IMG/VR virus record: IMGVR_UViG_3300014848_000022
Span: 1-55,444 of that record
Reading direction: 5' to 3' (one strand)
DNA: 55,444 nucleotides
DNA from: a virus
The notes under the pieces are model-generated. The model was not told the origin of the DNA. It made no database searches and saw nothing but the letters and a program-made list of their open reading frames with translations. Positions 1 to 55,444 of this stretch are shown one piece after another. The position numbers and the translations under genes are program-made. Position 1 is the stretch's first letter; every line of letters starts with the position of its first letter.

Positions 1-285
1 CTACCACTTCGAGATAATGGCACATCCCTTGATCAGCGCCAGCGCCTTGTCGAGTGCCGCCCGCAGCCGCAGGTCGACCGCCGCCAGAACGCCAGCGTCG
101 TGCGCGGCATCGCCAGTCAATTGGTCGCCCACGCGCGCGGGCACGGCGGGCACGTCGGCCGGATCGATACAGGCCACGGAGACCGGCGTGAGAACCTTTT
201 CGACCCGCACATCAATGATCGGAGGCGGCGTCTTGCTAGCGCAAGCACCCAGGAGAAGCGGTAGCAATACAAACAGTGCTTTCAT
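1..285 (-). CDS. Rz1-like outer-membrane spanin lipoprotein
   Basis: A 94-residue lipoprotein. The first 14 residues form a hydrophobic signal peptide ending in a lipobox (LGAC, with Cys15 the likely lipidated residue). This is typical of Rz1-type o-spanins, which sit in the outer membrane and join the inner-membrane Rz to fuse the membranes at the end of lysis. The mature part has a Pro-rich start (TPPP) followed by Ala-rich helical sequence. The gene is last in the lysis cassette. Its ribosome site (GGGGCGG) lies inside the last codons of the HNH gene just upstream. In most phages Rz1 overlaps Rz directly; here an HNH gene separates them. Confidence 0.7.
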   Translation of the reverse strand: MKALFVLLPLLLGACASKTPPPIIDVRVEKVLTPVSVACIDPADVPAVPARVGDQLTGDAAHDAGVLAAVDLRLRAALDKALALIKGCAIISKW

Positions 286-287
286 TT

Positions 288-911
288 TTACCGCCCCTTA
301 TTGATTGATTCCTCGGCAGACAACTTTGTACTTAAAAGTCTGCGTCGTATCGTATTTACATGTAATCCACTGATTTCAGCTAATTCTGGTATGGTAATTT
401 GGCGACCTTGATATGAGAAGTATCTTGTTTTGCGCTGATTGCGGCATTGAGTTTTTCGGTCGACCCAGCGGCAGTTTCCCGCCTCATAACCTCTATCGTT
501 ATCAATGCGATCTAACTCAAGATTGTCAGCGTAACCGTTATTCGTCGCCCATTGATGAAAAGCAGAATAATCATCCCACTCCTCACTAAAATTTATCCCG
601 CGTCCGCCGTAATCCGCAAAATGCTTATCACGTGGATTCCTGCATCGTCCCCGCGCACCAATCCATATCTTGTGAAGCCGTGTTGCGCTTAGGCCATGCT
701 TGAGCATCTGGTCTGCACGGCATGCTAGATCGCATTTCCTGCATTTGGGCAAAGCGCAGTCGCATTTGACCGATTGCGCCATGCGCTCAAAGGGCTCAGA
801 ACCACAGTCGCATTGCCACAGATAAATGCTTCGGTGGTTGACGATCCGCAGAAATTTGAGTGCGACTAGCTTTCCAAAGCGCTGGCCGGTAAGATCAATG
901 AAAGCCGACAT
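288..911 (-). CDS. HNH-type homing endonuclease-like protein
   Basis: A 207-residue protein starting at the ATG preceded by AAGGAG at 6-base spacing; a longer frame to 1007 has no such site. The N-terminal part has a Cys-rich segment (pairs of Cys around residues 35-65), a likely zinc site. The central part carries the signature of phage HNH/AP2-type nucleases: LDRIDNDRGY followed by GNCRW and Gln/Asn residues. The C-terminal 45 residues contain a helix-turn-helix-like stretch (IPELAEISGLHVNTIRRRL) suited to DNA binding. It lies between the two spanin genes and looks like a free-standing mobile insertion. Its leader can form two mutually exclusive 7-bp hairpins (GGCTCTG/CAGAGCC and GTTGGTC/GACCAAC). 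Confidence 0.75.
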   Translation of the reverse strand: MSAFIDLTGQRFGKLVALKFLRIVNHRSIYLWQCDCGSEPFERMAQSVKCDCALPKCRKCDLACRADQMLKHGLSATRLHKIWIGARGRCRNPRDKHFADYGGRGINFSEEWDDYSAFHQWATNNGYADNLELDRIDNDRGYEAGNCRWVDRKTQCRNQRKTRYFSYQGRQITIPELAEISGLHVNTIRRRLLSTKLSAEESINKGR

Positions 912-1028
912 CGCCATCTCCTTTGGCTTGTTGGTCAGGCTCTGGGAGGCGCGACCAACGCCTTTCAGAGCCGCTGAAATCATAGCTGAATCATGATTTG
1001 TTCTCAAGGGCCAGGATCATGCGGCGCA

Positions 1029-1481
1029 TCAAAGTTCCCCCTTGGCGGCCATCACAGCAGCAGGCGTTCGGCAATTCACAGAGGATGACGGCGATGCCAT
1101 CTCAATTGCGCGTGCCAGCGATTCCCGCTCGGTGTTGCGCGGATCAGTCGCAGCCAACGCATCCTTTCCAGCCTGCTTGCGTGTATCGCCATCAGCCTTG
1201 AGCCGCTGCACGGCGGCGTTCTGCAACTGGAGAGCGTCATGGAGCACATCGAAGCTTCCGCGCATGATCTCAGCGGCCCGCCGCCAGTCGTGTTCGGCGC
1301 TGCGCCACTGATCGCGCTCGGCCCTGAGGCCAGCGATCTTGATCGGCCAGATGCGCAGGCCCTCAATGCGGACCGTCTGGACCACGAGCAGCAGGGCGAG
1401 GGCGGTGCAGATCGGCCATGCCAGCGGGGCGAGGCGGGCGGCCAACCATGCCCATGCCTGGGCAAGCAGGGCGGCGATCAT
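1029..1481 (-). CDS. Rz-like inner-membrane spanin
   Basis: A 150-residue protein with one N-terminal membrane segment (about residues 15-37, Ala/Leu-rich) followed by a long charged helical region (residues 48-130) of the kind that forms the periplasmic coiled coil of i-spanins. It overlaps the holin gene upstream by 4 bases (ATGA). Position after the endolysin and before the Rz1-like lipoprotein supports the call; there is no strong sequence motif for this fast-evolving family. The adjacent HNH gene begins about 120 bases downstream. Confidence 0.65.
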   Translation of the reverse strand: MIAALLAQAWAWLAARLAPLAWPICTALALLLVVQTVRIEGLRIWPIKIAGLRAERDQWRSAEHDWRRAAEIMRGSFDVLHDALQLQNAAVQRLKADGDTRKQAGKDALAATDPRNTERESLARAIEMASPSSSVNCRTPAAVMAAKGEL

Positions 1482-1756
1482 ACCTCACCGCCCGGCAGAT
1501 TGGGCTGGGGCAAGCGCCGCGCAATCGTCGGGAGCAGGAAGGCCAAGAAGCCCACTGCCACCGATGCCACCGGCCTCCATTCCTCGGGCACATAGGCCAC
1601 GATTCGCGGCAGCAGGGTCGGGTCGCTCATGAGGTAGCCGATCAGCAGGCCGCTCACGGCAGCGATCTTGACAGACCACAGGCGCCAGAGGGCGCGCGCT
1701 TCGATCACGGCCTTGCGATAGGCCGGGCTGGCCTTGATTTTGGTCCAGATGCTCAT
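1478..1756 (-). CDS. Holin-like small membrane protein
   Basis: A 92-residue protein with two predicted membrane segments (about residues 28-45, KIAAVSGLLIGYLM, and 62-80, PVASVAVGFLAFLLP) and a basic N-terminal region. Size, topology and its place directly after the endolysin (4-base overlap) and before Rz fit a phage holin, which opens the inner membrane at lysis. Other membrane proteins in the same cassette (2448-3220) could share or regulate this role, so which one is the true holin is not settled. Confidence 0.6.
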   Translation of the reverse strand: MSIWTKIKASPAYRKAVIEARALWRLWSVKIAAVSGLLIGYLMSDPTLLPRIVAYVPEEWRPVASVAVGFLAFLLPTIARRLPQPNLPGGEV

Positions 1757-2451
1757 GCGATGACTCCCATGCTTCGTGCGCGACGGGCAGCAACTTCCGC
1801 CACGCCGATCAGGCCGCCATTGACGGCCCGGCGCAGGCCCGTGAAATCGCCCCGGTCGCAGTAGCTATTGGCCTTCGCGCGGCCCCAGTAGTCGCAGAAG
1901 GCGCGCGCCATCGGCACGGGCTCGCCGCCGTGGATCTGCTCAGAGGTCACCCCGAGCCGATAGAGCAGCAGGTCGTATTCGGCCCGGCCCGTGTGCTGGA
2001 TCAGCCCGCCGCCTCGACTGTTCCAGCCATCATCGTCATCCGTGCCGTTGAGCTGGTTGCCCATGCGGCCGCCATAGACGAAGTTGGCCAGCTCGCGCGG
2101 CTTGCCGACGAAGGCTTGCGCGCTCGCCAGCGTGGGGAATCGCCTGGGCCAAGTGCGCATCATGCCCGCCGCTGAATAGCTCATGTTCTCGGCAAAGCTG
2201 GTGTATCCGCCGGTCTCGTTGCCGGTCTGGGCAAGTGCCTCGGCGAGCCGGGCGCGGGTGTCCACAATGCCTGCCTTGAGAAGTTCCGGGGCCAGGGCGG
2301 CGCCAAGCGCGCGCAGCGCGGCATCGGGCTGGCGCTGGGCCTGATGGGCGAGCAGGGCAGTGCAGGTCTTGCCGCCCCACTGGCCATCGATCGGACCCGG
2401 ATCATAACCCTTGGCGGCCAATGTGGATTGCGTTTTGCGAATGTCGATCAT
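1753..2451 (-). CDS. Endolysin: peptidoglycan-binding plus GH19 lysozyme domain
   Basis: A 232-residue cell-wall hydrolase. The start is set by the 4-base ATGA overlap with the preceding gene; a longer open frame to 2634 is not needed. Residues 1-45 resemble a PG_binding_1 domain (LAAKGYDPGPIDGQWGGKT). Residues 65-220 resemble a glycoside hydrolase family 19 (chitinase-like) lysozyme: the QTGNETGGY segment gives the likely catalytic Glu79, with a second Glu at 88 in SFAENM, and NSRGGGLIQHTGR fits the substrate cleft. It would cut the glycan backbone once the holin releases or exposes it. No signal peptide is visible. Confidence 0.88.
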   Translation of the reverse strand: MIDIRKTQSTLAAKGYDPGPIDGQWGGKTCTALLAHQAQRQPDAALRALGAALAPELLKAGIVDTRARLAEALAQTGNETGGYTSFAENMSYSAAGMMRTWPRRFPTLASAQAFVGKPRELANFVYGGRMGNQLNGTDDDDGWNSRGGGLIQHTGRAEYDLLLYRLGVTSEQIHGGEPVPMARAFCDYWGRAKANSYCDRGDFTGLRRAVNGGLIGVAEVAARRARSMGVIA

Positions 2452-2771
2452 GGCGTTTTCTTCCATGGAGACCAGAGAGAGATATCGAGCTTTTCGGCTG
2501 TAGCGATCACCCCTTCGGCCACACCGATACAAGCGAGCCCAGCGATCGCTCCCGCTACCGTCGGAGGAACATCGACAAGAGGGCGCAGGGATTTCGCGAC
2601 GAAAGTGCCGAACAGATAGGCGCCGGACAGGCAAAGCAGGGAGGCGAGGATACGCTGCTTCCAGACCGAGGCCGGGCGCAGATATTCGCGCGCGCCGACG
2701 GCGAATGCGCCACCGCCGATCAGCTGGGCGGCATCATTTCCGATTGCGATCGGATCGCTTGGTACGGGCAT
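2448..2771 (-). CDS. Small membrane protein in lysis cassette
   Basis: A 107-residue protein starting at the ATG that overlaps the previous stop (TGATG). It has two hydrophobic segments (about residues 43-60, ILASLLCLSGAYLFG, and 70-90, TVAGAIAGLACIGVAEGVI) and a Gly/Ala-rich N-terminus. It ends in a basic tail and overlaps the endolysin start by 4 bases. Its position before the endolysin is where many phages keep a holin or antiholin, but no family match is certain. Confidence 0.55.
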   Translation of the reverse strand: MPVPSDPIAIGNDAAQLIGGGAFAVGAREYLRPASVWKQRILASLLCLSGAYLFGTFVAKSLRPLVDVPPTVAGAIAGLACIGVAEGVIATAEKLDISLWSPWKKTP

Positions 2772-3220
2772 CAGAGCGCCACCATGCGTAGTAGGTGCTG
2801 GAGCCGATGAGATAGACGGCCAGCCCAATGATCAATGCTGCGTCCGATGCCATCTGCCACGCCTCCAGCAATCAGGAATTGCGCAGCAGCGGCACAATTT
2901 ATGGCGGCTGCATAGGTCCAGAAACCGATATATCGGTCGCCATCAGCAATGTGCAGGCAGCGCCAGAAGATCATCCCAAGCGAGATCGCAGCGACCATGC
3001 GGTCCCTTGCCCCGCCATGGCAGGCGCGAAGGGCGACGATCATGCAGAGGTCGCAGAGCATCATCATGACCGCCCGATCATTGCCCTGATAGAGCGCGCC
3101 GATGATCCAGGATGAGGCCGTGGATGCGGCGAGGATGGCGATCACCGGTCGCGGCCCCACGCGATGGAAGGCCATCGCCCAGAGCGCGGCATGCGCGGCA
3201 TAGACGATGGCCGTTTCCAT
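2771..3220 (-). CDS. Membrane protein, lysis region, unknown function
   Basis: A 149-residue protein with about four hydrophobic stretches (near residues 1-16, 23-42, 50-66 and 104-118), Met- and Cys-rich. The start at 3220 overlaps the upstream stop as TGATG; a longer frame reaching 3316 would overlap the upstream gene fully. It is translationally coupled on both sides within the lysis cassette. I do not recognise the family; a role in lysis timing or the membrane is inferred only from location. Confidence 0.5.
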   Translation of the reverse strand: METAIVYAAHAALWAMAFHRVGPRPVIAILAASTASSWIIGALYQGNDRAVMMMLCDLCMIVALRACHGGARDRMVAAISLGMIFWRCLHIADGDRYIGFWTYAAAINCAAAAQFLIAGGVADGIGRSIDHWAGRLSHRLQHLLRMVAL

Positions 3221-3402
3221 CACTGCTCCTTCGGCTCGCTGGCGGCCATGAGCGTCTGCGGCTGCACGCCGGCGACAGCGCCGTGCGATTGCAGCAGGCC
3301 GCTCAGGATCGAGCATTCTTCCGCGTGGATCTTGGCGAGCTGCGAGGTCAGTGCAGCCTTTCGCTTACCGAGATCGATGAGGCGATTTGCGGAGTCGTCC
3401 AT
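3220..3402 (-). CDS. Small helical protein, unknown function
   Basis: A 60-residue protein with a good ribosome site (AAAGGA, 6 bases before ATG). Residues 1-40 form a continuous amphipathic helix with heptad-like Leu/Ile spacing (ANRLIDLGKRKAALTSQLAKI), so it is probably a coiled-coil oligomer. It is the first gene after the spike and the first of a run of overlapping genes leading to lysis. No function can be assigned. Confidence 0.5.
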   Translation of the reverse strand: MDDSANRLIDLGKRKAALTSQLAKIHAEECSILSGLLQSHGAVAGVQPQTLMAASEPKEQ

Positions 3403-3449
3403 TGTGCGTCCTTTGGTTTACCGGGCCGGGTGGCCGCGATGGGTTGAAA

Positions 3450-4799
3450 TCAGTTAAGCGCGATAGAGCGACGCCCGCGTTCGAGCATGGTCTTCAGGCC
3501 GACGCGAGAACCGGTATCGTTGTATGATTGATCGTATCCGGCCCATGCCGCCCGAAGCGATGCAAGGTCGGAGATTGCGGTCCCGCGCACAGTTCCCCAT
3601 GTTCCAGAGCCGCTCACCAGATACGAGTTCTGGTCGTTGATGCAGCCGCCCGCGTCGCCAGTCGCGCTGTCCCACGAGATCAGCGTGCCGATGGGCGCAT
3701 GAAACCGGCAATTTCGGACAGTGTTGTTCGCGACCTTCGAGTTGTTCTCGACGTTGATGCCGACACGCAGGGCCGGAGAAGTGGCATAGCGGTTATAGAC
3801 ATCCACATCCTCGACAAGGACGTTCTGGCAGGCCTTGAGATACAAACCGGACAAGCACCCGCCATAGACGGTCGCACGGGTGACGCGAACGCCGGTCGCA
3901 TTCTTGATCACGAGGCCCTGACCGTTCGATGTGTTGTTGCCGCCGAAGAATGAGCAGTCGATGACCGTAACGTTCGAGCACCCGGCGCCGATAACGGAAG
4001 CGTGGCCGGTCAACGCGACAGCCTTGACCCGCGTGATGATGCCGGTCGTGGTCTGGCCGGTCGAAGCATCTTCGCCGATCTGCATGCATGTCCCGGCGAC
4101 GGACGAGCCGTAGGCGCACAGGTCAAGTTCGAAGAGCTTGAAATCCAGCACGCCCTTCATGCGGAACGGAAAATAGCCGACGTGGAATTTGCACTGGACG
4201 AATGACAGGTCAGACACGAAACCAAGCTGGCTGTCGAAATTCACGCCAGCGATGGGATACGCCCCGATCTGTCGGATTTCACAGCCCTGCCAGAGGATTT
4301 TGCTGATCGTGTAGGTGCCCCCAGAGCCGGAGTCCCACACGCTCTGCATGGCGGTATTGGTCCCGCCAGATTGGCCGATCACATCCCAGCGGCAGCCGAT
4401 AAACCGGATGTTTGAAGTAGTCGTGTTGAGGAACCGCATGACAGACGTTGCCGTAGCCGAGTTGTTGCGGAACACGATGTTTCTGAACTGGATGAACGAG
4501 CAGGCGCCGACTTGGACCGAATAGTTCCCGCTGGTCCCGGTGATGACGACACTGCCCGGCGCCTGCGGATCGAGTAAGCTGTAATTCGGTTCGGGCTCGA
4601 CGAACACGAAGTTTGCGAAGTTCTGGGTCAGGTAGAGGTAGCCAGAGCCAGAGTTTTCGGCATAGGTTCCCCCTCCCATGTAGATCACATCGCCAGCGGC
4701 TGCCACAGAGAGTGCCTTGACGAGCGTTGCATAGGGCGCGCCGGTTGCACCGGTCCCGGTCGTGTCATTGCCGGTCGTGCGGACGTAAATCTCAGCCAT
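3450..4799 (-). CDS. Right-handed beta-helix tail spike
   Basis: A 449-residue protein. It begins with IYVRTTGND followed by a Gly/Thr-rich linker and DVIYMGGGTY, the usual opening of pectate-lyase-like beta-helix proteins. The body is a long series of short Val/Ile/Asn-rich turns (for example NVTVIDCSFFGG, GVRVTRATVYGG, NVLVEDVDVYN), the repeat pattern of a parallel beta-helix. Such proteins form trimeric spikes that bind or cut surface polysaccharide. It shares a start/stop junction with the 100-residue protein upstream, which may connect it to the fibre. Confidence 0.75.
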   Translation of the reverse strand: MAEIYVRTTGNDTTGTGATGAPYATLVKALSVAAAGDVIYMGGGTYAENSGSGYLYLTQNFANFVFVEPEPNYSLLDPQAPGSVVITGTSGNYSVQVGACSFIQFRNIVFRNNSATATSVMRFLNTTTSNIRFIGCRWDVIGQSGGTNTAMQSVWDSGSGGTYTISKILWQGCEIRQIGAYPIAGVNFDSQLGFVSDLSFVQCKFHVGYFPFRMKGVLDFKLFELDLCAYGSSVAGTCMQIGEDASTGQTTTGIITRVKAVALTGHASVIGAGCSNVTVIDCSFFGGNNTSNGQGLVIKNATGVRVTRATVYGGCLSGLYLKACQNVLVEDVDVYNRYATSPALRVGINVENNSKVANNTVRNCRFHAPIGTLISWDSATGDAGGCINDQNSYLVSGSGTWGTVRGTAISDLASLRAAWAGYDQSYNDTGSRVGLKTMLERGRRSIALN

Positions 4800-5101
4800 T
4801 AGCGCACCTCAACCGTTTCATTTTGCGGGATCAGCAGAGGGTTGCCGCTCGATCCACGCCGGACCCACAGCGCGCCAGAGCCAGTGCAGTCGTTGCGGAG
4901 GGATTGCACCTGCGAGGCGGCGGGTAGCGTGATAGTCGCATCTGCAGCCAATGCCCCAGTGAACCGGAGCGCACCATAGGATGCTTGCGCCTCCGTCAAG
5001 GTTGCGTTTCCGGAAATTGACACGGTTGAAGGTGAACTGATCTGCCGGGCCTCCGCCCCTGCGCCAGAGGCGAGTGCGCGCGCGATTGAATCCTTGGCCA
5101 C
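4799..5101 (-). CDS. Small fibre- or spike-associated protein
   Basis: A 100-residue protein with an Ala/Ser-rich helical start and a beta-rich C-terminal half (ATITLPAASQVQSLRNDCTGSG, RRGSSGNPLLIPQNETVEV). This resembles short modules found on phage tail fibres. It overlaps the spike gene start at base 4799 and follows the 106-residue protein by 3 bases, so the three are probably co-translated. A structural or adaptor role for the spike is inferred. Confidence 0.5.
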   Translation of the reverse strand: MAKDSIARALASGAGAEARQISSPSTVSISGNATLTEAQASYGALRFTGALAADATITLPAASQVQSLRNDCTGSGALWVRRGSSGNPLLIPQNETVEVR

Positions 5102-5104
5102 GGG

Positions 5105-5425
5105 TTACTGCCCCCCGCTGATGTAGAAGGTTCCATCGCCCAGATTTCCGCCCAGCGAGATCCATTCGCCACCGCTCAGGTCGTAGCGGCCCACGGCGCT
5201 GATTGAGGTCACACCGGTGGTCTTGCCCAGCCCGGTGTCGGCATAGGCGCTGCGGGCGCTCTGGCGATCCGAATTCGGGCCGCCCATGATCTGGCGCGCA
5301 ACTGCCGGTGCTTCGGTGCAGAAGATGGTGACGGAGGGGAAAAGCGTCGCGTCAATCGGTGTCCCATCCCAGGTTTGAGGGCTAGCGGTCGGGCCGCCAT
5401 ACATGAGTTGATTTTTGAACTGCAT
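5105..5425 (-). CDS. Small tail-tip protein, unknown function
   Basis: A 106-residue protein. The ATG at 5425 is preceded by AAAGGA at about 9 bases; an earlier TTG at 5443 overlaps the fibre stop and is less likely. The sequence is polar with Gly/Thr/Ser-rich beta segments (GKTTGVTSISAVGRYDLSGGEW, DGTFYISGGQ). It sits between the SGNH-containing fibre and the spike, so it is probably a virion or receptor-binding accessory protein. Confidence 0.5.
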   Translation of the reverse strand: MQFKNQLMYGGPTASPQTWDGTPIDATLFPSVTIFCTEAPAVARQIMGGPNSDRQSARSAYADTGLGKTTGVTSISAVGRYDLSGGEWISLGGNLGDGTFYISGGQ

Positions 5426-5439
5426 GGTCAGGCGTCCTT

Positions 5440-8304
5440 TCAATCAAATAGGTAGGTAGTATCGGCCTGCACTTGGGCAAACATTGCAGCCTGCCCGGCA
5501 ACATTCGGGTGGGTTGTGCCATCCGAATAAAGGCTGGAGTCGATGGTCACGCGGTCATGATTGACCGATACTGCCGACGCAAAATCGATATAGTCGTAGG
5601 GGCCGAAATATTGGCCCATCACATCGGCATTCATAGCCGTGAGCTGACTCTGCTTTCCGGTGATCCCGGTGCGCGGGATGTATGTCGTCAGCACCGGGAT
5701 TGCGCCCGCCGCCTCCACGGCAGCGATGATGGCTGCCATGTTCGCCCTCCAAGTGGATTGCGAGGCATCATTCGTTCCGATGGCCAGCACGACATAGCGC
5801 GCAGCCCAGATCGAGATATCGGTGGCCATGCGCGAGATCACGCCGGTTGTTGTGTCGCCGCCGCGCGCCGCGACAACAACGTCCCCCCGGTTGCGCGCTG
5901 CGTCGAGCTGATAGACCCAGCCAGTCGGCCAGTTCGTCGTTCCGACGCCAACGGCTGAATTTTCACCGATGCTGTCGCCAATCAGAACTGCCCACGGCTG
6001 CGGGCGGCTCGCCGCGCTGTAGTCAAATTCGGTGACGGTGGGGGTGCCGCCCAGGTTGACGACGCCCGGCGCGCCAAAGAAGCGCACCAGATTCCGCGTG
6101 TCGCTGGTCTGGTTGTAATCCCATGACCACGAAACCGACTGCTGAGTCAGGCTGCGGGTGACCTTGGCGGACATGAGGAGCCCAGCCTTCTTGGTCTCGA
6201 CAATATAAGTCTCGCCCGCAACGATGAACCCGCTCGGCAGTGCAACACTTTCAGCAAGCGTGGCGGATTGTGCGCCGTCAAGGGCGTAGATATCGAGCGT
6301 GTTGCCCGGCCCGTTGATGATGACACCCGAACCCCCGTAGCTTCCAGTGGTCGAGGGGAACAAGGCGACGCAATTATAGACGATGCCGACATGATCAGTC
6401 GTTGCCGACAGCTTGATCTTGGCCCTGGCCGTCTTGTTCGCGATCACACTGGGCTGCGCGAAGATGGCCTGCTGCGTCCATCCTGCGCCCGTTGCCGTCA
6501 ATCCCGATGACCACGACCATCCGGCGAGACTCCATGAGCCCGACGCGGTGGCCCCGGCAAAGGTCTGGCGCTCAATGATCAGGCTCTTGTCGGCAGGCCG
6601 CGCGGAAACCGCGCCGCTGGCGGCATAGCCGATGGTTGCGTCAATCGAGACCGTGGCGCCCGGCTGCGTCGTGAATGCGACGACAGAGCCATCAGCAACG
6701 GATGAGCCAGACGGGATCCGATAGGAATTGCTGCCGCTGCCATACCTGAGGCCGCCAGAGGTGATCGGGGCGTAGAAGATGGAGACGTTTGCAGGGACAA
6801 AGTAGGTGCCCAGCACGGATGTCCCGAACGTATCCACGGTTCCGCCCGTGGTGTTGACGATCCACGACTTCAGGACGGTGATGGAACCGCCCGTGATGCG
6901 CGCCGCGACGATTCTCCCTGTTCCGCCCGTCACAGTCTGCACCCGGACTTGGCGCAGAACGCCGCCAGCCGAGAAAGGAACCGTGCCCCAATAGTAGGAC
7001 AGGCTGGCTGTGAACGTCGCTGCCGCAGCATCGCCCATCGTCATTGCGTTGGGGTATGCAGCGGAGAGAAGAGCCGTGATTGATGCGGTGTTGAGGGTGG
7101 CTGATGCGGTATTGGCAGCGATTTGCGCGGTCAGCGGCAGCGGCGCGTAGGTGAGCGCGTATTGCACGGCGATGGTGATAGTGGTCACCGCCGGGGTGGG
7201 AGTGATATCTCCGACAGCGGCCACGGACCCGACAGGGATGTACGGCAGCACATAGCCGCCCGAATTGTAATAGGGCGTGCCGCCAGTCAGCCTCTGATAG
7301 CCGATGCGGAAGCCGGACGGCAGATAGGGGCTGTCCGGGATCAGCCACGAATTCGCGCCGCCCGTGGCCGTCACCGCCTGCACGAAAGCGACGCGATAGG
7401 TGCCGTCTCCGACGGGCTCGAACACCATGAGGTTGCCGGTCCCGCCACCGTTGATGCCGATGGACACCGACTCCAGGAACCCCGCATGGGGGCTCGGCCG
7501 GCTCATGTAGATGTTGTCGTTGCTCGACAGCGATCCTGCCGTAAACAGGTCTCCGACAGACGCGCTGGTGACATCTGAAAGATCGGAACCGATTTCGGCT
7601 TTCAGGGATAGCGCAATGGCATCCAGGCCGGTCGCAAGATATCGCGTGAACTGGATGCCATCAGAATCAATGACGGGAGCGAGCGCGCCGCCAGCATTCT
7701 GCCACAGGGCCATTTTCGCGTTGTCGTTGGTCGGGGCCTCAAAGATGGTCCCGGCAGTGACAGCCGACACCGCGGCTACGGGGGGCGTCGGCGCGCTCGT
7801 GAAGCCAGCAGAGGCTGGCCATGCCAGCGTCGGGACGCCTGATGAGACGGAAATCCCTCCGCTGGCAATCCGATAGCCCCCCGACGCCTTTCCGTCAGCC
7901 CCGACGGTGCCATAGATTCTGATCCCAAGGGGGCCTCCGGTGGGAATGAGGAGGTATTCCCCCGGTGCGCCCCCGGCGCCAGTGCCGGCGCCGCCGGAAA
8001 CGCCGGAAACCGTGAATGGCAGGGCGCCCCCCACAGACAAAGCGGTCGAGAGCGATCCGATGGACGCGGCGAATGCCGCCGCAACTGCACCTGCGGCAAC
8101 CGCAATCGCTGCCGACTGCTTGGCAGAAATCGCGGTTTCGCTAACCGGGTTGCTGGCGGCATCAATGATTGTCTGGACCGACACTTGGGCAAAGCTGTCC
8201 TGCGATGCCTCGGCCGGGTTATCCCCCTCGACGCGCAGGGGGATCATGGCCTTGGAATACTGGCCCGTGTCGACCAGCGGTGTCGAGTGCGAGAAGTCGG
8301 TCAT
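5440..8304 (-). CDS. Large tail fibre with C-terminal SGNH/GDSL esterase domain
   Basis: A 954-residue protein. The N-terminal 130 residues include a helical Ala-rich stretch and a Gly-rich linker that could attach to the baseplate. The middle is beta-rich and Ser/Thr/Gly-rich. Residues 770-954 form an SGNH hydrolase: block I GDSIGE with nucleophile Ser778, block II ARGGDTT (Gly815), block III GTND (Asn845), and block V DGTTHPN (Asp928, His932). Phage SGNH domains usually remove O-acetyl groups from host capsule or LPS during adsorption. An intrinsic terminator lies immediately upstream of the gene, so its level may differ from the rest of the tail. Confidence 0.85.
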   Translation of the reverse strand: MTDFSHSTPLVDTGQYSKAMIPLRVEGDNPAEASQDSFAQVSVQTIIDAASNPVSETAISAKQSAAIAVAAGAVAAAFAASIGSLSTALSVGGALPFTVSGVSGGAGTGAGGAPGEYLLIPTGGPLGIRIYGTVGADGKASGGYRIASGGISVSSGVPTLAWPASAGFTSAPTPPVAAVSAVTAGTIFEAPTNDNAKMALWQNAGGALAPVIDSDGIQFTRYLATGLDAIALSLKAEIGSDLSDVTSASVGDLFTAGSLSSNDNIYMSRPSPHAGFLESVSIGINGGGTGNLMVFEPVGDGTYRVAFVQAVTATGGANSWLIPDSPYLPSGFRIGYQRLTGGTPYYNSGGYVLPYIPVGSVAAVGDITPTPAVTTITIAVQYALTYAPLPLTAQIAANTASATLNTASITALLSAAYPNAMTMGDAAAATFTASLSYYWGTVPFSAGGVLRQVRVQTVTGGTGRIVAARITGGSITVLKSWIVNTTGGTVDTFGTSVLGTYFVPANVSIFYAPITSGGLRYGSGSNSYRIPSGSSVADGSVVAFTTQPGATVSIDATIGYAASGAVSARPADKSLIIERQTFAGATASGSWSLAGWSWSSGLTATGAGWTQQAIFAQPSVIANKTARAKIKLSATTDHVGIVYNCVALFPSTTGSYGGSGVIINGPGNTLDIYALDGAQSATLAESVALPSGFIVAGETYIVETKKAGLLMSAKVTRSLTQQSVSWSWDYNQTSDTRNLVRFFGAPGVVNLGGTPTVTEFDYSAASRPQPWAVLIGDSIGENSAVGVGTTNWPTGWVYQLDAARNRGDVVVAARGGDTTTGVISRMATDISIWAARYVVLAIGTNDASQSTWRANMAAIIAAVEAAGAIPVLTTYIPRTGITGKQSQLTAMNADVMGQYFGPYDYIDFASAVSVNHDRVTIDSSLYSDGTTHPNVAGQAAMFAQVQADTTYLFD

Positions 8305-8312
8305 GGGGTCAC

Positions 8313-8340
8313 CAAGAAAAAGCCCCGCCGAAGCGGGGCT
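8313..8340 (-). terminator. Intrinsic terminator upstream of the SGNH fibre gene
   Basis: On the minus strand, AGCCCCG / CGGGGCT form a perfect 7-bp stem with loop CTTCGG, followed by TTTTCTT. It lies after the tail-fibre assembly gene and directly before the 954-residue fibre gene, so late transcripts must read through it or be partly lost here. Confidence 0.75.
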
Positions 8341-8358
8341 GGGTCAGGTCAGGCCGGG

Positions 8359-8745
8359 TCAGGCCCACGCGGGATCGGGGGCAGCGGGCCAATCCGGCAA
8401 AGTCGTGGGGGCCTTGAAAATCGCGCGGAGGGCAGCGCGATATTCGCAGAAGGCCTCCGCGTTCTTGAGTAGCGCAGCGACATCGGCAGTCTGGGTGTAA
8501 TCCGTAGCGGCCAGCCGCTTACGGGCCTCCGCCTTGACCGCTGCGCATGCCTCAGCATCTGTCGGCTGATCGTGAGGAGCCAGGCACGGGGCTCCATCCT
8601 CACCAATAGCGATGCGCTGGCCGGAAGCCTGACCGGCCATCAGCGCGGCATAGGATTCCGGCGTGACCTCCACGACATCATCGGGCATCCGATCATGGCA
8701 GGCAGGATCGTAAAACCCGAGTGTCGACGGGGAGAAGAACGGCAT
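8359..8745 (-). CDS. Tail fibre assembly protein-like (Tfa-type)
   Basis: A 128-residue protein starting with FFSPSTLGFYDP, the typical opening of phage tail-fibre assembly chaperones (Phage T4 gp38 / lambda Tfa group), followed by a DVVEVTPESYAALMAGQ segment that also recurs in them. The C-terminal half is a helical Ala/Arg-rich domain (residues 60-128). It lies one base after the stop of the 436-residue fibre gene. It probably helps fold one or both fibres, and may remain attached to the fibre tip. Confidence 0.75.
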   Translation of the reverse strand: MPFFSPSTLGFYDPACHDRMPDDVVEVTPESYAALMAGQASGQRIAIGEDGAPCLAPHDQPTDAEACAAVKAEARKRLAATDYTQTADVAALLKNAEAFCEYRAALRAIFKAPTTLPDWPAAPDPAWA

Positions 8746-8746
8746 G

Positions 8747-10057
8747 TCAGTATCCGATCGAGAAGAGGGTGATGGCGAACGATCCGCTGGTGGAACTGTG
8801 CACCGTCGCGGTGGATGCTGTGGTGGACGTCACGTAGATCGACACGTCCGTCACCCCGTCGTCGCCATTGACCCATGCGAACGAGTCATTGTTGAACGCA
8901 GACATATAGCTGAAAGTCTGGGACGAACTCGCCGAGAACGTCAGCCGCTGAACCTGGATCTTGAAGCCGTTCGACCACTGGATATAGCCGCCCGTTGAGC
9001 CGAATGAGAACGCCGTGATGACCGGCATTGCGGGGGAGCCGGATCCAAGCTGAAAGGCCGTCCCGTCGTAAACCAGCGTATAGATCTGCCCGGCGACCAT
9101 CGCGCCCGGTTGCAGCGGTGAGCCGGCGAACGTAATTGCCCTCGCGCCCAGCCCATTGACATTCATGGTCGCGGCGCCGGTCGTAGTGTTCGCGGCCCTG
9201 ACCGTGATCGACATGCCAGTGGTGTATCCGGTCGGCGCCGGTGTCATTGAGATCGACAGGGCATTGACCGCCCCGGTATCGGCGGCAAAATGATAGCTGC
9301 CACCGAGGATCGCCTGAGCGAGTCCAGCCGGCGTGACCGCCTTGTTCGTGATCGTGCCCGCAATGGTCTCGACGAGGCTGGCAAGACCAATGGCCGATTG
9401 TGCGATCTGTGGAAGCGTCGCGGAAATGAACGGCGCTCCGGTGGCCGTCGCGATATTCGCCGATGTGATAGTGGTCTGGCCGTAGGACACGGTGACATAG
9501 TAGAGCGGCACGAAACCGGCGTCGGCCGCCGGGGGCGTCGGACTTGCCGAAGGGGCCCCGGCCTTGATCGCCACATTGACATTCCCGGCCCGCGTTGTCG
9601 CGGACGATGCCCCGGTGTTGCTCGGGCCGGAGTAGGGAACTGCGGGGTTTGACGCATTGTAGAACGGAAGGACGGTGCCGTCGGTGTCGACTTCGCTGTA
9701 GGCCGCCTGGATCAGGAAGATGACCGACTGTCCCGAGACGGCGGGGGGAGTGAAGGTCAGAAGCGTGTCGTCGCTGGCGGCAATGATGCCCTGCTTCAGC
9801 ACATAATCCGACGTGTTGGCCGGGAGGCTGGAATAGGCCGTCCCATCAACTGGCTGGAGCGAATAGATCGCCCCCGGCCCGATGCGGACAGACAGGCTTG
9901 CTGGCGTCGTCGGGGTGGCGGAAAGGCCGGAAACCAGCGTGGAAGTGCCGAGGATATCCTGAGCCAGGCGCCCGAGCGCAACCATGACATTCCTGTTGGT
10001 GCCCAGCAGGTCGGTCTCAAGCGGGACTTGGCCCGGCCACACAATTTTTCTGTCCAT
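8747..10057 (-). CDS. Tail fibre / collar-type virion protein
   Basis: A 436-residue protein with a short N-terminal attachment region (residues 1-45), then Pro/Ala/Gly-rich beta segments. Near residues 225-270 it carries LVETIAGTITNKAVTPAGLAQ, a motif common in phage fibres with tail-collar features. The C-terminal part (from about 340) is a compact beta domain ending in FSIGY. It is the first fibre gene after the baseplate operon and is followed directly by the Tfa-like gene, so it is likely the baseplate-proximal fibre. Confidence 0.75.
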   Translation of the reverse strand: MDRKIVWPGQVPLETDLLGTNRNVMVALGRLAQDILGTSTLVSGLSATPTTPASLSVRIGPGAIYSLQPVDGTAYSSLPANTSDYVLKQGIIAASDDTLLTFTPPAVSGQSVIFLIQAAYSEVDTDGTVLPFYNASNPAVPYSGPSNTGASSATTRAGNVNVAIKAGAPSASPTPPAADAGFVPLYYVTVSYGQTTITSANIATATGAPFISATLPQIAQSAIGLASLVETIAGTITNKAVTPAGLAQAILGGSYHFAADTGAVNALSISMTPAPTGYTTGMSITVRAANTTTGAATMNVNGLGARAITFAGSPLQPGAMVAGQIYTLVYDGTAFQLGSGSPAMPVITAFSFGSTGGYIQWSNGFKIQVQRLTFSASSSQTFSYMSAFNNDSFAWVNGDDGVTDVSIYVTSTTASTATVHSSTSGSFAITLFSIGY

Positions 10058-10091
10058 GTCTGCTCCGAGGAAGGATGGCGCGCAGCGGCCT

Positions 10092-10826
10092 TCAGGCGAG
10101 GTTGATCGGCCGCCCGTTAATCGTGAAAGGTAGCGTGTTGACCGTGATGTCGTCTTCGCCGCGATGGTTGCGGATGCGCGTCCAGATGGTCACGCCAACC
10201 GCCTTCGATTGCGCAATCGCATCGTAGATCTGGCCATCGGTCACTCGCGCGCCCAACATGTCCAGCGAGGCGTATTCGGCCTGACTGCCAACGCCATAGC
10301 CAGCCGAGCTGGCGCCATAGCCAGCAACCGTTGCGATGCCCGGCTGCCGTGGGCGATCCGCAACCAGAAATGCCTGGGCGGGAAGGGCGAGCGATCCATA
10401 GGCCCCAGCGCCCCCATAGCAGCCATAGCCGACGCCATAGGCGCCGCAGTCCACTGGGCGGAACGGTTCGATGACCTCGGGGGCGAAGCCGGTTAAGGCC
10501 TCGATCACATCCGAAATCGCCTGCCGTGTCGCCTGCGGACGCAGCAGGTTGGCCAAGATGATGGATCGGAAGCTGTCATCGTTCTGCCCAGCGGCGCGAA
10601 CGATCCGCGTTCCGAAGAAATCCTGCGCGACGATATCCAGCCAAATGCCCGATGCCGTGCGAATGCGGGTTTGCGCCTTGGCATAGGCAAACAGGCTGTA
10701 GGCAAAGGCCAGAACGACAGCCGCTGCGGCCACCAGCGCATCCACCAGCGGGTTCGATTCTCCGAACCACGGCGGCAGCAGGCGCCGGATGCGCGCCGCC
10801 ATGTCGGCATTATCACCGATTGCCAT
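10092..10826 (-). CDS. Baseplate wedge / tail protein I-like
   Basis: A 244-residue protein directly after the gpJ-like gene (shared base at 10826), the position of gpI in P2 and gp48 in Mu. The N-terminus (residues 10-75: LLPPWFGESNPLVDALV, IWLDIVAQDFFGTRI) resembles tail protein I/wedge proteins, and the segment after it (DDSFRSIILANLLRPQATRQAI) recurs in baseplate proteins. An unusual Gly/Tyr/Cys-rich stretch (residues 127-144) and a second Gly/Tyr patch (168-180) interrupt it. Confidence 0.65.
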   Translation of the reverse strand: MAIGDNADMAARIRRLLPPWFGESNPLVDALVAAAAVVLAFAYSLFAYAKAQTRIRTASGIWLDIVAQDFFGTRIVRAAGQNDDSFRSIILANLLRPQATRQAISDVIEALTGFAPEVIEPFRPVDCGAYGVGYGCYGGAGAYGSLALPAQAFLVADRPRQPGIATVAGYGASSAGYGVGSQAEYASLDMLGARVTDGQIYDAIAQSKAVGVTIWTRIRNHRGEDDITVNTLPFTINGRPINLA

Positions 10827-11953
10827 CAGGTCACCGTGATCGAACCGGCCTGCACCACCTGCTTGGCCGTAGTGGTCAGGTCGCTAGTTCCGGAATTGAT
10901 CGTCAGGCCGGTTACGCTCGAAACACCGGCCACCCCATAGGCGACACTGAACAGCCGGCTGTACATCAGCGTGTCGCCCTGGATCAGCGTCGCGATATAG
11001 TCGGCAATTGCCGTCTGCACTGCGGCGCGGACCGTGGCGCCAATATAGCCAGAGGCGATGCCGACGGTCAGGCCGATATTGGCCACCACCGGAACCACCG
11101 CGAACGCTGCTTGCTGGATACCGCAAGCGCGCACCGCCTCCACAGCCGTTGCCGCCGCGTTCACTGTTTCGGTCGTGGGCGAGCCGCTTCCATCATTGAT
11201 GACGGTGTAGAACGAGCCCGGCTTGTAGTTGCCCGCATAGTCGTAATTTTCGACGATCACGTCGGTCAGCCCGAGTTGCAGCGATGTGATCGCGTAGTCC
11301 ACCGCTGCTGGCGTCGCCTTGGCCAGCGAGCTGATGTATTCGACGAAGCGCAGGCGAAACGCGGCATCGCTTTCGGCGTCAGAGCCGTTGGCAAAGGCCA
11401 GGGCATTGCTCACCGTGTCCACGCCGGAGATAGCCTGTGCGAGCGTGTTGATTGCCCCGGCGGCTGCGTTGCCCGCTGCGCCGGCAGTCGTCGCCCGGAT
11501 CGCCACGACAGCCGAAGTCGTTCCTGCCGGGATCACATAGGCCCCTGCGCCCGCACTCCAAGCCAAGAGCGAGGAATCGGCCACCACAGCATATTGCACC
11601 GCCCCATCGGCGGTCTGCACCAGCGTGCCCACCGGGATCGTTGCCGCGTTGGTCGGCGTGAACCGGGCAAACGTGGCTTGTCCGGACGATTCCACGGCAG
11701 CCAGGCGTGTCACCGCAAAATCGGCCATCCAGCTATCCAGGTCGGTCAATTGCGCCGTGGCCGCGCGCGTCGTCGTCAGCAGTTGCAGGATGATCGCCTG
11801 CAACCACAGCACCACGGCAGCAAAGGCTTGGGCTAGAGCGCGCAAGATCGAGCCAGTCGAGAAGTCGATCAGCGCCGAGGATGATGCGCCCTGCACGGCA
11901 TTGGCCTGCACTTCGACAAGCTGGTCGAAGGTCCGGGTTTCAAGGTCAGCCAT
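10826..11953 (-). CDS. Baseplate J-like protein
   Basis: A 375-residue protein of the baseplate J family (P2 gpJ, Mu gp47). Visible features are the helical N-terminus (STGSILRALAQAFAAVVLWLQ), the conserved segment ATIPVGTLVQTADGAVQYAV near residue 105, and AGAAGNAAAGAINTLAQAISGVDTV near 155-175. The C-terminal half is the alpha/beta domain (DVIVENYDYAGNYKPGSFYTVINDG). In the baseplate it joins wedge units and contacts the sheath. It follows the gp25-like gene by 3 bases. Confidence 0.9.
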   Translation of the reverse strand: MADLETRTFDQLVEVQANAVQGASSSALIDFSTGSILRALAQAFAAVVLWLQAIILQLLTTTRAATAQLTDLDSWMADFAVTRLAAVESSGQATFARFTPTNAATIPVGTLVQTADGAVQYAVVADSSLLAWSAGAGAYVIPAGTTSAVVAIRATTAGAAGNAAAGAINTLAQAISGVDTVSNALAFANGSDAESDAAFRLRFVEYISSLAKATPAAVDYAITSLQLGLTDVIVENYDYAGNYKPGSFYTVINDGSGSPTTETVNAAATAVEAVRACGIQQAAFAVVPVVANIGLTVGIASGYIGATVRAAVQTAIADYIATLIQGDTLMYSRLFSVAYGVAGVSSVTGLTINSGTSDLTTTAKQVVQAGSITVT

Positions 11954-11956
11954 GGA

Positions 11957-12343
11957 TCAGGCGCTCACGTTGAAAGACAGGGTCACCGGCTCGCTGGTCG
12001 CGGCATCGGCATACTGGATCAGAACGGAAAATCCGCCACCGTCGGCGTTGGCGATCTGGGTCACCTGCACGACAGGCTCCGGGATCTTCGCCACCGAATC
12101 CTCCAGCAGTACCTGCCCCCGGATCAGCGCCCGGATTTCGGCCAGGTCGGCGGTCCGCCCGATCCATTGCGCCAGGCCGGCGCCGTAAGTCGGCTCGAAA
12201 ATGTAATCGCCCGGATTGGTCAGCAGGCGCCGCAGCACCCTCTGCTGCCCGCGCACGGTGTCGGTCACGCCTTGCAGGTCACCGGTGTTCGAGGACGAGA
12301 TATCGCCGCCGATGTAGTGGTAGACGTCGGCCAGCGTGGTCAT
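11957..12343 (-). CDS. Baseplate wedge protein, gpW/gp25-like
   Basis: A 128-residue protein matching the GPW_gp25 family: LQGVTDTVRGQQRVLRRLLTNPGDYIFEPTYG in the first half (which holds the motif around residues 24-53) and a Leu-rich helix plus VQVTQIANADGGGFSVLIQY at the end. In T4-like tails gp25 starts sheath polymerisation on the baseplate. Order gp45-gp25-gpJ-gpI matches Mu/P2 operons, and it overlaps the spike gene by 4 bases. Confidence 0.85.
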   Translation of the reverse strand: MTTLADVYHYIGGDISSSNTGDLQGVTDTVRGQQRVLRRLLTNPGDYIFEPTYGAGLAQWIGRTADLAEIRALIRGQVLLEDSVAKIPEPVVQVTQIANADGGGFSVLIQYADAATSEPVTLSFNVSA

Positions 12344-12903
12344 GCCGGGGGCCCCGACTGCCCGGTCCCCGGCTGCACATCGTTGTGCAGGTGGGCTTTC
12401 AGGCTCTTTCCACCAGCCACGACATCATCGCTGGCGGTCAGCTTTCCGGTATGAGCCCAGTTGCCAACCGACGTGATATCGCCATCCTTGAGCGCGATGG
12501 ATGCGCCAGCGCCGCTGTCCAGCGTCAAAGCGCCGTCGTTGGCCAACTTGATCGACGAGCCTGAGCGATGCACCAGCCACATTTCCCCGGACGGCACCGT
12601 GAGCGGCCGGTCTTCGTCGTTGAAGAACCGCCAACCCGCCGTTCCGACGCCTCCGTCGCCCTCTTGAAAATCGATCTCGATCGCGTCGCCGATGCTGGGC
12701 GGGCAGAACAGGCCCCAGCCATTACCCACCCACGGGCTTTTCAGCGGCAGCCAGTCGGTCAGCGTGTCGTCGGGCTGCAACTTGACCTTCACCGCATAGG
12801 CGTTCGGGTCATAGGCATCGACAATGCCATGGCGCGTCGCTCCGCCAGTGCCGTAGGCTTCCTGCGCGGCGCGGCGCATCTGGTTCATGAGGCCGTCCAT
12901 CAT
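12340..12903 (-). CDS. Baseplate central spike, gpV/gp45-like
   Basis: A 187-residue protein with an N-terminal OB-fold-like region (HGIVDAYDPNAYAVKVKLQPDD, residues 25-50) and a C-terminal beta-helix-like part ending in the HLH motif (His171, His173) plus GTGQSGPPA. The HxH pair is the iron-binding apex motif of the membrane-piercing spikes of P2 (gpV) and phi92. It should form the trimeric needle under the tail tube. Two ATGs (12903, 12900) overlap the upstream stop; either is possible. Confidence 0.88.
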   Translation of the reverse strand: MMDGLMNQMRRAAQEAYGTGGATRHGIVDAYDPNAYAVKVKLQPDDTLTDWLPLKSPWVGNGWGLFCPPSIGDAIEIDFQEGDGGVGTAGWRFFNDEDRPLTVPSGEMWLVHRSGSSIKLANDGALTLDSGAGASIALKDGDITSVGNWAHTGKLTASDDVVAGGKSLKAHLHNDVQPGTGQSGPPA

Positions 12904-14018
12904 GTCTGGTTTTCCACGGTGTCGCTGATGTTCTTGGCCGTCACGGTCATGCGGAAGCCCTCGTCGATCGACATCGAGCGCTTCACGCTGTCCGGGTAAT
13001 AGGTCTGGTCCCAGCTGGTGCCGGTGCCACGCACCTGAAGCAGCATCGAGCAGTCGAGCAGCATGTCGCCCGGCAGGTCGGCGCTCAGTCGCACCATGTG
13101 CTGCACGATCTGCTCATAGATCGCCTTGGCCCGCTGGATCGCCTGATCTTGGGTCAGCCCGGCAATGGTGTAATGGTAAGCCAGCGGTGTCGCGGCCCCG
13201 GATTGCCCCGGCTTGGTCGACTTCACCGCCTTGGGCCATGCGGCCTCAAAGGACCGCTTGCTCTTGCTGTTCCATGACCGAACCGTGACCACCACACCCT
13301 TGGCAATCGTCAAGGATCGATCGAACCGCAGCGACACCACATTGGCCTCAGGCGCGCCTTCATCGGGTTGGCGCCATTCGATCACATAGCGCGCACCCGC
13401 ATCCGCTGGCTTGGCTTGGAAATAGAGGGTCTCGCCGCGCACGAACACGTCGAAATCCTCGTAGGCTGCCAGCTCCACCAGCAAATCCCATTCGCTGCGC
13501 TCTTGGCTCAGCCCGCTGTGATTCTGGCTGTAGTAGGTGCCAACGCGGGTCGTGGTCGGGTCAACCTGCGCGGCGAGGCCATGCCGGGCGGCCAGCGTCT
13601 GCGCGATCTGGCTGCTGGTCTGGTTCAGAAAATTCTCGCTGGTCTTGGTGTCGATCAGCTTTGCGGTCCAATCCCGCCCGGTGATGTGGATTGTGCCAGC
13701 CAGCGGATCAAACTCGATATCATCCACCTGACCAAGGATCAGCCGATCGGCTGCCGTGGGCTGGTAGTTGGCGGGGCTCACTGCATCGGTGGTCATGAAC
13801 ACTTCGCAGTCGATGCTGCTCTGGCTGCCGAACCATGCCGGGCCATAGGCCGCCGGCAGCGCGCCGACCGCGAACGTCACGTCGAAGGTATCGGCGGCCC
13901 GATAGGCATTGTTGTCCACATTGATGGCAACGCACGGCACGAACGCGCCGTTGAGCTTGACCGCGGCGCGCGGGCTGCGTGCGCCGGGCAGCGCCGGTAG
14001 GGCATTGATGTCAGGCAT
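12900..14018 (-). CDS. Baseplate hub, gpD / Mu gp44-like
   Basis: A 372-residue protein of the late-control-D/hub family. It has the early DTFDVTFAVG beta motif (residues 43-52), the LILGQVDDIEFDPLAGTIHI segment near 92-111, and the DWTAKLIDTKTSENF / SQIAQTLAARHG region that marks gpD-like hubs. The hub forms a ring between tube and spike. It is coupled at both ends (8-base overlap with the LysM gene upstream, ATGA/TGATG with the spike gene downstream). Confidence 0.85.
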   Translation of the reverse strand: MPDINALPALPGARSPRAAVKLNGAFVPCVAINVDNNAYRAADTFDVTFAVGALPAAYGPAWFGSQSSIDCEVFMTTDAVSPANYQPTAADRLILGQVDDIEFDPLAGTIHITGRDWTAKLIDTKTSENFLNQTSSQIAQTLAARHGLAAQVDPTTTRVGTYYSQNHSGLSQERSEWDLLVELAAYEDFDVFVRGETLYFQAKPADAGARYVIEWRQPDEGAPEANVVSLRFDRSLTIAKGVVVTVRSWNSKSKRSFEAAWPKAVKSTKPGQSGAATPLAYHYTIAGLTQDQAIQRAKAIYEQIVQHMVRLSADLPGDMLLDCSMLLQVRGTGTSWDQTYYPDSVKRSMSIDEGFRMTVTAKNISDTVENQT

Positions 14019-14976
14019 TCAGCACGCCGCCCGTGGTCGATGCCGCGCCGGGCTTGGCGGGCACCACCAGCGTCGTGATGCCATTCACCTGCGGATCGGT
14101 CAGGCCATTGGCTTGAGCGAGGGCCGTCCAGTCGCGGGCGTCGCCATATTGGTCAGCCGCCACCTTGAACAGCGTGGTCGAGCCGGTCGTCACCGTCTTG
14201 GCCCCGGCATTCAGCGCGCCGAAGTTCAGGCTCATGCGGCCCAGCCGGGCGTCAATATCGGCCAGCGTTCCGGTGGTCTGGGCGGCATTCACCGACGATG
14301 ACAGGCCGGAGACGAACCGCGCCACCGGGTTCGGCACTGCGCCTCCCAGCGAAGCCAGCGAGCCGAGTTGCGCCAGCGTGGTCGACGCCTCCTGAATCAG
14401 ACTCGTGGCAATCGCGCGCGCCTCGTTGATCGGCTTCAGCACGGCATTGATCTGCGCCACCGTAGCCGTGCGGAAATCCTGCACCTTCTTCATCGCGCTC
14501 TGGATCGATGCCACTGCGCTTGAGAGGCCGGAATGCCCCACCGTTGCCGCCGATGCGGCCACTGCCGTGATATCGGCGTTGACTTGCGCCGTGGTGTCCG
14601 CACTTGCCGTGGCGCCGCCGGGCGCGACGTTGTCAGTGATGACCTCGACCGCCAGAGAATAGGGCAGGCGCGAGGCCAGCTCAAACTCGCAGCGGAACGA
14701 GCGGATCAGGACGGTATAGGACTGCTCGGACCATGTCAGCGATAGCGGGGCGCCAGCATCCATCAGCACCTTGATCTGCCGGGCGCGCGCCTGGGCGTCG
14801 GGGCCGATGAAGAAGCCGGACCATTCCGGGTTCACCGGATCGGCGCCTAGCGCGTCGAGCACCTTCTTGCCGCCGATCAGCCGGTGCACGTTCATGCGCT
14901 GCTCGCCGCCGAACGGGATGCGCTCGGGGATCTCGTAGCGCCCGAAGATGACGCCGCCGAGGGTCAAGGTGGTCAT
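14011..14976 (-). CDS. Tail protein with gpU-like start and LysM/gpX-like end
   Basis: A 321-residue protein. The N-terminal 110 residues (LTLGGVIFGRYEIPERIPFG, then WSGFFIGPDAQARA) resemble the P2 gpU / Mu gp43 group. The middle is Ala-rich and helical. The C-terminus (residues 268-310: GSTTLFKVAADQYGDARDW, ALAQANGLTDP) is a LysM-like module as in tail protein X, which binds the hub or peptidoglycan. It follows the tape measure with a 4-base overlap and likely forms the tube-hub junction. Confidence 0.75.
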   Translation of the reverse strand: MTTLTLGGVIFGRYEIPERIPFGGEQRMNVHRLIGGKKVLDALGADPVNPEWSGFFIGPDAQARARQIKVLMDAGAPLSLTWSEQSYTVLIRSFRCEFELASRLPYSLAVEVITDNVAPGGATASADTTAQVNADITAVAASAATVGHSGLSSAVASIQSAMKKVQDFRTATVAQINAVLKPINEARAIATSLIQEASTTLAQLGSLASLGGAVPNPVARFVSGLSSSVNAAQTTGTLADIDARLGRMSLNFGALNAGAKTVTTGSTTLFKVAADQYGDARDWTALAQANGLTDPQVNGITTLVVPAKPGAASTTGGVLNA

Positions 14977-16976
14977 GGGCGCCGCAGTGCCGTTGACGGG
15001 GCAGCGCGGGACCAGTCAAAGCTGGTCGCGCCGGTGTTCGGGCGGTTGGCCGCCTGCGCTTGCCGTGCGGTCAGCATCTGGCCCACCTTGCGCCCATCGA
15101 GATAAACCGCAGCTGGGCGATGCTGCATCGTGCCGCCGGGATTTGGAACGGCGGCAGAGCGATTGCGCCACGCATCATAATCATCGGCGAAATGCGTCTT
15201 ACTGATCTGCAAGGCGGCCGGAAGAATGGAGTTCACACCTGCAATCAGCGTGTTGAACACTGTCTGCCAGCCACGCAGAAACACGGCTGTGAAACTGCCT
15301 AGCGCGCCGATGATGTCGCCGTGGAACAGCTTCACGACACCATCCTTGATATCGGCCCACGACTTGATCAGCGCCCCCTTGATCTCCTTCCAGTTGTTCC
15401 AGACCAGCAGGGCGGCCACCGCGATTCCGGCGATCACCAATCCGACAGGCGTAAACACTAGCAGGAGGTCGCCCAGAAGCGCCCGGCCGCCGGTCAAAAT
15501 GCCTCCCCACACGGCGCCCATAATTCCCCGAAAAATTCCGAAGAAGAGCCCGATTGCGCTGCCCGCAGATGTGAACCATCCCGCGATCATCGGCGCAAGG
15601 CCGAGAAACTTGATTACGCCAGCCAGCATCAGCGCCTTTCCGATCAGCATCAGCGCGCCGCCAATACCGATCAATCCGAAAGCAATCGCCGCCGTCAGGT
15701 TCGGATGATCCGACATCCATTGTGCGATGTGGTCGAGCCCATTGGCGAATTTGACCATGAACGGGATCAGCTTGGGCAGCACCTGATAGCCCAGGATGGC
15801 CAGGATGTTCTGCCACTGATTGTGCAGGGCCTGCTCAGCAAGCTGCGGGTTCGATTTCAGCAGCCGGTCATAAGCCTGCTTGCTCGATCCGCCGGAAGCG
15901 ATCAGTTCGCGGTCACGCTCAAACTGAGGCGACTTGCCGATCATGGTGTTCAGAAACCACTGCGCGTTGCGGTTGCCCAGCATGCCCGAAAGAATCTGCT
16001 CGCGGTTCAGTCCGCGCGACTTGCCGTAGGCGTCGATCGCTGGCGCCAGCACCTGATTGGCCCATGCATAGGGGTTCTGCTGAAAAAGCTGTGCGCCCTT
16101 CACGGCGCCCGGCTTGAGCTGCATCTGCCCGGTGCTGTTTTTCACCACGTCGGACGGGTTGATCAGCCCCATTTGCTCCCACAGCGGGATAGCCGACTTC
16201 TTGAGCGTGCCTTGAATCACCGCCCCATAGGTGGACATCAACGCGGTGCCCGCCGTCTGCGCGCCGCCACCCTTGGTCTTCACTTCCTGGATCAGCGTCG
16301 GCAGGTAACTGTAGACGAAATCGTCGTTCAGCCCGAACGCACTGGTCTTGGCCTGCTTGAGCGCCATGTGGAAGTCGTTGACGGTCAAAGTCCCGCCCAT
16401 GCCCATCAGCGCGCGGGCCATCAGATCGGCGTTCTGCTGCATCCGCTGGGCAGACATCACGCCCGGCGTGCGCAGTTCGATGGCCTTGACCATGTCGAAG
16501 GCAACGCCTTCCTGCTCTTTGCCTGTCAAAGCTTCCAGAACTGCCTTGGTGCGCTGCACGGTCGGCAGGATCGCATAGGCCTCGCCCATGTGGTGCAGGC
16601 CAAACACGGAACGCAGTTCGCGGATTGCTTTGAGGTTTTCCGCCGCGCTTGACGTGATAACGCTTTGGCTCGTCTTCCAGGCCTGCGCAGTCGCCTCGGC
16701 AATGTCCTTCTGGCCCATCCCGGCCGCACTCATCAGCGAAAGCTGGCGGGTGTATTCCTTGCTGGCATCGATGGACTTGCCCATGAAGCCGAGGATGCCT
16801 TGGCCAGCGCGGTCCAGCCCATAGCCCACCGCTACCATTTTCAGCGCGGAGAGCTTACCTTGCAGGTTCGTGGCGGCGCCATGGGCCTTGAGCAAGTCGT
16901 TCGCCAGGATACGCACGCCCTGCGACGCGAGGTTCGCGACGCTAAGCTTGATCGCAACAGAATAGGCGAACGACAT
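14973..16976 (-). CDS. Tail tape measure protein
   Basis: A 667-residue protein in the tape-measure position between tail chaperones and baseplate genes. The N-terminal part is alpha-helical (KLSVANLASQGVRILANDLLKAHG), followed by the SLMSAAGMGQKDIAEATAQAW segment typical of tape measures. A strongly hydrophobic Gly-rich block lies at about residues 425-535, thought in this family to insert in the host membrane. At about 670 residues the tail would be fairly short. The start codon at 16976 overlaps, head to head, an ATG of a small plus-strand frame. Confidence 0.9.
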   Translation of the reverse strand: MSFAYSVAIKLSVANLASQGVRILANDLLKAHGAATNLQGKLSALKMVAVGYGLDRAGQGILGFMGKSIDASKEYTRQLSLMSAAGMGQKDIAEATAQAWKTSQSVITSSAAENLKAIRELRSVFGLHHMGEAYAILPTVQRTKAVLEALTGKEQEGVAFDMVKAIELRTPGVMSAQRMQQNADLMARALMGMGGTLTVNDFHMALKQAKTSAFGLNDDFVYSYLPTLIQEVKTKGGGAQTAGTALMSTYGAVIQGTLKKSAIPLWEQMGLINPSDVVKNSTGQMQLKPGAVKGAQLFQQNPYAWANQVLAPAIDAYGKSRGLNREQILSGMLGNRNAQWFLNTMIGKSPQFERDRELIASGGSSKQAYDRLLKSNPQLAEQALHNQWQNILAILGYQVLPKLIPFMVKFANGLDHIAQWMSDHPNLTAAIAFGLIGIGGALMLIGKALMLAGVIKFLGLAPMIAGWFTSAGSAIGLFFGIFRGIMGAVWGGILTGGRALLGDLLLVFTPVGLVIAGIAVAALLVWNNWKEIKGALIKSWADIKDGVVKLFHGDIIGALGSFTAVFLRGWQTVFNTLIAGVNSILPAALQISKTHFADDYDAWRNRSAAVPNPGGTMQHRPAAVYLDGRKVGQMLTARQAQAANRPNTGATSFDWSRAAPSTALRRP

Positions 16977-17187
16977 GGGTTATCTCCGCCGGGTCCATGA
17001 ATGGGCCGCAGACAAGGGATGGGCGCAATACCCCGAGCCGGAATGGCGCGTTCAGCGCCGCCGGGAGCAGGGCGATTGGCTCGATACTGCTTTCAAATTG
17101 ACGGTAGCCGGCTTCCTGATAGGGCCGATCATCGCGCCGGTGCTGTTGGGGATCCTGGTCTTGATCGTCATCGCCATTGGATGGTGA
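16975..17187 (+). CDS. Possible small membrane protein, opposite strand
   Basis: A 70-residue frame reading away from the tape measure. It has a charged, Trp-rich N-terminus (residues 1-35) and a clear C-terminal membrane segment (residues 43-68: VAGFLIGPIIAPVLLGILVLIV). The protein-like composition suggests a real gene, but its ATG overlaps the tape-measure ATG on the other strand and only a weak ribosome site (AGGCGA) is visible. It would belong to an accessory island with the other opposite-strand frames here. Confidence 0.4.
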   Translation: MGYLRRVHEWAADKGWAQYPEPEWRVQRRREQGDWLDTAFKLTVAGFLIGPIIAPVLLGILVLIVIAIGW

Positions 17188-17277
17188 CGCAATTTGACCG
17201 GAAAGACTGACGGGATTCGACTCTCATCTGGCCGGTTGTTAGGCCGCAACTTCCATCCAAGACTCGGGGGTTCGGTA

Positions 17278-17550
17278 ATGGACGATGCGGTGATCGGCTC
17301 GATGCGTGGGGAAATTATGGCCCTGCGACTGCTCGTCACAGAGCTTTTCCGGGTGATGGCCCTTCGCGATCCGCCGCTCAATCATCTGCTCGACCGAGCG
17401 CTGAGCCAGCTCGAAGGCGATGCGGAGATCGCCGCCTTCGAGTTCGGGAAACCAGGGCATGCGGCATATCTCACCAGTCTTTCGGAAGTGATCGAGGAGG
17501 TCCGCACCTCTGTGTTTGAGATTGGCCGCAAGCAGGATGATGCGGTCTAG
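17278..17550 (+). CDS. Possible small helical protein, opposite strand
   Basis: A 90-residue frame with an amphipathic, Leu-rich composition (MRGEIMALRLLVTELFRVMAL, then LTSLSEVIEEVRTSVFEIG). The frame extends upstream to 17194, but that part looks non-coding. The opposite frame (17239-17613 minus) is rich in His/Arg/Pro and less protein-like. It converges with the DUF3761 gene across a hairpin. Function unknown; probably an accessory (moron-type) gene. Confidence 0.4.
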   Translation: MDDAVIGSMRGEIMALRLLVTELFRVMALRDPPLNHLLDRALSQLEGDAEIAAFEFGKPGHAAYLTSLSEVIEEVRTSVFEIGRKQDDAV

Positions 17551-17584
17551 ATGCTTCAAGTCATCCATGGCATCCCCCAAAGAA

Positions 17585-17608
17585 ATGGCCGTCCGGTAAG
17601 GGACGGCC
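17585..17608 (-). terminator. Terminator-like hairpin
   Basis: GGCCGTCC / GGACGGCC is a perfect 8-bp stem with a 6-base loop. On the minus strand it is followed by ATTTCTTT. It lies between two convergent genes, and 45-65 bases downstream of a candidate late promoter on the minus strand (17653-17681), so it may act as a tR'-like terminator as well as ending DUF3761 transcription. Confidence 0.5.
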
Positions 17609-17652
17609 TGCAAATGCCCGGCTGTGCGGGCGAATTTCTAGGAATGGTCATC

Positions 17653-17681
17653 ACCCTACGCTGCTACTCACGCGGGGGCAA
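17653..17681 (-). promoter_or_regulatory. Candidate late promoter, copy 2
   Basis: Minus strand TTGCCC, 17-base spacer, TAGGGT. The spacer contains CGCGTGAGTAGCA, identical over 13 bases to the candidate promoter at 31559-31587, with CCCCTTG and CTGATG also shared upstream. It would drive the tape measure, baseplate, fibre and lysis genes. The match is by eye and untested. Confidence 0.45.
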
Positions 17682-17755
17682 GGGGGCGCTGCATCAGTTC
17701 GGGCCGCTGTCAGGCGCCTCGTTGAAGGGCGCTAGAGGACTTAGTAGGCGGCGGA

Positions 17756-18025
17756 TCACCATCCGGCCACGCCGCCGTGGTGCGAGCAAGTGCCGCGCGC
17801 ATGCTGGCTAAAACTCCAACTGCCGTCTGCGCAATGAGCGGTAGCGCCAGCAGGACGCCCACGCGAACGCATCGGGCTATGGATCGAGTTTCCATCGACA
17901 TTTGTGTAATGCGCGCCCCACGATGGACCGAAGTTATGGTGCACGGCATGGTGCCTATGGGCGCGTGCTTCTGCCAATCCCGGCGCGGCCACGCACAAAA
18001 CAACCGCCAAAATGGAACGAATCAT
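17756..18025 (-). CDS. DUF3761 secreted protein
   Basis: An 89-residue protein with a strong ribosome site (GGAGG, 7 bases). Residues 1-22 form a Sec signal peptide ending in AEARA. The mature part is His-rich at first and then carries the DUF3761 signature: YTNVDGNSIHSP, RPAGATAHCADGSWSFS and GTCSHHGGVAGW, with two Cys that could pair. DUF3761 proteins are small, secreted and of unknown function, common in bacterial genomes and only occasionally in phages. It lies in an island between tail genes and is probably a cargo gene expressed in the lysogen or late. Confidence 0.8.
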   Translation of the reverse strand: MIRSILAVVLCVAAPGLAEARAHRHHAVHHNFGPSWGAHYTNVDGNSIHSPMRSRGRPAGATAHCADGSWSFSQHARGTCSHHGGVAGW

Positions 18026-18032
18026 GAATAAT

Positions 18033-18049
18033 CCTCCTGCTTGAGGAGG
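18033..18049. promoter_or_regulatory. Hairpin pairing two divergent ribosome sites
   Basis: CCTCCT, loop GCTTG, AGGAGG. On the plus strand AGGAGG is the ribosome site of the 27-codon frame at 18058; on the minus strand AGGAGG (the complement of CCTCCT) is the site of the DUF3761 gene. Each RNA would fold its own ribosome site against the upstream complement, which could damp translation of both. Confidence 0.4.
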
Positions 18050-18057
18050 TTACCGTG

Positions 18058-18141
18058 ATGTTTTGTTGTATGGGCGGCAAGTTCTGCTGCGGATCGGCGC
18101 CGGGCACGCGACTGCCGAAGGGTAAATGTTACTCTGCATAG
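18058..18141 (+). CDS. Possible 27-residue Cys-rich peptide
   Basis: A very short frame with an AGGAGG ribosome site 8 bases before the ATG. The peptide holds two CC pairs (FCCMGG, FCCGSAPG) and a fifth Cys near the end (KGKCYSA), arranged as a small metal-binding or disulphide-rich peptide would be. The strong ribosome site is the main evidence, but the same bases are the complement of the DUF3761 site, so it could be coincidence. Confidence 0.3.
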   Translation: MFCCMGGKFCCGSAPGTRLPKGKCYSA

Positions 18142-18228
18142 GAGGGTGGTATAAAAAAGGGTTGCGTCGCGTGGGGGATAATCGGCGATATCAGAAGGTC
18201 GCTGACGCTCCGCTCATTGCGGTGATCA

Positions 18229-18798
18229 TCAAAACGGATCATGGTCCAGTGGGCCAACCCCTGACTGGTTCACCCCATAACCCAGAGATCTGTGGATATT
18301 GGTCATACCTTCCATGTCTCGCAAGCCGTATAGCAAGGTGCTTGCGGGCTGATACCCCACCAGCCCCGATACCGCGAACGAACCGATCAGCTCGGCGATT
18401 TCCTCAGCCTTGCGATAGAGAGCCGGGCCCATCACCGGGCGCGGCGGCATTTTGGCTGTGCCAAACTCATGGAACGGCATGATTTCGCTGGTCGAGCCGA
18501 CGGTGCCTTCCCAATCGCCGCTTTCGCGCTCGACGCTGTCGCGCAGGTCACCCCGGCGCAGCAAGGGGTCGTTCTCCGTGAACCCCTGCTGCAACCGATC
18601 TTCCTTGGTGGAATCGGCCAGTTCCGCCCACTCAGGGAACGGGCCTTCCGTGTCCTGATAATGGCCGAACTCGGCCTTAGCCTCTTTCTGCAAGATGGCT
18701 GTGGCCACCTCCAGGCCCTTCCTGGTCGCCACAAGGCCGCCCACAGTGTCTCGGGTAAGGTGGTGCGCCAAGTCGGCCAGGGTGGCGAACTCCATCAT
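18229..18798 (-). CDS. Tail-completion / gp10-like virion morphogenesis protein
   Basis: A 189-residue protein. The segment PFPEWAELADSTKEDRLQQG, then DPLLRRGDLRDSVERE and MPFHEFGTAKMPPRPVMGPA are the recognised blocks of the HK97 gp10 / Mu virion-morphogenesis group, which complete the tail or head-tail neck. Residues 1-50 form a helical N-terminus. The stop overlaps nothing downstream; its start overlaps the end of the frameshifted chaperone frame by 4 bases. Confidence 0.75.
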   Translation of the reverse strand: MMEFATLADLAHHLTRDTVGGLVATRKGLEVATAILQKEAKAEFGHYQDTEGPFPEWAELADSTKEDRLQQGFTENDPLLRRGDLRDSVERESGDWEGTVGSTSEIMPFHEFGTAKMPPRPVMGPALYRKAEEIAELIGSFAVSGLVGYQPASTLLYGLRDMEGMTNIHRSLGYGVNQSGVGPLDHDPF

Positions 18799-19339
18799 CC
18801 CTCAGGCTCCTTGAACACCCACCGGCCCCAATCGAACTCGCCGCCCTCCATTTCGCCCAAGGCGATGGAGAAGCCGAGCCGGTATTCATCGGGCAGCGTC
18901 ATCGCCTGTTCCGGCGACCACCCGTTCTTGATCAGGAATAGCGCCTCACGAAAAGGCGGGTGCTGCGCTATTCGCCGGACTTTTTTCGCAGAGACTCCTC
19001 GCTTTCCTCGGCGAAGTGCTGCTGGACGCCCAGCATGACAGCTTGCACGCCAGCCTCGTCCAGGCGCGTGATCAGCGCCTCGACTTCGCCTTTGGTCGTG
19101 GGTGGCACGACGACGGCGCCATCGATCGAGCCGACGAACAGCAGCGGCAGCACCATGCCCATGTAGACCTGGTTCTGCGCGCTCTGGCCCAGTGCCTCGA
19201 CAAGGCGGAACTGCGCCAGAACGCCGGGCTTGCGCAGCATGATCGAGCGGCCTTGCGCGTCCTGCACGGTGGCCTTCTGCACATCGGGCACGACGGCGGC
19301 CGGGTTGTCCGCCGGATCGGTCAGGGTTACCTTTGCCAT
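18795..19339 (-). CDS. Tail assembly chaperone, frameshifted fusion (GT-type)
   Basis: A -1 slip at A AAA AAG (18986 down to 18980) joins the first 120 residues of the short form to 61 more, beginning VRRIAQHPPF and ending WVFKEPEG, for a 181-residue fusion. The added part looks like a real domain (REALFLIKNGWSPEQAMTLPDEYRLGFSIALGEMEGGEFDW) but has no start or ribosome site of its own. Programmed -1 shifting in this gene pair is conserved in most tailed phages with long tails. Coordinates give the full span; the coding join is 19339-18980 then 18980-18795. Confidence 0.8.
18968..19339 (-). CDS. Tail assembly chaperone, short form (G-type)
   Basis: A 123-residue product made when ribosomes stay in frame. 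It opens with MAKVTLTDP and contains a central helical region (GVLAQFRLVEALGQSAQNQ). Between the tail tube and tape measure, this is the place of lambda G and of P2 E. It coats the tape measure during tail assembly and is absent from the virion. Its last codons include the slippery heptamer, after which the frame ends quickly (SGE stop). Confidence 0.75.
   Translation of the reverse strand: MAKVTLTDPADNPAAVVPDVQKATVQDAQGRSIMLRKPGVLAQFRLVEALGQSAQNQVYMGMVLPLLFVGSIDGAVVVPPTTKGEVEALITRLDEAGVQAVMLGVQQHFAEESEESLRKKSGE
18980..18986 (-). other. -1 programmed frameshift site A AAA AAG
   Basis: On the minus strand the zero frame reads CGA AAA AAG. The heptamer A AAA AAG fits X XXY YYZ and is the efficient E. 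coli dnaX type. The zero-frame stop comes 3 codons later, and the -1 frame is open for 61 codons with conserved-looking sequence. Confidence 0.85.
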
Positions 19340-19347
19340 GTCGTTCC

Positions 19348-19779
19348 TCAGGCCTGCTTGATGCGCTTGGCGTAAGTGCCGGTGAGCTGCTGCGCGACTT
19401 CCTTGTCGGCCTCGAACATGCCGGGGTCATAGTCGAACAGCACGCGCTCATAGCGGAACTGCGTGACCGATCCGTTCGGCTCCTTGATGGTCTCCTGCAC
19501 GGTGCAGTAGTCCTCGCTTTGGCCAGCCCAATAGGCCGCCTCCAGCCCGGCGAAGTAGTTGTCGAGCGTGGCGTCGCGGCGCACGGTCTTGATGTCGAGC
19601 GTGCCCCCCTCCCAGAACCGCAGCGTGTCGTTCACGCCGTCCAGCCCCTTGATCTTGGTCTTGGTGGTTTCCGGCTTCGACGAAAACGACGTGACCTTGC
19701 CCAGCGGCAGGTTGGTGCCGTTCGGCAACGTGACCACGACCGATACGTCGCGGCCGATAGAATAACCCTGTTGGGGCAT
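19348..19779 (-). CDS. Tail tube protein
   Basis: A 143-residue protein directly after the sheath gene, as in Mu gpM and P2 FII. The sequence SSKPETTKTKIKGLDGVNDTLRFW and DVSVVVTLPNGTNLPLGKVTSF have the beta-sandwich pattern of tube subunits. The tube lies inside the contractile sheath and carries DNA and the tape measure. A terminator-like hairpin lies between it and the sheath gene, which may set the sheath-to-tube ratio. Confidence 0.8.
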   Translation of the reverse strand: MPQQGYSIGRDVSVVVTLPNGTNLPLGKVTSFSSKPETTKTKIKGLDGVNDTLRFWEGGTLDIKTVRRDATLDNYFAGLEAAYWAGQSEDYCTVQETIKEPNGSVTQFRYERVLFDYDPGMFEADKEVAQQLTGTYAKRIKQA

Positions 19780-19800
19780 TGCTGGCGCTCCTCAGAAACG

Positions 19801-19828
19801 AAAAAGGCCCGCCGGTCAGGGCGAGGCC
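19801..19828 (-). terminator. Terminator-like hairpin between sheath and tube genes
   Basis: Minus strand GGCC(T)CGCC / GGCGGGCC gives an 8-bp stem with one bulged T and a short loop, followed by TTTTTCG. Placement between two abundant virion genes suggests partial termination or an RNA-stability element. Confidence 0.6.
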
Positions 19829-19851
19829 AAAAAGGGACGATGTGGCGGCGT

Positions 19852-21381
19852 TCAGGCGGCGGTGGTGCTGGCGATGCTGACGCTCTGGCCGCCTTCCAGG
19901 TTCACCAAGAACAGGGTGATGATCGAGAGATAGGTCACGCGCACGTTGACCTGCTCCTTGCCCAGCGCGACCTGGTCGGACGGGTTGTTGCTGGCGTCGA
20001 GGATCGCGGAAAAGGCCTGCCCGGTCGGGTTGTTCACGTCGCCGATCATGCCGCTCGTCTGCATATTCGACAGAAACGTGGTGATTGCGCCGAGCGCGGT
20101 CTGGCGCTGCGTCGGGGTCTGGAGGCGGCCGACCTGAATGCCCATCGCGGTATTGAGCGTGTAGGCGATGTAGTAGGTCAGGCGCGGGTAATTGTCGCCG
20201 TTGATGACCGGGTTCGAACTGGTGTTCTTGCCGATGCGAGAGCCGAAATAGGCCCCGCCCGGACACGGGTTCGTCACCACATCGATGCCGGCATTCGACA
20301 GGGTTTGCAGGTCGGCCGCCGAATAGACCGCGCTGGCATTCGTCTTCTGCGTGGCGACGATCCCGGAAAGCTGCTTGTTGAGCGCCGACTCCTGCGGGTT
20401 GAGCGCTGACAGGCGCCCGGCCAGAAACGATTGCGGACTGATCAGGCGCGTGACGCCATTGACCGGATCGGCCACATAGCACCAGTCACCGAACAGCAAC
20501 TTGAAGCTGTAGCTGTCGATCCCGGCCGTCGCCTTGGTGGTCACGGCGTTCGCGATCGTGTCGCCGGCCGGTCCGGTGCCGATCATGTAGATGCCCTCGG
20601 ACAGGCCAAACGCCACCTGCGCGGTCCACGAGGTCGAGGCATCGCAATCGGCGAGGAAGGCATTGAGGCAGCCGGTGGCGCGCAGGGCATACATGCCGGT
20701 GCGCGAGGTGCCATCAGTGCCGACCATCTGCGTCGCGGTCACGCCGCTGGCGCCGTCGAGGCCGCCAGAGAGCGTCACCGTGGTGGCGACCGGTGCCGTG
20801 GTGGAGACGCCAGCGGAAGCCACGACCAGCTTCGACGGGCCGCGCAGCGCACTGGCGCCGTTGTTGATGGCGGCGGCGATGGCGACCCACACGGCATTGC
20901 CAGTCAGGCCTGCGGCCAGGTTGTCGAAGGTTTCCGGCGCATAGCCCGGCAAGCTCAGCACCAGCTTCCACGAATTGGCCGCAGTGCCGGCGGAAATCGC
21001 GGCGGTGATCGAGTCGCCCAGCGTGCCGGTATACTTGCCGGTCAGGGTCAGGCCGTTGGTGCCGATCGTTGCGGCAGCGGCGGCATCGGTGCCATCGGTG
21101 ACGCGCACGCCGCGCATGTTGGTCGCGCCGTTCAACGCGGCATAATAGACGGCCGTGGACAGGTCATACTTGCGGTTGCCCATGGCGCCGAACGCCTGCG
21201 CCGCATCGGCATAGGTCGCCAGCGTGACCGGAGAATTGACCGGGCCCCACGAGCCGACGCCGACGATGCCAAGGATGTTGGTCGCGATGCCGTTGATATA
21301 GGTCTGCTGCGGCGGCGTGATCTGGACATAGACGTCGGGCACGGCCGAATTGATCGCGGCCCCCTGCTGGATGACGGGCAT
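19852..21381 (-). CDS. Contractile tail sheath protein
   Basis: A 509-residue protein of the Mu gpL-type sheath family. The N-terminal PDVYVQITPPQQTYINGIATNILGIVGVGSWGPVNSP is partly conserved (residues 15-50), and the C-terminal part carries the sheath core (NGDNYPRLTYYIAYTLNTAMG, LGAITTFLSNMQTSGMIGDV). Around residue 280-420 is SFLAGRLSALNPQESALNKQLSGI. Contraction of this sheath drives the tube through the envelope, so the virion is a myovirus. Confidence 0.93.
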   Translation of the reverse strand: MPVIQQGAAINSAVPDVYVQITPPQQTYINGIATNILGIVGVGSWGPVNSPVTLATYADAAQAFGAMGNRKYDLSTAVYYAALNGATNMRGVRVTDGTDAAAAATIGTNGLTLTGKYTGTLGDSITAAISAGTAANSWKLVLSLPGYAPETFDNLAAGLTGNAVWVAIAAAINNGASALRGPSKLVVASAGVSTTAPVATTVTLSGGLDGASGVTATQMVGTDGTSRTGMYALRATGCLNAFLADCDASTSWTAQVAFGLSEGIYMIGTGPAGDTIANAVTTKATAGIDSYSFKLLFGDWCYVADPVNGVTRLISPQSFLAGRLSALNPQESALNKQLSGIVATQKTNASAVYSAADLQTLSNAGIDVVTNPCPGGAYFGSRIGKNTSSNPVINGDNYPRLTYYIAYTLNTAMGIQVGRLQTPTQRQTALGAITTFLSNMQTSGMIGDVNNPTGQAFSAILDASNNPSDQVALGKEQVNVRVTYLSIITLFLVNLEGGQSVSIASTTAA

Positions 21382-21408
21382 TCTCTTGCTCCTGCTGGTT
21401 CGGCCGGA

Positions 21409-21573
21409 TCAGGCCTTGGCTTCGCTCGCGTCGGCGGCGGGTTCTTCGGGGGCGGTGGTGGCGACGACGAACCGCGCGGTGTCGTCGGCCAGGATCGCCT
21501 TGATCTGGTTGGCATCGGTGATGACATCGCCGACCGCATGGCCGGCGAATGGCTGGGTGACCGTCAGGGCCAT
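21409..21573 (-). CDS. Small protein upstream of sheath (DUF2635-like position)
   Basis: A 54-residue protein with a good ribosome site (AAAGGA, 6 bases). It starts MALTVTQPFAGHAVGDVI and ends in an acidic Ala-rich tail. In Mu-like phages a small DUF2635 protein (gp38) precedes the sheath, and the GHAVGD segment and the position would fit, but the match is weak. Longer overlapping frames here are Arg-rich shadows. Confidence 0.6.
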   Translation of the reverse strand: MALTVTQPFAGHAVGDVITDANQIKAILADDTARFVVATTAPEEPAADASEAKA

Positions 21574-21584
21574 GTGCTGTCCTT

Positions 21585-22178
21585 TCAGGGGGTGATGAGG
21601 GCAATCGAGCCGATGGTGGCGCCGTTGACCTGCGCGTCCATTTCCACGGTAGTCTGCGCGATCGGGGTGGCGGTCATGGTTTGCAGCACGCCGTAGTTGA
21701 CGCTCAGCATAACATCGCGCCGGTAGAGGTTGAGCAACTGCTTGTCGTCGACCAACTGGCCGCCGGTCCACGACAGCAGCGCCTGCGTGCCATCTGCCAG
21801 TGTGAGCCGGAACGTATCGGACAGGTGGGCATCGATCGCATCGCCAAGCAGATCGCGGGCGGCGAAGGTGCTGGCCCAGATGCTGATCTGCATCTGCCGG
21901 GTCCGACGCTGGGTTTCGCGCACTGCCTGTGCGGCGCCTGTCTCGACCCAATCCATGTCGGCCTTGGTGATCACCGTCACCCGCTCGCCCTTGAGCGGCC
22001 AGACCGAGACATGCACGGTCCCGGCTTTCAGGTCGGCGTCCAGTGTCTGCTTGTCGGGCCAGCCCACGTAGAACTTCACGACAGCACCGATCAGCGCGAC
22101 GGTGCCATCCGATGCTGGCGCGAACAGCGCGGCGATGTCGTCGGCCACGGCGTTGGCGGCATCGATATAGCTGGCCAT
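21585..22178 (-). CDS. Tail terminator/neck protein, Mu gp37-like position
   Basis: A 197-residue protein. It begins with a helix (DAANAVADDIAALFA) and contains VHVSVWPLKGERVTVITKADMDW and RRTRQMQISIWAST, beta strands like those of minor tail/terminator proteins. It lies between the neck protein and the sheath. It probably caps the tail tube or joins it to the head. Confidence 0.6.
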   Translation of the reverse strand: MASYIDAANAVADDIAALFAPASDGTVALIGAVVKFYVGWPDKQTLDADLKAGTVHVSVWPLKGERVTVITKADMDWVETGAAQAVRETQRRTRQMQISIWASTFAARDLLGDAIDAHLSDTFRLTLADGTQALLSWTGGQLVDDKQLLNLYRRDVMLSVNYGVLQTMTATPIAQTTVEMDAQVNGATIGSIALITP

Positions 22179-22528
22179 CAGACCTCCAGAAGCGCCACGG
22201 TGAGGCGATATCCCAGGCTGTCCCAGTAGGGCGCGATCACTTGGTAGCGACTACCGAGATCGTCGATCATCACGTCGCCGACCTTGAGCGTGCCATTGGC
22301 CAGTTTGCCGCGGGCGATGAACACCCACCATTCAGGCTGGCGCGCGTCGCTGGGCAGCGCGGCCGGCGCCCGCGCGCCTTCCTTGCGCTCCTGGATGCTG
22401 GCGGGGATGCCCGACGCGATCGGCGTCTCGCTTGTCTGGATCTGGCCGCCATAGCCAATCCGCCCCCCTTGGACCTGTCCGCCGGGCCGATGAAACGCCA
22501 CAGTGCGGGGGTAAAGGAACGATGGCAT
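22178..22528 (-). CDS. Head-tail joining protein
   Basis: A 116-residue protein whose start overlaps the previous stop (TGATG at 22528). The C-terminal half (WWVFIARGKLANGTLKVGDV, LGSRYQVIAPYWDSLGYRLTV) has the beta-barrel pattern of head-tail joining (stopper) proteins. A longer frame reaching 22846 lies inside the upstream gene and is not used. Confidence 0.6.
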   Translation of the reverse strand: MPSFLYPRTVAFHRPGGQVQGGRIGYGGQIQTSETPIASGIPASIQERKEGARAPAALPSDARQPEWWVFIARGKLANGTLKVGDVMIDDLGSRYQVIAPYWDSLGYRLTVALLEV

Positions 22529-23448
22529 CAGAAAAACAGCTTCAGCCGGAACTGTTCGAGCAGGTTCTTGGTGTCGCTGTCGAGCCGGTTGTCGCTCCAG
22601 CGCTCGAACTTGGTCCCCCCGGCCTGCACGATCTTCAGGCTGGGCGGCGCGTATTCGTCGGCGCCCGCGTTGATCACGATATTGGCCACAGCCTGCTTGA
22701 GCGTGGTGGGTAGCCCGGCGGCGGGATAGCCCGCGACATAGCGCAGGCAGACATCGGTGTAATAGGCCAGCATCAGCCCGGCCGGCACCCAGACTTCGCC
22801 GGTCACCGGGCGCACATCGGCGCTGCGCACATCGAAGGGCACCCACTGCGGCGGCCCGCCGAACGTCTGCACGGCGGCCAGCAGATTCACGTCATTGTAA
22901 AGGCCCGCTACCTGGTCGCTGCGGCGCCCATAGGCATAGCGACCACAGCCTGACAGCAGGCGCATGACCGGCGCGCGCGACACCCTGGTCTGCGAGCGCT
23001 TGGCGGCCAAGGGGCGTTCCTCGACGATGACCAAGCCCGCTTCGAGCGTGGCGCCGATGCTGTGCGCATTGATCGGGGCGGAAACCGTGATCGTGCCGGC
23101 CTGGGCATTGGTGCCGGTGATCACCAGCGCCTCTACCTTGGCATTGTCGGACCGGTCGACGATAAGCACCTCGCCAATCAGGTTGGACGTGCCCACGCTG
23201 GCCATCGGATAGGCAAACGTTGCTGGCTGCCCAGCCGTCAGCGCGACAGGGAGCGCGGCGGAAAATGTCGGTTGCAGCGAGGCCATGTAGCAGGGGACGC
23301 CCCGGCTGTCGGGCGCCCAGACCAGCCCCTCGGGACGCTGGATATAGCTGTCCACCACGCCGCAGGCGTTGACGATGTCAGATTCCGAGACGTCTGGGCC
23401 AAGGCCATAGGTCGCGTACTCGTCGGGCTGGAGGTAGACGCTGGGCAT
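22528..23448 (-). CDS. Head-tail connector/adaptor protein
   Basis: A 306-residue protein. Its opening (YLQPDEYATYGLGPDVSESDIVNA) and the C-terminal LKQAVANIVINAGADEYAPPS resemble gp6-like connector proteins that bind under the portal, but a beta-rich insertion (residues 65-150) makes it longer than usual. It follows the 84-residue protein by 3 bases. The exact family is uncertain. Confidence 0.6.
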   Translation of the reverse strand: MPSVYLQPDEYATYGLGPDVSESDIVNACGVVDSYIQRPEGLVWAPDSRGVPCYMASLQPTFSAALPVALTAGQPATFAYPMASVGTSNLIGEVLIVDRSDNAKVEALVITGTNAQAGTITVSAPINAHSIGATLEAGLVIVEERPLAAKRSQTRVSRAPVMRLLSGCGRYAYGRRSDQVAGLYNDVNLLAAVQTFGGPPQWVPFDVRSADVRPVTGEVWVPAGLMLAYYTDVCLRYVAGYPAAGLPTTLKQAVANIVINAGADEYAPPSLKIVQAGGTKFERWSDNRLDSDTKNLLEQFRLKLFF

Positions 23449-23451
23449 GGA

Positions 23452-23706
23452 TCAGGCCGCCAAGTCCTTGAAGCCGGGCGGCGTCCAGAGCCGGGTGCGC
23501 TTGGCCTGCCCGGTCTTGATCAGGTAGCGGCCCAAGCTGTCAGGAACCTTGGCCGCGCCGTTGATGAAACAGACCTCGAACGTGATCGGCTCGCCAGATT
23601 CGGTCAGCCAGTCGCTGGCGATCACGCCGCCGGTGAATCTGGGGTCGGCTGCGGGCGCGACGTACATGGTGTGGTTTCGGCGCTCGCCGGGATAGTAGAC
23701 GCGCAT
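23452..23706 (-). CDS. Small protein between capsid and connector genes
   Basis: An 84-residue protein containing GVIASDWLTESGEPITFEVCFINGAAKVPDSLGRYLI in part, a compact beta-rich pattern. It lies first after the capsid terminator and right before the connector. A minor head or neck role is inferred from position only. Confidence 0.5.
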   Translation of the reverse strand: MRVYYPGERRNHTMYVAPAADPRFTGGVIASDWLTESGEPITFEVCFINGAAKVPDSLGRYLIKTGQAKRTRLWTPPGFKDLAA

Positions 23707-23719
23707 CAGGATGCCCCAA

Positions 23720-23750
23720 AGAAAAAGGCCGCCCCCCTAAGGAGCGGCCC
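23720..23750 (-). terminator. Intrinsic terminator after major capsid region
   Basis: On the minus strand GGGCCGCTCC / GGGGGCGGCC form a GC-rich stem (GGCCGC core paired with GCGGCC) followed by TTTTTCTTT. It follows the HNH gene and the short duplicate of the capsid 3' end, so it is probably the original terminator of the capsid gene. Confidence 0.7.
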
Positions 23751-23780
23751 AGGCTGTCGCTTGGCTGAAAGGGAAGGGGA

Positions 23781-23795
23781 TCAGCCGGCGGTGAC
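23781..23795 (-). other. Duplicate of the major capsid gene 3' end
   Basis: Minus strand GTCACCGCCGGCTGA matches the last 15 bases of the capsid gene (24599-24613, GTAACCGCCGGCTAA) at 13 positions, coding Val-Thr-Ala-Gly-stop in both. It lies one base after the HNH stop codon. This is what would be left if the HNH gene entered at the capsid stop codon. Confidence 0.5.
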
Positions 23796-23796
23796 G

Positions 23797-24501
23797 TCAG
23801 AGCAGAAGACCCTGACGCTGCATAAAATCGATCGGATCGGAAGCGCGCTTGCGGCAATTGCAAGGCTTGCAGGTCCATTGCAGGTTCCTGCGGTCGTTAG
23901 AGCCTCCGCGCGACAGCGGGACAATATGGTCCAGTTCGCCGCCGCCGTTAAGCTTCGTCTTGCAGATTGCGCAGCGATCACGCTGCAATCGTCTGATTTC
24001 TTGAATATCCTCAAAGGTATGCCTTCCGCCGTTGCCGTTTTTCAGCGCCTTGCGGTTGGCAAAATAGGTCTTGTACGCGTCCCGGTTCTTGCGGCGGTAT
24101 TCACGATACCATGCTCGCATAGCTTCGGGGTCTTTGGCGCGGCGCGCTCGGTTCTGCGCGTTCACCAGCTCGCGGTTCGCTTGCCGGTAGACCCGAACGC
24201 GGCGCAAGTCATCCGCGCGCAACGATGGGTCAGCGCGCCACTGCTCTCTAGCGCGACGACAAATTTCGTCTCGGTTTTCAGCCCGGTAAGATCGGACCGC
24301 CGTTCTCGCTCGTTCAAGGTTGGCTGCGCGCCAGTCGGCGGCACGACGTCGGTGCCTTTCCGATTGTTCGGCCCGCTTGGCGGTCATGCAGGCTTTGCAA
24401 TGGGAGCGAGGCGCCTTTCGATCACCCCGACAATAGTACGCGCTATGCGGTTTTTCCGCTCCGCAACTGGCGCAAATCTTGGTAGGCTCAGCGTTAGCCA
24501 T
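23797..24501 (-). CDS. HNH endonuclease inserted after major capsid gene
   Basis: A 234-residue protein. The N-terminus has a zinc-ribbon-like CASCG...C..C set (residues 10-40), then a long Arg-rich helical region (residues 40-165) with WRAANLERAR and WYREYRRKNRDAY patterns seen in phage HNH proteins. The C-terminal HNH core is CAICKTKLNGGGELDHIVPLS, GGSNDRRNLQWTC and CNCRK. It is probably a site-specific mobile endonuclease. It follows the capsid gene across a 97-base gap with a strong hairpin. Confidence 0.85.
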   Translation of the reverse strand: MANAEPTKICASCGAEKPHSAYYCRGDRKAPRSHCKACMTAKRAEQSERHRRRAADWRAANLERARTAVRSYRAENRDEICRRAREQWRADPSLRADDLRRVRVYRQANRELVNAQNRARRAKDPEAMRAWYREYRRKNRDAYKTYFANRKALKNGNGGRHTFEDIQEIRRLQRDRCAICKTKLNGGGELDHIVPLSRGGSNDRRNLQWTCKPCNCRKRASDPIDFMQRQGLLL

Positions 24502-24529
24502 CTTGCTGGTCCTTCAGCTAGATCGGTTA

Positions 24530-24563
24530 GAGGCCGGGTTGCGCTGCTAACGCGCCCGGCCTC
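24530..24563. other. Strong hairpin between capsid and HNH genes
   Basis: GAGGCCGGG / CCCGGCCTC, a perfect 9-bp stem with an inner GCG..CGC pairing. There is no T-tract on either side, so it is not a standard terminator; it may protect capsid mRNA or limit HNH expression. Confidence 0.5.
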
Positions 24564-24598
24564 GCCAATATAGCCGAAAGAACAGCAAAAGTAAAACG

Positions 24599-25627
24599 TT
24601 AGCCGGCGGTTACCGTGGGGCGGACAACCGCAACAACTGCATGAGCTGCGTCGGCTCGTTTCGCAACAATGGCGCTGAAATGGATTCCCACATACTGGCC
24701 CTGCAAGCCAGCCAGCAGGCCAAGCTGGAAGATGCGCGGCTTGAGGTTGCCGTCGCCCCCATGAACCACCGGGCGCTCGATCATCTTCTCGGTCATGATG
24801 ACCGCGAAATAATTCGAGTTGCCCGAGCCGGGCGCCGAGAAGCCATAGCTGGCGTCGGTGGTGGCGGGAAGGAACGGGTCGGGGATCAGCGGCAGGTCGC
24901 CCGCCTGCGTGCTGATGTATTTCACCGTGACGCCCGCCGTCACCTCGGCGGTACGCAGGTCGATGTGCGCGGCCTTGGCTTCACGGTCGATCAGGTCGTT
25001 CAGGATCGGGTTGATATAAATCGCGGTCGGGCGAACGGCCTGCGTGGTGTTGGCCAGCATGGCCGCGACCTTGGCCTTGATGCCGTCGATGATCGAAGCG
25101 CCCAGGCCAATCGTAGCCTGGTTGGTGATCTGGGTCAGCAGCCCGCAGAAGCTCTGCGTCGAGCTGTCGGTGATCGCCGTGGCCGTGCCGCTCCAGACCG
25201 CCGCCGCTTCGGTGATCGTGATACCCGACACGATGTCTTCGATGTCCTTGGATTCGACGTAGGAGAACTGGCCCTGCATGCGGGTAACGTCCACATCGAA
25301 CAGGCCGAAATTGGTCTGCGCGGTGACGGCCTTGATGTAGACCGAGCGCTCGGTGCGGGTCGGGCCCGACGCGGAGGGCGAGATCGAGCGCGGATCGGTG
25401 AACGTACCGGTCGCGATCGCGGTCTGGTCGAAGAAGCGGTGCGGGTGGCCGGTCGCCTGGGTTTCCGGGTTGCGGGAGAGGAAGATCGATTCGCGACGAA
25501 CGATATCGACGATTTCGGTTTCATACCGGTTCACCTCGATCGCGCCATTGCCGAGATAATCGGCGGCGGCCTTGAGCGAGATGAACTGAGCTTCGCTGAC
25601 GCGGTCGCCAGTGGCTGCAATGTTCAT
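24599..25627 (-). CDS. Major capsid protein
   Basis: A 342-residue protein placed after the protease/scaffold gene. It has the HK97-like layout: an N-terminal arm (SLKAAADYLGNGAIEVN), an E-loop region near residues 60-115, a long P-domain helix region (IIDGIKAKVAAMLANTTQ) and the A-domain (PTAIYINPILNDLI). The sequence GNSNYFAVIMTEKMIERPVVHG near residue 270 is typical of capsids from this group. It ends in TVTAG. A gene-sized HNH insertion lies directly after its stop. Confidence 0.85.
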   Translation of the reverse strand: MNIAATGDRVSEAQFISLKAAADYLGNGAIEVNRYETEIVDIVRRESIFLSRNPETQATGHPHRFFDQTAIATGTFTDPRSISPSASGPTRTERSVYIKAVTAQTNFGLFDVDVTRMQGQFSYVESKDIEDIVSGITITEAAAVWSGTATAITDSSTQSFCGLLTQITNQATIGLGASIIDGIKAKVAAMLANTTQAVRPTAIYINPILNDLIDREAKAAHIDLRTAEVTAGVTVKYISTQAGDLPLIPDPFLPATTDASYGFSAPGSGNSNYFAVIMTEKMIERPVVHGGDGNLKPRIFQLGLLAGLQGQYVGIHFSAIVAKRADAAHAVVAVVRPTVTAG

Positions 25628-25655
25628 GGTCTTGGGTCCTTTCTGGCGAACTGGA

Positions 25656-27059
25656 TCAGTCGATCAGGCCGTTGCGGGCCATCTCGGTCTTCATCTGGAT
25701 GCGCTGCTGCATGGACAGGCCGGAGGCGCGCAGGGCTTCGTCCAGCTTGGCCACAGGCATCTTCTCGCCGTCACCCGGCGCCGCGATGTTGGCCTTGGCC
25801 ATCAGCGCGCTGATTTGCGGCGAGAGCGTCTTGCGCTGCGGCTCGGGCGAGGTATCGCGCTTGGCGGCCTGGATACCTTCCAGCTTGGTCGAAAGATCGC
25901 CGATCTGGGCCTTGAGCGCGGCAACTTCCGGGCTTTCGGTCGGCGCCGTCGCACCGCCATCACCCTTCTCGGCGCCGGCGTAGAATCCGCCGTTCCAGTC
26001 GTGGTCGCGATAGATATGCGGCAGCGTTCCGGCCATGGCCTCGGCCTCCATGTTGTCGGCCATGCGATTCAGCACGGCGACATGGCCGCGCGTCGAATGA
26101 ACGCCGATACCGGCAGCCTGCATGGACGCGGCGCAGGCGCGCAGGGTATCTGCATGCGGCGCGACCTTGGCGTGCAGCTCCTTGCCGGCCTCGATCTTGC
26201 TGCCCAGTTCGTTGTGGCTGGCCTCGACCTTGTCGAGGCGTTCGGTCACGGGCTTGAGCGCGGCGGCCAGCACCGCTTCCAGTTCTTCCTTGGTCATGGG
26301 GAAATCCTCGATTGCTGCCGGGGCATTTTCAGCCGATGCGGCGAGCGACGTGGTGGTGTAGGCGGCCTTGTCCTTGAGTAGGATTGCGGCGCCAGTGAAC
26401 ACGCAGGCGGTGATGACCAAGGGGTCCGATTCAAGGTCTTCAACAAGGATTTGTTGCGCTTCAAAACTGAAGCCCAGGGCGTTCTTGTTGGCCTTGATCT
26501 CGGCGGCTTCCTCGGGGAAGTCGGCTGCGTAAATGAAGCCTTCAATCCGCAGATCGGAGCCTTCGACGGTGGCGCCGGTGATGACGCCGATCTTCGCGCG
26601 GACATCGTGCCCGTCGAAATTGGGGGTATAGTCAACGGCCATCAGGGCCAAACTGTCGAGCGCGGCCTCGGCCGCCTCAGCGGTCAGCAGCACGCGCTTT
26701 CCGCCCGAACCGTGTGGCGCATTGTCCGAAGGAATGCCGACCCGCGTCAGCACGCCAGAGAACGGCATGCGGTTGGGGTGGTCCTGCACGTCCGGGACCA
26801 CCAGCGCCATGGCATCGATGCGCATGGCGCTGATCTTTTCCCAATCGGTCGTATCCATGCCCAGTTCATGGGCTCGGCGAATGATGCGTCGGCGCGCCTC
26901 AGCCCTTTCTTCGACGGTCAACCCCTGCGTGCGCGAAAGCTGCGACCATGCGAGGCGGGTGTGCCGTTCGTCAGGCATGGGAAGCTTGCGCTTGCCCGGC
27001 ACTGCGAATTGTTCGCTGGGCAGGGCCTCGCGCTGCTCCTTGGTCAGTGGCGCCGTCAT
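25656..27059 (-). CDS. Prohead protease fused to scaffold
   Basis: A 467-residue protein starting at the ATG at 27059, 14 bases after the preceding gene. Residues 1-70 include a KRKLPMPDERHTRLAWSQ / LTVEERAEARRRI motif (DUF6582-like). Residues 75-230 are protease-like: His in NFDGHDVRAKIG and Ser in NALGFSFEAQ are the likely catalytic pair. The remainder (from about 245) is a helical, charged region (EELEAVLAAALKPVTERLDKVEA) typical of an internal scaffold. The protease would cut the scaffold during capsid maturation. Confidence 0.75.
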   Translation of the reverse strand: MTAPLTKEQREALPSEQFAVPGKRKLPMPDERHTRLAWSQLSRTQGLTVEERAEARRRIIRRAHELGMDTTDWEKISAMRIDAMALVVPDVQDHPNRMPFSGVLTRVGIPSDNAPHGSGGKRVLLTAEAAEAALDSLALMAVDYTPNFDGHDVRAKIGVITGATVEGSDLRIEGFIYAADFPEEAAEIKANKNALGFSFEAQQILVEDLESDPLVITACVFTGAAILLKDKAAYTTTSLAASAENAPAAIEDFPMTKEELEAVLAAALKPVTERLDKVEASHNELGSKIEAGKELHAKVAPHADTLRACAASMQAAGIGVHSTRGHVAVLNRMADNMEAEAMAGTLPHIYRDHDWNGGFYAGAEKGDGGATAPTESPEVAALKAQIGDLSTKLEGIQAAKRDTSPEPQRKTLSPQISALMAKANIAAPGDGEKMPVAKLDEALRASGLSMQQRIQMKTEMARNGLID

Positions 27060-27072
27060 TGCTGGATGAGCC

Positions 27073-27576
27073 TCAGAGGTGCGAGCGGGCGAAGGCGAGG
27101 GCGGCACCAAGCTCGCCCTCCACTTCACCTTCCAGGCCGCGCACAAAGTCCTTGAACTCGTGCCAGCGCAGCGCAAGCTGGGAGACCAAACTTTCATGCG
27201 GGCGCGGCGGCGCCACACTGATGGCGTCGGGATCAGCCGGGGCATCCGCCAGCGCCACGGTGATCGAGCCGCCCGCTGTCAGCAGTTCGCTGTCGGCTTC
27301 GGAGCCATCCACGGCGGGATTGCTGGAGGGGGGGGCTCCCGGCGCATCGCTGGGAGCGCCTTCAGCGGCCTTGGCGGCAGCGGCTGCGCCCTCCGGATGC
27401 CCGGAGATTGCCGCCCCAAGCGCGGCGATCGCACCCTTGCGGTTCGGGCCAGCCTGCTCCGCTTCGAGTGCGGCGTTCAGGGTGTCGAGGTCGACGCCGT
27501 CAAGGTGGGCTGCGAGAAGAGCCACGGGCATGGCGACGAGAGCGGCGGCATCCGCCTGGATGGTTTCCTCGCTCAT
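27073..27576 (-). CDS. Ala-rich head-region protein, unknown function
   Basis: A 167-residue acidic protein. Residues 1-65 are helical and Ala-rich (LLAAHLDGVDLDTLNAALEAEQ), residues 70-110 are a Pro/Ala/Gly linker, and the C-terminus is a charged helix (LALRWHEFKDFVRGLEGEVEGE). It overlaps the preceding gene by 4 bases. It may be a minor head or scaffold-related protein. Confidence 0.5.
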   Translation of the reverse strand: MSEETIQADAAALVAMPVALLAAHLDGVDLDTLNAALEAEQAGPNRKGAIAALGAAISGHPEGAAAAAKAAEGAPSDAPGAPPSSNPAVDGSEADSELLTAGGSITVALADAPADPDAISVAPPRPHESLVSQLALRWHEFKDFVRGLEGEVEGELGAALAFARSHL

Positions 27577-27881
27577 GCGAACACCAGCACGTCAATGGTG
27601 CCGGCAGCCAGCGTGTTGCCGGCGAGGCGCGGCGCGATGTTGATGGTGAAGCCGGTCTGCGAACGCCCACTGATCCACACGGTGGCGTCCTGACTGGGCG
27701 TCACCTGCACACCATAGGAGGCGGGCAGCTCGAGCCCGGTCAGCGCCACGGTGACGGCTGCGCCAGCGCTGCCGCCGGCGGCATTCGCGAGCTGCTTCTT
27801 CATCAGGAGGATGAGACGGTCTTCCTGCGCAGGGCCATCGCCCTTGCTGGAGACGGCGACGGTATGGAGATCCTTGGCCAT
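27573..27881 (-). CDS. Small head-region protein (possible decoration/stabiliser)
   Basis: A 102-residue protein. After a Lys-rich start and a helix (EDRLILLMKKQLANA), the rest is beta-rich (VTVALTGLELPASYGVQVTP, VWISGRSQTGFTINI), the pattern of small capsid-binding beta proteins. It follows the portal gene by 2 bases. The role is inferred from size, fold impression and position. Confidence 0.5.
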   Translation of the reverse strand: MAKDLHTVAVSSKGDGPAQEDRLILLMKKQLANAAGGSAGAAVTVALTGLELPASYGVQVTPSQDATVWISGRSQTGFTINIAPRLAGNTLAAGTIDVLVFA

Positions 27882-27883
27882 GG

Positions 27884-29233
27884 TCAGTCCTTGGTCTGGT
27901 CGGCGGCATCGCGCCGGAGGGCGGGTTTGTCGTCGGGCACTGCGGGGTCGAGCACGCGCTTGCTGCCCGTTGCGGCGGCGCGGGCGATTTCAGCTTCGGT
28001 CGAGGTGAGGTTTGAGAACGGCGTGTTCAGCGGCGGCCGACCGCGCGTCTCACGGTATTCGTCCGGCGTGATCGCGTTGGCCTTGTATTCGATCGCATAG
28101 ACCTCGGCCGTGCGCTTTTCGTCTTCGCGATCAAGGCCGATGAAGCGGAACTCCAGCTGCCAGAATCCAAGGCGGCGGTGGAGCGCATGGCGCGTCAGAT
28201 AGGCCGCCAGTTCCTTGGCTCGTGGCTTGATCGCCTGATCCCAGTCCCGTTCTTGCGCTACCTCGCCGGTACTGCGGTTCACATCGCGCTCGATACCCAG
28301 GTTCTGCGGGCTCAGATCAAAGGCGGTGGCAATTTCAGATTTCAGAAAATCCTGATATTTCAGATAGAGCGCGCTGTCGCCTTCCGGGTACAGCCTGTGC
28401 ACATTGCTGCCCTTGGTGCCCGTGATAGGCACCTTGCCTTGTCCTTCGACCTCGGCGGTCCAGTAATTGCGGAAGGCGGCGACGGTCTTCTCGTCCGTGC
28501 CTTCGCCCAGATCGAGCATGATTCCGGGCCGGGCGTTGCTGGTCAGGTTCCCGGCGAACTCGCCGACGCCCAGCTGGCGCGCGATCGAGGTGAATGCCAC
28601 CTCAAGGGGCCCCAGGCCAAAAGGGCTGGCCGTGGTCGGATTGGGCCGGATATAGATCAGCTCATCGTCGCGCAGATCGATCCTGATCCCGCCGCCGGTA
28701 TACGCCCCATAGCCCACCGACTGCGCGTAGCGCGCCTCATCGGGTTTTCCAGACCATCCGGGATAGACCTGGATCGAAAGGCCATCTGCGGCATAGAGCC
28801 AGAGCGGGCGGAGCGGATCCCCCGACATCTGCGTTTCGATCGCGCCGGCGCCAACGAGGATGTCTTCGATCACCTGCTCAGCCAAGCTGCGCCAGGCGTC
28901 ATCGGCATTCGGGTTCTTGAGGCAATAGGTCGCAATTTCGGCTTGCCGCTGCAACTCGCGGCTTTCCTTCACACCCGGCGCCGGGACGATTTCCCAATCC
29001 AGTTCGACGATCGGGTTCTTGATCGCGTTGATCGCCCGGCGGGCATAGGGCGTCTGAGCGAAATAGCGCAGGTTGCGCGGCGTGGCCTTCCAGACCAGAC
29101 GTGATCCTGTGTGCCCTTGCCCCATAGGTGCGTAGTTCGGGAACGGATTGGTGTCGCGCTTGGGCTGCGCCGGGCGTCGCCCGAAACGAGCGCGCTTGAG
29201 GCCTTCAGCAAGGATCGAGCCGAACGAGGCCAT
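27884..29233 (-). CDS. Portal protein
   Basis: A 449-residue protein directly after the large terminase. It holds typical portal blocks: RRAINAIKNPIVELDWEIVPAP near residue 66-87, WRSLAEQVIEDILVGAGAIE (111-130), DELIYIRPNPTTASPFGLGPLE (190-211), and the ATAFDLSPQNLGIERDVNRS region (300-320) from the stem/crown. The dodecameric portal is the DNA entry point and binds terminase. Its stop is followed 2 bases on by the 102-residue gene. Confidence 0.92.
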   Translation of the reverse strand: MASFGSILAEGLKRARFGRRPAQPKRDTNPFPNYAPMGQGHTGSRLVWKATPRNLRYFAQTPYARRAINAIKNPIVELDWEIVPAPGVKESRELQRQAEIATYCLKNPNADDAWRSLAEQVIEDILVGAGAIETQMSGDPLRPLWLYAADGLSIQVYPGWSGKPDEARYAQSVGYGAYTGGGIRIDLRDDELIYIRPNPTTASPFGLGPLEVAFTSIARQLGVGEFAGNLTSNARPGIMLDLGEGTDEKTVAAFRNYWTAEVEGQGKVPITGTKGSNVHRLYPEGDSALYLKYQDFLKSEIATAFDLSPQNLGIERDVNRSTGEVAQERDWDQAIKPRAKELAAYLTRHALHRRLGFWQLEFRFIGLDREDEKRTAEVYAIEYKANAITPDEYRETRGRPPLNTPFSNLTSTEAEIARAAATGSKRVLDPAVPDDKPALRRDAADQTKD

Positions 29234-29234
29234 G

Positions 29235-30611
29235 TCAGGCGAACACGAACTTGTGGCCCTGCGGCGTGATCAATTCGCCAAACGCGCGCGACAAGGCGTC
29301 GACCTGGTCGTCATGGCGTCCGTTGGGGAACATTCGCATTTCCTCTACAAGCTGGCTGTTCCACGATCCGCGCAGCATCAGCACATTTCCGACGTTAACT
29401 TGGGCCGCGAACGGCTCGGCCCTCGTTTCCTTGCTTCCCGAGTCCGGAGACGTCTTGAAATTGAACCCGGCCAGCAGGCGCCCATGATGCGTGGCCAATG
29501 TTTTTCCGGCCTGACCGGGATCCTGCGGCAGACTGATTTTGACCATGGCGCTGTCGCGGTGCGCAGTATTCAGGATCATGGCGTCGCGTTCATCAGCGCC
29601 GAGGCGGTCGCGCACCATGTCGCCGATGATAAGGCGCCCGTCCTCCATCTGCCCGAGCAGGCCGCCAGCAGTGAAGTCTCCGTTGGTCGTCGCTGCCAAG
29701 TCCCACCCGCGCACCCAGGTAATCCTCTGCGCTGGAACGGCATCGACGATGCGGATGAAGTCTGGCTTGAATAGGCCGCCCTCGGCAGGCGACGGAGCCT
29801 GCATATACTGCCCGGCAAACACATAGGGCAGCGCGCGCTCCATGCGTCGCAGTTCGGTAATCGTGTGCTTCTCCGGCCACAGCGCATTGCCTTCCGGCGT
29901 GATTGCCGCCAGGCACAGGTGCTCCCATTCTTCGCCGGTTCCGCCGCCCAGCAGCCACCCAGCAAGGTCTTCCTCGTGCAGTCGCTGCATGATCAGGATG
30001 ATCGGCGTCCTGCGGCTGTTCACGCGGGATTGCAGCGTGTGCTGATACCAATCGATCACTGACTGGCGCATCACATCGGACCGGGCCTCATCGGCCTTGT
30101 GCGGGTCGTCGATCACGATGGCCCCGCCGAAGCCTTCACGCTCCTTCCCGGCGCCGAAACCGGTCAGGGTTCCTCCTGCGCCGGTGGAATACATCACGCC
30201 ACCAGCATCGGTTTTCCAATGACTGCGGGCCGTACTGTCGAGGCGCGTCCCCGGAAAGATCGCTTGATATTCGGCGCTCTCCACGATCCGCAGCACGCCA
30301 GCGCTATTGTTCGCAGCCAGCAGGCCAGAATAGCTGGCGTGAATGAACTCTGCGTCGGCAGCCTTGCCCAGACACCATGCAATCCACATCACTACCGCCA
30401 GTTCGGTCTTGGAGTACCGGGGCGGGATATTGATAATGAGGCGAGTGGTGCGCCCCTCAAAAACATCCGTCAGCTTCCGGCAGATTGCGGCATGATGGTC
30501 AGCGCGAAGCCATTTTCCGCCGGTGCGCTGAAAGAACATCCAGCGGGCAAAGAAATAGAAATCAGAAGCGGCGAGCAGACGCGCCGCTGCCACTTCCTGC
30601 GGGCTCATCAA
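29235..30611 (-). CDS. Terminase large subunit
   Basis: A 458-residue packaging motor. The ATPase half has an atypical Walker A, PPRYSKTE (residues 63-70), and Walker B AIVIDDP (164-170) with a following DPHK; R-S-K-T in Walker A is a recognised terminase variant. The nuclease half has GWDLAAT (Asp304) and the C-terminal DDQVDALSRA (Asp434, Asp435, Asp438), the metal-binding acids. Whether packaging is cos or headful cannot be judged. It overlaps the small subunit gene by 4 bases. Confidence 0.95.
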   Translation of the reverse strand: MMSPQEVAAARLLAASDFYFFARWMFFQRTGGKWLRADHHAAICRKLTDVFEGRTTRLIINIPPRYSKTELAVVMWIAWCLGKAADAEFIHASYSGLLAANNSAGVLRIVESAEYQAIFPGTRLDSTARSHWKTDAGGVMYSTGAGGTLTGFGAGKEREGFGGAIVIDDPHKADEARSDVMRQSVIDWYQHTLQSRVNSRRTPIILIMQRLHEEDLAGWLLGGGTGEEWEHLCLAAITPEGNALWPEKHTITELRRMERALPYVFAGQYMQAPSPAEGGLFKPDFIRIVDAVPAQRITWVRGWDLAATTNGDFTAGGLLGQMEDGRLIIGDMVRDRLGADERDAMILNTAHRDSAMVKISLPQDPGQAGKTLATHHGRLLAGFNFKTSPDSGSKETRAEPFAAQVNVGNVLMLRGSWNSQLVEEMRMFPNGRHDDQVDALSRAFGELITPQGHKFVFA

Positions 30612-31354
30612 ATTTCCGATGCGATCTTGCGCGCCACTTCCTGAAATTCAGCAAGGGATTGGAACCGATGCTCAATTGGGCTTCCCTCCGGCCCACTATG
30701 CTCGACACGATCCTTGAACATGCCCAGATGCCGGGCGACCTTTTCCAGTGCCGCCATTTGGTCATGCATCTTTGCCTCGATGCCGTCGCGAGTCTCCTTC
30801 ATCCCGGCGTAGAGCAGTCGAGCGCTGCCCTTGAGCCTCCGGGTATCCGCGACATGCGTTCGACCGATGCCCTCTCCGTTGCATCGCGGGCAGTGCGGAT
30901 GCGGCTCAGCGTTCCGGTCGAACCCAAATCCGCCCGCATTTGAAGGCTCGGCCCCAGGTTTCTTTCGGTCGCGGGCCTTGGCGCACGCTTCCTCCCATTC
31001 ACTGACATCGAGCCAATGGTAGAGGTGCTTGTCGCCATGGCAGTAGCGGCATGCGCAACGGCGGTATTGGCTGATCTCGTTGGGGTCGGCTGTGGCGATA
31101 GCCCAGAGCCGCTCCAACACGCGATCAGCGGTAATCTCGGTCCGTTCCGCGCGGGCGTCCATTGCGGCCTGGATCTGCTCCGCAATGTGCGGGCGCTTGA
31201 GCAGCCGGGAAGCCGCAGTCCGGGCGCTGTGCCGGTTGCGCTTTGCGCCACCGTATCCTGCCGCGAGTGCGGCGCGCGTCGCATTCTGGTCCGGGTCGGC
31301 CAGATATTCGCGCACGAAGGCGGCCTCAAGATCGCTGTCGCGACGAGTTGCCAT
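30608..31354 (-). CDS. Terminase small subunit with zinc-ribbon insertion
   Basis: A 248-residue protein; the start at 31354 has GAGG 7 bases upstream. Residues 1-60 contain the small-terminase helix-turn-helix pattern (AFVREYLADPDQNATRAALAAG, then AASRLLKRPHIAEQIQ). Residues 100-165 hold an insertion with CACRYC and HCPRCNGEG, a four- to five-Cys zinc ribbon, unusual in basic small terminases. The C-terminal helices (MAALEKVARHLGMFKD) probably oligomerise. It marks the phage cos/pac end. Confidence 0.85.
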   Translation of the reverse strand: MATRRDSDLEAAFVREYLADPDQNATRAALAAGYGGAKRNRHSARTAASRLLKRPHIAEQIQAAMDARAERTEITADRVLERLWAIATADPNEISQYRRCACRYCHGDKHLYHWLDVSEWEEACAKARDRKKPGAEPSNAGGFGFDRNAEPHPHCPRCNGEGIGRTHVADTRRLKGSARLLYAGMKETRDGIEAKMHDQMAALEKVARHLGMFKDRVEHSGPEGSPIEHRFQSLAEFQEVARKIASEI

Positions 31355-31509
31355 GATGTTTCCTCGGGGTGGCGCCCCGATACCGCACGGCGCGGGGCAG
31401 GCCGGCGGCGCCAGCAAGCCCGCGACGTGGGAGATGCCGGATCGCCTCCTTTCCGCTGTTGCTGGGCCGTGCTGGCCGGGGTGTCAGGGCGGCAGAAGGC
31501 CCTGAAACG

Positions 31510-31541
31510 AAAACGCCCGCAAGCCGATATGGCTGCGGGCG
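31510..31541 (-). terminator. Terminator directly after the candidate late promoter
   Basis: Minus strand CGCCCGC-AGCC / GGCT-T-GCGGGCG, about 11 bp with one bulge and loop ATATC, followed by TTTTCGTTT. It lies between the candidate late promoter and the small terminase gene, 10-40 bases after the expected start site: the tR' position. Confidence 0.6.
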
Positions 31542-31558
31542 CATTTGTGAATGCTGAG

Positions 31559-31587
31559 AAGGTACGCTAGTTGCTACTCACGCGCAA
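31559..31587 (-). promoter_or_regulatory. Candidate late promoter, copy 1
   Basis: Minus strand TTGCGC, 17-base spacer, TACCTT. The spacer and its left side share GCGTGAGTAGCA with the similar site at 17653-17681. It would start transcription of terminase, head and tail genes, but meets a terminator at once. Confidence 0.45.
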
Positions 31588-31591
31588 GGGG

Positions 31592-31792
31592 TCACCCATC
31601 AGCGGTTCGAATGGCATCAGCAATCGCGCCAAGGCCCACGTCCAAGCGCTCTCCGACAAAATCCAAATCGAGCGCGGCAGCAGCCTTCTTTTGGGCATCC
31701 GCAAGCTGAAGGATAGCATAAGCGATCGCATACCCGCTATCAGTTCGAGCCCTGTCCTCAATGAAATCAGCGATATGTTGCGTCCTCGACAT
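31592..31792 (-). CDS. Small helical protein before the late promoter
   Basis: A 66-residue protein from the ATG at 31792 (GGAG 9 bases upstream; an ATG at 31807 has no site). It is strongly helical and acidic (HIADFIEDRARTDSGYAIAYAILQLADAQK). Being last before the late promoter, it sits where lambda keeps late-gene control, but it is too short and non-basic for a standard Q. Function unknown. Confidence 0.5.
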   Translation of the reverse strand: MSRTQHIADFIEDRARTDSGYAIAYAILQLADAQKKAAAALDLDFVGERLDVGLGAIADAIRTADG

Positions 31793-31807
31793 CAAGTCCA
31801 TCTCCAT

Positions 31808-31871
31808 TGAGTGTGTATTGAGTGTGTATTAAACCTTGCCTTGTCGTTCAATGGTGTGTACATGGTGTGTA
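31808..31871 (+). promoter_or_regulatory. Repeated GTGTGTA operator cores upstream of hicA
   Basis: GTGTGTA occurs at 31811, 31822, 31854 and 31865: two pairs, each with an 11-base period (TGAGTGTGTATT pair, ATGGTGTGTA pair). An inverted copy (TACACAC) lies at 32157 before hicB. HicB antitoxins repress their own operon through such sites. Confidence 0.5.
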
Positions 31872-31888
31872 TCAGCAGGGAAATGAAA

Positions 31889-32077
31889 ATGCGCAGCAGC
31901 GAAGTCATCAAGAAGATCATGGCCGAGGGTTGGGAGTTTGTTCGCCAGACCGGCAGCCACCGCCATTACCGGCATGCGACACGGCCGGGAACGGTGACGG
32001 TTCCCCACCCGAAATCGGATCTCGCGAAAGGCACGCTGCGGAGCATCGAGAAGCAAAGTGGGGTTAGGCTCCTCTGA
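31889..32077 (+). CDS. hicA: HicA-type mRNA interferase toxin
   Basis: A 62-residue toxin. It contains RSSEVIKKIMAEGWEFVRQ, GSHRHYRH and GTVTVPHPKSDLAKGTLRSI, the core of the HicA double-stranded-RNA-binding fold, with catalytic His in GSHRHY. HicA cleaves mRNA to stop growth and is held off by HicB. The ATG chosen (31889) has AGGG 8 bases upstream; a start 6 bases earlier is also possible. It precedes hicB by a 102-base gap, wider than usual. Confidence 0.9.
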   Translation: MRSSEVIKKIMAEGWEFVRQTGSHRHYRHATRPGTVTVPHPKSDLAKGTLRSIEKQSGVRLL

Positions 32078-32119
32078 GGGGAGCCAATCCAGTTTATGTG
32101 TATTTATGCGCATTGTGCA

Positions 32120-32163
32120 TTGACATTATTACCCCCTCTGTTGATATACTCACTGATACACAC
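32120..32163 (+). promoter_or_regulatory. Candidate promoter/operator of hicB
   Basis: TTGACA at 32120-32125 and TATACT at 32145-32150 (19-base spacer; TGATAT at 32142 would give 16). An inverted operator core TACACAC lies at 32157-32163. A separate antitoxin promoter would let HicB be made in excess of the toxin. Confidence 0.45.
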
Positions 32164-32179
32164 ATCAAGGAGCTTAGCT

Positions 32180-32581
32180 ATGGCAACGGTTTGGTATCCG
32201 GCCATCATCGAGCGGGCAGAAGATGGCTTCAGCGTGTTCTTTCCGGACGTTCCCGGCTGCGTATCGGCCGGCGCTACGATCCAGGAGGCAGCGCGCAATG
32301 CGGAAGAGGCCCTTTCCGGGCACATCGCCGTAGGCGTTCAGCATGGTGACCACTTCGCTGCCCCCAGCGATCTGGACGATCTCGCTTGTGATCCCGAATG
32401 CGATGAGGTTTCGCGCCTTCTCGTGCGGGCCGAACTGCCTGGAAAGGCTGTGCGGATCAACATCACCATCGATGAGAGCCTGGTTGCGGCCATCGACAAG
32501 GTCGCGAAGAACCGCAGCGGATTTCTGGCCGATGCCGCACGCGAATCTCTGGCGCGGCGCCGCGAGCTGGAGGCAGCTTAG
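32180..32581 (+). CDS. hicB: HicB-type antitoxin
   Basis: A 133-residue antitoxin with AAGGAG 7 bases before ATG. Residues 1-55 hold the HicB degraded-RNase-H-like fold (YPAIIERAEDGFSVFFPDVPGC, then SAGATIQEAARNAEEAL). The C-terminus (NITIDESLVAAIDKVAKNR, then FLADAARESL) is a ribbon-helix-helix DNA-binding domain, which fits autoregulation through the GTGTGTA cores. It neutralises HicA. Confidence 0.9.
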   Translation: MATVWYPAIIERAEDGFSVFFPDVPGCVSAGATIQEAARNAEEALSGHIAVGVQHGDHFAAPSDLDDLACDPECDEVSRLLVRAELPGKAVRINITIDESLVAAIDKVAKNRSGFLADAARESLARRRELEAA

Positions 32582-32802
32582 GCCGCAGGTTTGGTCCGCG
32601 CCCGGGCAATAGCCATCCCGGCCTGAATTTCGGCCATCATCTCGGCTTTGCCCAGGTGCGCGACATAGCTGCCGATCCCGATCAGCATGGCCTTGTCGGC
32701 CTCGGGCAGGAGGGTCTCAATCTTGGCATAGAGACAGGCCAGGTTGTGAACCGCCGCCACCGCCCACATGTCATCGGGCAAAGTCTTGCTGGCGCGCATC
32801 AT
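32578..32802 (-). CDS. Small protein, replication operon 3' end, unknown
   Basis: A 74-residue frame from the ATG at 32802, coding-like (MWAVAAVHNLACLYAKIETLL). The open frame continues upstream with coding-like sequence (TDFSAPELAAINAM) to the stop of the preceding gene but shows no ATG, GTG or TTG there, so the true start may be rare (ATA at about 32841) or the ATG at 32802. It ends convergently, overlapping the hicB stop by 4 bases. Confidence 0.45.
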   Translation of the reverse strand: MMRASKTLPDDMWAVAAVHNLACLYAKIETLLPEADKAMLIGIGSYVAHLGKAEMMAEIQAGMAIARARTKPAA

Positions 32803-32840
32803 TGCGTTGATGGCGGCAAGCTCGGGGGCTGAGAAGTCGG

Positions 32841-33167
32841 TTATAGCAGTCCCTCCCGCCGCAACTGCTCAGCTATCGCCGCCGGAACTCCGCCTTGCAT
32901 CACGCTTTCTGGCTTTGTCAGCAGCCGCACGGCCGCGTCCCACCGGCGCAAGAGGCAGCGCGTGGCCGCCTCTACCTTATCCTGGTTGCCCTTGCGCTCA
33001 GCCAGCGTGCGGGCCCGGCGGTAGAGCGCCATCTTGCGACGCCAGGACAGCGGCACCTTGCGCCAGTGCTGGCCGCAAAGCAGTTCAGTGCCGGGCTTGT
33101 ACCGGGTCGATCCGCGCCGGCAGCCGGGCACGACGCAGTTGATGCGCGGATAGGCTGGGCGCGTCAT
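32841..33167 (-). CDS. Small zinc-finger-like basic protein
   Basis: A 108-residue basic protein starting at the ATG that overlaps the methyltransferase stop (ATGA). Residues 10-37 hold CVVPGCRRG and CGQHW, a possible four-residue zinc site (Cys, Cys, Cys, His). The rest is an Arg-rich helical region (LSWRRKMALYRRARTLAERKG). Such small basic zinc proteins occur near late-control genes in phages; a nucleic-acid-binding role is likely. Confidence 0.55.
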   Translation of the reverse strand: MTRPAYPRINCVVPGCRRGSTRYKPGTELLCGQHWRKVPLSWRRKMALYRRARTLAERKGNQDKVEAATRCLLRRWDAAVRLLTKPESVMQGGVPAAIAEQLRREGLL

Positions 33168-34519
33168 TCCGCCCTCATCTTGATCATGGTAGTAGGCACG
33201 TTCGTCCCGGCATCGGCGAAGCTGGCGACAGGAAGATCGCGCCATTCGCCTTGAAGTTCACCATGGTCGTAGCGGGCCGTGGCTGGCAGGATTGCAACGA
33301 GCGTGCCGCGCGGTTTCAAGAACCGCAGCGCGTGGTTGACGTGCTTGAGGTAGTGTCGGCCATAAAATGGCGGGTTCATCACGACAGCGTCGAACTCTGG
33401 CGCCGGCGGTTGCTCGAGAAAGTTGGTGCAAACCACGGCGTGCCCTTTCCGGCGTGCTTCGCTGGCCCGGCCAGGGTGATATTCGATGCCCAGTGCATGG
33501 TGTCCGCGCGCGCGAACCCCGTCGAGGATGCGCCCGTCGCCACATGACGGCTCGAGTACCCGCCAGACTGGCGGGTTGCCGCGGTAGTCGCGTGGGGTCG
33601 GGACACCGGCAAAATCGAGTGCAGCTTCTGCCACCTCCGGTGGAGACCAGTAGAATTGCAAGTCCTTCGACACCGCCGTGCTGGCGCTGGGCTTGACGCC
33701 CTCCGGCTCAGCATCGGGCAGCACGTCGCCGTAGAACTCAGCCAGGCCACGATTGATCGACAACAGCGCGGCGGCATCGAAGAACACATGCACATTGCCG
33801 TTTGCGAACTTGCGCACGGTGAGGCCGCGATCGGGTGCGGTGAACTCGTCCGGCTCCCGTCCATCGAAGTGACTGCGCACCAGCGGGCGACCGTTCATCA
33901 CCGCGTCGGCACCGGCCCTGTGCTGGTCCTCGATATCGAGCACTTCGAGCCAGTCGAGCGGGGCCTGCCCCCGCACAGCGGCCAGAGCATTGACCATGTC
34001 CTTGAAGCGATCCCGGCCGTAGCCTCCGTGCAAGCTCGACCAGTTTCCCAGGATCACCCGCTTGGGCAGCCCTTTCTTCCCGACGCGGACCTTGCTGTGC
34101 GACTTGTAAGCCGGATCAAGAGCGCAGAACACTTCGGCGAGGCCGCGCAGGATGTGGAAGCGCGGGCGAATCAGATAATCGCCGAACGTGGCCTTGGCGT
34201 TCTCGACGGTCAGTGGCGGCGGGCTTGCCAGGTCCTTCTCGAACCGGCGCTTGTCGCTGGCGCTGGCCAAGTGGTCGATCATCAGGCGCCGGTAGACGGC
34301 GCGCCACCCCGACAGCAGGAGATTGCGGCGGATGGCTTCTGCGCAGACGCTATCGCGCGGCGCCACGCGCTCGACATAAATGCCCTGAACGGTGGCGGCG
34401 GCGTCCAGCGCGGTGACTGTGTCCTTGAACTGGCTGACGACGCGATCGGCCTCGGCCACCTTGCGCTCGTATTCCTCGACCAGGTCGGCAACAGTGAGGG
34501 GGAGGGCAATTGCACCCAT
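33164..34519 (-). CDS. DUF4942 protein with adenine-type methyltransferase domain
   Basis: A 451-residue protein starting at the TGATG junction (34519). The first 290 residues are a DUF4942-like region (FKDTVTALDAA, WRAVYRRLMIDHLASASDKRRFEKDL). The C-terminus is a class I methyltransferase: SAM motif VLEPSCGDGR (321-330) and catalytic NPPF (382-385), the N6-adenine type. A role in modifying phage DNA, perhaps to resist host restriction, is likely. It overlaps its neighbours on both sides. Confidence 0.85.
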   Translation of the reverse strand: MGAIALPLTVADLVEEYERKVAEADRVVSQFKDTVTALDAAATVQGIYVERVAPRDSVCAEAIRRNLLLSGWRAVYRRLMIDHLASASDKRRFEKDLASPPPLTVENAKATFGDYLIRPRFHILRGLAEVFCALDPAYKSHSKVRVGKKGLPKRVILGNWSSLHGGYGRDRFKDMVNALAAVRGQAPLDWLEVLDIEDQHRAGADAVMNGRPLVRSHFDGREPDEFTAPDRGLTVRKFANGNVHVFFDAAALLSINRGLAEFYGDVLPDAEPEGVKPSASTAVSKDLQFYWSPPEVAEAALDFAGVPTPRDYRGNPPVWRVLEPSCGDGRILDGVRARGHHALGIEYHPGRASEARRKGHAVVCTNFLEQPPAPEFDAVVMNPPFYGRHYLKHVNHALRFLKPRGTLVAILPATARYDHGELQGEWRDLPVASFADAGTNVPTTMIKMRAE

Positions 34520-35181
34520 CAAACCAGCTCCCCGCAACCAAGCCGCGCATACCGCGCCAGCACATCCCGATCATCAACCTCGCGCCAGATGCGGGCCCGG
34601 ACCTCGATCCACGCGTCGAGCGCATCGACCAGCCTCGCGCGCGCCTTGGGCCAGCTCATTCGGTAGACCCGCGCCGTTGCGAACAGGGCGCGATCGCTCA
34701 GCACCATGTCGATAGCCATGCGCTTGGGCACCGGGAGCCGCTGTCGCCACACCGAATAGGCTTGCTCCATCCGCACCAGATGCAGGCGCTCGATCAACGC
34801 GTCGCGCGCTGATCCAGATCCATCAACCCTCGCCTCAAGGCTCGCGCAGCGCAATGATGCCGACCGTTGCAGGCTCTCGGCCACAGCAGCGATCTCAAGG
34901 GCGGCTGCAAGCTGATCCAGCGACAGCTGCCCATTGTCCGTCATCCGCATCAGGCTGCTGGCCGATTTCCGCCGCTTGGTCTTTGCCAGATGCCCAGCCT
35001 CGTCCGGCACAAAGGCGTCCTCAAAATCTCCCGTCGCCTGCTGCTCAGGGGTCAGCACCGGCTCACCGGTCTCACGCTCAATTGGCGCCATGGCGTCCAG
35101 TCTGGACTGCCACTGGGCATGCGTCTCGTCGCGGCGCTTGGCTCGCATGTCGCGCTTCGGTCGGCTGATGGTGATGGTCAT
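34519..35181 (-). CDS. Possible sigma-region-4-like regulator
   Basis: A 220-residue protein; the start at 35181 overlaps the previous stop (ATGA). The N-terminal half is basic and polar. The C-terminal half (from about residue 120) is all-helical with AIDMVLSDRALFATARVYRM and SWPKARARLVDALDAWIEV, resembling the helix-turn-helix of sigma region 4 / DUF6456 proteins. This suggests a transcription activator or antiterminator for late genes. The match is by pattern only. Confidence 0.45.
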   Translation of the reverse strand: MTITISRPKRDMRAKRRDETHAQWQSRLDAMAPIERETGEPVLTPEQQATGDFEDAFVPDEAGHLAKTKRRKSASSLMRMTDNGQLSLDQLAAALEIAAVAESLQRSASLRCASLEARVDGSGSARDALIERLHLVRMEQAYSVWRQRLPVPKRMAIDMVLSDRALFATARVYRMSWPKARARLVDALDAWIEVRARIWREVDDRDVLARYARLGCGELV

Positions 35182-35570
35182 GCGATCCCGGTCCTGATGT
35201 TGATCGATTGTTGATTTCGATAGACAGCCCCGTGGAGGGCTATCCGATGCTGCTTGGTGCCCTGATGGCGTTGCCTGCGGTTTTCGCACCCAGCCGGCTC
35301 GGGGGCGCAAATTTCAGCATGCTCAGCATTGCTTGGCGCGGCGCCCCATCCAAAAACAGCGCCCCGGCCTGTGCCGGCGGCGAAAACGGTGATGACGCGG
35401 TGCCCTTTGAGCATCACACGGTGCCCGGTGGGCAGGCGCACGCATGGCGCGCCGAAATCTGCGGCCAGCTCGATCACCGGGCCCGATAGCAGCGCCAGCA
35501 CATCGCGATCAGGAAGGTTGCGGACCTGATCCTGATAGCGCTGGATTGCGTAGGTGGTGACGTGGATCAT
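35178..35570 (-). CDS. Conserved-looking phage protein, unknown
   Basis: A 130-residue protein. Residues 1-78 look well structured (TTYAIQRYQDQVRNLPDRDV, PTGHRVMLKGHRVITVFAAG), while the last 50 are polar and low in hydrophobics, perhaps a disordered tail. Four-base overlaps at both ends (ATGA) support translation of the whole frame. No function recognised. Confidence 0.6.
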   Translation of the reverse strand: MIHVTTYAIQRYQDQVRNLPDRDVLALLSGPVIELAADFGAPCVRLPTGHRVMLKGHRVITVFAAGTGRGAVFGWGAAPSNAEHAEICAPEPAGCENRRQRHQGTKQHRIALHGAVYRNQQSINIRTGIA

Positions 35571-36424
35571 GCTACCCGCGCCTCCCTGTCTCCGCTCGAT
35601 CGGCTATTCCGAACCTTCCAGCGTTCAAACTCAGCCGGGGGCATCATCGCACTGGCCTCATCCTCGCTCAGATCACGCGGCGGGAAGCGGCGGTCGAATG
35701 CCTTGCGCTGCTCGTCCTCGGCCCGCTGCTTGGCTGCCAAGCGCTCAGCACCGTTGCGCAGAACCACAGCCATGAACGCGGCGGGATCATCAGCTCCAGC
35801 CCCGCTGTTCTCGGCTTTTGCCAGGTCGAGCGCATGCCTGACGGCGGGCAGGCCGTGGTCCTTCACCCACCGGGCGATCTGGCCCGAACGCTTGGTGCCC
35901 AAGTATGCCTTCGCATCATCCCACAGTGCTTTCTCGGGACTGGCTTCCGGATCGCCCAATCCCCCGTTCAGGGGGTTTGGGGGTTCTATCTGGTTTCTGG
36001 TTTCTGGTTCGCGCGAATAGCCAGAATTTTGCTTATCTTTTGCCAGATCATTTTCGTTGTTTTCATTGGAATTTTTCGCATTTTCAGATTTCTTTCGCGC
36101 ACCTTTCAAACCGTTTTCAGCGCGTTTTCGGCTCGTTTTCAGCGCGTTTTCGATCTCTTTTTTCGCGCGAGAATTGAACAGATCGCCGTCGCTGGTGACG
36201 TAGATTTTGCCCTTGGCGATCAGGGCTGCGCGAAGCGAATGCCACTTGCGGAGAGATACCCCCATGTAGCCAGCGAGCAGTCGATCGCTGTCCGCGACCG
36301 GGCCGCCCTTATCGTACATGAGGTCGAGCAGCGTCTGGAACGCGCCCCGCTCCTCGAGGGTCATCGACAGCGCACCGGCCAGCGCATCGCTGTGGTAGCG
36401 CTTATGGAAGGGTAGCGCGCTCAT
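35567..36424 (-). CDS. DUF1376 replication protein
   Basis: A 285-residue protein. Residues 1-85 are a DUF1376 winged-helix-like domain (PFHKRYHSDALAGALSMTLEERGAFQTLL split across residues 5-33, then GVSLRKWHSLRAAL). Next is a Lys/Asn-rich disordered linker (residues 90-150) and a C-terminal helical domain (WDDAKAYLGTKRSGQIARWV) that may load the helicase. It lies directly before dnaB with a 4-base overlap, the usual place of a phage initiator or helicase loader. Confidence 0.75.
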   Translation of the reverse strand: MSALPFHKRYHSDALAGALSMTLEERGAFQTLLDLMYDKGGPVADSDRLLAGYMGVSLRKWHSLRAALIAKGKIYVTSDGDLFNSRAKKEIENALKTSRKRAENGLKGARKKSENAKNSNENNENDLAKDKQNSGYSREPETRNQIEPPNPLNGGLGDPEASPEKALWDDAKAYLGTKRSGQIARWVKDHGLPAVRHALDLAKAENSGAGADDPAAFMAVVLRNGAERLAAKQRAEDEQRKAFDRRFPPRDLSEDEASAMMPPAEFERWKVRNSRSSGDREARVA

Positions 36425-37806
36425 GAGCGCACCGCCTGATAAACGCCGTAGAAACGGCCCTGTGCAGCCCCTGCGGATCCATTGCGGCGCTTGGGCAGGA
36501 TGAAGTCGATGATCCCCCGGCAGCGGTCCATGCGCGCCTGCCAGTCGTCGTGCTTATCGGGATCGTCGCGGGGCTCGGCCTGCATCACGTAATACTCCTC
36601 GCGGTAGAGGAAGAGGACGGCATCGGCATCCTGCTCGATCTGGCCGCTGTCGCGCAGGTCGGACAGCATGGGACGCTTATCCGGGCGCTGCTCGACCGAG
36701 CGCGAAAGCTGGGCCAGGGCCATGACGGCCACATCGTGTGCCTTGGCGATCTGCTTGAGCATGCGGCTCACCTCGCTGATCGCCTCATAGGCACTAGCCT
36801 TGCGCGATGTCGGGTGCAGGAGCTGAAGATAATCGACGATCACCAGTTCCAGCTTTTGCCCGCGTGCCGCCATTTTGCGCTTGTGCGACCGGACGAGAGC
36901 ATCAAGGCGCCCGACGGTCATCGCCGCAGCATCCACGATGTGTAGCGGGAGGCCGGCGATGTACTTTGCCACGGCATTGACGGTTTCACGCTGCCAGCGG
37001 CTCAGGTTGCGCTTTTGGATCGCCGAGTATGGGACGCGATTGTCGGCGTCGTCGAAGGCCACGTCGGCAAGCATGCGGTGTGCAAGCTGATCGCGGCTCA
37101 TTTCGAGCGAGACGAACAGCACGCCATGGCCAGACCGGGCGGCGCCGAGGGCATAGGACGACGAGAAAGCGGTTTTGCCCATGCCAGGGCGCCCGGCCAC
37201 AATGGTAAGGCTCTTGGGCTCCAGCGGTCCGCACAGCTCATCCACGGCAGGGATGGTGCGGCATTCGACGCCCTCAATTCCACGATCCAGCGCGTTGAGC
37301 GCGGCGATCATGGCCGTTTCGGCGTCTGCCTCGTCAAAGCCTTCGCTGGCGCGCGTGGCGATGGCGGCATCAGCATCAGCAGCGATCTCGACCAGAGGAC
37401 GGTTGGAGTCGGGGAGGGCGGCCATCACCTCCGACAGCGCAGAGTGCATGCGGCGGCGATCCGCAAGGTCGCGCACCTGCTGCGCCAGTTCACGAGGCGC
37501 CAGCAGTCCATGGATATTGGCCGTCAATCGGGCAATGTAGCCCCAGCCTCCAAGCTCTTTCAGGCCTTCGTCGCCATCGAGATAGGGCTTGAGCGACACG
37601 GATGTGAAGGCCCGCCCCTTGGCTTGCTCGATCAGAATGGCCGACCAGATGCGGCCATGCGCTGCGGCAAAAAAATCACCTGCCTCGACAATGGCGCTCA
37701 GGGCATCGACAAGACTGTTCTCCATGAGGCAAGCGCCGAGCACGGCAGCTTCTGCCTCAAGGTTCGCGATGATCGGCGCGCTGTCCACCTCTATGCCCCA
37801 CGTCAT
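36421..37806 (-). CDS. dnaB: Replicative DNA helicase, DnaB-like
   Basis: A 461-residue hexameric helicase. The N-terminal domain is helical (residues 12-110). The RecA-like core has Walker A GRPGMGKT (205-212), the FVSLEMSRDQL motif (231-241), Walker B LVIVDYLQLL (321-330) and an arginine-finger region near DLRDSGQIEQDADAV. Size matches bacterial DnaB. With the DUF1376 gene it should run theta-type phage replication. Confidence 0.93.
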   Translation of the reverse strand: MTWGIEVDSAPIIANLEAEAAVLGACLMENSLVDALSAIVEAGDFFAAAHGRIWSAILIEQAKGRAFTSVSLKPYLDGDEGLKELGGWGYIARLTANIHGLLAPRELAQQVRDLADRRRMHSALSEVMAALPDSNRPLVEIAADADAAIATRASEGFDEADAETAMIAALNALDRGIEGVECRTIPAVDELCGPLEPKSLTIVAGRPGMGKTAFSSSYALGAARSGHGVLFVSLEMSRDQLAHRMLADVAFDDADNRVPYSAIQKRNLSRWQRETVNAVAKYIAGLPLHIVDAAAMTVGRLDALVRSHKRKMAARGQKLELVIVDYLQLLHPTSRKASAYEAISEVSRMLKQIAKAHDVAVMALAQLSRSVEQRPDKRPMLSDLRDSGQIEQDADAVLFLYREEYYVMQAEPRDDPDKHDDWQARMDRCRGIIDFILPKRRNGSAGAAQGRFYGVYQAVRS

Positions 37807-37991
37807 TTCGATGTCTCCGGGATGCGCTCGAAGGCGCCGAGGAAAAGATCAAAGGCCTCCTGCCTGGCAGAAACCCATGACGGGTTCTCAGCCAGCTCAG
37901 GCGAGGCCATCTCCATAAGGACCAGAGCCTTGTGCGCGGCGAAGGCGCGGGCCGCCTGCTGCTGGTGGAAGCGGTAGGTGGGGACCATCAC
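37803..37991 (-). CDS. Small helical protein, unknown
   Basis: A 62-residue protein, helical (QQQAARAFAAHKALVLMEMA, then WVSARQEAFDLFLGAF), overlapping the resolvase gene upstream and dnaB downstream by 4 bases each. No function recognised; the tight coupling supports it as a real gene. Confidence 0.55.
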   Translation of the reverse strand: MMVPTYRFHQQQAARAFAAHKALVLMEMASPELAENPSWVSARQEAFDLFLGAFERIPETSK

Positions 37992-38344
37992 GACGCCCCA
38001 CCCCCAATCACGATCTCGATCCGCCCGTGCTTGCAGGGCTCTCCCCAGGCGAAGGACAGGCGGAAACGATTGTCATCGACGCGCATGGCATCGGCGAGGC
38101 CGTCGAGCTGGGGCTTCATCGCGGCAATGGCATTGTCCATGTCGCGGCGGCGCTTGTCGGGGGCGCGGAAGGTGATCTCCAGCGGCACAGGGCCGGTTGC
38201 AGGTGCAGATACCTTGGAGGCCTTGGCCAGATAGAACGCATCCGACCGGGCGTCCTTTGCCACTTGGCGCTGCACACGCCAATGGATGCGCCGAGCGGCG
38301 TTAGGATTGAGGCGCCCATCTGGCCAAGGAAGCGTGAGGCGCAT
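37988..38344 (-). CDS. rusA: RusA-type Holliday junction resolvase
   Basis: A 118-residue endonuclease starting at the TGATG junction (38344). It has the RusA pattern: LPWPDGRLNPNAARRIHWR near residues 5-23 and the acidic active site RRRDMDNAIAAM (Asp68, Asp70) with RVDDNRF (Asp90, Asp91). RusA dimers resolve branched DNA before packaging. Length is typical. Confidence 0.9.
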   Translation of the reverse strand: MRLTLPWPDGRLNPNAARRIHWRVQRQVAKDARSDAFYLAKASKVSAPATGPVPLEITFRAPDKRRRDMDNAIAAMKPQLDGLADAMRVDDNRFRLSFAWGEPCKHGRIEIVIGGGAS

Positions 38345-39171
38345 CACGCAGTGATCCCCTGCGCATCGTCCAGCGCCTTTCGGGCGGCAGCCAGGGCAGT
38401 CTCGACACGAGCAACTCGACTATCGGCTGAAAGGTCGGCCAGCACGCGGCGCACTGCATCCTTGACCTGCCACGATGATGCACTTGCCTTGAGGCCCAAA
38501 AACTCGATCAGAGGCGCAAATGCCGCGGCCATATCATCAGCCTCTCGGCGAGCACTTTTGAGCAATGCATCTGCCTGCTCACGGGTCTGCGCCACAGGGT
38601 CGCGCCCATCTGCCGAGGCTGCGACAAGCAGAGCCAATTCGTGGCCGATTGCCTTTCCGCGCTGGCGCAGGAATGCATTCCGAGCTTGGTTCCGAAGGCT
38701 ATCCTGCTGAAACTTGTCGATCCCCGGATATGGCTCGCACACCGGGTGACAGGTAAGCAGCTTGGCCATGGCCTGGATCGAGCATGGAGTGCCAAGGTGC
38801 ATGGGCCTGCGCTCAGTGCGCCACCCCCGGACAGTGCGGAACATCACCCCGCATTCGGCAGGGATTTCCTCTTTCTTCGCCAACCCATGGGGCATGGCAA
38901 AGGTGACGCTCTGGCAGTGCTCAAGGTACTTTCGCCACTTGCCAGAATTGAGGTCGCTCAGCAGGTCGCTGCGCTGCACCTTGATCTCGTAGGCGGAGAT
39001 TTGCGGTAGATCATACCGATAGCGCGGGAACGCCATGATGTCGGGCCGAGGCCCAGACCATGCGCCGATTGTCGCATTCAGCCAGGTCCAGACCTTCCCG
39101 TCATTGCGGAGTCGCCGCGCCAGATCGGCGGCTAAGGCGTCATGGCCCCATTGATGTGCGGGCGCGGCCAT
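38344..39171 (-). CDS. MmcB-like PD-(D/E)XK nuclease family protein
   Basis: A 275-residue protein. Residues 35-120 hold a nuclease-like core: RPDIMAF (Asp44) and YEIKVQRSDL (Glu62, Lys64), then DLNSGKWRKYLEHCQSVTFA. This is the pattern of MmcB-type DNA-repair proteins of alphaproteobacteria. The C-terminal half is a long charged helix region (REQADALLKSARREADDM). It probably processes recombination or replication intermediates. Confidence 0.7.
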   Translation of the reverse strand: MAAPAHQWGHDALAADLARRLRNDGKVWTWLNATIGAWSGPRPDIMAFPRYRYDLPQISAYEIKVQRSDLLSDLNSGKWRKYLEHCQSVTFAMPHGLAKKEEIPAECGVMFRTVRGWRTERRPMHLGTPCSIQAMAKLLTCHPVCEPYPGIDKFQQDSLRNQARNAFLRQRGKAIGHELALLVAASADGRDPVAQTREQADALLKSARREADDMAAAFAPLIEFLGLKASASSWQVKDAVRRVLADLSADSRVARVETALAAARKALDDAQGITA

Positions 39172-39173
39172 GG

Positions 39174-39428
39174 TCAGAACAGCGACCCTTGCGTTTCCAT
39201 GCCCAGCGCGTCGGCATAGGTCGAGAGCAATGCCTCGGCCTCGCGTCGATCGTCGGGCTTCATCTTCCGCAGGCGGACGATGCGGCGCATGATCTTGGGA
39301 TCGTAACCCGCGGCCTTGGCCTCGTTGTAGACATCGCGGATATCGTCGCCGATGCCCTTGCGTTCTTCGCCCAGACGCTCGATGCGCTGGATTAGGAGCA
39401 GCAAGCGATTGTCGGTAGCTTCGGCCAT
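39174..39428 (-). CDS. gapR: GapR-like DNA-binding protein (DUF2312)
   Basis: An 84-residue protein. It matches GapR/DUF2312: LIQRIERLGEERKGIGDDI, YNEAKAAGYDPKIMRRIVRLRK (residues 34-55) and the C-terminal helix EAEALLSTYADAL. Host GapR encircles overtwisted DNA ahead of replication and helps topoisomerases. A phage copy in the replication operon probably supports phage replication. The start is the Met before AEATDN; the longer frame upstream is Pro/Ala-rich and overlaps other genes. Confidence 0.85.
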   Translation of the reverse strand: MAEATDNRLLLLIQRIERLGEERKGIGDDIRDVYNEAKAAGYDPKIMRRIVRLRKMKPDDRREAEALLSTYADALGMETQGSLF

Positions 39429-39429
39429 G

Positions 39430-39630
39430 TCAGGCGTCCTTGTCTTGAAGCGCGACGGGCACGGGCATGCCGATGCGGGCGCAGATTTCGCGGGTGGTGG
39501 CGCGCACACGGGCCTTGCGGGCATCCCGCCCAACCTGACCCAGCGCGCGGGCATGATCGCTGGCGGTGGGCGCCATGGGGGCAGGGATGGGGACAGGCGC
39601 AGCAGGTGCGCGGCGCGAGAACAGGCCCAT
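39430..39630 (-). CDS. Small basic protein, unknown
   Basis: A 66-residue protein with a Pro/Ala-rich start (SRRAPAAPVPIPAPMAP) and an Arg-rich helical second half (HARALGQVGRDARKARVRATT). It starts at the junction with the preceding stop at 39630. Probably nucleic-acid-binding or structural; no family recognised. Confidence 0.5.
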   Translation of the reverse strand: MGLFSRRAPAAPVPIPAPMAPTASDHARALGQVGRDARKARVRATTREICARIGMPVPVALQDKDA

Positions 39631-39818
39631 CACATTTCGACCTTGCGGCCGCGCAGGCGGGGCCATCCCGGTGCCGGGGGCGGCTCATTGCGGAACAGGA
39701 ACCGGGCCCCATGCTGGCGGCAGTAATCGAGGCGCCGGGCGACCAGCTCGTTGGCGCTGGTGATGACCGCATAGCGCTCGCCGTTGCTGGTCGGTGCGAT
39801 GACATCGCGGGCGCTCAT
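39630..39818 (-). CDS. Small protein, unknown
   Basis: A 62-residue protein (NGERYAVITSANELVARRLDYC in the middle, basic C-terminus). It overlaps the neighbouring genes at both ends. Function not recognised. Confidence 0.5.
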   Translation of the reverse strand: MSARDVIAPTSNGERYAVITSANELVARRLDYCRQHGARFLFRNEPPPAPGWPRLRGRKVEM

Positions 39819-40270
39819 GCCACCACCTTCGGGCCAGCCTTGCGCAGGATCGCGGCAATCGCGTCTCCGGCATTTTCCAGCTCGCTGCGGTGCTCGACGG
39901 CAAAGGCGGCGTCCAGAACGCCATCGCTTTCCAGCGCGGCGGCAACGGCATGCATCACCTTGGCCATGCGCGTCATGCAGGCGAAATCAGCCTGGGTCTC
40001 GGCAATGATGCCGATGCACAGCCGGTCATAAGGGCCCGTGAAACGAGATCCCCATTCGCGGCGCCCACGGGCCAGCGTGATGGCATCCATCGTGGCCGTG
40101 CCGTCGCAGTATTTGGCGGCCTGATCCTCGCTCTTGCCCAGAACGGCGCCGAGGTCGCCATAGGTCAGGCGATCCTCATGCTTGATCTGGGCGAGCGCCT
40201 CTCCAAGCGCGGCCAGCACGTTGGAAGCGGAAAAGACCGCGCGCGGTCCTGTGGATTGGCGGTGTTGCAT
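39815..40270 (-). CDS. Possible helix-turn-helix regulator
   Basis: A 151-residue protein. Residues 35-55 (LTYGDLGAVLGKSEDQAAKY, then DGTATMDAITLARG) have the pattern of an XRE-type helix-turn-helix followed by a structured helical domain (ACMTRMAKVMHAVAAALES). It is in the cro operon, where phages keep early activators such as CII. Identity is not certain. Confidence 0.5.
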   Translation of the reverse strand: MQHRQSTGPRAVFSASNVLAALGEALAQIKHEDRLTYGDLGAVLGKSEDQAAKYCDGTATMDAITLARGRREWGSRFTGPYDRLCIGIIAETQADFACMTRMAKVMHAVAAALESDGVLDAAFAVEHRSELENAGDAIAAILRKAGPKVVA

Positions 40271-40377
40271 TGCGGTAAACCACTCCCATGATGAGCGATT
40301 GCGAAATTGATGGCCGGGGCAGCGGTGTGGATGGCACCTTCCGCCCCGGCACCCGCTGGTGCGACCCGACGGGCTAT

Positions 40378-40515
40378 TCAGTCCTTGCGCTGGGAGAGTT
40401 TGTCCTCGACCAGCATGGCGATGATGCCGACAGCGGAGAGCAGCAGGGCACCGGCAGAGAATGCCAGCGCGGCCCCGGCGCCATGATCGGCAATGGTGGT
40501 GAAGAGCGCGATCAC
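40378..40515 (-). CDS. Small membrane protein with GTG start
   Basis: A 45-residue protein whose GTG start overlaps the previous stop as GTGA. It has one membrane segment (residues 12-37: GAGAALAFSAGALLLSAVG, IIAML) and a charged C-terminus (EDKLSQRKD). Shape matches small phage membrane proteins of unknown role. Confidence 0.5.
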   Translation of the reverse strand: MIALFTTIADHGAGAALAFSAGALLLSAVGIIAMLVEDKLSQRKD

Positions 40516-40694
40516 GCGGCCCGTTCCACAGGGCGGGCAGGGAAGAGGAAGGCGACTTGCTCCGCCGGAATGGTGGTCCGAATTGAGACGGCGCCCGACC
40601 GGATCATGACGAGAAAATCACCGGTATTGAGCGTTTTGACGTGCAATGATGCATCGTGCGAATCGAACGCACGGAAACCATCTTCAGGAGCCAT
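40512..40694 (-). CDS. Small protein of the cro operon
   Basis: A 60-residue protein with a GAGGA ribosome site about 9 bases before ATG. It is beta-like (ASLHVKTLNTGDFLVMIRSG, AVSIRTTIPAEQVAFLF). Its ATG lies back to back with the plus-strand gene at 40697. Function unknown. Confidence 0.5.
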   Translation of the reverse strand: MAPEDGFRAFDSHDASLHVKTLNTGDFLVMIRSGAVSIRTTIPAEQVAFLFPARPVERAA

Positions 40695-40696
40695 GG

Positions 40697-41227
40697 ATGT
40701 CTGTCCTCGGCGATTGGTTGAAGGGATTCGAGATGACGACCAGCGACCTTATTGCTGCGATCAGCGCGGCCTTCGGTGGCGGTGGTGCGCTGGGCGCGGC
40801 TATCGGCTCGGTGCTGGCGAGACGCAGGGCGTTGAGAGCGGCGGAACCGATCATCCGCATCGAATGGGACCAGAGCGGCGAGGTCGGGGCGATCTGCTTC
40901 ACCAACAGGATTGCCGAAGACTTGTTCGTCGACAGGATCGATTTCGACGGAGAGATATGGCTGGGCGTTGGCAGTTATCTGCCAAATGGGCAGCCCATCA
41001 AGGAGACCAGGCAGTTTCATGCGGGACCCGCCCTGCCGCGGCACTGGCGCATCGACGCCTCGTCGACGACGAGATTCCCATTTTCCATTCGGCCGTATGT
41101 AGTGGGCCAATCTTCAAGGCTCTCGACGCCGGAAATGGACGGCTGCGAGATGCGGATTACCATCTCTTCCAGCCATGCGACCCTGCGCCACAGGAGGATC
41201 ACGGTGATCGCCAGAAGGACGGTTTGA
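40697..41227 (+). CDS. Membrane-anchored protein opposite the cro operon
   Basis: A 176-residue protein with AGGAG 6 bases before ATG. Residues 12-40 form a hydrophobic Gly/Ala-rich segment (AAISAAFGGGGALGAAIGSVL) likely to be a membrane anchor. The rest is a soluble domain (IIRIEWDQSGEVGAICFTNR, DFDGEIWLGVGSYLPNGQPI). It runs against the early operon, so it may be expressed in the lysogen, perhaps as an exclusion or conversion protein; that role is inference. Confidence 0.55.
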   Translation: MSVLGDWLKGFEMTTSDLIAAISAAFGGGGALGAAIGSVLARRRALRAAEPIIRIEWDQSGEVGAICFTNRIAEDLFVDRIDFDGEIWLGVGSYLPNGQPIKETRQFHAGPALPRHWRIDASSTTRFPFSIRPYVVGQSSRLSTPEMDGCEMRITISSSHATLRHRRITVIARRTV

Positions 41228-41247
41228 CAGGCGAGGAAGGTGATCAC
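41017..41247 (-). CDS. Small membrane protein downstream of cro, antisense overlap
   Basis: A 76-residue protein whose start overlaps the Cro-like stop (ATGA). It has one N-terminal membrane segment (ITFLACQTVLLAITVILLW). Its last 70 codons overlap the plus-strand gene on the opposite strand. Translational coupling and the membrane segment argue for a real gene, but the C-terminal half is less convincing. Confidence 0.45.
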   Translation of the reverse strand: MITFLACQTVLLAITVILLWRRVAWLEEMVIRISQPSISGVESLEDWPTTYGRMENGNLVVDEASMRQCRGRAGPA

Positions 41248-41468
41248 GCCGCCCGCTCCGTGGGGGTGGGGCGATCCGAAACAGGGGTGAGGAAGTCAGC
41301 GGGCAGGGCAACGCCGCGTGAACTGGCCACGCCTGCCAACGCAAACCGCCACCGCCACGGAATGGAGCGGCCAGCCAAGCACCAATTCGCAACGGAACCC
41401 GGCGAGGTGTTGAGTGCCTCAGCTACCGCTTTCGCGCCGCCGAGCTCTTTGATCAGTTCCTTGGACAT
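41244..41468 (-). CDS. Cro-like repressor
   Basis: A 74-residue protein with a helix-turn-helix near the start (IKELGGAKAVAEALNTSPGS, then VANWCLAGRSIPWRWRFAL), the shape of small YdaS/Cro-type regulators. It is the first gene of the leftward operon, divergent from the CI-like gene, with TCACA-N3-TGTGA operators between. It should favour the lytic path. Confidence 0.75.
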   Translation of the reverse strand: MSKELIKELGGAKAVAEALNTSPGSVANWCLAGRSIPWRWRFALAGVASSRGVALPADFLTPVSDRPTPTERAA

Positions 41469-41477
41469 GCCCCAATG

Positions 41478-41559
41478 TCACAGATTGTGAGTTTCAAGGC
41501 AAGCGTAAATTGTCACAGCCTGTGCGTGGAAGATTGGCCGCATTTACCGCAAAATGTGA
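41478..41559. promoter_or_regulatory. Right-operator region (three 13-bp sites, 34-35 bp apart)
   Basis: TCACAGATTGTGA at 41478-41490, TCACAGCCTGTGC at 41513-41525, and a weaker CCGCAAAATGTGA at 41547-41559. The first two match the TCACA-N3-TGTGA sites at 43172 and 43207. They lie between the Cro-like and CI-like genes and probably control both. I cannot place the -10 elements with confidence. Confidence 0.6.
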
Positions 41560-41561
41560 GC

Positions 41562-41891
41562 ATGGATCAGGACGACAAGAATGGCGGCCCCAACTACTTG
41601 CGAGCATGGCGGGAATTTCACCACATGACGCAGGCAGAGCTTGCTGCGAAGGTCGGCACGAATGCCAACATGATCGGCTACCTTGAAGACGGGCAGCGCG
41701 CACTTTCGCTGAAATGGCTGCGCCGCCTAGCCCCGGCGCTCAAGACGCGGCCTTTGTTTCTTGGGGAAATTGACCCCCGAAAGGCCGACTCGTTGACCAT
41801 GGAACTTGCCATGGCGGTAACAGATGATGATCGCCCACAGGTGAATACGATCCTTGAGACATTCGTAAAGAAGAACGGCACCAACGGCTAA
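41562..41891 (+). CDS. CI-like phage repressor (XRE helix-turn-helix)
   Basis: A 109-residue protein. Residues 12-60 are a standard XRE HTH (YLRAWREFHHMTQAELAAKV, then MIGYLEDGQRALSLKWLRRLA). There is no LexA-type peptidase domain, so induction would not use RecA-assisted self-cleavage. It is the first plus-strand gene, divergent from the Cro-like gene, the position of a lysogeny repressor. The start at 41562 is chosen over an upstream frame to 41475 because that part covers the operators. Confidence 0.8.
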   Translation: MDQDDKNGGPNYLRAWREFHHMTQAELAAKVGTNANMIGYLEDGQRALSLKWLRRLAPALKTRPLFLGEIDPRKADSLTMELAMAVTDDDRPQVNTILETFVKKNGTNG

Positions 41892-41906
41892 ACACCAGGG
41901 GGCGTT

Positions 41907-42443
41907 ATGGGGCGATGGATGATTGCGGGTATAGCGCTCGCGTTGGTGGGGTGTGGTGACCAAAAGCCAGAAAATACTGCGCAGGAGGTGAGTGTTAATC
42001 GTGGAGCGGCCGAGAGCGGCGGTCGATCTTCCAATCTTCCGGTATCGTCACCCCAGGAGGCTGTGGAGGCATCAGCAGTTGTCTCTGCTTACAGGGGAGA
42101 TTGGGTACCGGTCGACCAAAGCAGTGCTGGCTACACGCTATACGTGGATCGGGCCTCGATTTACCCAATCTCATCCACCCGCAAGCGTGCGGATGTGGGT
42201 TACGCCGACGATTCTGGGCGAACGCTAATTCGGATCGGCTTTCACTGCGATGAAAAAATGGCTGATCGTATGGATGATGGGTTAGGCCAGGTGAGTACTG
42301 ATTTGCCCGACCTAGTCGGTGATCTTCCGCGCGAAGAACCTCATCTTTCCGCGCGGGATTACGTTTGCTTTGGAAAGCGCTCCAAGCCGGAGCGAGATAT
42401 GCCTGCGATCAAAGAAATTCCCGCAGTGGCGGATGGGGGATAG
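41907..42443 (+). CDS. Lipoprotein downstream of the repressor
   Basis: A 178-residue lipoprotein: signal peptide residues 1-15 with lipobox LVGC (Cys16). After a Ser/Pro-rich linker is a folded part (YRGDWVPVDQSSAGYTLYVD, DDSGRTLIRIGFHC). Being just after the repressor, it is likely expressed in the lysogen and may affect phage entry or the envelope. No family recognised. Confidence 0.6.
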   Translation: MGRWMIAGIALALVGCGDQKPENTAQEVSVNRGAAESGGRSSNLPVSSPQEAVEASAVVSAYRGDWVPVDQSSAGYTLYVDRASIYPISSTRKRADVGYADDSGRTLIRIGFHCDEKMADRMDDGLGQVSTDLPDLVGDLPREEPHLSARDYVCFGKRSKPERDMPAIKEIPAVADGG

Positions 42444-42446
42444 GCA

Positions 42447-42797
42447 ATGGCTGAGCAGCCAAAGCCCAGCGTTTACCTCGTCCAGTTTGCCTTGGCAGCG
42501 GGAACAGAGGAGCGGGCACGCGAAGGCGTCTATCGGCAGTTCGAGGCCGCCAATGCCGAGTTGTTTGGTGGCGAGCGCAACGTCGCGATGATGGGGGCGG
42601 CCGGCCTGTCGATCGCGATATTTGGAGTTAGCCGTCTGACCGCCCGCGAAATTCGGGACCGCTACGAACGAAAGGCTGCCCTGCGCCCGCACAATGTGCT
42701 GGTGGTCCAGATCGGCAGCGAAGTCGCAGAATACCATTGGAACAATCTCGGTTCATGGCTCAAGCGCCATACCGGAAGTTCAAGCCCGTTGCTCTGA
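42447..42797 (+). CDS. Small protein in the lysogenic operon
   Basis: A 116-residue protein, helical/beta mixed (SVYLVQFALAAGTEERAREG, REIRDRYERKAAL, LVVQIGSEVAEYHWNNL). It follows the lipoprotein by 3 bases and overlaps by 18 bases the convergent minus-strand gene. Function unknown. Confidence 0.55.
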   Translation: MAEQPKPSVYLVQFALAAGTEERAREGVYRQFEAANAELFGGERNVAMMGAAGLSIAIFGVSRLTAREIRDRYERKAALRPHNVLVVQIGSEVAEYHWNNLGSWLKRHTGSSSPLL

Positions 42798-43094
42798 TGC
42801 GTCGCCTTCCTTGCGAATTTCCGCCTCGCTGATACTCAGCTCATCAGCGAGGCAGGTGATGTCCGCACCTTCTTCGTGTGGCCAGCTCCAGACGTTGTAG
42901 CGCGCATGGCCAGTGGCTCCGTCGCTGAAAATGCGCTTGACCCGGACTTCAGCAGGCGCTGCCAAGATGATCGAAATCTGCCACATCTTCGTCGCCAGCC
43001 AAGCCAATGGGCCATGCGACAGCCAATGCGGCGGCACATTCTTGTAGATCCAGTATTCGAACCGGCGCCCGCGCGGCACTTTCACCTTGACCAT
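42780..43094 (-). CDS. Small protein between operator regions, unknown
   Basis: A 104-residue protein starting at 43094, where GGAGG lies just upstream. Aromatic-rich (RFEYWIYKNVPPHWLSHGPL, WLATKMWQISIILAA) with an acidic C-terminus. The leader contains the two left-operator sites, so the gene is probably controlled by the repressors; that fits an early regulator. Its family is not recognised. Confidence 0.55.
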   Translation of the reverse strand: MVKVKVPRGRRFEYWIYKNVPPHWLSHGPLAWLATKMWQISIILAAPAEVRVKRIFSDGATGHARYNVWSWPHEEGADITCLADELSISEAEIRKEGDASEQRA

Positions 43095-43171
43095 ACCACC
43101 TCCATCAGGGCGCCATTTGGCGTCCTTTTTTGCATGCGCAATCGATAGGTGAATCGCTTCAGGTCTGGCAA

Positions 43172-43219
43172 TCACAATCTGTGAATTTTTCCGCTTGACC
43201 GAATAATCACAATCTGTGA
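43172..43219. promoter_or_regulatory. Left-operator region (two 13-bp sites, 35 bp apart)
   Basis: TCACAATCTGTGA at 43172-43184 and again at 43207-43219, identical perfect half-site pairs, 35 bp apart as in the right-operator region. They lie between the divergent 42780-43094 gene and the rightward operon. TTGACC at 43195 and TTGTGA on the minus strand could be -35 elements. Confidence 0.6.
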
Positions 43220-43260
43220 GCATCTCTCCATAGCCGCACAACGCGGCGTGGAGACCGCAG

Positions 43261-43677
43261 ATGCCCATCGGCACGCACCTCGAAATTCCCGCCTGGCACC
43301 AGACCAGCGCCGCTCAGGCCGTCATCGCCAGCATTGCCCCCACCTCGATGCGCATCATCAAGCGCACGCGCGTTGTGGGGCCCGACTATTTCTCGTGGAC
43401 CTTTCCTGAGGAGCAACGCCGGGCGCTCGAAGCTCTGCGCGATGCCGCCGCGGCGAAGATCGTGGGCTTCACCTTCCGTGAGGCCGAGAACAACGACGAG
43501 CGCCGCGAATTCGTCTCGGTCTGGGGCCAGCTTCCCGATCTCGATGATGCCTTGGCGCCCCGCTTCGGCAACCCCGAGGCACTGGCTGCGGCGTGGTGCT
43601 TCCACGATGTCGATCACCTGAACCGCATCTGGCAGGCCGAATGCGCCCGCGCCGATGCCGCGCGGGAGGCCGCGTGA
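43261..43677 (+). CDS. First protein of the rightward operon, unknown
   Basis: A 138-residue protein with GGAG 7 bases before ATG. It contains THLEIPAWHQTSAAQAVIAS, FSWTFPEEQRRALEALRDAA, and EAENNDERREFVSVWGQLPD. It is first after the left operators. No function recognised. Confidence 0.55.
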   Translation: MPIGTHLEIPAWHQTSAAQAVIASIAPTSMRIIKRTRVVGPDYFSWTFPEEQRRALEALRDAAAAKIVGFTFREAENNDERREFVSVWGQLPDLDDALAPRFGNPEALAAAWCFHDVDHLNRIWQAECARADAAREAA

Positions 43678-43679
43678 CC

Positions 43680-43832
43680 ATGACCCAGCAGACCACCTAT
43701 GCCGACTTCGACCGCCTGCTGGCCGCCTGCCAGCGCGCCAACGAGGCCGAGCGCGCACAGCTCGCGGCGATGGCCAATATGGCCCGCGCGGCCCGCGCCG
43801 AAATCCGCAAGATTGTGGAGAGCATCCAGTGA
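43680..43832 (+). CDS. Small helical protein
   Basis: A 50-residue helical protein (RLLAACQRANEAERAQLAAM). A GTG at 43674 overlapping the upstream stop (GTGA) would add 2 residues; GGAGG lies nearby for both. Function unknown. Confidence 0.45.
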   Translation: MTQQTTYADFDRLLAACQRANEAERAQLAAMANMARAARAEIRKIVESIQ

Positions 43833-44263
43833 GCGCGCCCGAACCTACCCGCCGCGCCTGCCCGGCCTGCGGAGACAGCACGCGCCTCTATCGCGATGTC
43901 GAGCAGGTCTGGAACCCGGTAACGGGCGAATGGGAATTCGCCGGAACCATGGGCAAGGCAGATTGCTCGACCTGTGACTGGTCCGGCACCGAGGACGAGA
44001 CCGAGGGCCCCCTCTGTCAGGGCTGCGGCAAGCCCGAGGCGGCATGCAGCGCAAATCCCTGCGCGGCGGTTGCTGCGGATCGGGGATATGGAGTTACCGC
44101 ACGAGGTGCGGCCTACGTTTCCCTTTGCGCTTGGGTCGAATGGCATCGCCGCGCGACTACCGACGACGATTGCCAATATCTCAACAGCACTGCCTGGGCA
44201 GACGCCGCCACGCTCGCGAAAGAGACCGCAGCCACCCTTGCTGTGCTCAGCGGGAAGGGCTGA
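43829..44263 (+). CDS. Zinc-ribbon protein with GTG start
   Basis: A 144-residue protein whose GTG overlaps the upstream stop (GTGA). CPACG...CSTCDWSG and CQGCGKPE make a double zinc-ribbon-like N-terminal domain (residues 10-70). The C-terminal helical part is unremarkable. Likely nucleic-acid or protein binding; no specific role. Confidence 0.55.
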   Translation: MSAPEPTRRACPACGDSTRLYRDVEQVWNPVTGEWEFAGTMGKADCSTCDWSGTEDETEGPLCQGCGKPEAACSANPCAAVAADRGYGVTARGAAYVSLCAWVEWHRRATTDDDCQYLNSTAWADAATLAKETAATLAVLSGKG

Positions 44264-44266
44264 GGG

Positions 44267-44455
44267 ATGCACCACCCCATCGCCTTCGCCGCGATCATCG
44301 GCGCCGCTCTCACGCTTCTGGCTGTCGCCATGGCCGCGCCGCGCATCGCCGGAGTCCGTCCCGATCATGCCGTCCTGCGCGCCAGCGTCGGAATTGCCGG
44401 GCTGCTGGTGATCCCCTTTTTCATCCTCGTCGTGGAGGCCGTTTTCAATGTCTGA
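44267..44455 (+). CDS. Small two-pass membrane protein
   Basis: A 62-residue protein with two membrane segments (IAFAAIIGAALTLLAVAMAA and SVGIAGLLVIPFFILVVEAV). It overlaps the next gene by 8 bases. Function unknown. Confidence 0.5.
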   Translation: MHHPIAFAAIIGAALTLLAVAMAAPRIAGVRPDHAVLRASVGIAGLLVIPFFILVVEAVFNV

Positions 44456-45038
44456 CAACGAACTGATTGTGCCCGCTATCAAAGGCATGAATTCCGATAT
44501 GACCTGCCGCGGCTTCCAGTTCGAGCCCGGGAAGGCCTACGAGCACACCGGTACGGTGCAGGCCTGTGGAAGTGGCTTTCATGCCTGCCCTACTGATCAG
44601 CACCCGCTTTCTGTGTTTGGGTACTACGCCCCGGCAGGTTCTCGCTTTTTCGAAGTCACCGTCAGCGGGAAAACCAGCGTCCAGGGAGACAAGATCGCAG
44701 CAGCTCGGATTACCATTGGTGTTGAGATCACGATCTCCGATCTGGTCAAGCGCGCGTGGGACTGGGTGTGGGCCCGCTGCACGTTGGAAGATGGCAGCAG
44801 CGCGACCGGCACTCAGGGCGCGGCCAGCGCGACCGGCTATCAGGGCGCGGCCAGCGCGACCGGCTATCAGGGCCGCGCCTCCGGAAAGACCGGAAATGCC
44901 CTGTTCGCAGTCGAGCGTGAGCCATATCCATCCTACAAGATCATGTCGGTAGCCTGCGGTATCGTGGGGCAGGACGGCATCGAGCCTGATCGCTGGTACG
45001 CATGTCGCGATGGTAAGCTGGTCGAGGTGGCGGAATGA
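44448..45038 (+). CDS. DUF7666-like phage protein with ATGYQ repeats
   Basis: A 196-residue protein. Residues 10-85 (MTCRGFQFEPGKAYEHTG, then GSGFHACPTDQHPLSVFGYY) match a common phage domain (DUF7666-like). A KIAAARITIGVEITISDLVK segment leads to a run of 9-residue repeats, [GAASATGYQ] twice plus a degenerate first copy, encoded by tandem 27-base DNA repeats. Repeat number is usually variable between related phages. Function unknown. Confidence 0.7.
   Translation: MSDNELIVPAIKGMNSDMTCRGFQFEPGKAYEHTGTVQACGSGFHACPTDQHPLSVFGYYAPAGSRFFEVTVSGKTSVQGDKIAAARITIGVEITISDLVKRAWDWVWARCTLEDGSSATGTQGAASATGYQGAASATGYQGRASGKTGNALFAVEREPYPSYKIMSVACGIVGQDGIEPDRWYACRDGKLVEVAE
44793..44870 (+). repeat. Tandem 27-bp repeat inside the DUF7666-like gene
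   Basis: Two exact 27-base units (44817-44843, 44844-44870) preceded by a degenerate 24-base copy (44793-44816). In frame, so copy changes alter only the number of ATGYQ-type repeats. Confidence 0.9.
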
Positions 45039-45271
45039 CCCGCATCCATACCCCGATCCCGTCCATGCGCTCGTGCCGCACCGGCACCGCGCACCCTCCA
45101 CTCTACGCCGTTCCCAGCATGGCAGAGTGGGCCGCCCAACACCATGTGCCGCGCCGCCACTGGCTGGCCCGCATCCTCTCCACGCGCGCCTCGCAGGCCT
45201 CTCCCTGTGCGCTCAACCGCGTCCCAGCCATCGAGGCTGGTCGGGATGCCAACCGGGAGGACCGGTCGTGA
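45035..45271 (+). CDS. Small basic protein, unknown
   Basis: A 78-residue protein rich in His, Arg, Pro and Trp (MAEWAAQHHVPRRHWLARILS). The start overlaps the previous gene (ATGA) and the stop overlaps the GTG of the next. No function recognised. Confidence 0.45.
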   Translation: MTRIHTPIPSMRSCRTGTAHPPLYAVPSMAEWAAQHHVPRRHWLARILSTRASQASPCALNRVPAIEAGRDANREDRS

Positions 45272-46071
45272 ATGCTCATACCAAGATCGAATCTACCAAG
45301 CCGACTGGCCTTGCCCTGCTGCGAGAGCCGTTCCCGGCAAACCTCATTTCAAAGCTGCCGAAGCCGTACAAGAAGGATGCGCAGAAGGGCCGCTGTGGCG
45401 AATGCGGTGGATGGCATGGGCTACCTGCCGCGCACCTCGACTATGTCGGCCACGCCGCACTGACTGATCGCCTCCTCGATGCTGACCCGGAATGGAACTG
45501 GGAGCCGATGGCTCACAACCAGGACGGAAGCCCGGCATTCGACCAGGCCGGTGGCCTCTGGATCAAGCTCACCGTCTGCGGCCAGACCCGGCTTGGCTAT
45601 GGTCATGCTGATGGCAAGCGTGGCGGCGACGCGATCAAGGAGGTGATCGGCGATGCCCTGCGCAATGCCGCTATGCGCTTTGGCGCGGCCCTCGACCTCT
45701 GGCACAAGGGTGACCTTCATGCCGACGAGAGCGAAGATGGCACGCAGGCATCGCAGGGCGACCAGCATAAGGCCGAGAAGCCCAAGAATGCCGCCAGCAA
45801 CAAGTCTGCGAGTGGCATGCCCGATCATGCCTTCGCCAAGTTGCAGCAGCTCCTGGCAGCTACCAGCACCACGCCTGACATCCTCTGCGGTCACTACAAG
45901 GTCGATCATATTGGCCAGCTCACCGAGGCCCAGTTCAACGATGCTGTGCAGGTGATGGAGAACCAGCTCGCAGAAAAGGCAAAGCGCCAGAGCGATGAGC
46001 GCGCCAGTCGTGAGCAGCGGAACCGCAAGAACGAATTCGCCGGGGCTGATCTGGGCGACACCAACTTCTGA
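45268..46071 (+). CDS. Rad52-like single-strand annealing protein
   Basis: A 267-residue protein with GTG start overlapping the upstream stop (GTGA). Residues 35-155 have the Rad52/ERF-type pattern: GHAALTDRLLDADPEWNWEP, GGLWIKLTVCGQTRLGYG and GDAIKEVIGDALRNAAMRFG, the last being the signature helix. The C-terminal half is polar and charged. It would anneal phage ssDNA with the SSB encoded two genes on. Confidence 0.8.
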   Translation: MNAHTKIESTKPTGLALLREPFPANLISKLPKPYKKDAQKGRCGECGGWHGLPAAHLDYVGHAALTDRLLDADPEWNWEPMAHNQDGSPAFDQAGGLWIKLTVCGQTRLGYGHADGKRGGDAIKEVIGDALRNAAMRFGAALDLWHKGDLHADESEDGTQASQGDQHKAEKPKNAASNKSASGMPDHAFAKLQQLLAATSTTPDILCGHYKVDHIGQLTEAQFNDAVQVMENQLAEKAKRQSDERASREQRNRKNEFAGADLGDTNF

Positions 46072-46082
46072 AAGGCAATCCA

Positions 46083-47045
46083 ATGACCACGATCTACAAG
46101 GGCTCGCGTGGCCCTGTCGAAATTGCCACCATGAACGGAAAACATGCCGCGACCGCTGCTGCCAAACTGCGCCGCGAAGCGCCGGAGCGCGTGGCCGAGA
46201 TCGAAGCGCTCGAAGCGCACGCCGCCCGCATGGCCGTCGAACACGCGCCCGCATCGATCGGCGACAACGGCGGCCCGCCGCTTGAAGAGCCAGCCAAGCT
46301 CTCGGGCCGCAATGCGGTCGAGGTCCATGTTGGCGATCTGCTCACCGAGGCCAGCAATTGGGCCGATGGGGTTCCGCTGGAATCTCAGGAGCAGGCTGAC
46401 CAGGTGGCCAAACTGGTGCGCATGCTTGAGCAGGCTGGCAGGCAGGTCGATGCTACCGCCGACGAAGAGAAGCGCCCGCACAACGACGCGCTGACCGAGA
46501 TTGGCAACTGGCGCAATGCCTGGATGGCCAAGGGGCTCAAGCGGACGCCCGATGGCAAGATCACCACCGCGCTCGCCGCGCTGGGCCGGCTGTCGACCGG
46601 ATGGCTGGTAAAGCTCGACAACGAGCGCAAGGCCCGTGAGGCCAAGGCCGCCAAGGAAGCCGCCGCCGCTGCTGCCGCTGCGCTCGCTGCCCGGCAGGAA
46701 GCCGAGGCGACCACTGACCTCGCCGTCGTCGAGGACGCGCAGGACAAGATGACCGAGGCCATGTCGCTGATCAAGCAGGCCCAGAGCATCGGCAAGGCAA
46801 AGGTCAAGGTCGGGGGAGGGGAGGGCTTTCGCGCGCAGACTCTGCGCTCGACCTGGTCGGCGATCCCCACCGGCGAAGAAGGCGCATGGCCTGCGGCGCT
46901 CAAGGCACTTCTGCCTGATGAAGCCTTTGCGGCCGACCTGCGTGAACTGATCCAGCGCCACGCGAACCGCCTGGCGCAGACCGAGGCCGGGCGGGGCAAG
47001 GGGCTGTCTGGCTTCACTTTCCACGAAGAACGAAAGGCAGCCTGA
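46083..47045 (+). CDS. Coiled-coil recombination-operon protein, unknown
   Basis: A 320-residue protein between the annealing protein and SSB. Residues 100-240 are long charged helices with an Ala-rich run ([21 protein letters not shown] partly) typical of a coiled coil. The C-terminal 80 residues ([40 protein letters not shown]) look folded. Probably part of the recombination set; no family recognised. Confidence 0.55.
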
Positions 47046-47539
47046 TGGCCAGCGTCAACAAGGTGATCCTGATCGGCAATCTCGGGGCCGATCCTGAGGT
47101 CAAGTCCTTCCAGAACGGTGGCCGCATCGCGAACCTGCGCATCGCCACGTCCGAAGCGTGGAAGGACCGCCAGACCGGCGAGCGCAAGGAGCGCACCGAG
47201 TGGCATAGCGTGTCGATCCAGTCGGAGGGCCTTGTCGGCGTGGCCGAGCGCTACCTGCGCAAGGGGAGCAAGATCTACATCGAAGGCCAGCTGCGCACCC
47301 GCAAGTGGCAGGACCAGAGCGGGCAGGATCACTACAGCACCGAGATCGTGCTGAGCGGCCCGCGCGCGCAGCTGGTCATGCTCGACGGTGCCCAAGACAA
47401 TCAGGGCGGTAGCCAGCGTGGCAGCGGGCAGGGCTGGGGCGATCAGCGGGATGAGCGCCAAGGCGCCGCGCGCGGTGGCTGGGGTAACCAAGGCGGGAAT
47501 TTCGCCGATGATTGCCTCGACGACGAGATTCCCTTCTGA
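47045..47539 (+). CDS. ssb: Single-stranded DNA-binding protein
   Basis: A 164-residue SSB. Residues 1-110 are the OB fold ([41 protein letters not shown]), followed by a Gly/Gln/Arg-rich linker and the acidic tip DDEIPF at the C-terminus, which docks partners. It overlaps its neighbours at both ends. It works with the Rad52-like protein in recombination and replication. Confidence 0.95.
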
Positions 47540-47883
47540 TGCTGCCCGCCCGCCTCCCCAAGAAGCCAAAGCGCGACAGCCGATGGCGTTCGCAAGCGCA
47601 CCTGGCGTTTGTCCGGTCGCACCATTGCAGCGTGGCCGGATGCACCGGCATGCCGATTGAGGCCGCTCATGTCCGCCTCGGCTCAGGTGCCGGTATGGGC
47701 CAGAAGCCTGACGACTGGCATGCTGTCAGCCTTTGCCGCGACCATCACGCTCGCCAGCACGAGGTTGGAGAGCGCACGTTCTGGGCTGGCATCGATGTCG
47801 AGGCCCTGATCGACGCCTTCTGCCGCGCCAGCCCGCGCGCTGCCGAAATTCGCCGTACCCGCAATGAAAGGTCTGCCGCATGA
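47539..47883 (+). CDS. HNH-like putative nuclease (DUF968/Ref-type)
   Basis: A 114-residue protein starting at TGATG (47539). It has CSVAGCTGMPIEAAHVRLG, and DDWHAVSLCRDHHARQHEVG, the Cys-His pattern of Ref/DUF968 putative HNH nucleases found in phage recombination regions. Its role would be in recombination-linked cleavage. Confidence 0.75.
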   Translation: MLPARLPKKPKRDSRWRSQAHLAFVRSHHCSVAGCTGMPIEAAHVRLGSGAGMGQKPDDWHAVSLCRDHHARQHEVGERTFWAGIDVEALIDAFCRASPRAAEIRRTRNERSAA

Positions 47884-48320
47884 GCACCGCCGACCGCCCG
47901 CCGCTGCTGTTCAAGTCTCACTTGGGCATGCTTCGCCCCGCCAATCGCGCGGCCGAGGAAGCCATGCGCGAGATCAAGGGCACCGTCCGCTGCGAAATCA
48001 AAGGTGGCATCGCCAACCAGCGGCGTCGCAGCCTGTATTGGGCGGTCGCGCATCTGGTCGTGCCGCTGCTGAACGATCTGCACGGCATGACGCTGGACGA
48101 GCAGGATCTCCACGATATCACCCGCGCCAAACTGCGCATGTGCGATGAGTTACGGCTACCCAGCGGGGAGGTTCACCGCAAGCTGTGGTCCACCAGCAAC
48201 CGTGCGATGAACGAGGCTGAACGGGCTGCCTTCACCGACAAGGCGCTGGCGCTTTGGTCGACATGGTGTGGCGTGGACGTGATGACCTTGCGCGCCGAAG
48301 CGGAAAGGCTGGCGGCATGA
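47880..48320 (+). CDS. Recombination-operon protein, DUF1367/NinB-like pattern
   Basis: A 146-residue protein. RRRSLYWAVAHLVVPLLNDL and LRMCDELRLPSGEVHRKLWS resemble DUF1367/NinB-type phage proteins, but the match is weak. It overlaps the HNH gene upstream and the helicase downstream (4 bases each). Confidence 0.5.
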   Translation: MSTADRPPLLFKSHLGMLRPANRAAEEAMREIKGTVRCEIKGGIANQRRRSLYWAVAHLVVPLLNDLHGMTLDEQDLHDITRAKLRMCDELRLPSGEVHRKLWSTSNRAMNEAERAAFTDKALALWSTWCGVDVMTLRAEAERLAA

Positions 48321-49432
48321 GCTGGTCCCCGCAACAGGAGCAGGCGATTGCTGCCGTGCGCGCCTGGCTAGCCGATCCGAGCGGCGCGCAGGTGTTCCGC
48401 ATGTTTGGATATGCCGGTACCGGCAAAACCACGCTGGCGAAGGAGCTGGCGGGCGAGGTCAAGGGTGCCGTCCTTTACGCAACCTTCACCGGCAAGGCCG
48501 CGCTCGTGCTGCGCAAGAAGGGCTGCGAGGGCGCATCGACGATCCACTCTCTGATCTACCGGGTGGAGGTGGACGACCGGACTGGTGAAGCCGACTTCAT
48601 CCTCGACCGCGATTGCGCGCTGGCGAATGCGGCTTTGCTCATCGTCGACGAGGTGTCGATGGTGGGTGAGGATCTCGCCAAGGATCTGCTCAGCTTTGGC
48701 CGTCGCATTCTGGTCTTGGGCGACCCTGCACAGCTACCGCCGGTCAAGGACGAAGGGTTCTTCATCAAGGCTGATCCCGACATCATGCTGACCGAGGTGC
48801 ACCGGCAGGCGCGCGATAACCCGATCATCCGCATGAGCATGGACATCCGGGCCGGAAAGCCGCTGGCAGCGGGCGCCTATGGCGACAGCCTGGTGATCGG
48901 CCAACGCCAAATTGACCGCGACGAGCTGGCCCAGCGCGTTCTCGGCGCCGACCAGCTGCTATGCGGCCTGAACCGGACTCGCACGAACTACAATGCCCGC
49001 ATTCGCCAGTTGAAGGGCCTGCACGGCCGCAATCAGCATTGGCATCCGGCAGCGGGCGATCGGCTGATCTGCCTGCGCAACAACAGCGACAAGCATCTGT
49101 TCAACGGCGGACTGTGGGATGCCGAAGACGTGACTGATCTGGGCGGCAAGCTGTCAGTGATCGCGCGATCGCTCGACGAGAAGCGCGACCCGGTCGAGGT
49201 CACTGTCTTCGAGCAGTTCTTCAACGGGTCCGAGAAGGACATCCCGTGGCAGGAAAAGCGCGGGACGCATGAGTTCACGTTCGGATGGGCGATCACCGTG
49301 CACAAGTCTCAGGGCAGCCAATGGTCGAATGTCATCGTGTTCGACGAGAGCGGCGCCTTCCGAGAAGCGCGCCGCAACCACCTCTACACCGCCGTCACCC
49401 GCGCTGCCGAGCGCGTCACGGTGATCGTGTGA
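48317..49432 (+). CDS. RecD/Dda-like SF1 helicase
   Basis: A 371-residue helicase. Walker A GYAGTGKTT (31-39), Walker B LLIVDEVSM (108-116), motif III LVLGDPAQLPPV (135-150 region), and late motifs with TVHKSQGSQW and YTAVTRA near the C-terminus. A 5'-3' SF1B helicase of this length is typical of phages and may help recombination or replication restart. Confidence 0.9.
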   Translation: MSWSPQQEQAIAAVRAWLADPSGAQVFRMFGYAGTGKTTLAKELAGEVKGAVLYATFTGKAALVLRKKGCEGASTIHSLIYRVEVDDRTGEADFILDRDCALANAALLIVDEVSMVGEDLAKDLLSFGRRILVLGDPAQLPPVKDEGFFIKADPDIMLTEVHRQARDNPIIRMSMDIRAGKPLAAGAYGDSLVIGQRQIDRDELAQRVLGADQLLCGLNRTRTNYNARIRQLKGLHGRNQHWHPAAGDRLICLRNNSDKHLFNGGLWDAEDVTDLGGKLSVIARSLDEKRDPVEVTVFEQFFNGSEKDIPWQEKRGTHEFTFGWAITVHKSQGSQWSNVIVFDESGAFREARRNHLYTAVTRAAERVTVIV

Positions 49433-49446
49433 ATCACGGAGCCACC

Positions 49447-49725
49447 ATGACCACCGCCACCCTACTGCGCCTGACCGATCCGGCTGCTGCCGAGGCGACC
49501 ATGGCCGTCATCGTCAACCGCCACCTTGAGATGAAGCGCACCATCACCGCAGACGACACGCTCGCTGACTTGGGCATCATCTGCGAGGCGCACCTGATCA
49601 GCATCCAGTGCGACGTGGAGGAGCAGTTGGTCGGCGATGAGCTGCCCCATGGCGCCGTGCGCGCCGACATGACGCTGGCTGATCTGGTGGCGCTGGTCGA
49701 GAGCACGCTGGGGAGGGCGGCATGA
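49447..49725 (+). CDS. Acyl-carrier-like protein lacking the phosphopantetheine Ser
   Basis: A 92-residue protein with CGGAG before ATG. It aligns well in pattern to acyl carrier proteins: AVIVNRHLEMKRTITADDTL / ADLGIIC, then ISIQCDVEEQL and MTLADLVALVEST. In ACP the site is D-S-L after DLGA; here the same place reads I-C-E, so the acyl-attaching Ser is replaced by Cys. It could be a non-acylated scaffold. It overlaps the C5 methyltransferase by 4 bases. Confidence 0.55.
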   Translation: MTTATLLRLTDPAAAEATMAVIVNRHLEMKRTITADDTLADLGIICEAHLISIQCDVEEQLVGDELPHGAVRADMTLADLVALVESTLGRAA

Positions 49726-50900
49726 CTATGACTTATGGCAGCATCTGCTCGGGCATTGAGGCGGCCAGCGTGGCTTGGCACGCGCTCGGATGGCGCCCGG
49801 CCTTCTTTTCCGAGATTGAGGCCTTTCCCTGCGCCGTTCTGGCGCACCGCTTCCCCGCCGTGCCCTGCCATGGCGACTTCACCACCATCGGGGCCGATCA
49901 ATATGGACCAATTGACCTTCTTGTCGGAGGAACCCCCTGCCAGTCGTTCAGCATCGCAGGCCTTAGAGGCGGACTGGACGACAGCCGTGGCAACCTCGCG
50001 CTTGAATTTCTGCGCCTTGCTGATCGCAAGCGCCCCCGATGGCTGGTCTGGGAGAACGTCCCCGGCGTCCTGTCGTCGAACGGAGGACGGGACTTTGGTT
50101 CCATCCTCGGGGGCATGGTCGAACTCGGGTATGGCGTCGCCTACCGAGTCCTGGACGCTCAGCACTTTGGAGTTCCACAGCGGCGCCGTCGCGTCTTCGT
50201 TGTCGGATATCTTGGAGACTGGCGCCGTGCCGCAGCAGTTCTTTTTGAGCGCCACAGCCTGTCGGGGCATTCTGCGCCGCGCCGCCAAGCGCGGTCGGCA
50301 GTTGCCGCCCTCACTGCAAACGGCGTTGGAACATGCGGCGTAGATGACAATCAAGGACAGGCCGGGCACCTGATCCCCGATATCGTAGGCCAAGCAATGA
50401 GCGCAAAGTGGGCCAAGGGCACGGCAGGGCCGGCAGGGGACGAGCACCACAATCTGATACCGGTAGCGTTCCCTGCTGAAATGTCCGGCACGCAATGCGC
50501 CTCTGCCGTAGATCGATCTCCCGCGCTGTCTGTCACGCACACGATGGCTGTGGCCTACCCGCTCCAAGAAGTCGGCAAGCGTACTGGCGTGAGCACTGAT
50601 GACCATCGCGCAGGTATCGGAATCGGCGGTGAGGCTGATCCCATGTTTACGCTGCAAGCCGGTGCACAGCATGGTGTTGGTACTGCCCATGCCGTCCGCC
50701 GCCTGACGCCCACGGAATGCGAGCGCTTGCAAGGCTTCCCCGATGGCTGGACCGACGTTCCCCATCGAGGAAAGCCTGCCGCCGACGGCCCACGCTACAA
50801 GGCGCTGGGTAACAGCATGGCCGTGCCCTGTATGCTTTGGCTGGGCCAGCGCATCCAACAGGTCGAAAATCTTGCCAGGGAGACGGCCTATGCCGCGTAG
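49722..50900 (+). CDS. C5-cytosine DNA methyltransferase
   Basis: A 392-residue enzyme with classical motifs: SAM motif I YGSICSGIEAAS (5-16), catalytic TPCQSFS (Cys73), WENVP (Glu111), QRRRRVFVVGY (153-163) and C-terminal RLTPTECERLQGFPDGW and KALGNSMAV. The target-recognition region (about 185-310) is long. It modifies phage DNA, probably to resist host restriction, and is followed by an HNH gene with a 11-base overlap. Confidence 0.93.
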   Translation: MTMTYGSICSGIEAASVAWHALGWRPAFFSEIEAFPCAVLAHRFPAVPCHGDFTTIGADQYGPIDLLVGGTPCQSFSIAGLRGGLDDSRGNLALEFLRLADRKRPRWLVWENVPGVLSSNGGRDFGSILGGMVELGYGVAYRVLDAQHFGVPQRRRRVFVVGYLGDWRRAAAVLFERHSLSGHSAPRRQARSAVAALTANGVGTCGVDDNQGQAGHLIPDIVGQAMSAKWAKGTAGPAGDEHHNLIPVAFPAEMSGTQCASAVDRSPALSVTHTMAVAYPLQEVGKRTGVSTDDHRAGIGIGGEADPMFTLQAGAQHGVGTAHAVRRLTPTECERLQGFPDGWTDVPHRGKPAADGPRYKALGNSMAVPCMLWLGQRIQQVENLARETAYAA

Positions 50901-51384
50901 TCCCGACGAAGTGCGCAAGGCGAAACGCGAGTTCATGGCCCGCAAGCGCGCCGAAGATCCCGATGGCGCGCGCGCCTACAGCCGGAACTATCACCAGCGC
51001 AATCGAGAAAAGCAACTCGACAAGATGCGCAGCTACTACGCCCGCCGCTTTTTTTGGGGACGGGCCATGAAGTTGCGTGGTGCGGGGAAAGCTTCGACCG
51101 CAGATTTGGCGCGGCTTTGGAAGTTGCAGCGCGGTCAATGCGCCATGACCGGGCGCCGTCTCACGCGAGACACAGCCCATCTTGATCACATCGTTGCGAA
51201 GGCACGTGGGGGGACAGATGCGATCGGCAATCTTCGTTGGGTTTGCACAGAGGCCAACCTCGCCAAGCGCGAATTGAGCGACGCTGAGTTTCTGGCGCTG
51301 TGCTCTGACGTCATGGCTTGGATCGGAAACCGTATCGCGATGGTCGAGGCCATCACGGATGCGGCGCGAAAAGTCGTCGCATGA
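50890..51384 (+). CDS. HNH nuclease-like protein after the C5 methyltransferase
   Basis: A 164-residue protein beginning inside the last codons of the methyltransferase. Arg-rich N-terminus (REFMARKRAEDPDGARAYSR), then an HNH core LDHIVAKARGGTDAIGNLRWV with CAMTG before it. Could be a partner nuclease or another mobile insertion. No second zinc pair is obvious. Confidence 0.75.
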   Translation: MPRSPDEVRKAKREFMARKRAEDPDGARAYSRNYHQRNREKQLDKMRSYYARRFFWGRAMKLRGAGKASTADLARLWKLQRGQCAMTGRRLTRDTAHLDHIVAKARGGTDAIGNLRWVCTEANLAKRELSDAEFLALCSDVMAWIGNRIAMVEAITDAARKVVA

Positions 51385-51515
51385 GCTTGGCCATGTGCCT
51401 GGAACGCCTGCGCAGCGAGACCTTTCCGGGCCTCGCCGACGCGATTGCGGAGCAGTGGGGGGCTTTGCTGCTCAACCCTGCCCAGCCCGATTTTTTCGAG
51501 AGGTTCGCGGCATGA
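51381..51515 (+). CDS. Small protein, unknown
   Basis: A 44-residue protein (LERLRSETFPGLADAIAEQW, then LLLNPAQPDFFERF), overlapping both neighbours by 4 bases (ATGA). Coupling supports a real gene; function unknown. Confidence 0.45.
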   Translation: MSLAMCLERLRSETFPGLADAIAEQWGALLLNPAQPDFFERFAA

Positions 51516-51763
51516 CGATCTTGGCTTTCCTTTCCTCGAAATCTCCCAGCGAGCAGGTGTGGTGGGACTTGAACAAGTCGCGTTCTTTCTTGCGCGAGCG
51601 ATTGGATTGGAGTTTTGGCATACAGAAAAAGCTCCGGTTTAAGGGGCTGTCCAATCCCGCTGCCTGCGGTTTTGCAAGGCGGCCTTGGAGGGCTCCCCGC
51701 TCGATGGCGCCTTCTGTCACGGGTTTCCTCGTGCGGGATTTCCGGAGAGGGCTGTCCGCATGA
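51512..51763 (+). CDS. Small basic protein, unknown
   Basis: An 83-residue basic protein (FLSSKSPSEQVWWDLNKSRS, then FGIQKKLRFKGLSN), 4-base overlaps at both ends. No family recognised. Confidence 0.4.
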   Translation: MTILAFLSSKSPSEQVWWDLNKSRSFLRERLDWSFGIQKKLRFKGLSNPAACGFARRPWRAPRSMAPSVTGFLVRDFRRGLSA

Positions 51764-52329
51764 CCTGGCCCTTCGGCACCCTGCGCCCACTGTCCTATGG
51801 CGCAATCATCGCGGACCCTCCCTGGTACTTCCGCAACTACAGCGCCAAGGGCGAGGTGAAAAACCCGGTGGCCCATTACGACTGCATGGGGACCGCCGAC
51901 ATTGCCGCGCTGCCGGTTCACCAGCTGGCCGGGCCGGACTGCGCGCTGTTCATGTGGGCAACCGCGCCGATGCTGCCGGATGCCATCCATCTGATGCAGG
52001 CATGGGGCTTCACGTTCAAGTCGGCCGGCGCCTGGGCGAAGCAATCGAGCACGGGCGAGCGCTGGGCATTCGGCACCGGCTATTGCTTCCGCTCGGCCGC
52101 CGAGTTCTACCTGCTCGGCACGATCGGCAAGCCCAAGGTCAGGTCGCGATCGATCAGGAACCTGATCGTTGCTCCGGTGCGCGAGCATAGCCGTAAGCCT
52201 GACGCCTTGCACGCCGACGTCGAAGCGCTTTACCATGGCCCCTATGCCGAGCTGTTCGCGCGCCAAGCGCGGTCCGGGTGGGAAGCATGGGGTAACCAGA
52301 CCGATCTTTTTCCAAAGGAAGCAGCATGA
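51760..52329 (+). CDS. MT-A70-type adenine methyltransferase
   Basis: A 189-residue protein of the MT-A70/IME4-like phage group: catalytic DPPW (19-22) in YGAIIADPPWYFRNYSA, the WATAPMLPDAIHLMQAWGFTFK segment and FYLLGTIGKPKV, then a SAM-related C-terminus. It would methylate adenine N6 in phage DNA. Its ATG overlaps the previous stop. Confidence 0.88.
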   Translation: MTWPFGTLRPLSYGAIIADPPWYFRNYSAKGEVKNPVAHYDCMGTADIAALPVHQLAGPDCALFMWATAPMLPDAIHLMQAWGFTFKSAGAWAKQSSTGERWAFGTGYCFRSAAEFYLLGTIGKPKVRSRSIRNLIVAPVREHSRKPDALHADVEALYHGPYAELFARQARSGWEAWGNQTDLFPKEAA

Positions 52330-52607
52330 CCCAGCTTCTGACTGAGGCTGAGGCCGCCCGACGCCTGCTTATCAGCCTGTCGAGCCTGCGCGAGATCCGC
52401 AGGCGCGGCGGCATCCGCTATGTTGCCGTCTCGACCCGTCGAATCGCCTATCGACCCGAGGACTGCGACGATTATGTTCAGGCACATGTGCGGATCGAGC
52501 CGTCGCGGATGAACGAGAAGCCCAAGGGGAGGCAGAAGTCTGTCAGCGGGGCGCGGCCCGAGGCCAATGTCGTGCCGTTTAGCCAGCGAAAGAGGCAAGT
52601 GCGGTGA
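52326..52607 (+). CDS. Excisionase-like (helix-turn-helix) protein
   Basis: A 93-residue protein with a MerR/AlpA-like helix-turn-helix (LTEAEAARRLLISLSSLREI, then RRRGGIRYVAV), and a basic tail. Directly before the integrase gene and overlapping it by 4 bases, it fits a recombination directionality factor. Confidence 0.75.
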   Translation: MTQLLTEAEAARRLLISLSSLREIRRRGGIRYVAVSTRRIAYRPEDCDDYVQAHVRIEPSRMNEKPKGRQKSVSGARPEANVVPFSQRKRQVR

Positions 52608-53794
52608 CCATCTACCGGCCCAAGGGCAAGCCCTTCTACCACTACGACTTCCAGATGAAGGGCATCCGTTATCACGGATCGACGCACTGCGTGTCGAAGC
52701 GCGACGCGGAGCGTTACGAGCGCGACCTGCGCACCGAGATTGCATCGGGCCGCCGGGAGAAGCCGACGATCACCCTCGACCTAGGGGCGGGGCTCTATTG
52801 GGACGACAAGGGCCAATTCGAAGCGAACGGCGCGACCACCGAATACCAACTGGGCAACTTGGTGCGGCTGATCGGGGGGACAACCTTGGCCCACGACATC
52901 GACGATTTGACCGTCAGCCGGTTCGTTGCTGTGCGCCGATCAGAGCGCAAGCGCCGCGGCGTGCGCAAGGTCCGGCGCGTGAAGAAGGGTGAGCAACCTT
53001 CGCCACCGCCGCCCCTCGTGTCGAATGCGACCGTGAACCGCGAGGTTGAGTTGCTCAAACGGCTGATCCGGTTCCTGTCCGGCCGCTATCGAATCGGCGA
53101 GATCGACTGGAAAAAGCACAAGCTGGCGGAGAAGCAGGAGCGCATTCGCGAGGCATCGCCCGAGGAGGAAGATGCCCTGTTTGCCCGCCTGCGTGCGGAA
53201 GATGCGGACCTTGCCGACCTGGTTGAGTTTTCCTTGCTCTCAGGCCAGCGCAAGAACGCGATCGTGACGCTGCTATGGTCGAAGATCGACCTCAAGCGCG
53301 GTACTGCCTCGGTCCACACCAAGGGCGACATCTGGCACACCTTCCCGCTGACCCAGCGCATGAAGGAGATCATCGCCAACCGCCCCAAGAAGGACAGTGG
53401 CGGCTTCGTGTTCAGCTATGTCTGCAAGCGGCCACGCCCTGAGAAGCCGGGTAAGCCTCAACGCCTGGCCGGTCACCGCTACCCCTACAGCAAACAGGGC
53501 TGGGACCGGACTTGGCGGCGCATGCTCAAGGAGGCAGGGATCACCGATTTCCGCTTCCACGACCTGCGCCATACCAGCGCCACGCGCCTTGTACGATCAA
53601 GCGGAAACCTCAAGGCAGCGCAGAAGCTGCTCGGCCATGCGCGCATCGAGACGACGGCCCGATATGCCCATGTGACGGGCGACGATCTGCTCGAAATTAT
53701 GGAAAATGCACACCACTCCCGACATAGTCCCGACCAAGGGCAATTGGGTGAGGTGGAAAATCTAGCGAAACCAACGCTTAGGCGGGTAAAGTGA
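52604..53794 (+). CDS. int: Tyrosine integrase
   Basis: A 396-residue recombinase with GTG start overlapping the excisionase stop (GTGA). The catalytic set is visible: Arg216 (SGQRKNAI), Lys240 (VHTKGD), His319-x-x-Arg322 (FHDLRH), His345 (LLGHARIETTARYAHV) and Tyr354. Residues 130-145 include a Pro-rich insertion. The stop is 3 bases before a truncated tRNA-Pro, the likely integration site. Confidence 0.95.
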   Translation: MTIYRPKGKPFYHYDFQMKGIRYHGSTHCVSKRDAERYERDLRTEIASGRREKPTITLDLGAGLYWDDKGQFEANGATTEYQLGNLVRLIGGTTLAHDIDDLTVSRFVAVRRSERKRRGVRKVRRVKKGEQPSPPPPLVSNATVNREVELLKRLIRFLSGRYRIGEIDWKKHKLAEKQERIREASPEEEDALFARLRAEDADLADLVEFSLLSGQRKNAIVTLLWSKIDLKRGTASVHTKGDIWHTFPLTQRMKEIIANRPKKDSGGFVFSYVCKRPRPEKPGKPQRLAGHRYPYSKQGWDRTWRRMLKEAGITDFRFHDLRHTSATRLVRSSGNLKAAQKLLGHARIETTARYAHVTGDDLLEIMENAHHSRHSPDQGQLGEVENLAKPTLRRVK

Positions 53795-53797
53795 AGG

Positions 53798-53840
<43 letters not shown>

Positions 53841-53903
53841 ACACGGCCTTGCCCTTAGGTCTGCGCAGGGAGGCGTGCAAGAACAAACTTGGCGTGAGGC
53901 GCC

Positions 53904-54719
53904 TCAGGCGGCCACGCTGAAGCGGGTGGCGTAGCGCTGCGAGATCTGTTCGACCGGCAGGACCACGCAGACATCGACCGTGTTGAATGCATGGTCGATG
54001 AAGGCGCCGTCGCCAAACAGGGCGCCGCACCGCAAATAGCCTTTGACCAGTGGCGGCAGGCGCAGCATCGCGCGGCGTTCGTCGTAGCTGCCCCGTGCGA
54101 GACGTTCGAGCGTGACCGCCTGATCGGGCCCGAGTTCCCCGCGCAGGCGGGGGCGGCGTTCGGCGGGGGCCAGGCAGGTGTGGGCCAGCAGCGAGAGAGC
54201 CTGCGCATGGGCGTCGGGGTCGGTGCCGGGAAACGAGGCGCAGCCGAACATCAGGCCGATGCCGTGGCTGGCGATGTAATCGGCAATCCCGCGCCAGAGC
54301 AGCGAGATCGTCGCGCTCGTGCGCCAGGCCGGGCGCACGCAGGAGCGGCCCAGTTCGAGCAGTTCGCCACCCGGTCGGCTGCCGGGCGCCATCAGCGGGG
54401 AAAGATCGAATTCGCCGGCGCTGTAGAAGCCTCCGGCCCGGTGTGCGACGCTTTCGCGCAGCAGGCGATAGGTGCCCACCACGCCGCCTTCGGCCAGATG
54501 GGTGCCCGGCTCGTCGGCGTCGATGACCAGCAGGTGGTCGCACAGGGCGTCATAGGGGTCGGTGTCGAGGGTGTGCAGCACGTCGTGCGCCTGAGCGCCC
54601 ATCTCGGCGAAGAAGACATCCCAGCGCAGGGCCTGGACGGCGGCCAGATCCCTGTCGTCACGCGCCAGCCGCACTGTCAGGCGGCGTTGTTCCCTTGGCA
54701 TCGTGCCTGCGTGTGTCAT
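53904..54719 (-). CDS. OlsB-like ornithine lipid N-acyltransferase (GNAT)
   Basis: A 271-residue host protein with the OlsB/hemolysin-related GNAT pattern: QALRWDVFFAEMGA near residue 30-45, DHLLVIDAD (62-70) and VGTYRLLRE; then ELLELGRSCVRPAWRTSATISLLWRGI. OlsB makes lyso-ornithine lipid from ornithine and acyl-ACP. Host housekeeping gene next to the prophage. The start at 54719 is the first ATG of the frame. Confidence 0.8.
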   Translation of the reverse strand: MTHAGTMPREQRRLTVRLARDDRDLAAVQALRWDVFFAEMGAQAHDVLHTLDTDPYDALCDHLLVIDADEPGTHLAEGGVVGTYRLLRESVAHRAGGFYSAGEFDLSPLMAPGSRPGGELLELGRSCVRPAWRTSATISLLWRGIADYIASHGIGLMFGCASFPGTDPDAHAQALSLLAHTCLAPAERRPRLRGELGPDQAVTLERLARGSYDERRAMLRLPPLVKGYLRCGALFGDGAFIDHAFNTVDVCVVLPVEQISQRYATRFSVAA

Positions 54720-54848
54720 GCGTGTGTCGCCTCCGTTCGGACGGCTCTAGCGCATCACGATGACACCGGTTTTGCACAACGATGATGGTTGCGGGTCAGT
54801 TCGCCGCCACCTGTCGCCGTGTTGTCGCATGAAGGGAGGGGGAAGGGG

Positions 54849-54924
54849 TGGTAGGCCCGGCAGGATTTGAACCCGCGACCTAGCCGTTATGAGCGGCCAG
54901 CTCTAACCGCTGAGCTACGGGCCC
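54849..54924 (-). tRNA. tRNA with CAT anticodon (Ile2 or elongator Met)
   Basis: A 76-base cloverleaf: acceptor GGGCCCG / CGGGCCT with G1-U72 pair, TA, D-arm GCTC...GAGC, anticodon arm GGCCG-CTCATAA-CGGCT, T-arm GCGGG-TTCAAAT-CCTGC, A73 and encoded CCA. The short D-loop resembles tRNA-Ile2; tRNA-Met cannot be excluded. Confidence 0.9.
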
Positions 54925-55013
54925 CCTTCGGGACAAGCCGTTAGTGGAGGGGGGCGTGCTTGGCAAGCCGGCACGAAGGCAATTCGTGGGGGATCGTTTT
55001 TGGGGGCAGGCTC

Positions 55014-55183
55014 TTAGAGCCCGACCCAAAAGTCCTTCGGGTCGGTTTGGCGGGTCTTTTGCCCCACCACGGCGTCGGCTGTTCGCCACGATGCTTCCAG
55101 CATCGCTGGGCTCGCAGCCTTCTTGTGGTGACCCAAAATCCCTCGCCAAACCTCCGCCGCCCGACTTTTGGGTCGGGCTCTTA
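55014..55183. mobile_element. MITE-like element with 19-bp inverted repeats
   Basis: AGAGCCCGACCCAAAAGTC (55016-55034) is matched exactly by its reverse complement at 55163-55181, flanking about 130 bases that also pair imperfectly end to end. GAGCCC/GGGCTC ends are each flanked by TTA (55014-55016, 55181-55183). No coding capacity, so it would move in trans. The right TTA forms the stop codon (TAA) of the neighbouring gene. Confidence 0.6.
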
Positions 55184-55444
55184 TATCTGTGCGGCCTGCA
55201 TGATCTGGGCAACCCCGGCCGGGCGTACCCCGCGCCGGGCCAGATGGGCAAAGACCGTGCGCCACCAGCCGTAAAGCTGGTCGAGCTGGTCGTCGTCGCG
55301 GACATAGGGCGTGTTGCCGGGGCGCAGCGAGGGGCTGTGAAACGAGAAGACCAGCACCGGCAGGCCATCGCCGAGCGCGAGGTCGATCCCGGCGATGGCT
55401 TCGGCTGCGCTGACCCCTTCGGGGGTGAGCGGCACGCGGTTCAT
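55181..55444 (-). CDS. C-terminal part of a polysaccharide-deacetylase-like protein
   Basis: A partial gene running off the right edge; 87 residues visible. The segment PVLVFSFHSPSLRPGNTPYV, then LDQLYGWWRTVFAHLARRGV, is typical of the end of WalW/deacetylase-type proteins. The Met at 55444 may be internal. Its TAA stop coincides with the edge of the MITE-like element. Confidence 0.55.
   Translation of the reverse strand: MNRVPLTPEGVSAAEAIAGIDLALGDGLPVLVFSFHSPSLRPGNTPYVRDDDQLDQLYGWWRTVFAHLARRGVRPAGVAQIMQAAQI

Follow-up and report, generated by a model that had tools for sequence, protein, structure and literature searches.

The lysis-lysogeny switch of phage lambda is marked by the -42 position of its activating operator and a 24-bp operator spacing. 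Lambda cI has been described as leaderless, with its promoter PRM being activated from OR2 near the PRM -35 (PMC8630535). The same paper describes the PaaR2/YdaS switch of the cryptic prophage CP-933P, in which a small, leaderless repressor gene lies divergent from a YdaS-type gene, repeats are found in the 97-bp intergenic region and near PL, four GTTTAGTAA repeats of 18 bp at equal spacing serve as operators and the repressor sits with a toxin-antitoxin pair (PMC8630535).

Here we describe a locus of similar layout in an IMG/VR virus record, the whole of which (55,444 bases) we refer to as the window. Like lambda, it has divergent cI and cro genes, three candidate OR sites and an OL group beyond cI, replication genes on the PR side and recombination and integrase genes on the PL side, an OR2 that adjoins the presumed PRM -35 and a cI that may be leaderless. 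It differs from lambda in that its CI has only 109 aa and lacks the cleavable, oligomerizing C-terminal domain, its operators are 13-bp xxxCA-N3-TGxxx sites spaced by 35 and 34 bp instead of about 24, its OL has two sites, and its cro, too, seems to have its start at the ATG or close to it. The likeness to CP-933P is one of layout and extends to the divergence of a small repressor gene from a YdaS-type gene, the presumed leaderless start, the length of the intergenic region (93 bp in the window) and the repeats within it and near PL; points of difference are the operators and the toxin-antitoxin pair beside the CP-933P repressor. Judging from the sequence, we put the probability at roughly 0.88 that the sites in the window are OR1, OR2, OR3 and the two-site OL of a lambda-type lysis-lysogeny switch.

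Candidate operator sites around cro and cI

The motif TCACA-N3-TGTGA was scored across the window with 0 to 2 mismatches, and the expected counts were obtained from dinucleotide shuffles. The sites and their surroundings, named according to the proposed switch, are as follows.

41244-41468, minus strand: cro, a Cro-like protein of 74 aa with weak YdaS/P22_Cro similarity, first gene of the leftward early operon
41478-41490, minus strand: OR1, an exact operator, TCACAGATTGTGA (the cro strand reads TCACAATCTGTGA), covering the PR spacer and the upstream edge of the PR -10; relatives have a site of the same position and sequence class
41497-41502, minus strand: candidate PR -35, TTGCCT, between OR1 and OR2
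41513-41525, no strand: OR2, TCACAGCCTGTGC, one mismatch (a degenerate outer base), upstream of the PR -35
41547-41559, no strand: OR3, weak, CCGCAAAATGTGA, two mismatches (perfect in its right half, the left being degenerate), extending over the presumed PRM -10, with its centre at -9 of the cI start
41550-41555, plus strand: putative PRM -10, CAAAAT, at -12 to -7 of the cI ATG
41562-41891, plus strand: cI, a cI-like repressor of 109 aa (HTH_3/HTH_31)
41907-42443, plus strand: reading frame 3' of cI, putative lipoprotein with an LVGC that we take to be lipobox-like, probable lysogeny operon
42447-42797, plus strand: reading frame of 116 aa, probable lysogeny operon
43172-43184, plus strand: upstream OL site, TCACAATCTGTGA, no mismatch
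43195-43200, plus strand: candidate PL -35, TTGACC, between the two OL sites
43207-43219, plus strand: downstream OL site, TCACAATCTGTGA, no mismatch, between the PL -35 and -10
43225-43254, plus strand: inverted repeat with which the PL leader begins, taking in the first PL gene's Shine-Dalgarno-like GGAG
43261-43677, plus strand: reading frame that opens the rightward (PL) early operon

An earlier note on this DNA had described sites near cro and cI and two identical sites to their right, and both groups are present, as are the reading frames of the 109-residue repressor and the 74-residue Cro-like protein that it had named. The 93 bases between cro (41468, leftward) and cI (41562, rightward) hold three sites, and the pair at 43172 and 43207 stands upstream of the rightward operon; the minus-strand reading of the 41478 site is the same 13-mer as the two sites of this pair. 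Two features of a lambda-type switch were found: the repressor and cro genes diverge from a region that contains several operators, and a second operator group of the same sequence stands at the opposite early promoter. The centres, said to lie 34-35 bp apart at both places, were measured at 35 bp (OR1-OR2), 34 bp (OR2-OR3) and 35 bp (OL pair), and the cI start codon is 43 bp downstream of the centre of OR2.

Three exact sites were found in the window, compared to a mean of 0.02 in 100 dinucleotide shuffles, none of which reached three. Allowing up to one mismatch, four sites were observed with 1.0 expected, a count matched by 4 of the 100 shuffles, and allowing up to two, 12 were observed with 14.6 expected, which is the level of chance. 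The weak third site that had been proposed is therefore present but not significant by count, and only its placement at the OR3 position of the relatives described below speaks for it. The many equal matches elsewhere that the earlier note had named as counter-evidence did not turn up: the 55-kb record holds no exact match besides the three, and a 3.5-Mb genome with a copy of the phage holds exactly three, all inside that copy. This genome, a metagenome-assembled one assigned to Novosphingobium capsulatum, was identical to the window in 8,142 of the 8,142 bases fetched.

Among the surrounding genes, those of a RusA-like resolvase, a DnaB-like helicase and a primosomal protein lie on the leftward (PR) side, and those of a single-strand annealing protein, an exonuclease, an SSB, a Dda-like helicase and an integrase on the rightward (PL) side, with the terminase, portal and tape-measure proteins being encoded farther left. 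The -10 hexamers of PR and PL fit the sigma-70 consensus poorly.

As a separate observation, the GGAG is held by the 3' arm of the inverted repeat in the PL leader, and the predicted start falls inside its left arm, so the repeat may be either an RNA hairpin or a DNA site; a nut-like site is one candidate. In 46 loci (see below) the PL leader had a mean folding z of -2.1, with values below -1.5 in 28 of them, and the arms vary among loci, often remaining complementary. The distance from cI to OL is very variable in the relatives, as variable lysogeny cargo would give; in the window, such cargo may be the frame at 41907-42443.

The CI and Cro proteins

CI reaches the Pfam gathering scores of HTH_3 (27.2 versus 27 bits) and HTH_31 (26.2 versus 23 bits), and no peptidase domain was found among the Pfam or PHROG matches over its 109 residues. 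With HTH matches only over its 109 aa, it shows no cleavable S24/LexA-like C-terminal domain, and so appears to be a repressor that works like lambda CI and is not a member of the lambda CI family. In its predicted fold (mean pLDDT 79.7, with a weak C-terminus), residues 8-70 match the HTH domains of 434 repressor and Cro, P22 c2 and SinR-type proteins. VIA-align rows were used within the HTH only. The modelled match to 434 and P22 c2 is confined to the HTH domain, at 23-37% identity, and their operator differs. Like the modelled CI, the restriction controller C.Csp231I and SinR are small HTH proteins, comparable in length and helical at the C-terminus; unlike CI, they do not belong to phage switches, and the C-terminal parts align at a poor rmsd (about 5 A).

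The Cro-like protein remains below the Pfam cut-offs for YdaS (25.1 versus 30 bits) and P22_Cro (24.8 versus 30.2 bits). Its HTH type differs from that of the majority of relatives and is common to the loci L060 and L083, and in all three Cro is a non-orthologous replacement. Isolated phages gave no tblastn match to CI or Cro of the window, and a sequence search of solved structures gave no match to CI and only weak, chance-level matches to Cro, including 2hin (Repressor protein, Gp39; E 0.17), which is presumably N15 Cro.

The operator set is retained in most relatives

Relatives were sought in two ways. In a blind test, IMG/VR was scanned for two exact TCACA-N3-TGTGA sites 25-45 bases apart (start to start), yielding 38 contigs. 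A relative of the 109-aa CI is encoded by 15 of these; in 14 it lies in the fetched stretch (phmmer E < 1e-25), and the 15th, L014, is the same contig as L045, whose CI came up in the protein-first test. All 15 CI-bearing contigs had spacings of 32-36 bp, nine of them 34, and the spacings of the other 23 were scattered. In a protein-first test, an alignment of 15 CIs was used to retrieve CI relatives without regard to operators, giving 56 loci, one of which (L044) is the window's own phage; the two samples overlap, as the 14 CIs of the alignment besides that of the window stem from the pair search. At least one TCACA-N3-TGTGA site (up to one mismatch) was found at -400 to +3500 of the CI match in 24 of the 56 loci, and a single such match was found outside this range in all 56 together.

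Palindromes were also searched de novo, using 1,024 half-sites and 9 gap lengths and demanding a site upstream of cI and a downstream pair 30-37 bp apart, in 55 loci (the incomplete L096 was left out). An OR1-like site with a downstream pair, with at most one mismatch in all, was found in 43 of the 55 loci and in 0 of 550 dinucleotide shuffles; total mismatches were 0 in 37 loci, 1 in six, 2 in two and 3 in two, with no set in eight, and three shuffles reached the level of 2 mismatches. Four of the loci without a set had less than 1,400 bases available downstream (L044, L064, L065, L077) and four had more than 4,000 (L071, L076, L083, L094). L071, L076 and L083 have a partial set; L094, L097 and L098 have no set of this kind, the last two being at chance level.

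Among 298 genomes of the family and 396 of the order, five further CI relatives (L122-L126) were found with the operator class expected from their helices: TCACA in L122, CAACA-like in L123, TTGCA in L124 (weakly, with 3 mismatches in all) and TCGCA in L125 and L126. Since L122, L126 and L123 resemble the known members L045, L081 and L070, respectively, it is mainly L124 and L125 that give independent support; the Cro frames of L122 and L123 were available only from the key residue (M) onward. Six weaker HTH matches (L127-L132) showed no set, except for L129 at 2 mismatches, a level that shuffles also reach. The hosts are probably mostly sphingomonads, judging from the Novosphingobium capsulatum assembly and the matches in genomes of its family and order.

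Distant matches from the CIs of other members led to the Rhizobium phages L133, L134 and L135. The first, RHph_Y25 (MN988538), has a cro/cI layout like that of the window around its repressor C, and by inspection, upstream of repressor C at 4004, a 13-mer, ATACCAAAATGGC, repeated 35 bp apart with GCAAGC between; it differs from the window in this operator and in the C-terminal half of the repressor, which is S24-like by inspection. Its downstream set in the operator search had 2 mismatches, which is near chance, and no set of this kind was found in L134 and L135.

One layout, several operator classes

The layout was compared in 46 loci, namely the window and the 45 whose sets have no more than 2 mismatches in total. 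They share the operator frame xxxCA-N3-TGxxx and fall into the classes TCACA (20 loci), TCGCA (14), TTGCA (8), ATGCA (2), CAACA (1) and TTACA (1). The OL sites are spaced by 34 bp in 25 loci, 35 in 14, 32 in four, 33 in two and 36 in one, and a TTG-type -35 lies between them in 45 of 46, reading TTGAC in 33 and preceding the second site by 12 nt in 26. At PR, a TTG lies 12 nt from OR1 in 37 loci, OR1 and OR2 are 35 bp apart in 39, and in 44 the centre of OR2 precedes the cI start codon by exactly 43 bp; OR2 was sought only at +30 to +38 of OR1 and the in-frame cI start was taken nearest the expected place, so near-agreement comes easily, but exact agreement requires a start codon at that very base. 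The centre of OR3 is at -9 in 28 of the 46 loci, which puts it 34 bp from OR2, and in 12 others it is at -17, at a distance of 26 bp.

Together with a hexamer that resembles a -10 box and occupies positions -12 to -7, this fixed distance from OR2 to the start codon suggests that cI mRNA may be leaderless and activated from OR2 as in lambda. The layout also provides a search rule for the immunity regions of prophages, i.e., two sites 35 bp apart with CTTGAC between them, and candidate promoters and operators for those working on alphaproteobacteria.

CI and Cro co-vary with the operator class

Co-variation of Cro helices with operator half-sites has been described for lambdoid phages; our open-access literature search found no account of it. 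In 43 non-redundant CIs the column most informative on the operator was that of Tyr40 (normalised mutual information 0.78, next column 0.66), and for 40 majority-type Cro proteins the highest column value was 0.90 (next 0.59). The window and L060 (other Cro type), L055, L084, L070 (motif variant, M) and L078 (near copy) were left out of the Cro count. By operator class, these columns read:

CI Tyr40 column: TCACA, Y in 14 and M in 4; TTGCA, L in 8; TCGCA, D in 11 and E, L and H in 1 each; ATGCA, N in 1; TTACA, H in 1; CAACA, Y in 1
Cro top column: TCACA, M in 17; TTGCA, Q in 8; TCGCA, E in 12 and Q in 1; ATGCA, Q in 1; TTACA, L in 1

The main residues are Y or M in CI and M in Cro for TCACA, L and Q for TTGCA, and D or E and E for TCGCA. 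Among the Cro proteins outside the count, L084 has D (TCGCA), acidic like E, and exceptions are K in L055 (TCACA class) and A in place of M in L064, a locus outside the 46 with one site at 1 mismatch. According to the match ranges, Tyr40 of CI and its Cro counterpart, as placed in L075, L045 and L070, share Pfam HTH_3 position 28, which we take to be within the recognition helix of that fold. On the trees of Cro and CI the operator class switches 9 and 8 times, respectively, and in tree-aware sign tests the supported independent pairs, 3 for CI and 1 for Cro, were too few for significance.

The window may combine parts of different descent: without the recognition-helix columns its CI groups with six TTGCA members (support 100/99), and its recognition helix, all its operators and its replaced Cro are of the TCACA kind. 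A CI background of the TTGCA clade, with helix and operators of the TCACA class and a Cro of another type, suggests that recombination or replacement changed its specificity as a unit. On balance we lean slightly towards a phage family, mostly of sphingomonads, with a fixed lambda-like layout and a specificity that jumps among at least six classes, read out by the same HTH position in both proteins, of which the window would be a natural switch. If this is true, all parts of immunity specificity change together, which bears on an old question of phage immunity, namely by what route repressor, Cro and at least five operators can shift their specificity jointly; the family would be a natural series of the same geometry and at least six operator classes, with a candidate residue named for each protein and a class predictable from protein sequence. 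Switches of this kind are already known, but a sphingomonad family with such a series was not found in the literature searched, and in an open-access search no paper on the family or its operators was recognised.

Alternative explanations and proposed mechanism

That the palindromes arose by chance is practically out of the question. While sites with 2 mismatches do occur at chance level, the three exact sites against 0.02 expected and the sets in 43/55 relatives against 0/550 shuffles already refute chance for the four strong sites, and only the third OR site depends on its position. Only marginally better are the odds that a host regulator of the CRP or FNR type is what the sites serve: TGTGA and TCACA do look like CRP half-sites, but a CRP site is TGTGA-N6-TCACA, so that order and spacing are inverted here, the genome with the phage has no exact match outside it, and relatives with different repressor helices have different half-sites. 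It is harder to dismiss, though still rather unlikely, that CI alone uses all the sites and the YdaS/P22-Cro-like protein of the window binds a different or overlapping sequence, making the switch asymmetric. The Cro of the window being a non-orthologous replacement would fit this, as would PaaR2 and YdaS of CP-933P, which have overlapping, separately delimited footprints (PMC8630535); against it, cro keeps its divergent position, the OR features are all retained, and where relatives have the other type of Cro, this protein co-varies with the operators.

As for the spacing, it may reflect the cooperative binding that had been suggested, and we give even odds to its being set by promoter architecture, with one site in the spacer and -10 and another upstream of the -35, rather than by contacts between dimers. 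Promoter geometry alone could explain the spacing, since nearly all loci have a -35 between their paired sites, the OR2-OR3 distance takes two main values (34 bp in 28/46 and 26 bp in 12/46), and the Rhizobium phage with its unrelated operator and S24-like repressor also has a 35-bp pair, with GCAAGC between. Cooperative pairs, however, would equally give an OL spacing that stays within 32-36 bp and is 34-35 in 39 of 46 loci, and 34-35 bp is about 3.3 turns, one turn above the 2.3 of lambda.

Control of both early operons by one repressor, as originally proposed, remains the best reading, with geometry, operator sequence and recognition residues being conserved or co-varying in about 46 loci. 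For the phage of the window we infer binding, promoters, activation, the leaderless start and the role of Cro alike from sequence, and propose the following lambda-type switch. CI dimers on OR1 (in PR) and on the downstream OL site (in PL) would turn both early operons off, and OR2 and the upstream OL site, as the outer sites, would add occupancy. CI on OR2, centred 43 bp before the presumed leaderless cI start, would activate its own promoter, and OR3, lying over the PRM -10, would serve to shut this promoter off and limit the cI transcript. The Cro-like protein would compete for the same sites and bring about the opposite decision.

TCACA-N3-TGTGA sites beside other genes

Among the contigs of the pair scan, L010 (9447-9491), L039 (387-431) and L016 (7275-7317) each have two TCACA-N3-TGTGA sites at a spacing of 30-32 bp next to an HTH-like gene or genes of another kind; as these are not of the CI family, the operator may be common to different repressor families. 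Three lower-GC phage contigs (L011, L029, L031), which belong to the 23 without the CI family and were treated as unrelated, have three sites in a row with spacings of 25 and 29 bp. In L021 (663-6852), thirteen exact sites, mostly TCACAGCCTGTGA, are dispersed over 6 kb, and L041 and L008 carry several copies too.
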